Positions 1-41,844 of a DNA stretch of 41,844 bases are shown piece by piece (positions within the stretch are counted from its first letter, which is position 1; each line of letters opens with the position of its first letter). This stretch comes from a virus. The translations under genes were made by a program, and so were the position numbers. Location of the stretch: positions 1 through 41,844 of IMG/VR virus record IMGVR_UViG_3300031576_000136; one strand, written 5' to 3'. The notes under the pieces are model-generated. The model did not search any database, was not told the DNA's origin, and saw only the letters and a program-made list of their open reading frames with translations.

Positions 1-255
1 CCAAGGAAAGCGATTGAGGCGGCGAAAGAATATTTGAAAAATCCTTCGGAAGAAAATAAATGTGCCGCCGCCAATGCCGCCCGTGCCGCCGCCCGTGCCG
101 CCGCCAATGCCGCCTATGCCGCCGCCGATGCCGCCGCCTATGCCGCCGCCGATGCCGCCGCCGATGCCGCCTATGCCGCCGCCGATGCCGCAAGAAAAAA
201 ACTACAGATTAAAATTTTAAAATACGGATTAAAACTGATGAGGGAGGCGAGATGA
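1..255 (+). CDS. Alanine-rich Imm5-like phage protein, 5' end outside window
   Basis: The frame is open from the first base, so the gene begins upstream; the in-window TTG at 34 is probably internal. The first residues read as an Arg-Lys-Ala-Ile-Glu-Ala-Ala-Lys-Glu-Tyr-Leu helix followed by NPSEEN, then about 45 residues of Ala-Ala-Ala-(Tyr/Asp/Asn/Arg) repeats, and a basic tail (KILKYGLKLMREAR). The helix plus NP.EEN plus AAxAAY repeats is what I recall from the putative immunity protein (Imm5-like) family that is frequent in phage and metagenomic contigs; function there is not established. The repeat is also a DNA minisatellite of GCC-GCC-(TAT/GAT) units, so length may vary. It overlaps the next gene by ATGA, so the two are translationally coupled. 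Confidence 0.65.
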   Translation, partial: PRKAIEAAKEYLKNPSEENKCAAANAARAAARAAANAAYAAADAAAYAAADAAADAAYAAADAARKKLQIKILKYGLKLMREAR

Positions 256-638
256 AAGCTGAATGGTGCTCTGATATAACCTGGATTCAATCGACGGCAA
301 TGGGAATGGCTACGGGCTGGCATCTCTACGACAAGATTTTAGTGCCTGACGGTTGGAAACTCTGCCCGATATGCGGCAAGGAGAGGCCGACAGATCCGAA
401 AAAAATGGCGGAGATATTGTATGAAGCGTGGAAAAGTAAAAGTGACGCAACGTGGGGAGCTTGGAAGGATTATTTTGATATTGAAACATCATTTGTGAAA
501 ACTTGTTTCACTGCTGAAGCCCAAGCCGCGATTGAAGCGGTGTTTGAGGCTATGGACAAATGGGCGTTGAAAAATGTGCAGAAACCGTTTGACCAGCGTG
601 TCGAGATTAAAGACTACCTTCACGAGAGGTTTTTATAA
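252..638 (+). CDS. Hypothetical phage accessory protein with one CxxC pair
   Basis: A 128-residue protein that I do not recognise. It starts at the ATG overlapping the upstream stop (ATGA), with GAGGCGAG just before it as ribosome binding site. Visible features are a single zinc-ribbon-like knuckle (LCPICGKE, about residues 37-44), tryptophan-rich surroundings and a helical C-terminal half. One knuckle is half of a zinc ribbon, so metal binding would need a dimer or the Cys near residue 6. It is in the rightward accessory operon upstream of the structural genes, where small non-essential or host-takeover genes are usual. Function unknown. Confidence 0.7.
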   Translation: MKAEWCSDITWIQSTAMGMATGWHLYDKILVPDGWKLCPICGKERPTDPKKMAEILYEAWKSKSDATWGAWKDYFDIETSFVKTCFTAEAQAAIEAVFEAMDKWALKNVQKPFDQRVEIKDYLHERFL

Positions 639-664
639 CCGCGCCAATGGCGCAGAAAAGGATT

Positions 665-745
665 CTCACGGCCTCGTGCGAACGCAGGATAGTTTACGGT
701 AGAGTTGCCGAGTCCGTAGCTAGGCCGGGCAACCGGGGCCGTGAG
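665..745 (+). ncRNA. Compact pseudoknotted structured RNA in the leader of the 53-aa gene
   Basis: A 9-bp perfect stem closes the element: CTCACGGCC (665-673) with GGCCGTGAG (737-745). Inside, TTACGG (694-699) pairs with CCGTAG (714-719, including one G-U) and GTTGCC (704-709) pairs with GGCAAC (728-733). These two helices cross, giving a pseudoknot, and a small TGC-GAAC-GCA hairpin precedes them. The element ends 16 nt before the ATG at 762, close to its GGAG ribosome binding site, where a cis-acting RNA would sit. A short palindrome (GCGCCAATGGCGC) at 644-656 lies between the previous stop and the element. I could not match it to a riboswitch or ribozyme class from memory. The structure is read by eye, with no energy calculation. 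Confidence 0.45.
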
Positions 746-761
746 AAAACTGGAGGCGTAA

Positions 762-923
762 ATGACACCCAGAGAGCAAGCAGAGCAAATTGCTAATATT
801 ACTGATGTTGAGGGTGGGGAATATAAAACACTAATTAGAAATATTGAACAAGCCCTCACCGAAGCCGCAGAGAAGGCGAGGGTGGAGGAAAGAAAACGCC
901 TTGATTGCAGAGACTTTTTGTAA
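762..923 (+). CDS. Small hypothetical protein (53 aa)
   Basis: ATG at 762 follows a good ribosome binding site (CTGGAGGCG) and directly follows the structured RNA. The product begins MTPREQAEQIANITD and is helical and charged, with an Ala/Glu/Lys/Arg-rich second half ending in RKRLDCRDFL. The N-terminal 'PREQAEQI' start is common in short phage accessory proteins of unknown role. The downstream 34-codon reading frame overlaps its last 23 bases in another frame. No function can be assigned. Confidence 0.6.
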   Translation: MTPREQAEQIANITDVEGGEYKTLIRNIEQALTEAAEKARVEERKRLDCRDFL

Positions 924-1005
924 TTTAGATGCTGATCCAAATTGTAAATGCACCTGTGGTTTTAAAGTAGCTGAAGCTATTCGCGGGGAAGGACGGGAGC
1001 AATGA
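901..1005 (+). CDS. Possible overlapping micro-gene with a Cys-rich motif (34 aa)
   Basis: A TTG start at 901 lies 12 nt after GGAGG (884-888), which is inside the preceding gene, and the frame continues to a TGA at 1003 that overlaps the ATG of the next gene (ATGA). The product is LIAETFCNLDADPNCK followed by CTCGFKVAEAIRG, with four cysteines within about 13 residues. The tight ATGA coupling to the next gene and the upstream Shine-Dalgarno favour translation; the small size and non-ATG start argue for caution. Function unknown. Confidence 0.35.
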   Translation: MIAETFCNLDADPNCKCTCGFKVAEAIRGEGREQ

Positions 1006-1181
1006 GCAAGGAAATTAGAATTAGATTTTTAGAAGAACTCCAAAACTTGATCGGGTATTACGCGAAAGAATACGAGTTGTCTTATATTGAAATGGTGGGG
1101 TGTTTACACATGCAGACAGATCATATTTCAAAGGAATGTCGGGAAGGTAAAGACGATTCCGGCGAGCAGTGGAAAAAATGA
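1002..1181 (+). CDS. Small hypothetical phage protein (59 aa)
   Basis: ATG at 1002, with GGACGGGAG immediately upstream as ribosome binding site. The product starts MSKEIRIRFLEELQNLIGYY and is mostly helical, with a charged C-terminus ending EQWKK. Its stop (TGA, 1179-1181) touches the ATG of the next gene at 1182, so the two are probably coupled. I do not recognise a family. It lies in the compact accessory operon of the prophage, where every gene overlaps or abuts the next. Confidence 0.6.
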   Translation: MSKEIRIRFLEELQNLIGYYAKEYELSYIEMVGCLHMQTDHISKECREGKDDSGEQWKK

Positions 1182-1928
1182 ATGAAAGAACTATTATCCA
1201 TTGCGGTGAGTATGATTTTTTCCCTTTCGCTGTTCATATCATTACCGATGAAGTCTATGGCTTTCTCGGCAAATGCGGATGTAAAAAAAGAAACCCTTTC
1301 GCCTCCCTCGAACCTGCAAAGCGAAGCTTTTATAAAAAAAGCTTACCAAATGATGCAGGAAGTAAGCAAAAGGGCGGAAGTCCGAAACGAAAACTTCGAA
1401 AGCAATCTACGCAAAGTAAGAAAGGAGCTATCTAATTATGTGCGGATACTCAACGTCGTCAAACTCCGAAACCCGGAACAGGGGGAACAGCTCTGGGAAA
1501 ATTTATTTGTCCTCCGGATGGAAATTAACGCTTGGACTGATGTCCCTTCTGATTCTGTGGGTTACGGTCGTTATCGTGAGGTTAAAGACGCTGTGATTAA
1601 GACGCTTATGGATACAGCCCATGAGATTTTAGACCTAGACCAGTGGGGATCGTATGATTATCCAGACTGGCAGAAACTCGCAAGCGCGAGAAGGTACGTG
1701 GTGAAGCTTCGCGCCATTGCTCTCAAAGAAATAACCGCAAGACAGATTTTAGAGGATGAAATCGACGGGCTTGAAGACTCTCTTGATTTTATAAGCGGGG
1801 TGAATCTTGAAGAAGTGAAGGAGGAATATGAGTTTGTGTACGCGCAGATAACGTCAACGCTTCAGAATATCGTGGCGAGGATATCGGAACTTGAAAAGCA
1901 ACGGAGTGAGATAAGAAAGGCGGCATGA
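1182..1928 (+). CDS. Secreted coiled-coil protein with N-terminal signal peptide
   Basis: A 248-residue protein with a clear Sec-type signal: Lys-Glu at the start, then a hydrophobic core ([19 protein letters not shown]) and a small-residue region ending near AFSANA, residues 1 to about 32. The rest is charged and helical, with long heptad-like stretches (residues about 60-90 and 190-248) typical of periplasmic or envelope coiled coils. No catalytic motif is visible. A signal peptide on an accessory gene of a prophage suggests an envelope role such as lysis accessory or superinfection interference, but that is inference. It overlaps the next gene by ATGA. An alternative frame over 1169-1435 is a shadow. 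Confidence 0.65.
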
Positions 1929-2287
1929 GAGAGATTAAATTCCGCGCATGGGACGAGAACAACAAAAGAATGTTCATCGTGGATCGCTTATCGTACACGT
2001 TCGACAGAAAAGAAATAATTTCCACCAAGATGGATTTCAGTAGCGCTGATGCAGCCTTTGAGCAGAGGGTAATTCAGTCCGGTAATTACCCAGTCATGCA
2101 ATACACCGGCCTAAAAGACAAAAACGGGAAGGAAATTTACGAGGGGGATATTATTCGATTTGAGGAAGAAGATTTCCCGGTTGCGTTTTCACGCGGAGCT
2201 TTCTTTACGGTAGGTGCTGGCCGATTGTTACAGGCTGATAACGAGGCGTGTGAAGTCGTTGGCAATATTTACGAGAACCAAACTTAA
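1925..2287 (+). CDS. YopX family phage protein
   Basis: A 120-residue protein whose start [10 protein letters not shown] plus '[25 protein letters not shown]' (written here in parts: [11 protein letters not shown], then [11 protein letters not shown]) and the ending '[11 protein letters not shown]' are the hallmark of the YopX family, common in phages of Gram-positive and Gram-negative hosts. The fold is a small beta barrel; the biological role is unknown. It starts at the ATG overlapping the previous stop, preceded by AAGGCGG. The length matches the usual 110-140 residues, so the gene looks intact. Confidence 0.9.
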
Positions 2288-2315
2288 TAAACGCGCATAG
2301 CGCAAAGGGGGAGTG

Positions 2316-2534
2316 ATGGACAAAAAGACTTTAGATCAATTATTTGTGTTCTGGCTGATAGCGGTAACGGCCGGTGCTGGCTGGCTGTGCATTGATAAGG
2401 CCGCGGAATTAAGGACAAAAAATTTGGCGGGACAGGTTGAAAGGATTATGAAAGCTCAAAATGAGCAAATTGCGGTAAGGATCAACATGCTTGCGGCGCA
2501 GCTCAAACAAAACCAAGACCAAAAGAAAAAATAA
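2316..2534 (+). CDS. Small single-pass membrane protein
   Basis: ATG at 2316 is preferred over the GTG one codon earlier because AAGGGGGAG sits directly upstream. The 72-residue product has one transmembrane helix (about residues 8-27, LFVFWLIAVTAGAGWLCI) and then a charged helical tail rich in Gln, Lys and Asn. A short hairpin (GCGC-ATA-GCGC) separates it from the previous gene. The architecture, one N-terminal membrane helix and a coiled cytoplasmic or periplasmic tail, occurs in spanin-like and other small phage membrane proteins, but no specific role can be read. Confidence 0.6.
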   Translation: MDKKTLDQLFVFWLIAVTAGAGWLCIDKAAELRTKNLAGQVERIMKAQNEQIAVRINMLAAQLKQNQDQKKK

Positions 2535-2541
2535 CCCTTGA

Positions 2542-2937
2542 ATGCACGCGCTTGTCGAAATTTTCCTGAGCTATACCCAGGAAGAGGCTAAACGCTATAC
2601 AAGGCGTGAGCTGGCAAATTTGCTTACAACCGCCTTGGATGAATACCGGTCCAGGCTGCATGTTGAAAAGCGGGTGCGGCAAGCGATGCGGATTGATTTT
2701 TATGATGACGATAAGGATCTGAATCCGCGACTGATTAAAAACGCAAGGCAAGCGCCGACCGGCATTTTAATTTGTGTTATCTGTGGCTTTCAAGGCCCCG
2801 CCCAGGGATTTAGAGGGACGAAGACCTGCGGGCGCTGCCGGTCCCTGCGCGGGCAAGAGCAACGAAGGAAAAACATCCAAAGGAGATTATTAAGACATGC
2901 CAAATCTGAAAGTGGTGAAGGATCGGGTGCTGGTTGA
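2542..2937 (+). CDS. Small zinc-finger-like protein, basic C-terminus
   Basis: A 131-residue protein with a helical N-terminal half (YTRRELANLLTTALDEYRSR) and a four-cysteine cluster, CVICGF at about residue 78 and CGRCRSL at about residue 96, spaced like a treble-clef or zinc ribbon. The tail after it is strongly basic (EQRRKNIQRRLLRHAK). Together this suggests nucleic-acid binding, possibly a transcription-related or HNH-accessory role, but no catalytic residues are seen. The ribosome binding site is weak. The last 41 bases overlap the GroES gene in another frame, and AAAGGAG for GroES lies inside this gene. Confidence 0.6.
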   Translation: MHALVEIFLSYTQEEAKRYTRRELANLLTTALDEYRSRLHVEKRVRQAMRIDFYDDDKDLNPRLIKNARQAPTGILICVICGFQGPAQGFRGTKTCGRCRSLRGQEQRRKNIQRRLLRHAKSESGEGSGAG

Positions 2938-3223
2938 AATCGAGGCGTTACCGGAAAAGACAAGTGGCGGCCTATTTTTGCCCGAGAACAGGGAAGAGCG
3001 GGACAGGATTGGAATTGTGCGCAGTGTGGGCGGACTGGTGAAAACGGTGCAGTCAGGGGAAAGAGTGCTTTACAACGTGTACAGCCAAAGCCTTGAAGTC
3101 GATGGGAAAAGTTATCGTGTGGTTAAAGAAGAAAACCTGCTTGCGGTCGTTGATAACGGGCTGGATGTGAGAGTGCCGGCGAAAGCCCAGGGATCCGCTG
3201 CGAATTGGGAAAACCTTGACTAA
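2897..3223 (+). CDS. groES: Phage-encoded co-chaperonin GroES-like protein
   Basis: A 108-residue Cpn10 protein. It opens NLKVVKDRVLVEIE, followed by KTSGGLFLPEN (mobile-loop region that contacts GroEL), the GIVRSVG strand, and YRVVKEENLLAVV near the end, all in GroES order. Phage co-chaperonins such as T4 gp31 cap host GroEL to fold the major capsid protein, and position just upstream of the morphogenesis module fits. No GroEL partner is encoded here, so it would use the host chaperonin. Unlike ordinary GroES it carries about 17 extra residues at the C-terminus, ending in WENLD, a pentapeptide also at the end of the next protein. Start chosen by AAAGGAG at 2879-2885. Confidence 0.88.
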   Translation: MPNLKVVKDRVLVEIEALPEKTSGGLFLPENREERDRIGIVRSVGGLVKTVQSGERVLYNVYSQSLEVDGKSYRVVKEENLLAVVDNGLDVRVPAKAQGSAANWENLD

Positions 3224-3244
3224 TTTCGCATCGTAACGCACCAT
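3216..3244 (+). promoter_or_regulatory. Late promoter-like element, copy 1
   Basis: TTGACT (3216-3221), 17-nt spacer ending AACG, then CACCAT (3239-3244) followed by AAA. It overlaps the GroES stop codon and lies 28 nt before the next start. The same arrangement recurs at 5684, 9023, 9761 and 22727 with identical spacing. It is read as a sigma-70-like promoter with a non-canonical -10, or as a phage-specific promoter. Confidence 0.6.
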
Positions 3245-3272
3245 AAATTTAACCTCAATACAAGGAGTTGTC

Positions 3273-3851
3273 ATGCCAAAACAAGCCGAAACGAAACCTT
3301 CAAAACAAAAATCAGCCGCAAAACAACCAGGATTTAAAGTCACTATCCGCGGGCAAGTTGCCTTGAAAGAGGATCGCGGCAGGGACATTAAGCTGTACGA
3401 AGAGGAATTTGTCTTATCGAATCAATACCGGGATTGGGCGCTTATGGTGATTGTGCGCTGCCTATTACCGTACCGGCTTAAGATAAAATATGCGAATTTT
3501 GGGCATGTCAGGACGCACGAAATTAAAGGCGGCATTACTGCGGTTGAGGATACCGGCTTCTCAACACTTGAAGCAAAACCGCTTTGGGACCTGGACTCTG
3601 AAGAGCTGAGGCTTTTTGTGCTTCTGAAGGATGTGAAGATCCCGGAAATGTATTATGACCAGGATGCGAAGAAACAAAAGGTGCGGCGCTATATTCAAGC
3701 CACAGAGCTTGCGCGTGAAACACCGATTGATTTTGATCTGAAAGACAAACTAGCAAAATTTTTTGAATCAGATTCGCCAAAAGAAGAAGGGGTTGGCGAA
3801 AGCGAAGAGCAAGAAGAACCCAAAAAAGAGAAGTGGGAAAATTTGGATTGA
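3273..3851 (+). CDS. Hypothetical protein with basic head and acidic WENLD tail
   Basis: A 192-residue protein that I do not recognise. Residues 1-20 are Lys/Gln-rich and basic, the middle (about 22-160) is a mixed alpha/beta domain, and residues 165-192 are an acidic linker (GESEEQEEP) ending in KWENLD. A positively charged head with an acidic tail ending in hydrophobic/acidic residues resembles single-stranded-DNA-binding proteins in outline, but no OB-fold motif can be proved by eye. The terminal WENLD is shared with the adjacent GroES, using different synonymous codons. AAGGAG at 3261-3266 gives the start. It heads the first late-promoter unit, ahead of the terminase genes. Confidence 0.65.
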   Translation: MPKQAETKPSKQKSAAKQPGFKVTIRGQVALKEDRGRDIKLYEEEFVLSNQYRDWALMVIVRCLLPYRLKIKYANFGHVRTHEIKGGITAVEDTGFSTLEAKPLWDLDSEELRLFVLLKDVKIPEMYYDQDAKKQKVRRYIQATELARETPIDFDLKDKLAKFFESDSPKEEGVGESEEQEEPKKEKWENLD

Positions 3852-3889
3852 TCTTTGGGAGTTTGCTAACAATCGTAAATCAATAATTT

Positions 3890-4183
3890 ATGGCTAAGGG
3901 TAAAGGCGGAAATCCAAAATGGAAAAAAGGAATCCCTTCTCCTAATCCGTCCGGCCGGCCGAAAGAAGATCCCGAGATAAGAGCGCTTTGCAAGGCTCAT
4001 TCTCAAGAAGCGATTGAAACCGCGATTAGTATCATGCGGGATAAAGCCGCAAAGGAAACGGATCGGATTAAATGCGTTGAAATCATTCTTGAACGCGCTT
4101 ACGGTAAACCGATTCAACCCACTAAAGACCTTGGCCAGGGTGAAAGTTACGCTGAGTTTCTAAAATCGCTTAATGGCGCATGA
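3890..4183 (+). CDS. Putative terminase small subunit (DUF5681-like)
   Basis: A 97-residue basic protein starting MAKGKGGNPKWKKG, then NPSGRPKEDPE and a helical region with RDKAAKETDRIKCVEIILER. The N-terminal GNP..GRPK signature followed by a short helical domain is the DUF5681 pattern, commonly found immediately upstream of phage large terminases. By position it should recognise DNA ends for packaging and load the large subunit. It overlaps terL by ATGA. No obvious Shine-Dalgarno precedes the ATG; the upstream 35 nt are AT-rich. Confidence 0.7.
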   Translation: MAKGKGGNPKWKKGIPSPNPSGRPKEDPEIRALCKAHSQEAIETAISIMRDKAAKETDRIKCVEIILERAYGKPIQPTKDLGQGESYAEFLKSLNGA

Positions 4184-5832
4184 TCGAAATCCCAACCGAA
4201 GAAAAGAACTTCGCTTTAACTCTTCAGAATAACCTTCAGTTTTATGCGCAGAAATGTTTGAAGATTAAGGACAAGCAGGGGCTTCTTGTCCCTTTTGTTT
4301 TTAATCAACCGCAGGAATACATCCACGCTCAGATTGAGGATCAGAAGAAAAAAACCGGCAAGGTCCGTGTATTGATCTTAAAAGGCCGGCAAGAAGGCTG
4401 CTCAACGTACGTGGAGGCCCGCTATTTTCATAAAGCATCATGGAAATTTGGCGTGGCCGTTGGAACTCTTTCGCACCTTGCTGATACCACGGACAAGCTG
4501 TATGCAATAATCAACCGCTTTTATGAAAACCTTCCGGGTAAGCTGAAGCCGTACCTTCCGATCAACAATTCAAGAAACATAAAATTCGCCGGCATTGACA
4601 GCGAATGGAATCTTGGCACTGCTGGCAGTGATGATGTGGGTCGAGGCGGAACCATACAGCTATTTCACGGTTCGGAGGTTGCATATTGGCCGCACCCTGA
4701 AAAGATCAGGTCCGGGCTGATGCAATCGGTTTCCGATCTGCCTGGCACCGAGGTAATTCTTGAATCTACCGCAAACGGATTCGATCCTTTTTTTTACCAG
4801 CTTTGTGTAGAAGCGATGAATGGCGTCGGGGATTACAAGCTTATCTTTGTGCCGTGGTTTTGGATGCCTGAATATCGGAAGACGGTAAAAGATGGCTTCT
4901 CACTAACCGAAGACGAAGAAAAGCTAAAGGGCATATACAACCTTGAGGATGACCAGCTTAATTGGCGGCGCTCAAAGATCATTGAGCTGGGCGGTGTGCA
5001 TGAGTTCAGGAAGGAGTATCCCTGCAACCCAACCGAAGCTTTCCAGACGTCCGGTGATTCATTCATCCCGGCCGAGAAGGTCTTGCAAGCGCGGAAGCGA
5101 AGTATTGACCGCAGCGAATATCAGCACGCGCCTTTAATCATGGGCGTGGATCCAAGCCGGACACATGACAGGACCGTTATTTCATTTCGCAAAGGCAGGA
5201 AACTGCTGAAGGTATTTGTGTTTGATCCGCGCGCCAAGGTAAGCATCACACGTGAGCGGCTTATCGTAACGCCTATGGATAACCTAAACGACACGATTAT
5301 TGCCGGCCTGTGTTCATCGTTTATTAAAAACTTTGAGCCGCATTTTTGCAATGTGGACGTTGGAAATGGCTGGGGCCCGGTTGACCTACTGCATGAGCAG
5401 GGATTAAGAAAGATCGTCAAGCCCGTGCTTTTCCATGAGGCGGCCGATGATCCGCTGGTATACGCCAACAAGCGGGCCGAGATTTTGCACCGGCTGATGT
5501 ACTGGATTTGCGGGGATGACGGGGACGTTGATATCCCTGACGAAGATATGATCCAGGCTGATTTTTGCTGTATGCCGCAGCCGAAACCAACTTCAAATTC
5601 ACGTATTCTGATGGCGCCCAAAGCCGAGATCATTAAAAAGTTTGGGATGTCACCGGATATTTTGGAGAGCGTTGCATTAACATTTGCATTTTTAATAAAC
5701 GTAACGCACCATGATGGCAACGGTCGAATCAGGAAAGCAAGCCCAGAAAAAAGCGGGCTCAAAACACTTTTGAAAAAACGGGGATTGAAATCTCAAGAAG
5801 GTTTTAATCCAGGAAACATATTCGCGCGATAA
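4180..5832 (+). CDS. terL: Terminase large subunit (packaging ATPase and nuclease)
   Basis: A 550-residue DNA-packaging motor. The ATPase domain has a Walker A-like GRQEGCST (residues 69-76), a Walker B region around SEVAYW (near 166-171) and the coupling motif ESTANGF (near 195). The RNase H-type nuclease domain shows the metal-binding aspartates in IMGVDPSRTHD (about 320), CNVDVGNGWG (about 389) and DILESVALTFAF (about 493). It works with the small subunit and the portal to fill the capsid and cut the concatemer. Length is normal for the family. A late promoter-like element sits inside its 3' end (5684-5712). Confidence 0.93.
   Translation: MIEIPTEEKNFALTLQNNLQFYAQKCLKIKDKQGLLVPFVFNQPQEYIHAQIEDQKKKTGKVRVLILKGRQEGCSTYVEARYFHKASWKFGVAVGTLSHLADTTDKLYAIINRFYENLPGKLKPYLPINNSRNIKFAGIDSEWNLGTAGSDDVGRGGTIQLFHGSEVAYWPHPEKIRSGLMQSVSDLPGTEVILESTANGFDPFFYQLCVEAMNGVGDYKLIFVPWFWMPEYRKTVKDGFSLTEDEEKLKGIYNLEDDQLNWRRSKIIELGGVHEFRKEYPCNPTEAFQTSGDSFIPAEKVLQARKRSIDRSEYQHAPLIMGVDPSRTHDRTVISFRKGRKLLKVFVFDPRAKVSITRERLIVTPMDNLNDTIIAGLCSSFIKNFEPHFCNVDVGNGWGPVDLLHEQGLRKIVKPVLFHEAADDPLVYANKRAEILHRLMYWICGDDGDVDIPDEDMIQADFCCMPQPKPTSNSRILMAPKAEIIKKFGMSPDILESVALTFAFLINVTHHDGNGRIRKASPEKSGLKTLLKKRGLKSQEGFNPGNIFAR
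5684..5712 (+). promoter_or_regulatory. Late promoter-like element, copy 2 (inside terL 3' end)
   Basis: TTGCAT (5684-5689), 17-nt spacer ending GTAACG, CACCAT (5707-5712) then GATGG. The arrangement is the same as the intergenic copies although it lies in coding sequence. It is 139 nt upstream of the 70-aa gene and the portal gene, which have no other obvious promoter. Confidence 0.5.
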
Positions 5833-5850
5833 CGAAAGCGAGGTAATAAA

Positions 5851-6063
5851 ATGGGCTTCATTTCAAAACTTTTTGGTGGTGGAGAAAAAAAGAGCACACC
5901 GCCTCCTCAAATGCCTTCAGTCCCCAAAGCTGACGTAATGGATGATGAGGACGAAGAAAAGAAGCGGAAGAAACGATTAGGCCGCGCTTCTCTCATTGCG
6001 ACAACGCCGGGCGGAGATTTGACCCAAGCCAATACTGCCACTGGTAAAATTCTCGGTAACTAA
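5851..6063 (+). CDS. Small conserved-type structural protein between terminase and portal
   Basis: A 70-residue protein beginning MGFISKLFGG, with a Lys/Glu-rich linker and ending RLGRASLIATTPGGD...TGKILGN. Short proteins of this layout (amphipathic 'G-F-KLFGG' start, 'GR.S.I.T' and a terminal 'GKxLLG'-like motif) are familiar from podoviruses, where they lie between terminase or capsid genes and the portal; a head-tail junction or minor virion role is likely but unproven. AAAGCGAGG is the ribosome binding site, and the stop abuts the portal ATG. Confidence 0.65.
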   Translation: MGFISKLFGGGEKKSTPPPQMPSVPKADVMDDEDEEKKRKKRLGRASLIATTPGGDLTQANTATGKILGN

Positions 6064-7854
6064 ATGCCGAAAGAAGTAACGCCGAAGGCGTCCGCGCCTG
6101 ACAAAATCAAGCTTGCCTTAGACCGCCTGAAAGACATGCAGAAGGGCAAACATTTCTGGTTTGCCCACTGGCAGCAGGTCGGCGAGTATTTCTTTACACG
6201 CAAAGCCAACTTCACCACAACCCACCAAGAAGGCGCTTTCCTAAACGACGAACTCTTTGACGGAGCTGGCCCTGGGGCCTTGATGAAGATGGCGTCTGCC
6301 CTGGTTGGGATGATGTGGCCGAACGGTGCGAAGTCGTTTGTTTGTGAACGTGCCCGCGGTATTCCTGATACCGAAGAGGTTAAAAAATATTATGAGCGTG
6401 TAACGGAAATCCTGGCAGACGCAATGGATGATCCTCGGGCCGGGCTTCAAGTGGGGCTTGATGAATACATGCTGGATCAGGGTGGATTCGGGACCAGTGG
6501 CGTATCCTGCATGCCGGGCAAAAAATCAAAACTCATGTACAAAGCCGAAAACGTCAAGTTTATGAGCATCGACGAAGGCCCGGATGGATTCGTTGATACC
6601 GTTTATCTCGAATTTGAATGGGCGATCAGGAAAGCGGTTAAAGAGTACGGCGTAGACGCGCTACATCCAGAAACCCAGAAGCTTTTCAGGGAGGGGAAAG
6701 AAGACAATAAAGTTAAAATCTTATTTTGTGTGCAGCCACGCATGGATAGGGACGCCACGAAAGAAGGCGTCTTGGCGATGGAATTTGAATCCCTGCATAT
6801 TGAGGTTGATCGAAAACACATCATCCGTGAAGGTGGGTTTAATGAGCTGCCAATTAAGGTCGCGCGTTTCCGTAAGGCGCTTAATGAGCTTTACGGCCGG
6901 TCTCCGGCGATGGAAGCATTGCCTGACGTTCAGGAAATAAATGCAATTTGGGAAGCTGTAACGCTTGCGATTGAGAAAAAACTTGAGCCGCCGATTGCTG
7001 TCCTGGATGACGGGACTTTAGGATCAAATCAACTTGACACAAGCGCTGGCGCTATAAACGTCTTAAATATCAGCGGCCGGGCCGGGGCAACCGGAAGCCC
7101 TGTAATTCCGATTTACACAGTCGAAGAAATTAATGACGCGGTTGGATTAATCGAGCGGCTTGAAAACAGTATCAGCAATCATTTCTTCTTGGATCGCCTT
7201 TTAGATTTCAATAACGAAACGCAGATGACACTTGGGGAAACGAACATCCGCAACCGTATCCGCGGCTTCTTGTTGGGCGCTGTGTTCTCCCGGCAGATTG
7301 CTGAGCTCTTCAGCCCATTGATTGAGCGAAGTTTCAACCTCATGTACGAGATGGGCGAACTTGGAGTTATTGAAGACTCCCCGCAGTACGCACAAAAAAT
7401 CGCTGATGGTGAAGATCCGGCGGATATCCTCGTTATCCCTGAGCCGATTGTACGGAAGATGAGAGGTAAAGACGGGGTTATTGATAAAAAGCCTCCGTTC
7501 AAGATCAAGTATATTTCCCCGGCCGCAAGGATCCTGCAATCCGAGCAAGCCCAGGGTATTGTGCAAACTCTTGATTTTGCCATAAGCGCCAGCCAGGTAA
7601 ACCCGGAAGCTGCGGACAATATCGACCTGGATAAAGCAATTAAAATTCTTGCCTCTATTTGGGGCGCTCCAAGCGAAATTTTAAATTCCGATGAAGAGCG
7701 GGAAAACATTCGACAAGGCCGGGAAGAAGCAATGCAGGAAGCGCAGCTTGCCCAGGCCGCACCAAAGGCCGCGGATGCGGTTAAGAAACTGGCTGAAGCA
7801 AACAGTTTTCAGCTTATGAAAGGACGCGGTAATGGGAAAGCAAAAGCCGCGTAA
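6064..7854 (+). CDS. Portal (head-to-tail connecting) protein
   Basis: A 596-residue portal protein of the T7-like type. Recognisable features are the N-terminal HFWFAHWQQVGEYFFTRKANF, the LFDGAGPGALMKMASALVGM region, the QGGFGTSGVSC stretch and the clip/wing segment LNELYGRSPAMEALPDVQE. Twelve copies form the ring at the capsid vertex through which DNA is packaged and ejected. The C-terminus is Ala/Gln-rich and helical, expected for the barrel. Length is slightly longer than T7 gp8 (about 535). It overlaps the next gene by 23 bases. Confidence 0.92.
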   Translation: MPKEVTPKASAPDKIKLALDRLKDMQKGKHFWFAHWQQVGEYFFTRKANFTTTHQEGAFLNDELFDGAGPGALMKMASALVGMMWPNGAKSFVCERARGIPDTEEVKKYYERVTEILADAMDDPRAGLQVGLDEYMLDQGGFGTSGVSCMPGKKSKLMYKAENVKFMSIDEGPDGFVDTVYLEFEWAIRKAVKEYGVDALHPETQKLFREGKEDNKVKILFCVQPRMDRDATKEGVLAMEFESLHIEVDRKHIIREGGFNELPIKVARFRKALNELYGRSPAMEALPDVQEINAIWEAVTLAIEKKLEPPIAVLDDGTLGSNQLDTSAGAINVLNISGRAGATGSPVIPIYTVEEINDAVGLIERLENSISNHFFLDRLLDFNNETQMTLGETNIRNRIRGFLLGAVFSRQIAELFSPLIERSFNLMYEMGELGVIEDSPQYAQKIADGEDPADILVIPEPIVRKMRGKDGVIDKKPPFKIKYISPAARILQSEQAQGIVQTLDFAISASQVNPEAADNIDLDKAIKILASIWGAPSEILNSDEERENIRQGREEAMQEAQLAQAAPKAADAVKKLAEANSFQLMKGRGNGKAKAA

Positions 7855-8173
7855 CTCAAAAGAACTGAAAGGGATGATCCGTGACCGCCAAAAAGAAGCG
7901 CAAGCCAAGACCAAGCTATTAAGCGAACGCATTAAACAATCCGTAAACGCGGTGGCGGCTACCGAAGATGGAAGGTTTTTATTCCGGTATTTAGCGCACG
8001 TGTGCGGATTCGGGAAAAGTAAAGTGGTTGCCGACATTCAATCAAAGACCGTGGATCCGGTAAGCACAACATTTAACGCAGCGATGGAAAACGTGTATCT
8101 TCAGATCCGCAGACTTATTCACCGTGAGCATTTAATAAAAATCGAGTTTTCACCATTACAGGAGGAAGAATAA
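7832..8173 (+). CDS. Bbp19-like phage protein
   Basis: A 113-residue protein with a basic helical N-terminus and the central sequence TEDGRFLFRYLAHVCGFGKS, which is the pattern of the small Bbp19-like family. These proteins are encoded between portal and scaffold in many podoviruses (first named in Bordetella phage BPP-1); the function is not established. Here the position is exactly that: it overlaps the portal 3' end and ends 2 nt before the scaffold gene. AAAGGACG inside the portal gene serves as ribosome binding site. Confidence 0.75.
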   Translation: MGKQKPRNSKELKGMIRDRQKEAQAKTKLLSERIKQSVNAVAATEDGRFLFRYLAHVCGFGKSKVVADIQSKTVDPVSTTFNAAMENVYLQIRRLIHREHLIKIEFSPLQEEE

Positions 8174-8175
8174 TC

Positions 8176-9015
8176 ATGCCTGAATCAATTCAAATCACCG
8201 TCCCCGAAACTGCCCAGCCAGGTCAAGCCATTGATGTTCCTATCGACTCCCTCAATTTAAAAAGTTTTGTGCCCCAGGAGTACGCTGAAAAACCCTACTT
8301 CAAGAAGTATGAAAAATTCGGTGATTTTTTTAAGGCATTTGATGAAGCACAGTCAAGCCTTGGCAAGAAACCGCCGTATGCGGTCCCTGCTGCGGATGCT
8401 CCCCAGGAAGAATGGGAAAAATATTTAGCCGTGTCTCGCCCGGGAAAGCCGGAAGATTACCAGTTTGAGATTGACCCGGCCATGCCGAAGGAGATTCAGG
8501 CATCCCCTGAGATACAAGCCAAATTCAGGCAGATGCTTTATGAAAATGGGGTATCACCACGCCAGGCGAAAGGGCTGCAAAAAGCCTGGGATGCTTTTAT
8601 GATGGATATGCACAAACAGCAGGTTAAGGCCGCTGAGCAAATGGATTCGCAATTTGCAGATTTAATGGCAAAAGCTTTTGGAGAACAGGCGGAAGCGAAA
8701 GTTGGCCGCGCGAAAACGATCCTGGAAAAGATGGTGCCCAAAGAATACGCACCGGCAATCGCGGCATTGTCAAACGAAGCGCTTCAGATTATGGCCATTT
8801 TTGCAAATTCCATGGCTGATAAATACATGAAAGAAGACGAAATCCCGGGCGGTGGCGGCGGGCGAAGTGGAAAGACGATCCAGGAGATCAGGACGCAGGC
8901 GATGCAAAAGCTCGAAGAGCTGAGGAAGATGGATGCTATGAATCCTCGCAAAGCTGAATTATCGAAAGAGATCGAAGACCTGTACAAGGAAATCGCAAAA
9001 TTGCAACCGGCTTAA
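8176..9015 (+). CDS. Capsid assembly scaffold protein
   Basis: A 279-residue acidic, helix-rich protein. Residues 40-110 contain KPYFKKYEKFGDFFKAFDEAQSS... and the 'SRPGKPEDYQFE' segment seen in podoviral scaffolds, the middle has a Gln/Ala-rich helix, and the C-terminal 60 residues form a coiled coil. Scaffolds of this type co-assemble with capsid protein and leave before DNA packaging. It stands between the portal and the capsid, the T7 order, though a fibre-like gene is inserted before capsid here. AGGAGG precedes the ATG. Confidence 0.82.
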   Translation: MPESIQITVPETAQPGQAIDVPIDSLNLKSFVPQEYAEKPYFKKYEKFGDFFKAFDEAQSSLGKKPPYAVPAADAPQEEWEKYLAVSRPGKPEDYQFEIDPAMPKEIQASPEIQAKFRQMLYENGVSPRQAKGLQKAWDAFMMDMHKQQVKAAEQMDSQFADLMAKAFGEQAEAKVGRAKTILEKMVPKEYAPAIAALSNEALQIMAIFANSMADKYMKEDEIPGGGGGRSGKTIQEIRTQAMQKLEELRKMDAMNPRKAELSKEIEDLYKEIAKLQPA

Positions 9016-9022
9016 AAACGTT

Positions 9023-9051
9023 TTGACAAAACAAAATCTGTAACGAACCAT
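9023..9051 (+). promoter_or_regulatory. Late promoter-like element, copy 3
   Basis: TTGACA (9023-9028), 17-nt spacer ending GTAACG, then AACCAT (9046-9051) followed by GAA. It lies directly after the scaffold stop and 23 nt before the start of the signal-peptide-bearing fibre-like gene. The -35 box is perfect. Confidence 0.65.
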
Positions 9052-9074
9052 GAAGACAAATAGGAGGAATCACC

Positions 9075-9752
9075 ATGTTTAAGAAATTGGGAATCTTAGC
9101 TCTTGGCGCACTACTGCTTTTTTCACAACCGGCGTATGCTCTAAAAATTAGCGATGCCGGCACTTCAAAAGGTCAAGTGCATAAATTAAACTTCACGGGA
9201 TTGACGCTTAGTTTCTCTGCCGGCGTTTGGACTATCAGCGCGTCAACCGCTGCAATCACGGCTGGGACTATTGCTGGTGTGGTAATCAACAATTCTTCGA
9301 TTGGCGCAACAACGCCTTCAACTGGCGCGTTTACGACTCTTGGCGCTACGGGGGCATCGACGCTTAGCGGCGACGTTACGGGGGATGGTGGCGACCAATT
9401 GGTTGGATTTCTTCAAAATCAGGTAGCATCAACAACCACAGCACTTACCGCGGCGCAGTGTGGGAGCACAATCGTGAGTGACAGCGGCGACGTGGTTACG
9501 CTTCCAGAAGCATCCACGGTTTTGGGATGCCGGTATACATTTGCCGGTGGGACCGCAGATGATCTTGACATTAACCCTGCTGATGGGACTGATGTCATAG
9601 GAGCTATCACCGCATCGGGTGGCACAATCACACCGTCAGCGGGGGATGCTATCCGAATCACGGATGTTGGCGCTTCGGTGACGCTCGAAGCTACCGGCGC
9701 AAATGCTTGGGCGGCGGTTGGTCATAACGGCGCAATCACGGATGTTAATTAA
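9075..9752 (+). CDS. Fibre-like structural protein with Sec signal peptide
   Basis: A 225-residue protein. Residues 1-22 are a textbook signal peptide (MFKKLGILALGALLLFSQPAYA, with AYA cleavage motif; shown here as MFKKLG, then a LALGALLLF core, then PAYA). The rest is Thr/Ser/Ala/Gly-rich beta sequence with 'SSIGATTPSTGAFTTLG', a repeat type common in phage tail-fibre shafts, and a C-terminal domain resembling the trimeric 'VTLPEAS...CRYTFAGG' heads found at the end of fibres. It may be a decoration or head fibre. Its own late promoter copy and AGGAGG ribosome binding site precede it. A signal peptide on a virion protein is unusual. Confidence 0.65.
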   Translation: MFKKLGILALGALLLFSQPAYALKISDAGTSKGQVHKLNFTGLTLSFSAGVWTISASTAAITAGTIAGVVINNSSIGATTPSTGAFTTLGATGASTLSGDVTGDGGDQLVGFLQNQVASTTTALTAAQCGSTIVSDSGDVVTLPEASTVLGCRYTFAGGTADDLDINPADGTDVIGAITASGGTITPSAGDAIRITDVGASVTLEATGANAWAAVGHNGAITDVN

Positions 9753-9760
9753 AAATTTGT

Positions 9761-9789
9761 TTGACAAAGTTTCACGTGGAACGCACCAT
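9761..9789 (+). promoter_or_regulatory. Late promoter-like element, copy 4 (capsid)
   Basis: TTGACA (9761-9766), 17-nt spacer ending GAACG, CACCAT (9784-9789) followed by GAATTTA. It is 8 nt downstream of the previous stop and drives the long capsid leader. The -35 box is perfect and the -10 region matches copies 1, 2 and 5. Confidence 0.65.
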
Positions 9790-9976
9790 GAATTTAATGA
9801 CAGATACCGGAATCAAAATCCCGCCTGTCTGATTGAAGCTTAAAGAGCTCCCGCCCAGCCAGCGTTAAAAGGTGAGGTAAACGCCCGGACTCGAAGCCGG
9901 ATACCGTTGCCGACGAAACGTAAAACATTTTGTCTGTAACTTAAAAATCTGACTTTGAGAAAAGGAGTACCACACC
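9790..9976 (+). ncRNA. Structured 5' leader of the major capsid gene
   Basis: The 187 nt between the late promoter and the capsid start contain no reading frame of interest but several stems: GACAG/CTGTC (9799-9803 with 9825-9829) enclosing CGG/CCG; GCGTT/AACGC (9862-9866 with 9880-9884); CCGG/CCGG (9885-9888 with 9897-9900) around ACTCGAAG; and CGTT/AACG (9905-9908 with 9917-9920). The last 50 nt are AT-rich and open, ending in AAAGGAG before the ATG. A long folded leader on the most highly expressed virion gene suggests mRNA stabilisation or translational control. No known RNA class was recognised; stems are by eye. Confidence 0.35.
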
Positions 9977-10861
9977 ATGCCTGGCGAAATTGATAAAGCG
10001 TTAATCATTCAGTTTTCCGATCAGATCCATGTCGAATCGCAGCAGATGCAATCGCGGCTTCGGCCAATCGTAAAAGTTAAACCCATGACCGGTGACGTCT
10101 TTGCTTATGACGGCCTTGGAGCTGTTGAAGCCGAAGAAGTTGTTGGACGTGTGGTGAAACGTACCTTCCAAGACATTTCTCACCTTCGGCGCAAGATTGC
10201 GCGGCGCCGGTTTGTTGTCACGCTCCCGATTGATGATATGGACGTGCGCGCTGTGCTTTTGAATCCCGAGCAGGAATATTCCGCGGCTGTGGTGCGTGCA
10301 ATGAGCCGCCGGTTTGACCGGGTTGGGATTGAAGCGGCGTTTGCGGACGTGAAGACCGGCCGTGATTTTGAAACAACCGTGACCTACGCCAACGATGGCG
10401 GGACCACGGTCAATGCCACTTCGGGCCTTACGTATGAAAAGATCCTTGAGATCAATAAGGTCTTCCGCAACAACGAAGTGAACACGGAAATGCCTGAGCA
10501 GCAAATCATGCTCTTGACCGGCACTGAAGAGGAACGACTCTTCCAGGAAACCGAGCTTATCAGCGGGGATTTCCAGCGGCAATTTGCCATTGAAAAAGGG
10601 CAAATGATTATGGCCGTGGGTAACCGGCTGTTGGTTTACGGCGGAAGCGTGACAAACCCGATCCTTTCCGTTGTGAGCGGAACCCGGGATTGCATCGCCA
10701 TGGTAGGCCGCGCTCTTTGCTACGGACTCTCAAAAGAGTTTGAAGTAAAGATTGAGCCGCGCCCTGACTATGTTGACCTTGTTCAGGTTGCAGTGTCCGG
10801 TATCCTCGGTGCCGTCCGTGCCGAAGGCAAACTCATTCAAAAAGTTCAAACCACGGCCTAA
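9977..10861 (+). CDS. Major capsid protein
   Basis: A 294-residue capsid protein of the podoviral 'phage capsid' type. The N-terminal part (ALIIQFSDQIHVESQQMQSRL) and the central RRRFVVTLPIDDMDVRAVL followed by QEYSAAVVRAMSRRFD are typical, and the C-terminal half carries the core-like strands (RDCIAMVGRALCYGLSKEF) and YVDLVQVAVSGILGAVRAE. It forms the icosahedral shell, assembled on the scaffold and likely folded with the phage GroES and host GroEL. Start by AAAGGAG at 9960-9966. Length matches the family. Confidence 0.88.
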   Translation: MPGEIDKALIIQFSDQIHVESQQMQSRLRPIVKVKPMTGDVFAYDGLGAVEAEEVVGRVVKRTFQDISHLRRKIARRRFVVTLPIDDMDVRAVLLNPEQEYSAAVVRAMSRRFDRVGIEAAFADVKTGRDFETTVTYANDGGTTVNATSGLTYEKILEINKVFRNNEVNTEMPEQQIMLLTGTEEERLFQETELISGDFQRQFAIEKGQMIMAVGNRLLVYGGSVTNPILSVVSGTRDCIAMVGRALCYGLSKEFEVKIEPRPDYVDLVQVAVSGILGAVRAEGKLIQKVQTTA

Positions 10862-10886
10862 GCCGTCATATAGGGAGGGATTTACC

Positions 10887-11390
10887 ATGGCTGTTGAAAA
10901 TAAATATGTTGATTCAAATGTGGCGGCTGGGAAGTTGTCGAATGCGCCGTATCACGGAGGGGATCTTGTTTGCATCCCTTTCACTTTCGAGGTTGCGGCC
11001 GCGGACGATAACGCATCCGTTTTCCGCGTGGTTAAAGCGATTTCGCCTGATTTGATTCCGGTCCGTTTCGAGATTTATAACGACGGGATTACGGCTGGAA
11101 CAGATTACGGCTTAGGCTTGTACGAAACAAGCGAGGGCGGGATTACTGGCGCCGTGATTAACAAGGACGCATTCGCCGCGGGCCTTGATATGTCAAGCGC
11201 TGCCGGACGTGGTGCGGCCAAAGACGGGTTGGCTGGGTTGAATATCGACCAAGCCATGAAGAAAGTCTATGAAATCGCAGGGCATACCATTTCGACGAAA
11301 AAGCGCGCGTATGACATCGCTTTTACGGCGGACGCCGCGGGCTCTGCCGCTGGGACGATTTCGGGGTATCTGTTTTTTGTGCAAGGCTAA
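10887..11390 (+). CDS. Probable minor capsid or decoration protein
   Basis: A 167-residue protein starting MAVENKYVDSNVAAGK; the start at 10887 is chosen over longer in-frame options because AGGGAGGG lies 6 nt upstream and earlier starts would run through the capsid gene. It is Ala/Gly-rich, beta-sheet-like, without Cys-rich or catalytic motifs. Genes immediately downstream of capsid in podoviruses often encode decoration or stabilising proteins present in many copies, and an intrinsic terminator just after this one fits a capsid-plus-decoration transcript. No family is recognised. Confidence 0.7.
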   Translation: MAVENKYVDSNVAAGKLSNAPYHGGDLVCIPFTFEVAAADDNASVFRVVKAISPDLIPVRFEIYNDGITAGTDYGLGLYETSEGGITGAVINKDAFAAGLDMSSAAGRGAAKDGLAGLNIDQAMKKVYEIAGHTISTKKRAYDIAFTADAAGSAAGTISGYLFFVQG

Positions 11391-11412
11391 AAGACAAAGG
11401 GTTGCAATCAAG

Positions 11413-11443
11413 CGGCGGTGCCTTAACGGGTACCGCCGTTTTT
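11413..11443 (+). terminator. Intrinsic terminator after capsid/decoration genes
   Basis: CGGCGGT (11413-11419) pairs with ACCGCCG (11432-11438) and is followed by five T (11439-11443). It is 22 nt after the stop of the decoration-like gene and only 18 nt before the adaptor gene, so it probably attenuates rather than fully stops transcription, giving more capsid than tail mRNA. Confidence 0.8.
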
Positions 11444-11460
11444 GCTTAGGAGTAAAATAA

Positions 11461-12114
11461 ATGGCGGCATCACAACCTTCCTCTGACGTTGAAATCTGCA
11501 ATCTTGCGCTGGACTATCTGAACGAAGCGCCAATCACAAACATTGACACCCCGAACAATCCAACGGCTGAAATTTGCGCGCGCTGGTATCACGCGGTAAG
11601 GCGCGGCACGCTCCGGCTGCATCCCTGGAATTTTGCTACCAAGCGGGACGTGCTTGCAAAAGCGGACGTGACAGTGCCTTTTGGGTACGAAAACGCTTTC
11701 ACTCTTCCAAGCGATTTTGTGCGGCTTGTTGCCATTGGCGATGACCAGTTTACGGATCTGACGCAATACAGGTATCAGGTTGAGGACGGTTATATCTACA
11801 CCTCAGACATTGTGTCTGTGGCAACGTCTTTAAAAATCCGCTACGTTTACAACGTCGATGACGTGAATAAATTTGACGCTCTTTTTGTGGAAGTTTTTGT
11901 ATTGCGGCTTGCGATTAAGCTGGCGCGTAAGTTCTCAGCATCGAGTGAAACAAAACAGGAACTTCTTGAAGAGTTAAAGACGTTAATGCCGGCGTCCTTT
12001 TCTGTTGATGGCCAGGAACGCCCGCCCACACGTATTCAATTAAGCAAATTTATCAGCCGCCGAAAAGGGCGGCGCTCCCAGGGCTATGCCGGCCCCTATG
12101 AGATTTTAGATTAA
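11461..12114 (+). CDS. Tail adaptor protein (T7 gp11-like, tail tubular A)
   Basis: A 217-residue protein with 'SSDVEICNLALDYLNEAPI', 'CARWYHAVRRGTLRLHPWNFATKRD' (in parts: ARWYHAVRRG and LHPWNFATKR) and 'YGYENAFTLPSDFVRL'-like sequence (here GYENAFTLPSDFVRL). This combination is the signature of the gp11-type adaptor that forms a ring between portal and nozzle. Length is close to T7 gp11 (196). Start ATG at 11461 follows TTAGGAG. It sits directly before the nozzle gene, as in T7. Confidence 0.88.
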   Translation: MAASQPSSDVEICNLALDYLNEAPITNIDTPNNPTAEICARWYHAVRRGTLRLHPWNFATKRDVLAKADVTVPFGYENAFTLPSDFVRLVAIGDDQFTDLTQYRYQVEDGYIYTSDIVSVATSLKIRYVYNVDDVNKFDALFVEVFVLRLAIKLARKFSASSETKQELLEELKTLMPASFSVDGQERPPTRIQLSKFISRRKGRRSQGYAGPYEILD

Positions 12115-12116
12115 TC

Positions 12117-14657
12117 ATGGCAAAAGCCGAAGCGTCAATCCACAACCTGGTGCGCGGCGAGCTTGCGCCAAAAATGCGGGGGCGCATTGATCTGCCCGTT
12201 TATTTCGCAGGGCTTGAAGTGTGCCGAAACTTCATCACTGAAGCGCAAGGCCCGGCACGATACAGGAACGGATTCAAATACGTTTTTCATACCCGCCGAA
12301 ACAAGATCGCGCATTTAATCAAATTCCAATTCAGCACGTCCCAGGCATACATCCTTGAGTTTACAGATCAGAAAATGCGTGTGTATAAAGATGACGGGAT
12401 TGTGCTGCAAACGGCAAAGAATATCACCGGCGCGACGCAAGCGAATCCTTGCGTGATTACGTCCGTGGCGCATGGATTCATTAACGGCGACGAAGTTTAT
12501 ATCACCGGCGTTGTAGGTATGACTGAATTGAACGGGAAATTCTTTCTTGTTGCCAATAAAACCGCGGACACTTTCGAGCTCACAGACCAGGACGGAAACA
12601 ATATTAATGCCACTGCGTTTACGGCCTATTCATCCGCCGGGACCGTTGCGGGTGTGTTTGGGCTGACAACGCCATACCTTGAAGGGGATAACCTCTTCCT
12701 GCTTAAAACGGCGCAAAACGCGGATGTGATGTATATCGTGCATCCTTACTACGAACCTCGAAAGCTTACCAGGACGGGGCACGCGGCTTGGACATTGGGG
12801 CTATTCAGCAGGACTTCTGACCCGTTTTTATCAAAGCAAAATATCACCGGCGCGACGCAAGCGAATCCTTGCGTCATCACAGCCACAAGCCACGGGTTTG
12901 TTACAGGAGATAAAGTCATTATTCAAGACGTGGGGGGCATGACGCAGTTAAACGGTCGGTGGTTTACCGTTACATTTTTAAGCTCATCGACATTCAGTCT
13001 TGACGGGGTGGATAGCACAGCCTATGACGCCTACACGTCCGGCGGCTACGCTTCAAACAGAAAGCTTCTCCCTGGGGCTGTGACGTTATACGAATCCCGG
13101 ATGTTTTACGGCGTGATAGAAAATGAACCGCTCGCATTTAAAGCAAGCCGGGCTCCCGATAATAACGGCATAACCAGGTACGACGATTTCACAAACGGGA
13201 CAAACGCGGACCACGCGGTTGAAAATACGATTGCCTCAGAAGATGAAAGCGGCCTGCAATGGCTGCGGGGAAACGACAAGTTTCTTGCTGCGGGTGCGTT
13301 TAGCGGCGTCTTTAAGATTACAGGCGATAGGGACGATGAGGCGATTTCCCCTGAATCAATTAAGGTTAAACGGGTAAGTGCTGTTGGCTCGTCAAGCGTT
13401 ACACCACTCAATCTTGAAAATGCCATTATCTACGCAGAACGGCAAAACCTAACGGTAAGAAGTTTTGAATATGACGCGCTCCTGGATGCATTTTCAGCAA
13501 AAGACCTGAATTTGGTTTCAGATGAAATCACGAAAAGTGGGGTGAAGCAATTAGCTTATCAGGCCGGCCGGCCGGATATCGTGTGGGTGTGTAAAAACAA
13601 TGGGGAATTGCTTGGGTTGACCTTCAAGTTGAGTGAGGATATCGTCGGCTGGCATCTGCATAAGCCAAGGAACTCAGAAAAGTTTATCAGCGTTGCGGCA
13701 TTGCCAAGAACAGACAATTATGACCAGCTTTGGGCGGTCGTTGAACGGACAATTAACGGGGTGACGCGGCGATATGTCGAGTACATGGAAGATCCGCTGG
13801 ATGTGCCGCAAATGGTGGATTATTTCACGGACGACGAAAATGAGGATTCTGACAAAGCCACGCATTTAAGGGCCCTTTACGAAGCGCAGAAACAAGCATT
13901 TCATCTGGATTCAGGGCTTAGTTATGACGGCTCTGCAACAAGCGTGGCGTCCGTTACTGTGACGCCTGGGGCGGTAAGCGGCAATGACGTTGTGTTTACG
14001 GCCGGCGCTTCAATTTTTAAAGCGTCGGATGTTGGCCGTGAAATCTGGAAAAAGCCTGTCAATGGCGTTGGTACCGGCCGGGCAAAGATTACCGCCTACA
14101 CAAGCCCAACCCAGGTGACTTGTGATATCACGGAAGCTTTTGATTCTGCATCGGCCATGACGGCCGGGAACTGGTATTTTACTACCGCGTCCGTTTCCGG
14201 GCTGGATCATTTGACTGGTGAGACGGTAAAAGTTATCGCGGACGGCGCCGTCCATTCTGATGAAGCGGTTGTAAACGGGGCAATCAGCCTGGATTACCAG
14301 GCAAGCGTGATTCATGTCGGCTTTGGGTACAAAGGCATCCTTAAAACGATGAATCTCGAAGTGGGCGGAACAAGCGGCCCTTCGCCCACGAAGCTTAAAA
14401 ATTTGCATAAAGTCGGGATTCGATTCATTCACGCGCTTGGCACAAAGTTTGGGACTGATTTTTACCGTATGAAACAGATTGAATTTAGGACAACCGAGGA
14501 CGTGCTTAACAGGCCGGCCCCTTTATTTTCAGGGGATAAGGTGCTTTCTTATGAGGATAAATGGGAAGAGGCCAAACACGTCATCATATTCCAGGAAGTT
14601 GGGCTGCCTTGCAGCGTCCAGCTTATTATTCCATATGCAACAACAAGCAATCGCTGA
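12117..14657 (+). CDS. Tail nozzle protein (T7 gp12-like) with two FCCH-like domains
   Basis: An 846-residue tail tube protein. The N-terminus NLVRGELAPKMRGRID and RNFITEAQGPARYRNGFKYV are the typical gp12/nozzle opening. Two inserted domains, about residues 101-180 and 242-312, share the pattern HGF..GD.V.I..V.GM..LNG..F.V..........F.L, known as the ubiquitin-activating-enzyme FCCH-like domain in phage tail proteins. The C-terminal region contains the VGIRFIHALGTKFGTDFYRM and LPCSVQLIIPYATT strands usual for this family. It forms the distal tube and fibre platform. The gene overlaps the next by 23 bases. Confidence 0.88.
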   Translation: MAKAEASIHNLVRGELAPKMRGRIDLPVYFAGLEVCRNFITEAQGPARYRNGFKYVFHTRRNKIAHLIKFQFSTSQAYILEFTDQKMRVYKDDGIVLQTAKNITGATQANPCVITSVAHGFINGDEVYITGVVGMTELNGKFFLVANKTADTFELTDQDGNNINATAFTAYSSAGTVAGVFGLTTPYLEGDNLFLLKTAQNADVMYIVHPYYEPRKLTRTGHAAWTLGLFSRTSDPFLSKQNITGATQANPCVITATSHGFVTGDKVIIQDVGGMTQLNGRWFTVTFLSSSTFSLDGVDSTAYDAYTSGGYASNRKLLPGAVTLYESRMFYGVIENEPLAFKASRAPDNNGITRYDDFTNGTNADHAVENTIASEDESGLQWLRGNDKFLAAGAFSGVFKITGDRDDEAISPESIKVKRVSAVGSSSVTPLNLENAIIYAERQNLTVRSFEYDALLDAFSAKDLNLVSDEITKSGVKQLAYQAGRPDIVWVCKNNGELLGLTFKLSEDIVGWHLHKPRNSEKFISVAALPRTDNYDQLWAVVERTINGVTRRYVEYMEDPLDVPQMVDYFTDDENEDSDKATHLRALYEAQKQAFHLDSGLSYDGSATSVASVTVTPGAVSGNDVVFTAGASIFKASDVGREIWKKPVNGVGTGRAKITAYTSPTQVTCDITEAFDSASAMTAGNWYFTTASVSGLDHLTGETVKVIADGAVHSDEAVVNGAISLDYQASVIHVGFGYKGILKTMNLEVGGTSGPSPTKLKNLHKVGIRFIHALGTKFGTDFYRMKQIEFRTTEDVLNRPAPLFSGDKVLSYEDKWEEAKHVIIFQEVGLPCSVQLIIPYATTSNR
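12420..12874 (+). repeat. 35-bp perfect direct repeat at the starts of both FCCH-like domains
   Basis: Bases 12420-12454 and 12840-12874 are identical over 35 nt (beginning AATATCACCGGCGCG), exactly 420 nt (140 codons) apart and in the same frame. Downstream of each copy the DNA diverges although the protein pattern continues. This indicates a domain duplication kept homogeneous at its edge by recombination, or an exchange point for swapping domains. Confidence 0.9.
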
Positions 14658-15099
14658 TTGTGAAATTGTAAGGTTTCATCCGAAGCATCTTGAAATCGCT
14701 GTCATTAGCGATTATGAACGCGCTTTTATCAAAAGGATCGAAGGATCTTTCTCAAAGATTGAATCTTTAGGGGAGCGGTCCTTAGAGGCGGTAACCTTTA
14801 CGCACGATGGCCGGATCATCGCGTGCTGCGGATTTATTATGCTTTGCCCAGGGGTTTGTGAGGTTTGGCTTATCCCCACGGTTTATATCAAAAAAGAGCC
14901 GGTGCTTTTCATGAAGAATATCCGCTGGTTTCTTGAGCAGATCGCGTCAATTATCAAGGTGCATCGTGTACAGACAACAAGCCTGGCGGACGCGCTGCAT
15001 GATCGTTTTATGGAATCATTGGGATTTGAGTGCGAAGGCGTTTTGCGGCAATTCACAGACCTGAAAGAGGATTACAAGGCATGGGCACGATTATTTTAA
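14635..15099 (+). CDS. T7 gp13-like (GNAT-fold) phage protein
   Basis: A 154-residue protein. The ATG at 14635, inside the end of the nozzle gene, is chosen because earlier in-frame starts would run deep into it. Segments LEAVTFTHDGRIIACCGFI, CEVWLIPT and the final helix-strand region HDRFMESLGFECEGVLRQF match the acetyltransferase-like layout of the gp13/DUF2833 family, encoded between nozzle and internal core genes of T7-like phages. In T7, gp13 is needed for morphogenesis and is not clearly in the virion. The acetyl-CoA loop is not obvious, so enzymatic activity is doubtful. Confidence 0.75.
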   Translation: MQQQAIADCEIVRFHPKHLEIAVISDYERAFIKRIEGSFSKIESLGERSLEAVTFTHDGRIIACCGFIMLCPGVCEVWLIPTVYIKKEPVLFMKNIRWFLEQIASIIKVHRVQTTSLADALHDRFMESLGFECEGVLRQFTDLKEDYKAWARLF

Positions 15100-15120
15100 A
15101 GGCGGAAAGAGGATAACGAT

Positions 15121-15606
15121 ATGGGCGCGGCACTTCCAATTATGATGGGAATTAACGCAGTTTCTGAAATTTATAAAGGCGTTCAAGCACGAAATGCGGC
15201 GAATGAAGAAGCCAGCATGCTTGAACAGCAGGGGAATATTCAGCTTCAGGAATCAAGGACTGAGGCCGGATTAATTTCTGCGGAAGCCCAGCGCCGTGCG
15301 AAAGAAATCAGAAAGTTTGCGGCCCGGCAAAAACTTCAATACCTCAAAAACGGCGTGACATTGGAAGGATCCCCGCTTCACGTCCTGGATGAAACATTCG
15401 AGGAAGGCCAAAAGGAAGTGAATCTGGTCCGGCAAAAAGCGCAATTCAGGCTTTTGCAGGGGAACTCACTATATACCCTTCAAAACCAGAAAGCACAGCA
15501 ACAACGCAATCAGGGCAGGGCCGCATTTATTGGCGGATTTCTTAATGCCGCTTCCGGGACGGCCAGCACGTATGCACAATCGAAAGGACTTTTAGGAAAT
15601 GCCTGA
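15121..15606 (+). CDS. Internal virion (ejection) protein, gp14-like
   Basis: A 161-residue protein with the arrangement of podoviral gp14: a short hydrophobic start (AALPIMMGINAVSEIY), a long Gln/Ala/Arg coiled coil (QARNAANEEASMLEQQGN and on), a 'GVTLEGSPLHVLDET' turn and a Gly/Ala-rich C-terminus. gp14-like proteins leave the virion first and form a pore in the outer membrane during DNA entry. It is followed with an 8-nt overlap by the next internal protein. Confidence 0.78.
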   Translation: MGAALPIMMGINAVSEIYKGVQARNAANEEASMLEQQGNIQLQESRTEAGLISAEAQRRAKEIRKFAARQKLQYLKNGVTLEGSPLHVLDETFEEGQKEVNLVRQKAQFRLLQGNSLYTLQNQKAQQQRNQGRAAFIGGFLNAASGTASTYAQSKGLLGNA

Positions 15607-17164
15607 CATCTTTGAACGAAAGCCAGTCTCAACGGAGGTCCCTACCAGCGCCGTAGGTACGCCTGGACCAGATATGTCAGGGGTAAAGATCGCCGAAGCG
15701 TTGGGGGGTGCTGGTGATGCGGCTCTTGATTCAATTATTAAGGTTAGACAATACAAACAAGAGGTTGCAGATACCGCTGCGGCCAACAAAAGAGGTGTTG
15801 AGTTTGACCTCCAAGCCGAGCAAATGAGGCAGCAGATTCACCAGAAATTTCAAGGTAGTGGCCGGCCGATCAACGAAGAAAACGAAGAGCTGCGCGTTTC
15901 TCTCGATAAACTTCACCAGCAAGAAAACGGCAAGATCAAATCAGAAGGGGAGCGCCGCCTTTTCAACACACAAGCTTTGCAGACCATTAAAACACGCCGC
16001 ATGGCCGGATTAAACGCCGCCAATCAAAGGCAGACAGGCGAAGCCTTTAATAACACAATGTCATCAATAAACACAATTTCAAATTCTATCTCCAATATTT
16101 TTGCTCAAACTGATCTTACCGATCAGGAAAAAATGCAAGAGATGGCAATTAAAATTTCGCAAGCGAAGAGCATTTTGGAATCTTCAAAAGGGGTATTGGA
16201 TGGTACAAATTATCAAACATTGAGTAGGGGCATTTCTAAAGCAATACCAAAAGCGGCTGTCTTAGGAGCTATGCAGACCGATCCTAATCTTGCAGAAGCA
16301 TTACTCCACAGCAACGAATTTGATGCGTACCTTAACCCAAAAGAAAAAGAAGAGTTGCTTACAAAGACAAGAACAGTTCAAAAGCAGATGCTTGAATTAT
16401 CAAAGGTTAAACAAGCTGAAGTTGAACGTGATAATTTGATGGCTACCACAAAAGAGTTTTTAAGCGGTGAGTTAACTTTTTCGAAGTTAGAGGAAGCCGT
16501 AACCGGCGGCCAGATCACGCCAGAGGTTGCTGGAGCTTTTGAGGTGGCGTTATTTAATCCAAAAGAGTGGGATGAGTTAAAAGATGACCCTAAATATCAG
16601 GCGGAAAAAGGGTCAGTCCTTGTAAATATGATGCAGGATATGCAGAAGAAAAACGATATCTCAAAAGTCGTCTTGCGGTCTGTGACAGCGTATAACAAAA
16701 AACAGATCGAAACAAAAGATTTGGCTTGGATTCTTAATGCTGCCAATGAAAAGATTAATGACCAAGACAACCCAAAATGGGAGTGGTTAGACCAGGCGGT
16801 TGACGCTGTGTCTCTTGTAGCTGGACCTGCGTCCATTCCAAAATTTGCAACCAGGCTATCGCAAGCTTTCCAATCAATGGGGAATGAGGTTGACCCGCGC
16901 GAAATTGCTAAGGAAGTCATAAAAGACACCGCCAAAACGAATAATCCAGAGCTAGCAGGTTTGAATGATGTCCCAAACGCTAAATTTGAGAGAGGAAAAC
17001 AAAAAGTAGTTTATCCGTGGAACACAGATTTAAAAGCTGATGGCAATGCGTCGGATCAAGGTGATTTTGTAATAGTTCAGTTGCCTAATGGAAAAGTAGG
17101 ACCAATCCCAAAAGAGAAGCTATCCAAAGCCCTTGAGAGGGGCGCGAAGATTGTTCAAGCGTGA
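15599..17164 (+). CDS. Internal virion protein, gp15-like
   Basis: A 521-residue, highly helical, Gln/Lys/Glu-rich protein beginning MPDIFERKPV. Between a gp14-like and a gp16-like protein it occupies the gp15 place of the ejection core; I do not see a diagnostic domain, and the assignment rests on position, composition and length (T7 gp15 is larger, about 750). The N-terminus resembles that of the large protein at 17982 (MPDIEDRKTA). The C-terminal 60 residues form a compact non-helical segment (DFVIVQLPNGKVGPIPKEK), a pattern seen at the ends of other ejection proteins. Confidence 0.7.
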   Translation: MPDIFERKPVSTEVPTSAVGTPGPDMSGVKIAEALGGAGDAALDSIIKVRQYKQEVADTAAANKRGVEFDLQAEQMRQQIHQKFQGSGRPINEENEELRVSLDKLHQQENGKIKSEGERRLFNTQALQTIKTRRMAGLNAANQRQTGEAFNNTMSSINTISNSISNIFAQTDLTDQEKMQEMAIKISQAKSILESSKGVLDGTNYQTLSRGISKAIPKAAVLGAMQTDPNLAEALLHSNEFDAYLNPKEKEELLTKTRTVQKQMLELSKVKQAEVERDNLMATTKEFLSGELTFSKLEEAVTGGQITPEVAGAFEVALFNPKEWDELKDDPKYQAEKGSVLVNMMQDMQKKNDISKVVLRSVTAYNKKQIETKDLAWILNAANEKINDQDNPKWEWLDQAVDAVSLVAGPASIPKFATRLSQAFQSMGNEVDPREIAKEVIKDTAKTNNPELAGLNDVPNAKFERGKQKVVYPWNTDLKADGNASDQGDFVIVQLPNGKVGPIPKEKLSKALERGAKIVQA

Positions 17165-17237
17165 CGGATGAAGCGAGAAGCTAAATATAAGTGGGGATTT
17201 CGAGTTATTGGATGCGGGCCTGAAATGGATGCCGTTT

Positions 17238-17483
17238 TTAATCAATTATGTCAGGCAATTCGATTTGGTTCCCCTCATACAGATATTGAACGTCTGAGAA
17301 ATTTAGAGGCTTCAATTTTGAAGAGTCAAGCGCAACGACGGTTGAGGGCACGTCTTCACCGTCAGGGTTTTCCAACCATTTCAGAACAATATGTGGCGTG
17401 TCTTTGATAAAAACAAGATCGGTGTCACAGTGAAAATATTTTCCATTTTGACATGCGATATGCCTTACTTTGTATTTGACCAT
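17238..17483 (-). CDS. Moron 1, gene 2: hypothetical 81-aa protein
   Basis: A leftward gene with a strong AGGAGG ribosome binding site 7 nt before the ATG at 17483. The product (MVKYKVRHIACQNGKYFHCD...) is a small beta-rich protein with two Cys/His pairs early on and an acidic C-terminus ending LPDIID. It overlaps a rightward 79-codon frame (17168-17407) that lacks such a signal and is rejected. It lies 122 nt downstream of the other leftward gene, so they likely share one transcript. The role is unknown; small leftward insertions in late operons are typical morons. Confidence 0.65.
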   Translation of the reverse strand: MVKYKVRHIACQNGKYFHCDTDLVFIKDTPHIVLKWLENPDGEDVPSTVVALDSSKLKPLNFSDVQYLYEGNQIELPDIID

Positions 17484-17605
17484 GGGATACCTCCTACATA
17501 AAGCTTTATCGATTTCATGGAAAGGGGTTAAAAATGAACATTGATTTTGATGCTGCTTTGCGAATACTTAGCCGAATGTATAGCCGCATGCCCGAGATGG
17601 ATAGG

Positions 17606-17854
17606 CTACGATCTGAAAAACCCGAGTTGTTTAAGTTCGACTATACACCGGATCATAGCTTCTTTATGAATCTCAGAAATAGCAAACAACAGAGAAATAA
17701 ATCGTTTGGTAGATTCGTTGCTCTTTTCTCCACGAAAAGAATCTTCAAACCAAACTTCTTCAGCGCCTTTTTTAAAAAATTCATGAAGGTTTAATTTGGA
17801 AAGGTGATCTCGGTAGATTTTTTTGACAAGTTCGATTTCTTTATCATCGCTCAT
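17606..17854 (-). CDS. Moron 1, gene 1: hypothetical 82-aa helical protein
   Basis: ATG at 17854 with CTAGGAG 6 nt upstream. The 82-residue product begins MSDDKEIELVKKIYRDHLSK and is almost wholly helical and charged. It is the first gene behind a canonical extended -10 promoter and a terminator-ended structured leader (17873-17965), so expression probably depends on read-through of that terminator. A rightward frame over 17534-17794 with AAAGGGG upstream overlaps it; I favour the leftward gene because of its protein-like composition and the promoter. Function unknown. Confidence 0.65.
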   Translation of the reverse strand: MSDDKEIELVKKIYRDHLSKLNLHEFFKKGAEEVWFEDSFRGEKSNESTKRFISLLFAISEIHKEAMIRCIVELKQLGFFRS

Positions 17855-17872
17855 AGCTTCTCCTAGTGAGTG

Positions 17873-17965
17873 AAAATAAAAAGCCCCGTGTCAACGGCCA
17901 AGTTAAACACGGGGCGAAAGGGTCAAAGCCCTTTTATAAAACCAGATTGTCCTTGGCCGTTGAAT
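17873..17965 (-). ncRNA. 93-nt terminator-ended RNA or attenuator with 11-bp pseudoknot
   Basis: On the minus strand transcription should start at about 17965, 7 nt past a TATAAT box. The RNA then has CAACGGCCAAG (17962-17952), a hairpin AAAGGG/CCCTTT (17934-17917), and a GC-rich terminator stem GCCCCGTGT/ACACGGGGC (17915-17907 with 17891-17883) followed by TTTTTATTTT (17882-17873). The 15-nt terminator loop contains CTTGGCCGTTG, an exact 11-nt complement of the 5' end, so the RNA can close into a pseudoknot. The next gene starts 18 nt past the U-tract. It could be a small RNA, an attenuator, or both. Confidence 0.6.
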
Positions 17966-17971
17966 AAGAGG

Positions 17972-17977
17972 ATTATA
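17972..17977 (-). promoter_or_regulatory. Extended -10 promoter of moron 1
   Basis: On the minus strand TGCTATAAT gives a perfect -10 (TATAAT) with the TGn extension. The -35 region 17 nt upstream is poor, as expected for extended -10 promoters. It overlaps the ribosome-binding region of the divergent gene at 17982, so use of one may hinder the other. Confidence 0.65.
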
Positions 17978-17981
17978 GCAA

Positions 17982-20900
17982 ATGCCTGATATTGAAGACA
18001 GAAAAACAGCAGTTCTTGATCCTTTAAAAGACGATTTCGCGGACTTGGGGTTTAAGGAAGAGACTCAAAAAACAGCAACGATTGATCCTGTAATTGACCA
18101 CGCAAATGATGACTTCTCCGATCTTGGCTTTGTGGAATCCCCTAAAATTGGTACTCCCACAAAGAAAGTTTTTGTTTCCGAGGCGTCTAAGACTTTAGAA
18201 GTTCCTTCATTTTTTGGCAGCGGCATGATTGGGCATGCCGCCCGTGAAAACTTCTGGCCCGAGCTTCAAAAAACATCTGGTGAGTCATTTAAGGCTGTTG
18301 TCAGGGCAGGTTTAAATACAGCTGAAAGCGTTTCTTCTCTCGCAAAGTTTTTTGGGCAAGACATTGAGAAAGACCCGCAAAAATCAATTGCTTTAAATGT
18401 CGGGTATGGCGCTGATTTGCTAGACTCGTTTATGGGGCGTAAAGACACCAATCCTGTGATAAGGAAGATAGGCCAACACGTTACGGAGCGCGCGGACAGG
18501 CTCATTGATAACTTTGACAAGCTTAAAGATGGTTTCAAAATTGGCGGGCTAGAAATAGCGAAGGCTGATCCTGAAATGTTCGCTGGCTCATTCACTAAAA
18601 ACCCTTCCTGGACACGGGCGGTAGCAACTATTGCGGAAGCTGTACCCTCTCTTGCTACCGCTACAGCTATAACATTTGCCACTAAAAACCCTTTTGCCGG
18701 AGCTGCCGCATTAGGTCTTTTAGAGGGAGCGACAACGCGGGAAGAAGCCTTAGATGCTGGGGCTTCAGTGGATAAGGCAAATACTCTATTCTTTATTTCC
18801 TCCGTTGGAAACACACTTCTTGAAGAGATCCCTTTGGGACGATTCTTAAGGAATAAAAACACAGCTTTGAAAAACATTGCCGAAGGTTTTGTATTTGAGG
18901 GGCTTCAGGAAGGAACGCAACAGGTTTGGCAGAATGCTATCGCTAAGTTCGGTTATGACGAAACAAGAGGTTACTTTGACGGCGTTGTCGAATCCCTCAT
19001 AGCTGGGGCTGGGAGTGGAGGAATTGTTGGGTCTTTGACCTTCGGGGGAGGGAAACAAATTGATAAAGCTGTTGATACCTTAAAGCAAAAAGGCGCGACG
19101 GATGAAGATATTCAAAATCTTCAGAAATCAGCCGTTGAGCATGTCGTTGAAAACGCTGAAATCATTGATAATGCGCTTGATGCAAAAGTGGCAGAAATAG
19201 AGCAAATCGCGAGTCAGGCGAAAGAACAACCAGCTATTGAACCGCCTACTGGACGCGGCGGAATAGTGCCGCCTGAGTTTAATTTTGGGAAGTGGAAAGA
19301 TCAACAGGCGTTTCTTTTGTCGCGCGAAACGATGGAGAGAAACCTTGAGGGTGTTATTAAAGACGAGAAGCAGCTTGTGGAAGCCAAGGAGTTTTTGACC
19401 GAACCAATCAAAGAGAACGAAACCGCTAGGGTTGAATGGATGAATGCGACCCGGTCTTTAATCAAGCAAGAAATGAATCGTTTGGGAATCCGTCACAACT
19501 CCTCGGAAGATAAACTTGTGCAGCGGTATGGCGAAGGAAGGATGACAGAGGGCGAGCTTAAATCCGCTACCCCAAAATGGTCAGCTGTTAAAGAAGCCGC
19601 GGCCTTCTTTAGAAGCCAATACGACGAAATGCTTGATACTGTCAACACGGTTCGTGCTCAGTTTGGTTATGATGAAATCCCCAAAAGGCAAGATTACTTT
19701 AGGCATTTTCAGGAAATTGGATCTTGGATTGATAGTTTTGGCACAATACTGCACGCGGAAGACTTGCCAACAGAAATTTCGGGTATGACGTCAATGTTTA
19801 AGCCGGGCAAGCCGTTTACAACCGCAGAACTTAGAAGGCGCGGCGGGGCTTTCACCGAATCATCAATAGGCGGTATTGATAATTACATTGATGCAATCTC
19901 GAAGCAGATTTTTCATACGGACAGCGTGCAACGCGCAAGAGTCATTGAAAAATACATCCGAACTGCCGGATCTCAAGAGCAAGCTGATTTGCCCAATTTT
20001 GTGGCAAATATTCAAGAGTACGCAAATCTTCTTGCGGGGAAGAAAGGGAGCGTTGATAGAGCCTTTGAATCGTTATCCGGAAGGGAAGTATACGGAGCCG
20101 TTCAAACCATTCACGCGCAAATATCAAAAAATTTAATCAGCGGCAATGTCTCATCAGCTCTTTCTAATCTTATTCCGTTCACTCAGTCTATGTCGACAAC
20201 AAAGAAGGCAGCGGCTGTCAAAGGATTATTCGAGGCAACTTATACCGCATTTCGTGATGATTACGCAGAAATCGACGGACAAAAAAGCAAGTTTCTGACA
20301 AGACGTTTCCCCGATCAGAACATAGCGCTTAGCATATGGCAAAAGTCAGCTGACAAAATTAACTTTCTTTTTAAATCAATTGATAAATTCACGTCGAAAG
20401 CGGTATTGGCAGGGAAGTATTACGAGGGAATTGATAGCGGTCTTTCTGAATCTGAGGCTATGAAAAAAGCGGAGGAATATGCTGGAAAGACGCTTGCGGA
20501 CAGATCCATCGGACAGTTACCAAATTTGTTTGGACAAAAATCCCTTAAAGGATGGACGGCCTTTCAAGTTGAGGTAAATAACCAGGTGTCATTTATGCTT
20601 AAAGATATCCCCAGGCAGTATCACGGGGATGCTTTAAAAGTTGCTTCTGCCTTATTTCAATTTGCCATTTACTCCTTTTTAGCAAACGAAGTGTATGAAA
20701 AAATCTCTGGCAGACGGCCTCAGCTTGATCTTATTTATGCGACGCTCACTCTTTTAGGGATGAATAAATCGGGTGAGAAAAGAACGGGGCTTGAAAGAGT
20801 CTGGCAGGCATTTACTGATATCAGGCAAAATGTTCCCTTCGGCTCTTTTACCACAGGACGAAATTTTACGTCTGCCGCAATGCCAGATATTAAGGGCATT

Positions 20901-21167
20901 ATTACGGGCCGCAAAGATGCTTTATCCGAGTTAAGTAAGACTGGATTATTATTACTTAATCCTTTCGGGGGTGGGTCTCAAATACGTAAGACTATCGAAG
21001 GGCTTAACGAATACGCAAAAGGGGGATCATTTACGTTGAAACGCAAGACTAGAAGGTACCGGATAAATCAGGATTTCCCTAATCTCGTGAGGGGCGCTTT
21101 ATTTGGGAAGTACGCATTCCCTGAAGCAGTTGATTACTACAATAAACCGGAAGGGAAAAGGCGTTAA
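17982..21167 (+). CDS. Large internal virion (ejection) protein, gp16-like
   Basis: A 1061-residue protein, the largest in the virion module, with AGAGGA upstream of its ATG. The N-terminus carries two copies of a DDF(A/S)DLGF motif (residues about 17-24 and 44-51), an arrangement common at the start of phage ejection and polyvalent proteins. Hydrophobic helices lie near residues 205-250 (AVPSLATATAITFATKN..AGAAALGLLEG) and 885-905 (VASALFQFAIYSFLAN), which fit a protein that crosses the inner membrane during DNA delivery. No lytic transglycosylase motif was recognised. The C-terminal 200 residues resemble large polyvalent-associated domains, but I cannot name one with confidence. Confidence 0.75.
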   Translation: MPDIEDRKTAVLDPLKDDFADLGFKEETQKTATIDPVIDHANDDFSDLGFVESPKIGTPTKKVFVSEASKTLEVPSFFGSGMIGHAARENFWPELQKTSGESFKAVVRAGLNTAESVSSLAKFFGQDIEKDPQKSIALNVGYGADLLDSFMGRKDTNPVIRKIGQHVTERADRLIDNFDKLKDGFKIGGLEIAKADPEMFAGSFTKNPSWTRAVATIAEAVPSLATATAITFATKNPFAGAAALGLLEGATTREEALDAGASVDKANTLFFISSVGNTLLEEIPLGRFLRNKNTALKNIAEGFVFEGLQEGTQQVWQNAIAKFGYDETRGYFDGVVESLIAGAGSGGIVGSLTFGGGKQIDKAVDTLKQKGATDEDIQNLQKSAVEHVVENAEIIDNALDAKVAEIEQIASQAKEQPAIEPPTGRGGIVPPEFNFGKWKDQQAFLLSRETMERNLEGVIKDEKQLVEAKEFLTEPIKENETARVEWMNATRSLIKQEMNRLGIRHNSSEDKLVQRYGEGRMTEGELKSATPKWSAVKEAAAFFRSQYDEMLDTVNTVRAQFGYDEIPKRQDYFRHFQEIGSWIDSFGTILHAEDLPTEISGMTSMFKPGKPFTTAELRRRGGAFTESSIGGIDNYIDAISKQIFHTDSVQRARVIEKYIRTAGSQEQADLPNFVANIQEYANLLAGKKGSVDRAFESLSGREVYGAVQTIHAQISKNLISGNVSSALSNLIPFTQSMSTTKKAAAVKGLFEATYTAFRDDYAEIDGQKSKFLTRRFPDQNIALSIWQKSADKINFLFKSIDKFTSKAVLAGKYYEGIDSGLSESEAMKKAEEYAGKTLADRSIGQLPNLFGQKSLKGWTAFQVEVNNQVSFMLKDIPRQYHGDALKVASALFQFAIYSFLANEVYEKISGRRPQLDLIYATLTLLGMNKSGEKRTGLERVWQAFTDIRQNVPFGSFTTGRNFTSAAMPDIKGIITGRKDALSELSKTGLLLLNPFGGGSQIRKTIEGLNEYAKGGSFTLKRKTRRYRINQDFPNLVRGALFGKYAFPEAVDYYNKPEGKRR

Positions 21168-21177
21168 GTCAAATTAA

Positions 21178-21408
21178 TTACGGTGAGTGTATATAACAAG
21201 AAGAAACCGCGAGAATAAAAAAGCAAAATAGCATAGTCCAAACTATGCACATTTTAACCCAATCTGACCAAGGCGCGCTTGAATGTTCAAGCTCCCAACC
21301 GTTATTAAAAAGCCAATTCCAAAAGTAATTAAAGGGCTTCACGTTTCGGCCCCATAAATATAACCAAATACTGAAGAGCCCGATGATAAGAATTAACACT
21401 GAGACCAT
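21178..21408 (-). CDS. Moron 2, gene 5: small membrane protein
   Basis: A 76-residue leftward product with two hydrophobic segments (VSVLILIIGLFSIWLYLWG near the start and MCIVWTMLFCFFILAVSSCY near the end) flanking a tryptophan-rich hydrophilic loop. Its ATG at 21408 sits 3 nt past the upstream stop, with GGGGAGG 11 nt before. It is last in the leftward cassette, 10 nt from the converging stop of the gp16-like gene, with no clear terminator in between. Holin-like or superinfection-exclusion functions are plausible for such proteins but not shown. Confidence 0.6.
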   Translation of the reverse strand: MVSVLILIIGLFSIWLYLWGRNVKPFNYFWNWLFNNGWELEHSSAPWSDWVKMCIVWTMLFCFFILAVSSCYIHSP

Positions 21409-21411
21409 ATC

Positions 21412-21597
21412 TTAAGCGCCTCCCCAACCAAAAATTGAAAGAAAATCAAGGAAGATCCCGCTAAACCAGAAAAGCAATGCCACCATTATAAAACCAAGGA
21501 CAATAGATTTTATGATTACTTCCCACCAGTGGGCATTTTGATCCCAGCCTTCGTGAAAATCAAAAAGCCAGGATAGGAAATCTTTAACCTTGCCCAT
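21412..21597 (-). CDS. Moron 2, gene 4: small tryptophan-rich membrane protein
   Basis: A 61-residue leftward protein starting MGKVKDFLSWLFDFHEGWDQ, with a membrane helix from about residue 27 to 52 (VIIKSIVLGFIMVALLFWF). GGAGG lies 6 nt before the ATG at 21597. It shares the Trp-rich soluble part and membrane-helix layout of the following gene, so the two may act together. No family recognised. Confidence 0.6.
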   Translation of the reverse strand: MGKVKDFLSWLFDFHEGWDQNAHWWEVIIKSIVLGFIMVALLFWFSGIFLDFLSIFGWGGA

Positions 21598-21609
21598 TGA
21601 GAGCCTCCG

Positions 21610-21939
21610 CTATCTACGCGATCTTATCCGATCCAGCTCCTGCTGCTGATAATAGTTTGCTTGTTGCCTATTCTGAAACACATAGTCATCATACTCTTTG
21701 AGGAGATTGTTTTTTAATGTTAAATACTCACCTTGACTGATCGAACCGCTTTTGTAGGCGTCCTCGGCCTCTTGCAGCCGATGCGTTATCTCTTCACCCT
21801 TATTTTTTTGATTCTCCATAAGTTGATCTAACTGAGCATCTAAAATTGGTGATGGGTTCGCAGTTACAGCACATCCAGGAACAAGGGTAACGCAGATAAT
21901 CAAGCAAACTACAATTGAGCACCCCACGAGTTTATTCAT
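21610..21939 (-). CDS. Moron 2, gene 3: phage-encoded lipoprotein
   Basis: A 109-residue protein with a lipoprotein signal: MNKLVGCSIVVCLIICVT then the lipobox LVPGC, giving an N-terminal acylated Cys at residue 23. The mature part is a short Asn/Pro linker and a charged helix with 'SGSISQGEYLTLKNNL', a short SHOCT-like element. Phage lipoproteins made in lysogens, such as T5 Llp or streptococcal phage Ltp, block superinfecting phage; this is the natural hypothesis but is untested. Its start codon lies inside a perfect inverted repeat (21932-21953). Confidence 0.7.
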   Translation of the reverse strand: MNKLVGCSIVVCLIICVTLVPGCAVTANPSPILDAQLDQLMENQKNKGEEITHRLQEAEDAYKSGSISQGEYLTLKNNLLKEYDDYVFQNRQQANYYQQQELDRIRSRR

Positions 21940-21953
21940 TCCGTAATGAATAA
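21932..21953. promoter_or_regulatory. Operator-like inverted repeat over the lipoprotein start
   Basis: TTATTCATT (21932-21940) and AATGAATAA (21945-21953) are perfect 9-bp arms separated by CCGT. The start codon of the leftward lipoprotein gene (21937-21939) is inside one arm. As RNA it would hide the start in a hairpin; as DNA it is a dyad suited to a dimeric repressor. Confidence 0.5.
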
Positions 21954-21986
21954 TAACCTCAGAAACTTAATTTGCGGGGAATTAAC

Positions 21987-22283
21987 TTAATATTTTTCTG
22001 CTTGTTCTGATTTTTCGTCAAGCTCTAACCCGAATGGGGCTGGATCAATATCGAAGGCTTTGCAGACCATGCGGATTGTTGACCATTGAATGCGTTCATC
22101 TCGTGAAGCGAAGAGAAGCGGGTAGTATTGTTCTTTAGACGCAACTGTTTTGCATAAGTAAAGGATTTGGCCTCGCCCTGGGGCAATTTGGTTTTGTGAT
22201 GTCTTGACGGTAATTCCGACTTCTTTTAGGCGGCTAAGGAACTCGTCAAACTTCGGGGCTTGGTGAAAGGGGTAGGCCGCCAT
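21987..22283 (-). CDS. Moron 2, gene 2: possible HicA-like protein
   Basis: A 98-residue protein with a helix (FDEFLSRLKEVGI), beta strands in the middle and a helix-plus-tail TIRMVCKAFDIDPAPF. That layout, next to a HicB-like gene, resembles HicA mRNA interferases (dsRBD-like fold). However, the conserved catalytic His and 'GSHH' loop of HicA are not visible, so a divergent or non-toxic relative is as likely. Its ATG follows the HicB-like stop by 2 nt (translational coupling). Order antitoxin-then-toxin is less usual for hicAB but known. Confidence 0.4.
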   Translation of the reverse strand: MAAYPFHQAPKFDEFLSRLKEVGITVKTSQNQIAPGRGQILYLCKTVASKEQYYPLLFASRDERIQWSTIRMVCKAFDIDPAPFGLELDEKSEQAEKY

Positions 22284-22285
22284 GA

Positions 22286-22627
22286 TTAAACGCTCTGAAG
22301 TTCGTAATGCTGGGGTAAATTAGCGTGCTCTGACCAATCGCATTCAGGCCAAGTGATGAGCATTCGGTTGCAAAAATTACGGTCAGCGTTTTCCCATTGC
22401 CGCCAATATTCAATTGGCGCAGGTTCGAGATTAGAGAAAGGTTCTTCGCCATGCTCTTTGGAAAGCAGGGCAAACGCTTTCAACATATTCTCAAATCTCT
22501 CCTTCAGCGCTAGCATTGTCTTGGCTTGAACCGCAAAGCCATAATCCAGGCAAATAGCGACGTAATAATCACCTTCTGGAAGAACCAGGACTTTAATGTC
22601 TTTGCTGTCTTCTATCGATGTGGTCAT
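22286..22627 (-). CDS. Moron 2, gene 1: possible HicB-like protein
   Basis: ATG at 22627 is chosen because AAAGGAGAG lies 5 nt upstream; a longer frame reaches 22699 but would include the promoter. The 113-residue product contains KVLVLPEGDYYVAICLDYG followed by a helix ALKERFENMLKAF, which is the partial RNase H-like layout of HicB antitoxins ('eGgyvA.cPelg...A...'). The DNA-binding C-terminal domain of many HicB proteins is replaced here by a Trp-rich segment. Assignment is tentative and rests on fold pattern and the neighbour. Confidence 0.4.
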   Translation of the reverse strand: MTTSIEDSKDIKVLVLPEGDYYVAICLDYGFAVQAKTMLALKERFENMLKAFALLSKEHGEEPFSNLEPAPIEYWRQWENADRNFCNRMLITWPECDWSEHANLPQHYELQSV

Positions 22628-22662
22628 ATTCTCTCCTTTGGAGGGGATTCTTTCCGATGTCA

Positions 22663-22692
22663 ATATTAACCCCCTATGATAACGACTGTCAA
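22663..22692 (-). promoter_or_regulatory. Sigma-70 promoter of moron 2
   Basis: On the minus strand TTGACA (22692-22687) and TAATAT (22668-22663) are separated by 18 nt, about 36-41 nt before the HicB-like start. It differs from the late promoter elements and looks host-recognised, so this cassette can be active in the lysogen. It points away from the tail-fibre promoter at 22727. Confidence 0.65.
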
Positions 22693-22726
22693 TGTGCATT
22701 TCTTGATTCTATCCGCAAAATAAAAA

Positions 22727-22755
22727 TTGCAATTTTGGAGGACAGAACGCACCAT
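22727..22755 (+). promoter_or_regulatory. Late promoter-like element, copy 5 (tail fibre)
   Basis: TTGCAA (22727-22732), 17-nt spacer ending GAACG, CACCAT (22750-22755) then GAAATAA. It stands at the head of a 130-nt structured leader before the tail fibre gene and restarts rightward transcription after the leftward moron. Confidence 0.6.
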
Positions 22756-22771
22756 GAAATAAGAACCAAAA

Positions 22772-22872
22772 CCCCTGATTGATCCCCAGGGGCAAACCAA
22801 AGAGTAAGACCTTTCGCGAAAGGCAGTTACCGCATGGCTTCAGGCCATAAGCTGGTAGCTGCCTTTCTTTTT
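22772..22872 (+). promoter_or_regulatory. Terminator/anti-terminator leader of the tail fibre gene
   Basis: Three structures follow each other: CCCCTG/CAGGGG (22772-22792); a perfect 14-bp palindrome CCTTTCGCGAAAGG (22810-22823); and a strong stem AAAGGCAGTTACC/GGTAGCTGCCTTT (22819-22831 with 22854-22866) with an inner ATGGC/GCCAT hairpin and a CTTTTT tract (22867-22872). The palindrome shares AAAGG with the 5' arm of the terminator, so the two are mutually exclusive. The U-tract ends 13 nt before the start codon. This is the layout of a transcription attenuator. Confidence 0.55.
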
Positions 22873-22885
22873 GGATAGGAGAAGC

Positions 22886-24577
22886 ATGACTGTATCGAAC
22901 CAAACCAGTAAAATCCGGTATATCGGCAATGGCTCTACCGTTGCTTTCAGTTTCCCTTTTAAGATTTTCAGCGCGGCCGATTTAGAGGTTTACCGCATTG
23001 TTCAGGCTACGGACGTTGCAATCCTTCAAACTCTTACCACGCACTACACGGTAGCAATCAATGCTCATTCCGATGGTGGGACGGTCACTTTTGTTTCAGC
23101 GCCGCCTTCTACCGATGACGTTTTAATTAAGCGGACTCTCGCACGTACTCAAAGCACGGACCTGCCAGCCGTAAGTAATTTCCCTGAGCAATCCATTGAG
23201 GACGCCCTGGATAAAGGCGCCATGATTGACGCGGAGATTGATGAAAAGCTTGGCCGCAGCCTTAAGTTTGCTGAAACAAGCGAGTTTACCGGTGTTGCTT
23301 TTCCCGAATTGGTAGCTGGTAAATTTTTAAAGGCTAACGCGCTTGGGACAGGTTTGGAATTTTCTAACGTTGTAATCACGACGTTAGCTTATAGCGGGGC
23401 ATTTCAGGCCGGTTTGGACGCCAATAAATCGGCGTCCCCGAGCACAAATGATATTTACTTGGCCACGGACACAAGGATTCTTTATGTTTGCTATTCCTCT
23501 GGCACGTGGACGCAACTGTCCGATACAAAAAACACGTCCTTAAGAATATCAAAGAACTCGCATGGGTTTGTCGTGGGTGACATCCTTAAGCATGACGGGA
23601 CGAATTACGTAAAAGCTCAAGCCAATTCTGAAGTGAATGCCAGGGCATTAGGTATTGTGGCGGTGGTAATTGACGCCAATACTTTTGTTTTGAACATGTC
23701 CGGGTTTATCGAAGGGCTTTCGGGACTCACCGCTGGATCGGTTTATTATCTGAGCGCGGCCACAGCCGGATTGCTTACCGCCACAAAACCGAGCACGGCC
23801 GGGAACTATGTGCGGCCGGTGCTGATGGCAATTTCAACCACAACCGGAATTATTCTGCACAACACGGCTTCGCTTGTCGGCGGTATCTCTGGATCCGGCG
23901 TGAAAAATCTGAAAGTCACACGGCCGGGTAACAGCACAATCACCGTTGCGGCGGATGAAATCACGTTAAACGACGGGACGCGGATCCGCAATGTTAGTGT
24001 GACGCCGGATAAAACAACTGCTGGCCCTGCGGCGAACGGACGGGACCAGGCCGGCGCGTTCTCAAATAGCTCCTGGGTGTTTGTCTACGTGATTCAAAAA
24101 TCTTCAGATGGGACGGTTGCCGGTCTTATGTCGGCCAGCGCAACTGCTCCAACAATGCCCACAGGGTATGACCGCGTGGCTCTTGTTTCGGCTGGACGGA
24201 TTGACGGATCCGGCAATTTTATAAATTTTGTCCATGAGGGAATGATCTATGAATATTCCACTTGGCAAACTTTAACCTCTTCCGTTGTTGCTGCTTGGAC
24301 CTCAATCGACCTTGCTCCTTTTGTCCCTTCCGCGCTTTCAACACGTGTCGGCCTGGCGCTTTCTGAATCCGGTACAGGCGGCGAATCAATCATGTTTACA
24401 AACGATAACAGCGTTTCAACCAGTGAAACCACGGACACCGCAAATGTATTCAGGACGCGCGGCGGGCATGACAATCAAATTGTCGGGGCAATGACAATCC
24501 TTACGGCAAACACTTTGTATTACATGAATGAATCCGGGACCGCTTTCGTGACGGGTTTCACCGTCAATAAACTTTAG
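22886..24577 (+). CDS. Tail fibre protein with T7 gp17-like N-terminus
   Basis: A 563-residue fibre. Its first 110 residues (TSKIRYIGNGSTVAFSFPFKI, in parts IRYIGNGSTVAF and SFPFKIF; then DLEVYRI, HYTV, GGTVTFVSAPPSTDDVLIKR) are the T7 tail-fibre N-terminal domain that docks on the adaptor-nozzle complex. The middle is a beta-rich shaft with repeated Gly/Thr/Asn segments; the end is probably receptor-binding. Start ATG at 22886 is preferred over an upstream in-frame TTG because TAGGAG lies 5 nt before it. It is under the attenuated late promoter copy 5. Confidence 0.88.
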   Translation: MTVSNQTSKIRYIGNGSTVAFSFPFKIFSAADLEVYRIVQATDVAILQTLTTHYTVAINAHSDGGTVTFVSAPPSTDDVLIKRTLARTQSTDLPAVSNFPEQSIEDALDKGAMIDAEIDEKLGRSLKFAETSEFTGVAFPELVAGKFLKANALGTGLEFSNVVITTLAYSGAFQAGLDANKSASPSTNDIYLATDTRILYVCYSSGTWTQLSDTKNTSLRISKNSHGFVVGDILKHDGTNYVKAQANSEVNARALGIVAVVIDANTFVLNMSGFIEGLSGLTAGSVYYLSAATAGLLTATKPSTAGNYVRPVLMAISTTTGIILHNTASLVGGISGSGVKNLKVTRPGNSTITVAADEITLNDGTRIRNVSVTPDKTTAGPAANGRDQAGAFSNSSWVFVYVIQKSSDGTVAGLMSASATAPTMPTGYDRVALVSAGRIDGSGNFINFVHEGMIYEYSTWQTLTSSVVAAWTSIDLAPFVPSALSTRVGLALSESGTGGESIMFTNDNSVSTSETTDTANVFRTRGGHDNQIVGAMTILTANTLYYMNESGTAFVTGFTVNKL

Positions 24578-24586
24578 GGGGCAAAC

Positions 24587-25489
24587 ATGCCTTATCAAAC
24601 ACAAAATGAAGAGCCGGTTACACCTGAAGATTTACAGGCGCATTTTGATGGATTAAAGGCCTCATACCAGGCTGAATTTGAAGAAACGAAGAAAAAATAC
24701 CAGGCAGAAATCCTGGAGATCCAGGAGCAAACTAAAACCGCCCAGGCCGAGCTTGAGGATTTTCAAGATGACCACCAAGCGCTTAAGGACAAGCACGCTA
24801 ATTTGCTTTCAAGCGTCCATGAACTCGAAGCCCGCAAAAAGCAACTCGAAGACGAGATATCGAAACAATCCACGCACTTTTACGAATCCCTAAAAGCTGA
24901 GAAAGAAACCGCGGCCGCCGAAATCAAAGCCGCAAAGGCTGCCATTGAGCAAGAGCAATCCTTGATTGCGGTGGATAGGCGCCGGATTGCTGATGAACGC
25001 CAGGCCGTCGAAGCCAGCAAACAGGGACTCGATTTTAGAGAATCACAGCTCATGGAAAAAGAGCGGGAACTCATTGCGCTTGAGAAATCAGTCAATGACA
25101 AGCTTGCGGAAGTGAATGCTGGAATCGCAAAAAATGAAGCAATCCAGCACGAGGTCGGACAATTAAAGGCCGCTATCAACGAGCAAACCGATAACCTCCG
25201 AAAATTTGAAGCTGACCTTAAGCTTATTGGAGAAAGTCTTGCAAAAGAGCAAGCCGCTTTAAGCCTTGAGCGGGCCCAGCTTGCTGAAGAACGCGAGAAA
25301 TACAAAAATTTCCAGGCCGAAAAAGATCAGTTTGAAGCACAAAAGATTGATTGGATGAAACACAGGGACCGGCTGGAAGCGCGGGAAATCGCGTTATCAG
25401 AATTTGAAGGCAAGCTTAAAAATTGGGAATCTGACTTAAATCAAAGAGAAGACATTCTCACTGAAAAACTAAAAGGGGAAAAACCATGA
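24587..25489 (+). CDS. Long coiled-coil protein in the fibre cluster
   Basis: A 300-residue protein, almost entirely heptad-repeat coiled coil from about residue 15 to the end (Gln, Glu, Lys, Ala rich, few Pro or Gly). No catalytic or membrane segment is visible. AGGGGG precedes the ATG at 24587, 10 nt after the fibre gene stop, and the gene overlaps the next by 4 nt. It could be a trimeric fibre extension, a fibre-assembly chaperone, or a tape-like rod; nothing favours one over another. Such a long soluble coil among fibre genes is not part of the standard T7 set. Confidence 0.7.
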   Translation: MPYQTQNEEPVTPEDLQAHFDGLKASYQAEFEETKKKYQAEILEIQEQTKTAQAELEDFQDDHQALKDKHANLLSSVHELEARKKQLEDEISKQSTHFYESLKAEKETAAAEIKAAKAAIEQEQSLIAVDRRRIADERQAVEASKQGLDFRESQLMEKERELIALEKSVNDKLAEVNAGIAKNEAIQHEVGQLKAAINEQTDNLRKFEADLKLIGESLAKEQAALSLERAQLAEEREKYKNFQAEKDQFEAQKIDWMKHRDRLEAREIALSEFEGKLKNWESDLNQREDILTEKLKGEKP

Positions 25490-25899
25490 CCGCATTCGGC
25501 AAACCTTCCACAAACGAAGTAATTGATCTTTTAAACCAAGTGCAAGGCGCTGTCTCTTTGGCCGTGGCCAGTACAAATACCGTTTACGGCAAATCGTTTG
25601 CCTTAAAGAAAAACAAATCTTACGGGCTTGTTATTCGATTCACCGGCACAACCATTGACGTGAAGGTTGAGCTTGAGGAAGGCAATAACGAATTGACGGA
25701 TGCCCAAGAAGGATCCGCGCACACAAACTGGGCCGTTGGCACTACCTTGAGCGCTGGCATCGTCAGCAGCGCCGCCAAGACCCTTGCCGTCTCGCCTGTG
25801 GTTGCTAAATATGGGCGCTTGAAACTCACTGGCCAAGGAGCTAATCATGCTGATGTTTTGATGGTTCTGGCTGAGCTTGGCGAATCTGAAAACCTGTAA
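25486..25899 (+). CDS. Hypothetical structural protein in the fibre cluster
   Basis: A 137-residue protein starting MTAFGKPSTNEVIDLLNQVQ. The remainder is beta-rich (SYGLVIRFTGTTIDVKVELEE and KYGRLKLTGQGANHADVLMV), like a jelly-roll or small beta-sandwich of virion proteins. It begins at an ATGA overlap with the coiled-coil gene and ends 8 nt before the long fibre. A decoration, collar or fibre-cap role is possible. No family recognised. Confidence 0.65.
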   Translation: MTAFGKPSTNEVIDLLNQVQGAVSLAVASTNTVYGKSFALKKNKSYGLVIRFTGTTIDVKVELEEGNNELTDAQEGSAHTNWAVGTTLSAGIVSSAAKTLAVSPVVAKYGRLKLTGQGANHADVLMVLAELGESENL

Positions 25900-25907
25900 G
25901 GTGACAG

Positions 25908-28900
25908 GTGTGTAAGCTCCTTGCTTTTCTCCTGCTTATAGCTGTGCTCCTCCCCCCGAAGGACGTTTTTGCGTGGCGTCCTTTCGGGGGTGGCTATAAG
26001 CAACAAGTTTCCGCTTCCGATATTGACACCGTTACCACGAATTTCAATAACAACCTCAACTCAACCCACACCGATATTCAAAAAGCTCTTGACGCCCTGG
26101 ATGATGCCGTTGGTGGGGGTGGCGGGGCACCCACAAACGCGACTTATATCACTCAAACCGCAAACGCAACATTATCCGCAGAACAAGCATTAGCGTCTCT
26201 TTCCTCTGGCATTATGCGCGTTGCGACTACTACGGGGGTTGTTACTTCCCTCACGGACTCGGCCGGGATCGCGGCAAATATTTCGGATGAGACGGGAACA
26301 ACAAAACTGGTCTTTTCCGACTCTCCAACGCTTACGACCGCTACGACATTTTCATTTATGACCGCTGGCTCCGTATTCTTTGCCGGAACCGGCGGCCTTT
26401 TAAATCAGGACAACGCAAATTTATTTTTTGATGACACGACAAACCGGGTCGGTATTGGAACGAATACGCCCGATCAGCCTTTGCACGTCGTGAACGACTC
26501 AGCAGATACAGGAATTAAGATTGAGGGGGACGCGCAGAAAAGATTAACCGTTGTCACGCATTCAAATACCGCATCATCGTCAAGTGGTGTTGTTTTTGAT
26601 AGGTCGCAGGGCGTTGATACAGGACAACTCACCGTTGCAAATGGTGACAGGATCGGGCATGTGTTTTTTCGCGGTTATGATGGGGACTCCTACGAAAACG
26701 CGGCAGGGATTACCGCAGATGTTGACGGCGCTGTTTCGGATGGCGTTGTACCAATGGGCTTTACTTGGTATACGGGATCAAGTCTTGCAACCCGGCTTGC
26801 GCGTTTAAACATCACCTCTGCCGGTGCTTTTAATTATGGGGATGGAAGCCAAGCATCCATAACGAGCACTTATAACCTTTCTGGAACCGATCCAGTTTTA
26901 ACAGCTGTAAGCGGTGGATTTGCGGTTACAGGAACTTTTGATATCTCAAGTACGCTTCAGACGGGATCCGGCAATATCAATATTACAAACGCGACCGGCA
27001 ACTTGGACGGTACGAAAGTTGCGGACGCAGACCTTGGAGATATTGGCGTTTCAAGTGGGGTGTGGAGCGTCGAAGATGACTCTCATACGCATGGGGCATC
27101 CACATTAAACACGGATTCTGTAAGCGCGGATGAACTCAATGCCACTGGTGTAGAGGCGGAATTAGAAGCCGTGCTGGACCTTCAAGACCTTCAAGGCGCT
27201 GTCACTGATTTGCAGGTCCCAAACGATATAACCGCTTCAAATTATTTACCTCTCGCCGGCGGAACTCTTACCGGCCAGCTTGTCACAGATAATTTAGGAA
27301 TTGAATTTGACGAATCGGATACAAACCCTTCCTGCGCGGCCGGTAATTTTAATATCTACGCTGACCTTTCAGAAAATAAATTGAAAAAGTGTATGAATGG
27401 TGTGGCAAGCGATATGGACACAACCGGCGCAGGAGCTACCGGGACAGTCAACACGATCAAAGAAAATGCCGTCCAGGTTGGTGATGCTGATATCGTGACG
27501 CTTGATTTCCTTGGGGCTGATTTTGATTTATCAGAAACCCCGGACACTGAAATTAATCTAATCATTGCCGCAGCTCTTACGCGCGACGCAGAGTGGGACA
27601 CGGAAGGTGAAGTGCAGACAGCGTGGGGAAGTGTGAACATTCTTTTAGAAACCGAAATTGACGCCGGATCAGAACTGGCCGCGCTTCTCGATGATGAAAC
27701 TGGATCAGGCGTTCCGGTGTTTTCCACCTCTCCGGCGCTAACCACTCCTACGATTGGCAATGGGGCCACCGCCGCCGGGCATGTTGATTTTCTCGAAGAC
27801 AGCGATAATGGTACTAATTATATCCGGCTTATTGGGGTTGCTTCTATTGCTTCAAACAAGACGCTTACTCTCCCTGACGCTACAGATACTTTGGTTGGAA
27901 AAGACACCACAGACACGCTGACTAATAAAACTCTTGCGGCGGCCTCCAATGTTATTGATGCAGACACCTCCGTTGCCTTGGCAGCAAACGGAGGAAATTG
28001 TTCTGCTGGAGCATTCCCGCTAGGCGTCGATGCAAGCGGTGCGGCTGAATCCTGCACTGCTCAAAACGCAGGGACAGATATTACCGCTGATTTGGAGGAA
28101 GACGCGCACTGTTCAGAGCATGATTCTGGCGACCTTGACTGTTCTGGTGAGACGCTAATCTATGCCGCGGACTCCATAGATTTTACAGAAATTCTGCAAT
28201 CGAATACCTTAGCCGGAAACCCCGCTTTAGCTGTAGACGAATGTTTTTTTATGACAACCGCTTCCGGCGGCGGGTTTATTTGCGAAGGATCGACGGATGA
28301 TACCAACGAACAGCTTTATCTTTTTCCTGACCTCAACGGGGCAGATACAACAAAGAGGATCATGGTTGATGATACCGAGATAAGCGGAATTGATGATGCG
28401 TCTTTAGAAGTAAGCTCAGGGACATTAAGGCGTGCCGCGCTTACAGGTGACGTTACCGCCGCCGCAGGGTCTAACACGACGGTTATAGCTGACAGCGTTA
28501 CAGTGACAGACTGGACGATGGGCGCCTCCGTTGCGACAACGCCTTCCGTTGATGACAACGATACGTCTTTAGGAACAACTGCCTACGTACAAACTGAAAT
28601 AAACGCAATGGGTGGCCGTTCTCTCTCGGCATCATCCGGGAGCATGGATGCTGACGCAGAACTCTATACAGACGCCAAGTGCATAACGATTGATCCAACG
28701 CATAGCGTGACTCAATGGGTGATGTGGCGTGCGCCGCACGCGGTTACGATCACAGGCGTTGATTGCCGGTCCGAAAACGGCACAAGCGTTGTCTTGACTC
28801 CGCAGGAATGTGACGCGAACGGCGCAAACTGCGTTGATATTGAAGCGGCGATTACCTGCGCCACGACGAACACCACAGAGGCCACAAGCGTTGATAACGG

Positions 28901-29000
28901 CTCGATTGATGCCGGAGATTGGATCGAGGTAACGCGGGGAACGAATACAGGATCATCCACGCAGGTAAGTCTTTGTTTGGAATATACGGTCAACGATTGA
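25908..29000 (+). CDS. Very long tail-fibre-like protein with signal peptide
   Basis: A 1030-residue protein beginning at a GTG with AAGGTGA upstream. Residues 1-22 form a Sec-like signal (MCKLLAFLLLIAVLLPPKDVFA). The rest is Thr/Asp/Asn/Ala-rich beta structure with fibre hallmarks: NRVGIGTNTPDQPLHV, NYLPLAGGTLTGQL, and the 'TLTLPDATDTLVG.DTTDTLTNKTL' shaft repeat (in parts TLTLPDATDTLVG and TDTLTNKTLA). Late cysteine pairs (near residues 940-1010) suggest a disulphide-bonded tip. It likely binds receptors. A large inverted repeat (25934-26001) lies inside the signal-peptide coding region, and an HNH gene follows. Confidence 0.8.
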   Translation: MCKLLAFLLLIAVLLPPKDVFAWRPFGGGYKQQVSASDIDTVTTNFNNNLNSTHTDIQKALDALDDAVGGGGGAPTNATYITQTANATLSAEQALASLSSGIMRVATTTGVVTSLTDSAGIAANISDETGTTKLVFSDSPTLTTATTFSFMTAGSVFFAGTGGLLNQDNANLFFDDTTNRVGIGTNTPDQPLHVVNDSADTGIKIEGDAQKRLTVVTHSNTASSSSGVVFDRSQGVDTGQLTVANGDRIGHVFFRGYDGDSYENAAGITADVDGAVSDGVVPMGFTWYTGSSLATRLARLNITSAGAFNYGDGSQASITSTYNLSGTDPVLTAVSGGFAVTGTFDISSTLQTGSGNINITNATGNLDGTKVADADLGDIGVSSGVWSVEDDSHTHGASTLNTDSVSADELNATGVEAELEAVLDLQDLQGAVTDLQVPNDITASNYLPLAGGTLTGQLVTDNLGIEFDESDTNPSCAAGNFNIYADLSENKLKKCMNGVASDMDTTGAGATGTVNTIKENAVQVGDADIVTLDFLGADFDLSETPDTEINLIIAAALTRDAEWDTEGEVQTAWGSVNILLETEIDAGSELAALLDDETGSGVPVFSTSPALTTPTIGNGATAAGHVDFLEDSDNGTNYIRLIGVASIASNKTLTLPDATDTLVGKDTTDTLTNKTLAAASNVIDADTSVALAANGGNCSAGAFPLGVDASGAAESCTAQNAGTDITADLEEDAHCSEHDSGDLDCSGETLIYAADSIDFTEILQSNTLAGNPALAVDECFFMTTASGGGFICEGSTDDTNEQLYLFPDLNGADTTKRIMVDDTEISGIDDASLEVSSGTLRRAALTGDVTAAAGSNTTVIADSVTVTDWTMGASVATTPSVDDNDTSLGTTAYVQTEINAMGGRSLSASSGSMDADAELYTDAKCITIDPTHSVTQWVMWRAPHAVTITGVDCRSENGTSVVLTPQECDANGANCVDIEAAITCATTNTTEATSVDNGSIDAGDWIEVTRGTNTGSSTQVSLCLEYTVND
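25934..26001 (+). repeat. Large nested inverted repeat in the 5' coding end of the long fibre
   Basis: The outer arms GCTTATAGC (25934-25942) and GCTATAAGC (25993-26001) are perfect; the inner arms CCCCCGAAGGACG (25953-25965) and CGTCCTTTCGGGGG (25977-25990) match with one bulged base. As mRNA this is a hairpin of more than 20 pairs, starting 27 nt after the start codon. There is no T-tract after it, so it is not an intrinsic terminator. Confidence 0.75.
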
Positions 29001-29001
29001 C

Positions 29002-29529
29002 ATGAAATACAAAATGACTGAAGAGCATAAAAGGAAAATAGGAATTTCAAATTCTATACGCATGAAAGAAGTATGGAAAAGAGAAGATCACAGGAAACGT
29101 ATAACCGAAGCAAAAAAGGGGAAAATCCCTAAAGGTTTAGCTAAGGCTCACACAAAAGAAGCTATAGCAAAAATGGCCGAGACTAAAAAAATTTTGTATA
29201 GGGATAAGACAAAACACCCGCGATATAAGCATGGTCTTTCTGGGACATTGCAGATGGCCACAATTTACAACAACAAGCGAAGGGCGCTAAAGTATGCTTC
29301 TGAAAAAAGATTATCGCTTCCAGAATGGGAACGTATAAAAGCTGAGTATAGATACGTTTGTGCATGTTGTTTACAGAAAGTAAAGCTGACAATCGATCAT
29401 ATCATTCCGCTATCTAAAGGTGGAAGCGATGGATACGAAAACATTCAGCCTCTCTGTATAACGTGTAATCAGAAAAAAAGATTTAAGACAACTAAGTATC
29501 CAAAACCAAGTGACACAAAAAATGATTAA
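29002..29529 (+). CDS. HNH homing-type endonuclease with NUMOD-like N-terminus
   Basis: A 175-residue protein. The N-terminal 60 residues carry repeated NUMOD3-like helical DNA-binding segments (EEHKRKIGISNSIRMKE and RKRITEAKKGKIPKG). The C-terminal domain has CACCLQKVKLTIDHIIPLSK (in parts CACC, then LTIDHIIPLSKGG), then ENIQPLCITCNQKKRFKT: the H..H-N and four-Cys zinc knuckle of HNH nucleases. All catalytic positions look present. It is wedged directly between two fibre genes, as expected for a free-standing homing endonuclease, and its AT-rich composition differs from its neighbours. Confidence 0.88.
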   Translation: MKYKMTEEHKRKIGISNSIRMKEVWKREDHRKRITEAKKGKIPKGLAKAHTKEAIAKMAETKKILYRDKTKHPRYKHGLSGTLQMATIYNNKRRALKYASEKRLSLPEWERIKAEYRYVCACCLQKVKLTIDHIIPLSKGGSDGYENIQPLCITCNQKKRFKTTKYPKPSDTKND

Positions 29530-30523
29530 GAAACTTTTCTCTTATTTATTTGTTATTCTTTTTTTTCTCGCAACCGTATTTTTTTATATTTACCTGATTG
29601 ATAGTTCTGTCTACGCCGCCACGATTGGAAGTGATGCGTTCACGGGTGCTGACGGGGACGATCTTCAAGCGCACACTCCAAACACAGGAACGTCTTGGGA
29701 TACTGACGCTGCGGCTGTCCCCGACATTCAAGGTAACCGAATTGCAAGCTCTAACAATAATTTAAGGAGCGGACGGCTGACGGACACGGTTGGTGATGAC
29801 GATATGGACGTTACGCTAATCGCCAATCTGAGCGGTGGAGCGGATGCCAGCAATAACTCGATGGGGCCTGCTGGACGGTGCGCTGCCACGGAGCGTTGCC
29901 ATAGCGCGCAGAATGCTTATCAGTGTTATATCGAATACGTTGACGCATCCGGCGCTGACCTTTTCCTGCGGAAATTTGTGGCTGGTGTTGAAACGGCGAT
30001 TGCTTCTTATAACGCAAATTTAAGCACAAGCACAGATCATACTTTAAAACTTGAGATAAGGACTGCGGCTAAAAAATGCTACGTGGCAGGAGTTGAGCGC
30101 ATATCAAACGCGGATGATGTTCTTACGGGGAATAATTATTGCGGACTGATTGGGGAAGATGCTGAACCAAGAGGGGATGATTGGCTTTGCGAATCGGTTG
30201 GGGCCGCCGCTAAGTTTTGGCCAATGGTGATCGGGCTTATCCCAACAGCACACGCGGATGAAAAACCTCCGGCACAGTATGAATCTGACGTTTGCGGGGA
30301 TGGGAAGCCGGAGGGAACTCCTAGACATCCCTGCGTTGTTGATAAATACGGCTTCAAAAACTGGTCATTACAAAAAGAAGAAGGCGGGAAAATGTATGTG
30401 AATGTGTTTGACGAAGTGAAACCCTCTGACGATTTAAGAGCTGAAAAAAAAGATGACTCGGAGTGGCCTGAAAAAGTACAGGCCGAGATTACGGAGAAAG
30501 GGTATTCGTGGGTGAGCGTGTAA
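29522..30523 (+). CDS. Signal-anchored lectin-like fibre or surface protein
   Basis: A 333-residue protein; ATG at 29522 is preferred, but a GTG at 29510 would add four residues. Residues 1-30 are a strongly hydrophobic signal or anchor (FSYLFVILFFLATVFFYIYL), followed by AATIGSDAFTGADGDDLQAH and a beta-rich domain with paired cysteines, like concanavalin/LamG-type carbohydrate-binding domains in phage fibres. A second hydrophobic stretch (MVIGLIPTAHA, near 238) ends in AHA, like another cleavage site, before a Cys-bearing acidic C-terminus. It overlaps the HNH gene, whose insertion may have displaced its own ribosome binding site. Confidence 0.6.
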   Translation: MIKKLFSYLFVILFFLATVFFYIYLIDSSVYAATIGSDAFTGADGDDLQAHTPNTGTSWDTDAAAVPDIQGNRIASSNNNLRSGRLTDTVGDDDMDVTLIANLSGGADASNNSMGPAGRCAATERCHSAQNAYQCYIEYVDASGADLFLRKFVAGVETAIASYNANLSTSTDHTLKLEIRTAAKKCYVAGVERISNADDVLTGNNYCGLIGEDAEPRGDDWLCESVGAAAKFWPMVIGLIPTAHADEKPPAQYESDVCGDGKPEGTPRHPCVVDKYGFKNWSLQKEEGGKMYVNVFDEVKPSDDLRAEKKDDSEWPEKVQAEITEKGYSWVSV

Positions 30524-30756
30524 TGGAACCCGCGTTAATCGCTGTCACCGTTTCCGTTGTGACTTTAATTCTCGCGGTATTGAGCCACGCCTTCACGACC
30601 GGAAGGTGGGGCGCGAAGATTGAGACGTCTATGGGTTTTATACAAAGAGAGCTTGCAAATATCGGCAAAGAACTGGAAAAAAGAGACGTACAAATCCAAG
30701 CCCTTTGGAAGCGGATTGACGAGATAAGGGACTTGATTGACACGAAGGTTAAATGA
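30523..30756 (+). CDS. Small membrane protein with coiled-coil tail (spanin- or holin-like)
   Basis: ATG at 30523 overlaps the upstream stop (TAATG); an in-frame GTG at 30508 is possible. The 77-residue product has one membrane helix (LIAVTVSVVTLILAVLSHAF) at the N-terminus and an amphipathic helix/coil after it. This layout is seen in i-spanins and some phage holins, but no second spanin gene (Rz1-like lipoprotein) is nested in it. It starts the lysis-like cluster. Confidence 0.55.
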   Translation: MEPALIAVTVSVVTLILAVLSHAFTTGRWGAKIETSMGFIQRELANIGKELEKRDVQIQALWKRIDEIRDLIDTKVK

Positions 30757-30935
30757 CAGACAACTTCGGCGAGATTCTTCACGTTTTAAAGGACGTAGCC
30801 GTGCAACACGATTTATTCAAGCGAGGCATTTTAAGTTTAGAAAATTTTTATGTATGGGCAACTGAATTGGATACGAAGATTGACAATCTGGTAAATAAGC
30901 ATTTAGAAGGCAGGGGCATAGGGGATGTCGCTTAG
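30753..30935 (+). CDS. Small hypothetical protein in lysis-like cluster
   Basis: A 60-residue soluble helical protein (MTDNFGEILHVLKDVAVQHD...). It overlaps its upstream neighbour by ATGA and the downstream start by 11 nt, so it is firmly part of the operon. No membrane segment, cysteine or catalytic motif is visible. Function unknown; anti-holin or chaperone roles would fit the place but are only guesses. Confidence 0.55.
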   Translation: MTDNFGEILHVLKDVAVQHDLFKRGILSLENFYVWATELDTKIDNLVNKHLEGRGIGDVA

Positions 30936-31182
30936 GGACTGGCTCATAAAAAAAGTGGTAATGGATTGGCTAAAAAAACAAAAGGAGACTCCAATGTTTA
31001 AATTACTTGAAGGCAAAAAGACGTACATCACGATGGCGATAATCGCTATTTTAGGCGCACTCGACGCATACAACGGGCATTGTGTGGCAACTTCGCTTTG
31101 TAAGGCGTTTGCCGTGCCGGGCTGGATATTCTCGATTCTTGCGGCGTTGGGTGTTTACACAAGGGCGATTGCTAAAAAATGA
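30925..31182 (+). CDS. Holin-like membrane protein with two possible starts
   Basis: The 85-residue version starts at 30925; a shorter 62-residue version starts at ATG 30994 with a much better AAAGGAG ribosome binding site. The sequence after the second start, MFKLLEGKKTYITMAIIAIL and GWIFSILAALGVYTRAIAK, has two membrane helices separated by a short loop containing two cysteines. 'LEGKKTYI' followed by two membrane helices is a familiar phage holin-type pattern. The longer form adds a basic amphipathic helix. It overlaps the metacaspase gene by ATGA, where a phage endolysin gene would normally stand. Confidence 0.6.
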   Translation: MSLRDWLIKKVVMDWLKKQKETPMFKLLEGKKTYITMAIIAILGALDAYNGHCVATSLCKAFAVPGWIFSILAALGVYTRAIAKK

Positions 31183-32042
31183 AGAAACTATATCTTGGCG
31201 TTGGAATTAATGCCTATGCACAGTCTCCGCTTCGGGGGTGCGTGAACGATATTCAAGACCTGTTTAAATTTTTAGTAGAGCAATACGCTTTCAAGCCCGG
31301 CGATAATATGCGGCTTTTGCTAAATGAACGTGCTACTACTCAGACTATTCGGGATCGCATGGATTGGATGCGAGACAAAGCGCAAAGGGATGATATCTGT
31401 GCATTTCAGGATTCAAGCCACGGAAGCCAAGTCCCAACAAGAAGCGACTCGGGGGAAGTGGACGGCATGGACGAGATCATCTGCCCGTATGATTTTAATT
31501 GGGATGGGAACTACATCACGGATAATGAGATAGGCCAGTGGGTAGTAGACATTCGCTCAAAAGGAGCCTTCCCGATTGTTATTATCGATGCCTGCCACAG
31601 CGGGACAATTACCAGAAACTTTGGGCTTCCCTTTGACATTCAGCCCATATTTTTTGAGCCAGTGGATTTGCCGGATGACCTGCGGATTAAATACGGATTC
31701 AAGATTTCAATCCCCTGGGGCGTGCGATACCTTGCGCCGCCGCTTGATATTATGGCGCGAATGACGGAAGGATTAAGACCGCGAAAATCAGAAAGCATTT
31801 ACGGCGCAGTTATTTCAGGCTGTCAGGACAACCAGACTTCCGCAGACGCATATATTGACGGACGATTTAACGGAGCCATGACGCGCTGCCTGATTGACAT
31901 TCTCGCAAATGATGTTGACAAAAAATTTACCTGGGGCGATTTAAACACATTGCTACAGCACAAAGTCAAAGCGAGAAACTTCTCTCAAATTCCGCAGGTC
32001 GTTTTTGAAGACGGCGAAGAAAATAGACTGCTTTTTAATTAG
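31179..32042 (+). CDS. Caspase-like (metacaspase, C14) protease in prophage lysis position
   Basis: A 287-residue protein with the caspase p20 fold landmarks: KLYLGVGINAY, RGCVNDIQDLFKFLVE, the catalytic His in DSSHGSQ (His81), and the catalytic Cys in VIIDACHSGT (Cys139). DEIICPYDFNWDG between them is the metacaspase-type loop. Metacaspases cleave after Arg or Lys, often Ca-dependent. No signal peptide or extra domain is visible, so it should act in the cytoplasm. It is translationally coupled to a holin-like gene and is last before a terminator. It could process virion or host proteins, aid lysis, or trigger cell death. Confidence 0.88.
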   Translation: MKKLYLGVGINAYAQSPLRGCVNDIQDLFKFLVEQYAFKPGDNMRLLLNERATTQTIRDRMDWMRDKAQRDDICAFQDSSHGSQVPTRSDSGEVDGMDEIICPYDFNWDGNYITDNEIGQWVVDIRSKGAFPIVIIDACHSGTITRNFGLPFDIQPIFFEPVDLPDDLRIKYGFKISIPWGVRYLAPPLDIMARMTEGLRPRKSESIYGAVISGCQDNQTSADAYIDGRFNGAMTRCLIDILANDVDKKFTWGDLNTLLQHKVKARNFSQIPQVVFEDGEENRLLFN

Positions 32043-32085
32043 GCCTTATACCACGTGCCGATAGGCGCGGTAAGGCACTGAAAGT

Positions 32086-32130
32086 AACCCCCTCTTGCGG
32101 AAAGGCTCCCGGGAGGGGGTTTACTATTTT
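32086..32130 (+). terminator. Strong intrinsic terminator ending the late operon
   Basis: AACCCCCTC (32086-32094) pairs with GAGGGGGTT (32113-32121) and is followed by TACTATTTT. It lies 44 nt after the metacaspase stop; a smaller GTGCC/GGCAC hairpin precedes it. It separates the late operon from the integrase region. Confidence 0.85.
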
Positions 32131-32288
32131 GACCTTTCTCTAGCTTTCCCTCTCTTTCTCTGTCCCCCAAGTTTTATAAAATATAATAAATATATATTAA
32201 ATTATGAATATTATGGGCCTCTCTATATACTCCGCATTCTGCACAAAATAGAATGTTCGGGTTAGCCTTTGATTGGGGGTGCGTCTGT
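32131..32288. other. AT-rich and pyrimidine-rich spacer upstream of integrase
   Basis: A pyrimidine tract (about 32131-32170) is followed by a very AT-rich stretch (32172-32210, TTATAAAATATAATAAAT and on) with several TATAAT-like boxes. No gene is visible. It probably contains the integrase promoter and may hold integrase or host-factor binding sites; no attachment core could be identified. Confidence 0.4.
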
Positions 32289-33146
32289 GTGAAGCCCGAA
32301 ATAAAAGAACGGTTCCTTTCCTATCTCACGAATGAACGCGGCTTGATCTTTACATCCGCCAATGCGTATGTAAAGCAAGTGGGCTATCTTTACACAGAGT
32401 CAGGCTCTGAAATCCTACGTCTTAAAAAATATCCCCTGGTTGCAAAGATCATTGTTGATCTAAAAACCTCCCGTAACTGGTCGGACCGTATGACGTACAA
32501 GGTCGCTTCAATGGTGACGGTGTTTTTTAATTGGGCGTTCAGAGAAGGCATCATAAAAGAAAGCCCGTTCCGCATGGGGCATGGTTTTAAAAAGGTCGAG
32601 ACAAAGCAGATTGATTTTTTCGATTGGGAAAGTGACGATTTTAAGAAGGTCATTTACAATCCGAATCTTTCTTTGAAGTGGCTTTGCATGATCCACGTTT
32701 TACGATCCTCCGGCATCAGGGTATCTGAATTGGTGAATCTTAAGCTCGAGGACGTGCAAGACCGCTGGCTGCGGATAAAGCAGGGCAAAGGCGGCCGTGA
32801 CCGCTTCGCGCCGGTGGATCAAGAAACCCGCAACTTACTGGATACCTATATCACCGGGATCAAGTTCTCCGGCTATTCGCTTCCGTGGCTTTTCCCGAAA
32901 GAGGATATGTCCGGGCCCACGACTTCGCACAACGTCCAGCGTGTCTTTTGCCGTATGTCGCACAAGCTCGGCGTTCACGTCCACGCCCATAAATTCCGTC
33001 ATTCTTTGGGAGGTCGCTTAATCGAAAAAGGCGCGGATGTTACGGTAGTCCGTGACATTTTGGGCCATAAAACGCTTTCCTCCACGTCGATTTATGTCCA
33101 CCACAAAAAAGACAAATTGTTAGAGCAATTCGACAAGTGCCTTTGA
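32289..33146 (+). CDS. int: Tyrosine recombinase (phage integrase)
   Basis: All catalytic residues of the tyrosine recombinase family can be placed (numbered from the alternative ATG at 32253): Arg156 in SSGIRVSEL, a Lys near 180 in GKGGRDR, HKFRH (His246, Arg249), LGHKT (His271) and Tyr281 in SIYVHH. A SAM-like N-terminal core-binding domain is present. GTG at 32289 is preferred because GGGGGTG lies at proper distance, but ATG 32253 cannot be excluded. It integrates and, with a directionality factor, excises the prophage. The neighbouring tRNA-Asp may be related to its attachment site. Confidence 0.92.
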   Translation: MKPEIKERFLSYLTNERGLIFTSANAYVKQVGYLYTESGSEILRLKKYPLVAKIIVDLKTSRNWSDRMTYKVASMVTVFFNWAFREGIIKESPFRMGHGFKKVETKQIDFFDWESDDFKKVIYNPNLSLKWLCMIHVLRSSGIRVSELVNLKLEDVQDRWLRIKQGKGGRDRFAPVDQETRNLLDTYITGIKFSGYSLPWLFPKEDMSGPTTSHNVQRVFCRMSHKLGVHVHAHKFRHSLGGRLIEKGADVTVVRDILGHKTLSSTSIYVHHKKDKLLEQFDKCL

Positions 33147-33177
33147 AAGCCTTGATAAATAAGGAAAAAATAGGGTA

Positions 33178-33207
33178 TTGACAACTAAGGGTGTGTGGGT
33201 GTAGCAT
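33178..33207 (+). promoter_or_regulatory. Promoter of the ribbon-helix-helix gene
   Basis: TTGACA (33178-33183), 18-nt spacer, TAGCAT (33202-33207). The ATG at 33218 is only 11 nt past the -10, so the transcript would be leaderless or nearly so. No Shine-Dalgarno is present, which supports this. Confidence 0.55.
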
Positions 33208-33217
33208 ATTATCAGAT

Positions 33218-33367
33218 ATGAAAAGCGTAAGGTTTTCGGTTGATCCAATTGTTTACAGAATGATAAAGCTTGAGGCGTTGAATCGTGACATAACGCTAAA
33301 GGCTTTTGTTTTGGCGGCCGTAAATCATTACGCAAAATGTTCTTTACAAAAAAAGAAGAAGAGGTAA
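33218..33367 (+). CDS. Small ribbon-helix-helix (CopG/Arc-like) DNA-binding protein
   Basis: A 49-residue protein: MKSVRFSVDPIVYRMIKLEA, then LNRDITLKAFVLAAVNHYAK and a Lys/Arg tail. The pattern is a beta strand (VRFSVDP), a helix, a turn, and a second helix, typical of ribbon-helix-helix repressors that bind as dimers. Next to an integrase such proteins may act as repressor, excision factor or att-site architecture protein. It is read from a nearly leaderless transcript. It may belong to the phage or be the first host gene after it; proximity to int favours the phage. Confidence 0.6.
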   Translation: MKSVRFSVDPIVYRMIKLEALNRDITLKAFVLAAVNHYAKCSLQKKKKR

Positions 33368-33560
33368 ACTAGGGCATTATGAAACGGCTCACTCGGAAAG
33401 TAGCTGAAAAAAATCACACATTGGAAATCAAATCCTGCTCCGGGCACGGGGTGTCGATAGTTCCTTTCTGGTGTGTGGCCCGCTTTTTCCGACGGGTAGC
33501 CGGGCATTCCGTGCCCAAATTTACCTCAAATATGGGTCTTTCGCTTACCTCAACACGCAC

Positions 33561-33637
33561 GCCCCGGTAGCTCAATTGGTTAGAGTACCAGATTGTCGAT
33601 CTGGGTGTTGCGGGTTCAAGTCCCGTCCGGGGCGCCA
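33561..33637 (+). tRNA. tRNA-Asp (anticodon GTC)
   Basis: Full cloverleaf with acceptor GCCCCGG/CCGGGGC, D arm around AATTGGTTA, anticodon stem CCAGA/TCTGG with loop TTGTCGA (anticodon GTC at 33595-33597), T arm GCGGG/CCCGT with TTCAAGT, discriminator G and encoded CCA (33635-33637). The gene is intact. The 190 nt before it (33368-33560) hold no supported gene; the run after it to 33814 is also empty apart from small hairpins. Confidence 0.98.
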
Positions 33638-33814
33638 TTCTTTTTGAAATCGTTTAAGTTCAGATCTCCCGCAGTCAAGTATTGTGCCCCGTGATTCGCC
33701 CCGCGATTGAGATGTAACCTGTTGCAATGAATGATGTTAAAGTGTGATTCGATAATTTTTGGAGAAACGCAGCAGTTTCTAACTCCTTCTAAAAAGACAG
33801 GGCATTTTGAATAA

Positions 33815-36076
33815 ATGACAACCCTCTGTTATATTTTGAGTAACCACTGCTTGGCGGGGATGATACGGGTAAATCCTGATCTTTTTTTCAAGGTGTATTA
33901 CGAGCCTATTTGCGAGCGGCTGCAACCGAAAGATATTATGCTGAACCGAGAAAAAACAGGGCGGAAACAAAAAACACTGGCAAAAGCGACCCGCAAATTA
34001 TCGGATTACGTCACTATTAAAGAAAGTCTCTCCCCAACACAGACACAACCTCCCCGGACTATGTTTAGGTCAGTAACAATTTTGATTCTGGCAATCGTTA
34101 TGTCAGCAGGATATCTATTTTTGTCGGGCCAGGATCAGGCGTTCGCGCAGCCGCAAGGCGCGCAGGGCGCTGGGGATCCGGAAATCAAAAAATTGGGAGA
34201 GGCGATCACTCAACTTCACGAGGAGCGTCAAAAACTTTTGGGAGCGTGGCCGGGTACCGCCCCCAACCCAAAACGACGCGAAGAATTAAGGGCGAAATTA
34301 AATGAAAATGGTGCGGCGCTTAAAGCAAAACTCGATACTTTGTTGACTATGCTTTATGAGAAAAAACAAGCGTGTGAGAAAGCTGTCCAGGAGTCTGCGA
34401 ATCAGCGTGAGGAGTTAACCAAACAGTATCAACAGCAGTTAGTAGATTTAAAAACAAGGGCGGCGACGTTAAATGTTCAACTGAGAGACCCGAAATTAAC
34501 GCTAAAGGAAAAACAAAAAATTCTTGATGAGATAAAGAACATGCCGGCAAAATGGGACCAGTTAACTAAAGAAAAGCAAAAAAAAGAACAAGAAATCAAA
34601 GTGCAACTGGAAAAAGACCAGGAAGCTTTAAAAAAGGATCTAAGTTGCCAGAAACTTTTGACGCAATATACGAAGTACCTCGTCTATTATAAAAGCGTAT
34701 TTATAACCGTATGGACACCAAAACCTCCTGAGAAAATGACCAAAAAAGAAGAAGAACCCCTATACTTCACCTCTTATACACCTTCGCCTGAGAGCGACGG
34801 AGGGTGCAGTACGAAAAATCCCTGTCCCACGGGCCAGTGCTGCGTGTTTAAGGGCGGGAAATATGAATGCATCGCGCTTGAATGTACCGCATCGATCTCA
34901 GGCACAGGGGACATCAAGCTCAAAGTTGACGACAAGACCCTCCGGCCGTTCTTGGCAGAAAAAGGAGGATCCTCGCAGTCTGTGGAAATTCCGCCAGAAC
35001 TGCTTACCGCCGCATGTAAGTATGGCAATAGCCAAGCTTCCTCCGCAAGTTCAACGTCTGCAAGCCCGGACGAGCCGCCGAGTTCACTGACAAGTTCAAT
35101 GAACATAAGCCAGATCGACCCTACGGAATTAACTTATTCGATCCCAGGAGAATCGAGCTATGCAAGTCAATGCAAAGATGCTTATGTGCAAATCAATTGT
35201 AATTGCCCGCCAAGTGATCCGATCCCCGCGAGCTCAGGCACAACAATGCCACCTAAGGATTGCCCCTTAAAGACTCAAGTGGAAATCAAATGCCCCTGCT
35301 GTGAAGAGTTGGGGTATGTTGACCCGACAGACCCTGATGTAGAAAGGAAACTGAACGAAAAGTGCCGGTTGGATAGTTCTTCCAGCGAAAGTGATCCAAT
35401 CCCCGGAGGATGCTACAGGAAAGTGACAATTAATCTTAAAGATACGCCCCTGAACGGCGAAGGCCAACTGGAGTGCCTTGAATGCGCAAAAAGGGAGTAT
35501 GAATGCTGCGACTACAAGACAGGGCCGATCACGGCGGCTAAGTCCACGGATGAGATTGAATATAAAATTGAAACAATGGCCAATGCGGTGCGTGCGCAGG
35601 GGAGCAGCGGTCTAAGAGGACAGGCTTGCCTGGGCGGGTGTTATGAAAAGAAGGATGACAAGTGCGGTTGGTACTGCCCTAAAGGGACAACGACCGTCGG
35701 TCCCGCACTTTATCAGAGGGATTTGGATACACGCTATTGCTGTGCGTGTCTTGGACTTAACACAAAGTGCCAGTCGGACAAGGGGCTGAAAGAATGTTCA
35801 ACCGCGCAACAGAGTAATGACTTGCAGGATATGGGATGTGAATGCGTAGACAAGAATCTATATTGCACCGACCGGCCATTGAATAGTATTGCAGGATATG
35901 AACAACACGTCCCGGTTGTTTCAGGCAACATGGTTGTTCGAAAGGGATTTGAACCCGGGAAAGGTATCTGTGCCTGTGGGCTTTGCGACACAACGGTTTG
36001 TGGCACGCGCCTTTTAAGCAGCACGTTTAATAAACAGCAGTGCCATCCGATTATTAGGGCAGAGGCAAGGGAATGA
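33815..36076 (+). CDS. Host cysteine-rich secreted protein (753 aa)
   Basis: A large secreted protein of unknown family. A signal/anchor segment (FRSVTILILAIVMSAGYLFL, ending AFAQ) occurs at residues about 83-113, preceded by an 82-residue extension; ATG at 34061 may be the true start, though neither has a clear ribosome binding site. Residues 120-300 are coiled coil, and 325-750 are Cys-rich with many CC, CxC and CxxC motifs (GQCCVF, CPCCEE, YCCACLG), indicating a disulphide-rich extracellular domain. It overlaps the 1776-aa gene by ATGA, so the two products are made together and probably act as a pair at the cell surface. Confidence 0.75.
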   Translation: MTTLCYILSNHCLAGMIRVNPDLFFKVYYEPICERLQPKDIMLNREKTGRKQKTLAKATRKLSDYVTIKESLSPTQTQPPRTMFRSVTILILAIVMSAGYLFLSGQDQAFAQPQGAQGAGDPEIKKLGEAITQLHEERQKLLGAWPGTAPNPKRREELRAKLNENGAALKAKLDTLLTMLYEKKQACEKAVQESANQREELTKQYQQQLVDLKTRAATLNVQLRDPKLTLKEKQKILDEIKNMPAKWDQLTKEKQKKEQEIKVQLEKDQEALKKDLSCQKLLTQYTKYLVYYKSVFITVWTPKPPEKMTKKEEEPLYFTSYTPSPESDGGCSTKNPCPTGQCCVFKGGKYECIALECTASISGTGDIKLKVDDKTLRPFLAEKGGSSQSVEIPPELLTAACKYGNSQASSASSTSASPDEPPSSLTSSMNISQIDPTELTYSIPGESSYASQCKDAYVQINCNCPPSDPIPASSGTTMPPKDCPLKTQVEIKCPCCEELGYVDPTDPDVERKLNEKCRLDSSSSESDPIPGGCYRKVTINLKDTPLNGEGQLECLECAKREYECCDYKTGPITAAKSTDEIEYKIETMANAVRAQGSSGLRGQACLGGCYEKKDDKCGWYCPKGTTTVGPALYQRDLDTRYCCACLGLNTKCQSDKGLKECSTAQQSNDLQDMGCECVDKNLYCTDRPLNSIAGYEQHVPVVSGNMVVRKGFEPGKGICACGLCDTTVCGTRLLSSTFNKQQCHPIIRAEARE

Positions 36077-39000
36077 AAAAGATGAAAAGCGGTAAAAAAA
36101 TGGAGCCACGCGAGCTTTCCCGCGGTACCTTACTTGTCGGCGGAATCCGCCGAAGCAAACAACCCTCCTTCGCCAAGGCTACGGAGGGTCCGTCCTTCGC
36201 ATTCGCCCCCGGGCAAGCCCGGGGTCTTCTGCGTAGGCGGATAATGGCGGTGATTTTAGCGCTCGCGCTGGCCGTTCAGCCCGCGGCTCCCGGGATCCTT
36301 TATGCCGATATAATCAAATCCCAGGAAATATCGCCCAAAAAGGATAAAACATCTGCTGAAGGTCTGCCGTCTGAAACTCCAGCGCCTTCGCCCCTCGATT
36401 TAATTTTTAAACCTCAAAGCCCGGTTTCGTCCACCGCTAGTAGGGAGGTCAATAAACTTGAGCTCATTTTCTTGCCCGGCGGTTCTGTAGCGAATTTCCT
36501 CAAAAAAGACAGCCCCGGCACGCCGCTTATCTCCACGAGACAGAAACTTCCTCAAATATGCAGCGCCGTCTTAGAACCTTTTTGTTGTTTGGTAAAGGTG
36601 ATTACGCTAACTTCTGTTTGCACTCCCCCCGCAGCGCCTAGTGTTTATGATGATAAAGTCAATAAATTAATTCATGAACTATTAGAGATTCACGGTAAGT
36701 TTTTATCGGGTGAGATTGATGATTATAAGTTCGAAGAACAGGTCGCCAAATTAGAATGGAAAATCAAAAACTGGGAAAAACATCGGGGAGATATATTGAG
36801 TCCGGAAACCAAAGCAACATTAGCCATGTTGCGTCAATCGCTTGTTGCCACTCGTTGGAATGCCATTATGAGCAAAAGAGTTCCCTATGGTGCAACCTAT
36901 ACTCCAGAACAATTGGGAATTACCACTCTGCCTCCGGGGACGAAAATGGAATTCGGTTTAGCCGAAGCGGGGGGAAAGAAATATGACGGTTTTTGGTACC
37001 TTATTCCCGGAAAAGCCCCTGCATTTAAAAGCCATGATGGAAAATTACAGATTGAAAAAGTTAAAGGTCCGGATGGAAAGCTTTTGTTTACGCGTCAAAT
37101 TCTTAAGTCATCCCCTTCTTCGCCACCCGAAATTACAATTATCATGCCGGATGGCAGTTCGCGTAAATTTGTGAATCCCCACGTCATGGAACTTAGGGAT
37201 AAAAATGGAACTTTAAAGGGGTATCAGGTTTCGCCAGAATCCATGCAGAAACTTGAAGAGACGCAGCGCAAAAATCGAAGAGCAAGCGAAAAGTTTAACG
37301 GTGTCCTTCTGCAATATGGATTGTCAAAAAAGCCGGAGGACAAAGCAAAGATAGATCAAGCAAGGTCTGAAGCGGAGAAAACTCAAAAGGAAGCTGATGA
37401 AGAACAAAAAAAGCTTGTTAGTGAAATTGCTAACAGTTTGGTGAATGGTGTGCCATCTCTGAAAAATCTTGACCCTGCAACTTTGATGAACTTTCTTAAT
37501 CAATGGGTAGAAGATGGTAATCCTAAAGACACCCGTCAGCCTTCAAGAAATATGCAATTAAATATTGAAACAAACGGAAAAATTCAAGCTTTCGATCAAT
37601 TTTACACAGGGTCGAGAATAGGGCGCGCAGGTGACCCAGTTCGTGCAGATCGGAGTTACAGACTTTCACCGGGTACAGCTTCAAATGGAAAACAGGCTTT
37701 GATTGTTTATCAGCCCATCATGGTGGCAACTAACGGTATGGATAAAGGGAAACGAATTTCACGAGGAGACATGCCGCTTGCGGGCGCCTCAGATGGAGAT
37801 GAATTTAAACGTCACATAGAATACATTGGAAATAACGAACGATTGTATTGGGATGAAGAAGAAGAATATATCCCCGCCAGCAAGTGGAATCCTTTTTCGT
37901 CCTCATCGACAAAAATTCATACGACTCTCAGATATCAAAGGTGGAATCCAAAAACCGGGCGATGGGAAGATGATCCTAATAAACCCGCGGAACGTAAACC
38001 GGAAAGAACAGTTGATCATGAAGGAAGTTCCGAGGCCTCAAAATGGCTGCGTGCTGCCGGCGATGCACCCGGCATTAAACAGCTTCATGAATATGCATTG
38101 GGCCCATTGGGAAGTAAAGCACGATTAATGTTTCCTGGAACCGCTAATTTGATTTGCGGAGAAGTGAAGTCCGATGAATTGGTGAGTGGCGCTCACTTAA
38201 TCATGGCGGATATTTATGAATTTAGGGATGAGTGGTATTCTGCCATGAATTCTAAGGATCCAAACAGAATTGCTGAGGCGAGGAAGGCCGCTTTGGAATA
38301 TATAAAACAATTAAGAAGTCGGGAAGGCAAAACGGATAAAAAACTGGAACGAAATTTTTGGAAACTGATCGCTTTGGAAGAAATGATTCGCATTGAACGC
38401 GGCAGAAAATGGAAGGCGGGGATGGCCGGCGCCGGGTGGACAAAAGAGCAAGAAGAAGAGATGAAAAAAAGAATGGGGGAAAAGGAATTTTATGACTACC
38501 TAAGGAAAGTGCAACAGGAGACGGAGATTAAGGATGTCACGGATGAAGAACTGGTAAATTTTATTCTTGAAGGTGATATACGAGGCAGTACGATGGTGGC
38601 TGACTATGCAGAGATGAAAGGAGGAGGTTTTTGTTTAGAAACTCTTGTCGTTGTTACAAAAGCCGGCGAGGTGGTCATTGATAATCTTCCGACCCTTGTT
38701 CTTTTTCATGCATTTGGCGCTTTGGGTCAATCTATGTCAGCTGCTCGATGTCCGGCAATAGCTATACCTGGCACTGCGCTCGCTTCAACAAATACCGTAT
38801 TAGGTTTTTATTTTATGACTTCCTTTGGAGCAGAAGGGGCCCAGGCTTTTAACGACGCTATGCGAGCCTATGCCAGAGGTGATAAGACAAAATATCTCGA
38901 CAAATTGGGTGAATTAGCAGGGAGTGCCGCGCTTATGGGTGGAATGCTTCTACCGAAAGGAGGAAAACATATATTGGAACGTTTTAAAGATTTCGAAACA

Positions 39001-41403
39001 GAACGAATCAAAAATGGTGAAAGACTTATTACGGTCGAGGGAAAGCTTAGCCCTGAGGCGCAAAAGAAATTAACCCCTAAGGAAATCGAGAAGTTAAAGG
39101 CAGAAAAGGTTGAGCTTGAGAAAAAAATGGATGAGGTCAATAAAGGGTTAAATTCGCTGACCGAAGAAGTGTTGAAAATTCAGAACGAGATGCTTAAAAA
39201 ACAGCAGGAAGCTAAGCCTTGTCCATGCCCCGAAGGTACCGCAGGGAAACTCACACCTGAAATGGAAGCTCTCAAGGAAACAAAGCAGCGCGAGGCAAAA
39301 ACCATAAGTGATCAGGCTAAAGAAGCGGCCGAAACCGGCAACAAAAGCAAACTTGAGCAAGTGAAAGAAAAATGCCGTGCCTTAAAAGAGAAGCAAACAG
39401 GAAAAACTTCCCCTGGGCCTGAAACGCAGCCGAGTCAAGCGCCCAAAAGGCCAACCCCTTCACTGGAAAAACTGCGGGAAGTCGTTCCTTGGGAGGAGGC
39501 AAGGCGTTTTCAGACTGACGCCGAACCTATGCCCGGCATCGGTACTCCGGGAAGATATTGGGTCAGTATGTATTATGTCCGTTTCAAATTTATGGAATGG
39601 TTTCAAAGCTTTAAAAATAATCCAGAGGGTTTTACGTTTGCCGATTATCTTGCGATGATGAGAGAGCTCCATAAACAATCGGCATATCGCACGGAGGGTA
39701 TTACACGGCCAGGGAAATTTCTTCATGAGTCGAGAACGCGTGCAGATATTGCTGCAAAGTTTAACCAACTTAATGAAGGTAAAGGAGGTCTGGAAGCTGC
39801 AAAGATTTTGGAAAAGAAGGACGGTATCCATGTTGATAAAAGCAATCCTGTGGAATGGATAGATACCAAAACAGGAGAAAAAAAAGTTGATTACCCCTAT
39901 TTGGACCCTAGCAAATATAATCCTGTAGATTACGGGTTGAAGCAGGGCGAGCCCATTCCCTTTTATCTGGAATATCAAAGAAGGGCTTTTAAACATCTTC
40001 AGAAATATGGCAGGATGCTCAAAGATTCTAAAGTCGATTCACAAGCGCTTATGCAACAATTAGCAGAGGTTAACAGGAATATGGCACAAGGGAATCTGTT
40101 TTTTACGCCAAATGCTTCGATCCATATGAACATGATTAATGGCATGCTGCGTGATTTAGGTGGCCGTGGAATTCGACATGAACGATTGGATCTTGATGCC
40201 ATGTCCAGCGAAATTGATATTTATTATAAAAACTTCTTGCGTATGATCCAAGAAGCGAATCCCCAGGGTATTCAACCGTCGAGACCGGGGAGGCCTCAGA
40301 TGCCATCTTTACCTTTCGAAATTACCTTTGAGCCGGAAATCCGGCCGGGGCTATGCAAGCCCGAATTGGCGACTACTACAACGCCTCCCCCTGCGACCAC
40401 AACAACACCCACGACGCCTCCGGCCCGAAGTGAAATGACTCCAAAGGAGCGGTCTCGCCAACAGCAAGAAAACGAGCGGTTGAGACTGGAAAATGAGCGG
40501 AAGGAGTATGAGCAGGATCTACGAGAGATGGAAGAAAAACGCAGGAATAATCTTAATGACCGAAGTTTAGATGGATTGATTAAAGAAGTTCAGAGGCGTC
40601 TTAATGAAGCCAACAGACAATTGCAGGAGATGGGGGATTTACAGCGGAGGCATGAATTAGAGCAACAGCGGACGGCGTTGGCTGATCAACTGAACAATTT
40701 GATTTATCAATGGCAGGAGGCAAGCCCTCAAAACAAGCCCGGCCTTCAAAAGATGATTGATAAACTAAGGGGGCAACTCGACAAGATTGATCTAGATATA
40801 GATTCTCTTTGGAATCGTGAAAGTATAAGGCGTACAGAAGAAACCCGTGAGAATATAATGGAAAATATTGAAGCTGCCAGAGAAAATTTAGAGGCCTCTC
40901 GAAAAGATAGGGATAACTCTGTGGTTGAAGGGGCGCGGCAACGACTTGAAAGACATATGGAAAATCTGCGAGATTATATTGAAAGAGCCGAAGATACACT
41001 AAGAGATGTTGATCGACAGTTAGCCGACCTGAGAAAACCGAGAGAACAACCGGCTGCAGGAGGGCCGGATATGAACACATTGCGTGAAAAACGGAGTCAA
41101 AATAACCAAAAGATACGAGAAATACTTAATCGTCTAGATGCTTTAAGGGATGACTTTGCGGCAAGCTCGCCAAAACCATGGAATCAGTTCTATAATGATT
41201 TTTTGGAGAGGAATCCAAGAGCTACACCTCAAGAGGCTGAGAAAGCATGGACCGATCAGCAAAGGGAAGTCCAGAAAAAATATGAAAGGTATTTTAGAGA
41301 AAAGGAAAGTTCTAATAAAGAGTTGGACAGGTTAAAGAAAGAAGAAGAACGTTTAATTGAACAAATACGCAGGCTTAGCCTAAGACTGCAGCAGCAGCAG
41401 TAG
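36073..41403 (+). CDS. Host giant secreted coiled-coil protein (1776 aa)
   Basis: A very large protein of unknown function. Residues 1-57 are encoded by palindromic repeat DNA and precede a signal peptide (RRRIMAVILALALAVQPAAPG, residues about 54-78), so the true start may be later (ATG 36244). The middle has lysine-rich helical and globular segments, one small membrane-like region near 865-925 (LPTLVLFHAFGALG ... STNTVLGFYFM), a Cys-bearing linker, and a Pro/Thr hinge (TTTTPPPATTTT) near 1435. From 1460 to the end it is coiled coil, finishing in QQQQ encoded by CAG repeats. It is coupled to the cysteine-rich gene upstream. Possibly a surface or contact-dependent effector; no toxin domain was recognised. 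Confidence 0.75.
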   Translation: MKKMKSGKKMEPRELSRGTLLVGGIRRSKQPSFAKATEGPSFAFAPGQARGLLRRRIMAVILALALAVQPAAPGILYADIIKSQEISPKKDKTSAEGLPSETPAPSPLDLIFKPQSPVSSTASREVNKLELIFLPGGSVANFLKKDSPGTPLISTRQKLPQICSAVLEPFCCLVKVITLTSVCTPPAAPSVYDDKVNKLIHELLEIHGKFLSGEIDDYKFEEQVAKLEWKIKNWEKHRGDILSPETKATLAMLRQSLVATRWNAIMSKRVPYGATYTPEQLGITTLPPGTKMEFGLAEAGGKKYDGFWYLIPGKAPAFKSHDGKLQIEKVKGPDGKLLFTRQILKSSPSSPPEITIIMPDGSSRKFVNPHVMELRDKNGTLKGYQVSPESMQKLEETQRKNRRASEKFNGVLLQYGLSKKPEDKAKIDQARSEAEKTQKEADEEQKKLVSEIANSLVNGVPSLKNLDPATLMNFLNQWVEDGNPKDTRQPSRNMQLNIETNGKIQAFDQFYTGSRIGRAGDPVRADRSYRLSPGTASNGKQALIVYQPIMVATNGMDKGKRISRGDMPLAGASDGDEFKRHIEYIGNNERLYWDEEEEYIPASKWNPFSSSSTKIHTTLRYQRWNPKTGRWEDDPNKPAERKPERTVDHEGSSEASKWLRAAGDAPGIKQLHEYALGPLGSKARLMFPGTANLICGEVKSDELVSGAHLIMADIYEFRDEWYSAMNSKDPNRIAEARKAALEYIKQLRSREGKTDKKLERNFWKLIALEEMIRIERGRKWKAGMAGAGWTKEQEEEMKKRMGEKEFYDYLRKVQQETEIKDVTDEELVNFILEGDIRGSTMVADYAEMKGGGFCLETLVVVTKAGEVVIDNLPTLVLFHAFGALGQSMSAARCPAIAIPGTALASTNTVLGFYFMTSFGAEGAQAFNDAMRAYARGDKTKYLDKLGELAGSAALMGGMLLPKGGKHILERFKDFETERIKNGERLITVEGKLSPEAQKKLTPKEIEKLKAEKVELEKKMDEVNKGLNSLTEEVLKIQNEMLKKQQEAKPCPCPEGTAGKLTPEMEALKETKQREAKTISDQAKEAAETGNKSKLEQVKEKCRALKEKQTGKTSPGPETQPSQAPKRPTPSLEKLREVVPWEEARRFQTDAEPMPGIGTPGRYWVSMYYVRFKFMEWFQSFKNNPEGFTFADYLAMMRELHKQSAYRTEGITRPGKFLHESRTRADIAAKFNQLNEGKGGLEAAKILEKKDGIHVDKSNPVEWIDTKTGEKKVDYPYLDPSKYNPVDYGLKQGEPIPFYLEYQRRAFKHLQKYGRMLKDSKVDSQALMQQLAEVNRNMAQGNLFFTPNASIHMNMINGMLRDLGGRGIRHERLDLDAMSSEIDIYYKNFLRMIQEANPQGIQPSRPGRPQMPSLPFEITFEPEIRPGLCKPELATTTTPPPATTTTPTTPPARSEMTPKERSRQQQENERLRLENERKEYEQDLREMEEKRRNNLNDRSLDGLIKEVQRRLNEANRQLQEMGDLQRRHELEQQRTALADQLNNLIYQWQEASPQNKPGLQKMIDKLRGQLDKIDLDIDSLWNRESIRRTEETRENIMENIEAARENLEASRKDRDNSVVEGARQRLERHMENLRDYIERAEDTLRDVDRQLADLRKPREQPAAGGPDMNTLREKRSQNNQKIREILNRLDALRDDFAASSPKPWNQFYNDFLERNPRATPQEAEKAWTDQQREVQKKYERYFREKESSNKELDRLKKEEERLIEQIRRLSLRLQQQQ
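36137..36224 (+). repeat. Cluster of three palindromic elements in the coding sequence
   Basis: TCGGCGG-AAT-CCGCCGA (36137-36153), ACCCTCC...GGAGGGT (36162-36189) and CCCCGGGC-AA-GCCCGGGG (36207-36224) follow each other within 90 nt in frame. The second gives the peptide PSFAKATEGPS. The N-terminal 'FAKATEG' peptide is one I associate with dispersed palindromic repeats in candidate-phylum genomes, similar in principle to Rickettsia palindromic elements. Confidence 0.7.
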
Positions 41404-41421
41404 CAGCAGTAGCAGTAGTAG
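41389..41421 (+). repeat. CAG/TAG trinucleotide microsatellite across the stop codon
   Basis: Codons run CAG x4, TAG (stop, 41401-41403), CAG CAG, TAG, CAG, TAG, TAG. The array has eleven units in one frame, differing only by C/T at the first base. Unit gain or loss, or a single C-to-T change, would move the stop codon. Confidence 0.9.
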
Positions 41422-41444
41422 TACTCTGTAACACAAGTTTTTAT

Positions 41445-41558
41445 GTCATCCCCGCATGTCCGCCAGAAATCGCGGACGGACCCGCCGATGTTCTTGTGGC
41501 GGGCTTTAAGCGGGGATCCACAACTTCTGGATTCACGATAAAGGCATTCGGGAATGAC
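41445..41558. repeat. Multi-hairpin dispersed repeat
   Basis: Nested arms: GTCATCCCCG (41445-41454) with CGGGAATGAC (41549-41558), and ATCCCCGC (41448-41455) with GCGGGGAT (41510-41517). Inside are GTCCGC/GCGGAC (41458-41477) and CCCGCC/GGCGGG (41481-41503), all perfect, plus TCCA/TGGA (41517-41531). This is the usual form of a genome-dispersed 'GTCATtCCCG...CGGGAATGAC' element; it follows the giant gene and no gene is supported in it. The minus-strand frame over it is an artefact. Confidence 0.8.
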
Positions 41559-41715
41559 AATAATTAACGTTCCAGAGCAGTAGTAGCGCCCTCCCATTCC
41601 TTCATGATGAGTTAATTTTTTAAGCCTTTTAAATTGATTCTTAATTCCTATTTGTTAGATCTTGTTAGTTATTGGATTGCGAAGTTAGCGACTCACTCCC
41701 TTTTAAAACGGCGTA

Positions 41716-41844
41716 ATGCCTGTCAAGTCATATAAAAGTGTTACCGAAAAGGTGGAAGTTTTTGTCATGGAAGGGGTTGGGAGAAAAAAGTTAGGGATTT
41801 GGGGAAACATTTTTAAGGGAGTTAAGAAGTTGATAAATATTTGA
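41716..41844 (+). CDS. Possible small basic peptide, ending at the window edge
   Basis: A 42-codon frame from ATG 41716, with the stop exactly at the last base. The product starts MPVKSYKSVTEKVEVFVMEG and ends in a Lys-rich amphipathic helix. No ribosome binding site is seen and the region is otherwise featureless, so it may be chance. A second in-frame ATG is at 41767 (GGAAG upstream). Confidence 0.2.
   Translation: MPVKSYKSVTEKVEVFVMEGVGRKKLGIWGNIFKGVKKLINI

Follow-up and report, generated by a model that had tools for sequence, protein, structure and literature searches.

A 93-nt leader stands at the head of a two-gene inverted moron in a temperate phage, and its RNA is predicted to have two almost equally stable folds, a terminator and a structure that would block it. 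Because of these two folds, the leader is probably a switch, with the genes being read part of the time. More specifically, it could be a cis-acting transcription attenuator, forming the 5' leader of the moron (17978 down to 17238, minus strand). We regard this reading as an even bet. Against it speaks that it stands on one sequence, for which no homologue, and hence no covariation, was found.

The window, that is, the whole stretch of DNA that was analysed (41,844 nucleotides), is a 41.8-kb virus record of IMG/VR. It is that of a temperate phage, and its genes include those for terminase, head-tail adaptor, major head, tail and integrase. The anatomy of the leader, its competing folds, the insertion of the cassette and the coding character of its genes come from the sequence or from computation. 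On the minus strand, the unit begins with a putative extended -10 promoter element, TGCTATAAT (17970-17978), which is a perfect match. The exact TGNTATAAT occurs once in the window, for a chance expectation of about 1, and no good -35 box for this promoter was found by eye. From the position of the -10 box, the transcript is expected to start near 17965. The 5' end of the RNA is made of arm A (UCAACGGCCAAG, 17952-17963), which is one half of a perfect inverted repeat; the other half, arm A' (CUUGGCCGUUGA, 17891-17902), is complementary to it over 12 bp (100%), at a distance of 49 nt. Folding places a middle hairpin, AAAGGG/CCCUUU, at about 17917-17934, and this hairpin is present in both conformers. 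The terminator is composed of a 5' arm B (GCCCCGTGT in the DNA, GCCCCGUGU in the RNA, 17907-17915, seen in sequence and folding), a loop of 15 nt (TTAACTTGGCCGTTG, 17892-17906) and a 3' arm B' (ACACGGGGC, 17883-17891) which forms a 9-bp stem with arm B and is followed by the U-tract TTTTTATTTT (17873-17882).

The sequence-only reading had already described the promoter box, the start, the 9-bp terminator, the U-tract and the third hairpin on the minus strand, and all are found where it put them. It had also described an exact complementarity of 11 bases between the 5' end of the RNA and the terminator loop. Eleven nucleotides of A' do lie inside the loop, but the repeat is really 12 bp long and its twelfth position overlaps the stem.

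Both the sequence and a terminator scan show that the intrinsic terminator sits between the putative promoter and the first gene. The end of the U-tract is about 18 nt from the start codon of this gene, with a Shine-Dalgarno sequence in between. As this gap is too short to hold another promoter, expression of the gene from here would require read-through from the TGCTATAAT promoter, as had been claimed. A leader peptide was considered and rejected: by eye, no start codon in the leader is preceded by a ribosome binding site. An invertible DNA switch or a protein operator was also rejected: each arm occurs once, neither is a palindrome in itself, the two lie 49 bp apart, and nothing speaks in favour of such a switch or operator.

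The first gene of the cassette (17606-17854, minus strand) encodes a protein of 82 aa and has the Shine-Dalgarno sequence AGGAG at about 17866-17862; the second (17238-17483, minus strand) encodes 81 aa and has AGGAGG. With the phage's own statistics, their codon scores are +10.8 and +10.6, respectively, compared to -3.9 and -4.0 for the overlapping plus-strand reading frames. The 82-aa protein has no match in Pfam, NCBIfam, PHROG or PADLOC and belongs to no toxin or defence family found in these searches; a family search with the 81-aa protein gave no match. Single-sequence structure models are of low confidence for both proteins, the 82-aa protein being predicted all-helical. The cassette has a promoter-like box and, at its head, a terminator; none was seen after 17238.

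The cassette is flanked by a 521-aa gene (15599-17164) and by a 1061-aa gene (17982-21167, plus strand). Distant relatives were gathered through three proteins, namely terminase, head-tail adaptor and major head (the last 49-66% identical), and 13 of their records have a clean gene pair at this locus. In 13/13, the counterpart of the 521-aa gene abuts the next gene, which codes for over 1000 aa, the gap measuring -11 to +8 nt, whereas 817 bp separate the two genes in the window and are occupied by the inverted cassette. This supports the earlier identification of the cassette as a moron. The 521-aa protein matches the relatives' set in a profile comparison with a probability of 97.4%; the 1061-aa gene has the same position as the relatives' downstream gene, with unclear sequence similarity (probability 14%). 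Apparent inverted cassettes in the relatives L120, L126 and L185 were artefacts of loci ending inside the long gene, and the genes abut in the full sequences.

The A:A' helix, in its nested form, has 12 bp and four more pairs (GACA:UGUU), in which the 3' part of arm B, UGU(U), pairs with GACA. The helix competes with the terminator because this form reaches into the terminator 5' arm. The nascent transcript was folded at successive lengths, assuming that 13 nt are hidden in the polymerase, and A:A' is predicted as soon as the loop segment emerges, ahead of the 3' arm (P 0.97-0.99). Once the 3' arm is out, the predicted energies, calculated without pseudoknots, are -30.1 kcal/mol for the antiterminator and -30.5 kcal/mol for the terminator. 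The antiterminator conformer (76 nt) has a z of -5.04, none of 200 shuffles being as strong, and, once corrected for GC, 5 of the 4398 stretches of equal size in the window reach so low a score. The folding gain of the leader is matched by 11 of 5000 shuffled leaders. The prediction thus contains a rival helix of similar stability that can form first, as expected of an attenuator. It would exclude the terminator only partially, because part of the 5' arm remains unpaired. The antiterminator may even fail to block termination, since the terminator's outer GC pairs, which are strong, are compatible with a standing A:A' and could form beside it.

Transcription, the efficiency of termination, switching and its signal are inferred. 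In the proposed mechanism, arm A, the first bases of the RNA, would capture A', the future terminator loop, as the polymerase leaves the promoter, and four further pairs, up to the end of the terminator 5' arm, would complete the antiterminator. The emergence of the 3' arm would then start a strand displacement towards the terminator, which is almost isoenergetic. Should the terminator prevail, the 93-nt RNA would be released; if the antiterminator holds, the polymerase would continue into the 82-aa and 81-aa genes. The balance might be shifted by the rate of elongation or pausing, by a protein or ligand bound to the leader, or by pairing with a second copy or with an antisense late transcript. 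No sensor domain was recognised in the leader. There is a slight chance that the leader is a compact phage switch of a new class, in which the 5' end takes the terminator loop, either in a nested helix or in a pseudoknot, and a ligand, a protein or an RNA sets whether the small RNA or the moron proteins are made in the lysogen.

A plain leaky terminator, which lowers the expression of the moron, would also account for the layout, the loop complement then being a coincidence or the relic of a local templated-repeat mutation. Two other strong intrinsic terminators of the window, at 11413-11438 (plus strand, TTTTTGCTTAGGAG) and 22818-22867 (plus strand, TTTTTGGATAGGAG), have a U-tract that continues directly into the ribosome binding site of the gene that follows, and terminators equivalent to the former occur at this head-tail junction in the relatives L112, L113 and L115. 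Thus, leaky terminators before genes are normal in this phage. Moreover, a perfect 12-bp inverted repeat with a gap of at most 100 is expected 0.43 times somewhere in the window (30 shuffles) and is therefore unremarkable by itself. The position of the complement argues against coincidence, however: its 11 nt fall exactly between the transcript start and the loop, and an exact 11-nt match of the terminator loop to its own leader was found in 20 of 200,000 dinucleotide shuffles. The leaders of the two other terminators have no such complement, and their folding gain is modest in one case (15/1000 shuffles) and absent in the other (448/1000). Among 76 other terminators from phage contigs, whose loops are no shorter than 8 nt, the longest upstream complement is 8, with one exception of 10, so that the moron leader ranks top of the 77. 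Even if one considers that a phage has several strong terminators, the loop match is unlikely to be due to chance, but it is a single case and was chosen by eye. We regard the plain leaky terminator as rather unlikely.

The sequence-only reading was a pseudoknot between the 5' end and the terminator loop, folded at the same time as the terminator stem, which would sense a state or a ligand. The complementarity, over 11 or 12 bp, does exist, but the pairing does not require a pseudoknot; the nested antiterminator fits better, as it wins additional pairs with the 5' arm, and the antiterminator/terminator pair is a better reading than a static pseudoknot. The sequence permits a pseudoknot, and the summed helix energies (-20.5 and -17.6) could pay for it. 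However, A' passes into the 3' arm without an intervening base, and just four separate it from the 5' arm; these 4 nt (UUAA) would have to bridge about 29 Å (28.6 Å), the deep groove of 11 bp, which is just reachable. A full pseudoknot alongside the terminator is therefore of marginal steric feasibility; a shorter pseudoknot could form, perhaps as an intermediate of the strand displacement. With no ligand-binding core recognised and no Rfam match, the pseudoknotted sensor is quite improbable. It is also unlikely that the 93-nt RNA is a small RNA acting in trans, with the terminator loop or the 5' end as its seed, the read-through being incidental or its mRNA being the target, as for IsrK. The distance of 93 nt between promoter and terminator and the stable fold of the whole RNA (z -2.94) would suit such a molecule, and IsrK is a precedent in a prophage (PMC4825925), but no target was found, the window has about as many near-matches to the arm as chance predicts (17, compared to 12.9 expected), and the two candidate seeds are mutually complementary and can mask each other. 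A unit of the type III toxin-antitoxin kind, in which the RNA neutralises the protein encoded past the terminator, is very improbable. The order of elements known for such systems (promoter, pseudoknotted RNA, terminator, toxin gene, as in ToxIN; PMC8860590) resembles that of the moron, but its leader has no tandem or direct repeats, and the helical 82-aa protein (a low-confidence prediction) has no match to ToxN, CptN, TenpN or any other toxin or defence family.

The attenuator reading agrees with the general class of transcription attenuators in that two rival helices precede the first gene, the terminator leading to a short RNA and the antiterminator to read-through. It differs in that the extreme 5' end pairs here mainly with the terminator loop, and partly with the 5' arm, and in that no leader peptide, T-box or known aptamer was recognised. 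In the late leader of phage lambda (PR'-tR'), a short RNA is produced by termination just past a phage promoter, and the genes are reached via antitermination by the Q protein. The moron leader would be similar in its short terminated RNA and antitermination; no Q-like protein or site was identified here. The closest prophage parallel in layout is IsrK of the Salmonella prophage Gifsy-1, where a promoter gives a short terminated RNA and a read-through mRNA of the downstream genes, with alternative structures (PMC4825925). The short form of IsrK has been shown to act in trans on translation (PMC4825925); this trans action belongs to IsrK, and the resemblance is one of layout, not of sequence. 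The ZTP (pfl) riboswitch is the closest case of upstream pairings, including a pseudoknot, which are displaced strand by strand as the terminator forms (PMC10085676). The ZTP riboswitch has a conserved aptamer, whereas the moron leader has one long perfect helix instead, and Rfam yields no pfl match for it even when E values as high as 10 are allowed.

No sequence relation of the leader to IsrK, ZTP or type III systems was found. The kind of switch is already known, but the moron leader is without detectable relative. The usual picture of a moron is a simple promoter-gene-terminator unit that remains on in lysogens. If the leader is a balanced two-state terminator, phage cargo can bring its own built-in attenuator, and this would be a compact natural case of strand-displacement control. 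An attenuator-type, two-state leader heading a moron is plausible, on the strength of one sequence; its general importance is unproven, since it concerns one leader from one uncultured phage, with relatives not detected.

The search of Rfam 15 gave nothing for the leader, in agreement with the earlier statement that it belongs to no known RNA class. Over the window, a tRNA is the only match above the gathering threshold, and the best sub-threshold match in the leader region has 21.2 bits for a cut-off of 65. No homologue of the leader, or of either protein of the cassette, was found by DNA search, by exact search for the arm motif, via the 1061-aa protein, via the 82-aa or 81-aa protein in the collections searched, or with covariance models over 27 related records and 38 sources. 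A search with 17 nt of loop and stem returned two matches, both in unrelated sequence without a terminator. Erwinia phage Caitlin gave a weak match to the 82-aa protein (E 0.07), which was not accepted. The 1061-aa protein is 29% identical to part of a reading frame of ~1986 aa in a human gut phage record; the match to MT835607, which covers part of the protein and lies inside a reading frame of that length, was rejected.

The element had also been proposed to control the gene at 17982 in the rightward direction. The inverted repeat is present in the rightward transcript as well, but this holds for any inverted repeat, as both strands fold alike. There is no U-tract that way, which rejects a rightward terminator, and the RNA at the start of the 1061-aa gene, around its ribosome binding site, folds no more strongly than shuffles (z +0.85). 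Control in both directions thus has no support.

Residues 280-535 of the 1061-aa protein weakly match a virion RNA polymerase PHROG (E 4.3e-8). Between this gene and the tail fibre gene lies a second inverted cassette (21178-22699, minus strand) of at most five small genes, including a predicted lipoprotein gene (21610-21939); a family search with these genes gave no match. In the relatives, unlike in the window, the tail fibre gene lies near the large gene. At the other end of the phage, a tRNA-Asp lies just beyond the integrase gene, and the window ends past it (33561-41403 region, plus strand). This stretch, which is probably host sequence at the attachment site, contains reading frames of 753 aa (cysteine-rich) and then 1776 aa, neither with a Pfam match. 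Near the integrase end of the prophage, a gene at 31179-32042 (plus strand) encodes a caspase-domain protein (Peptidase_C14, E 5e-24).
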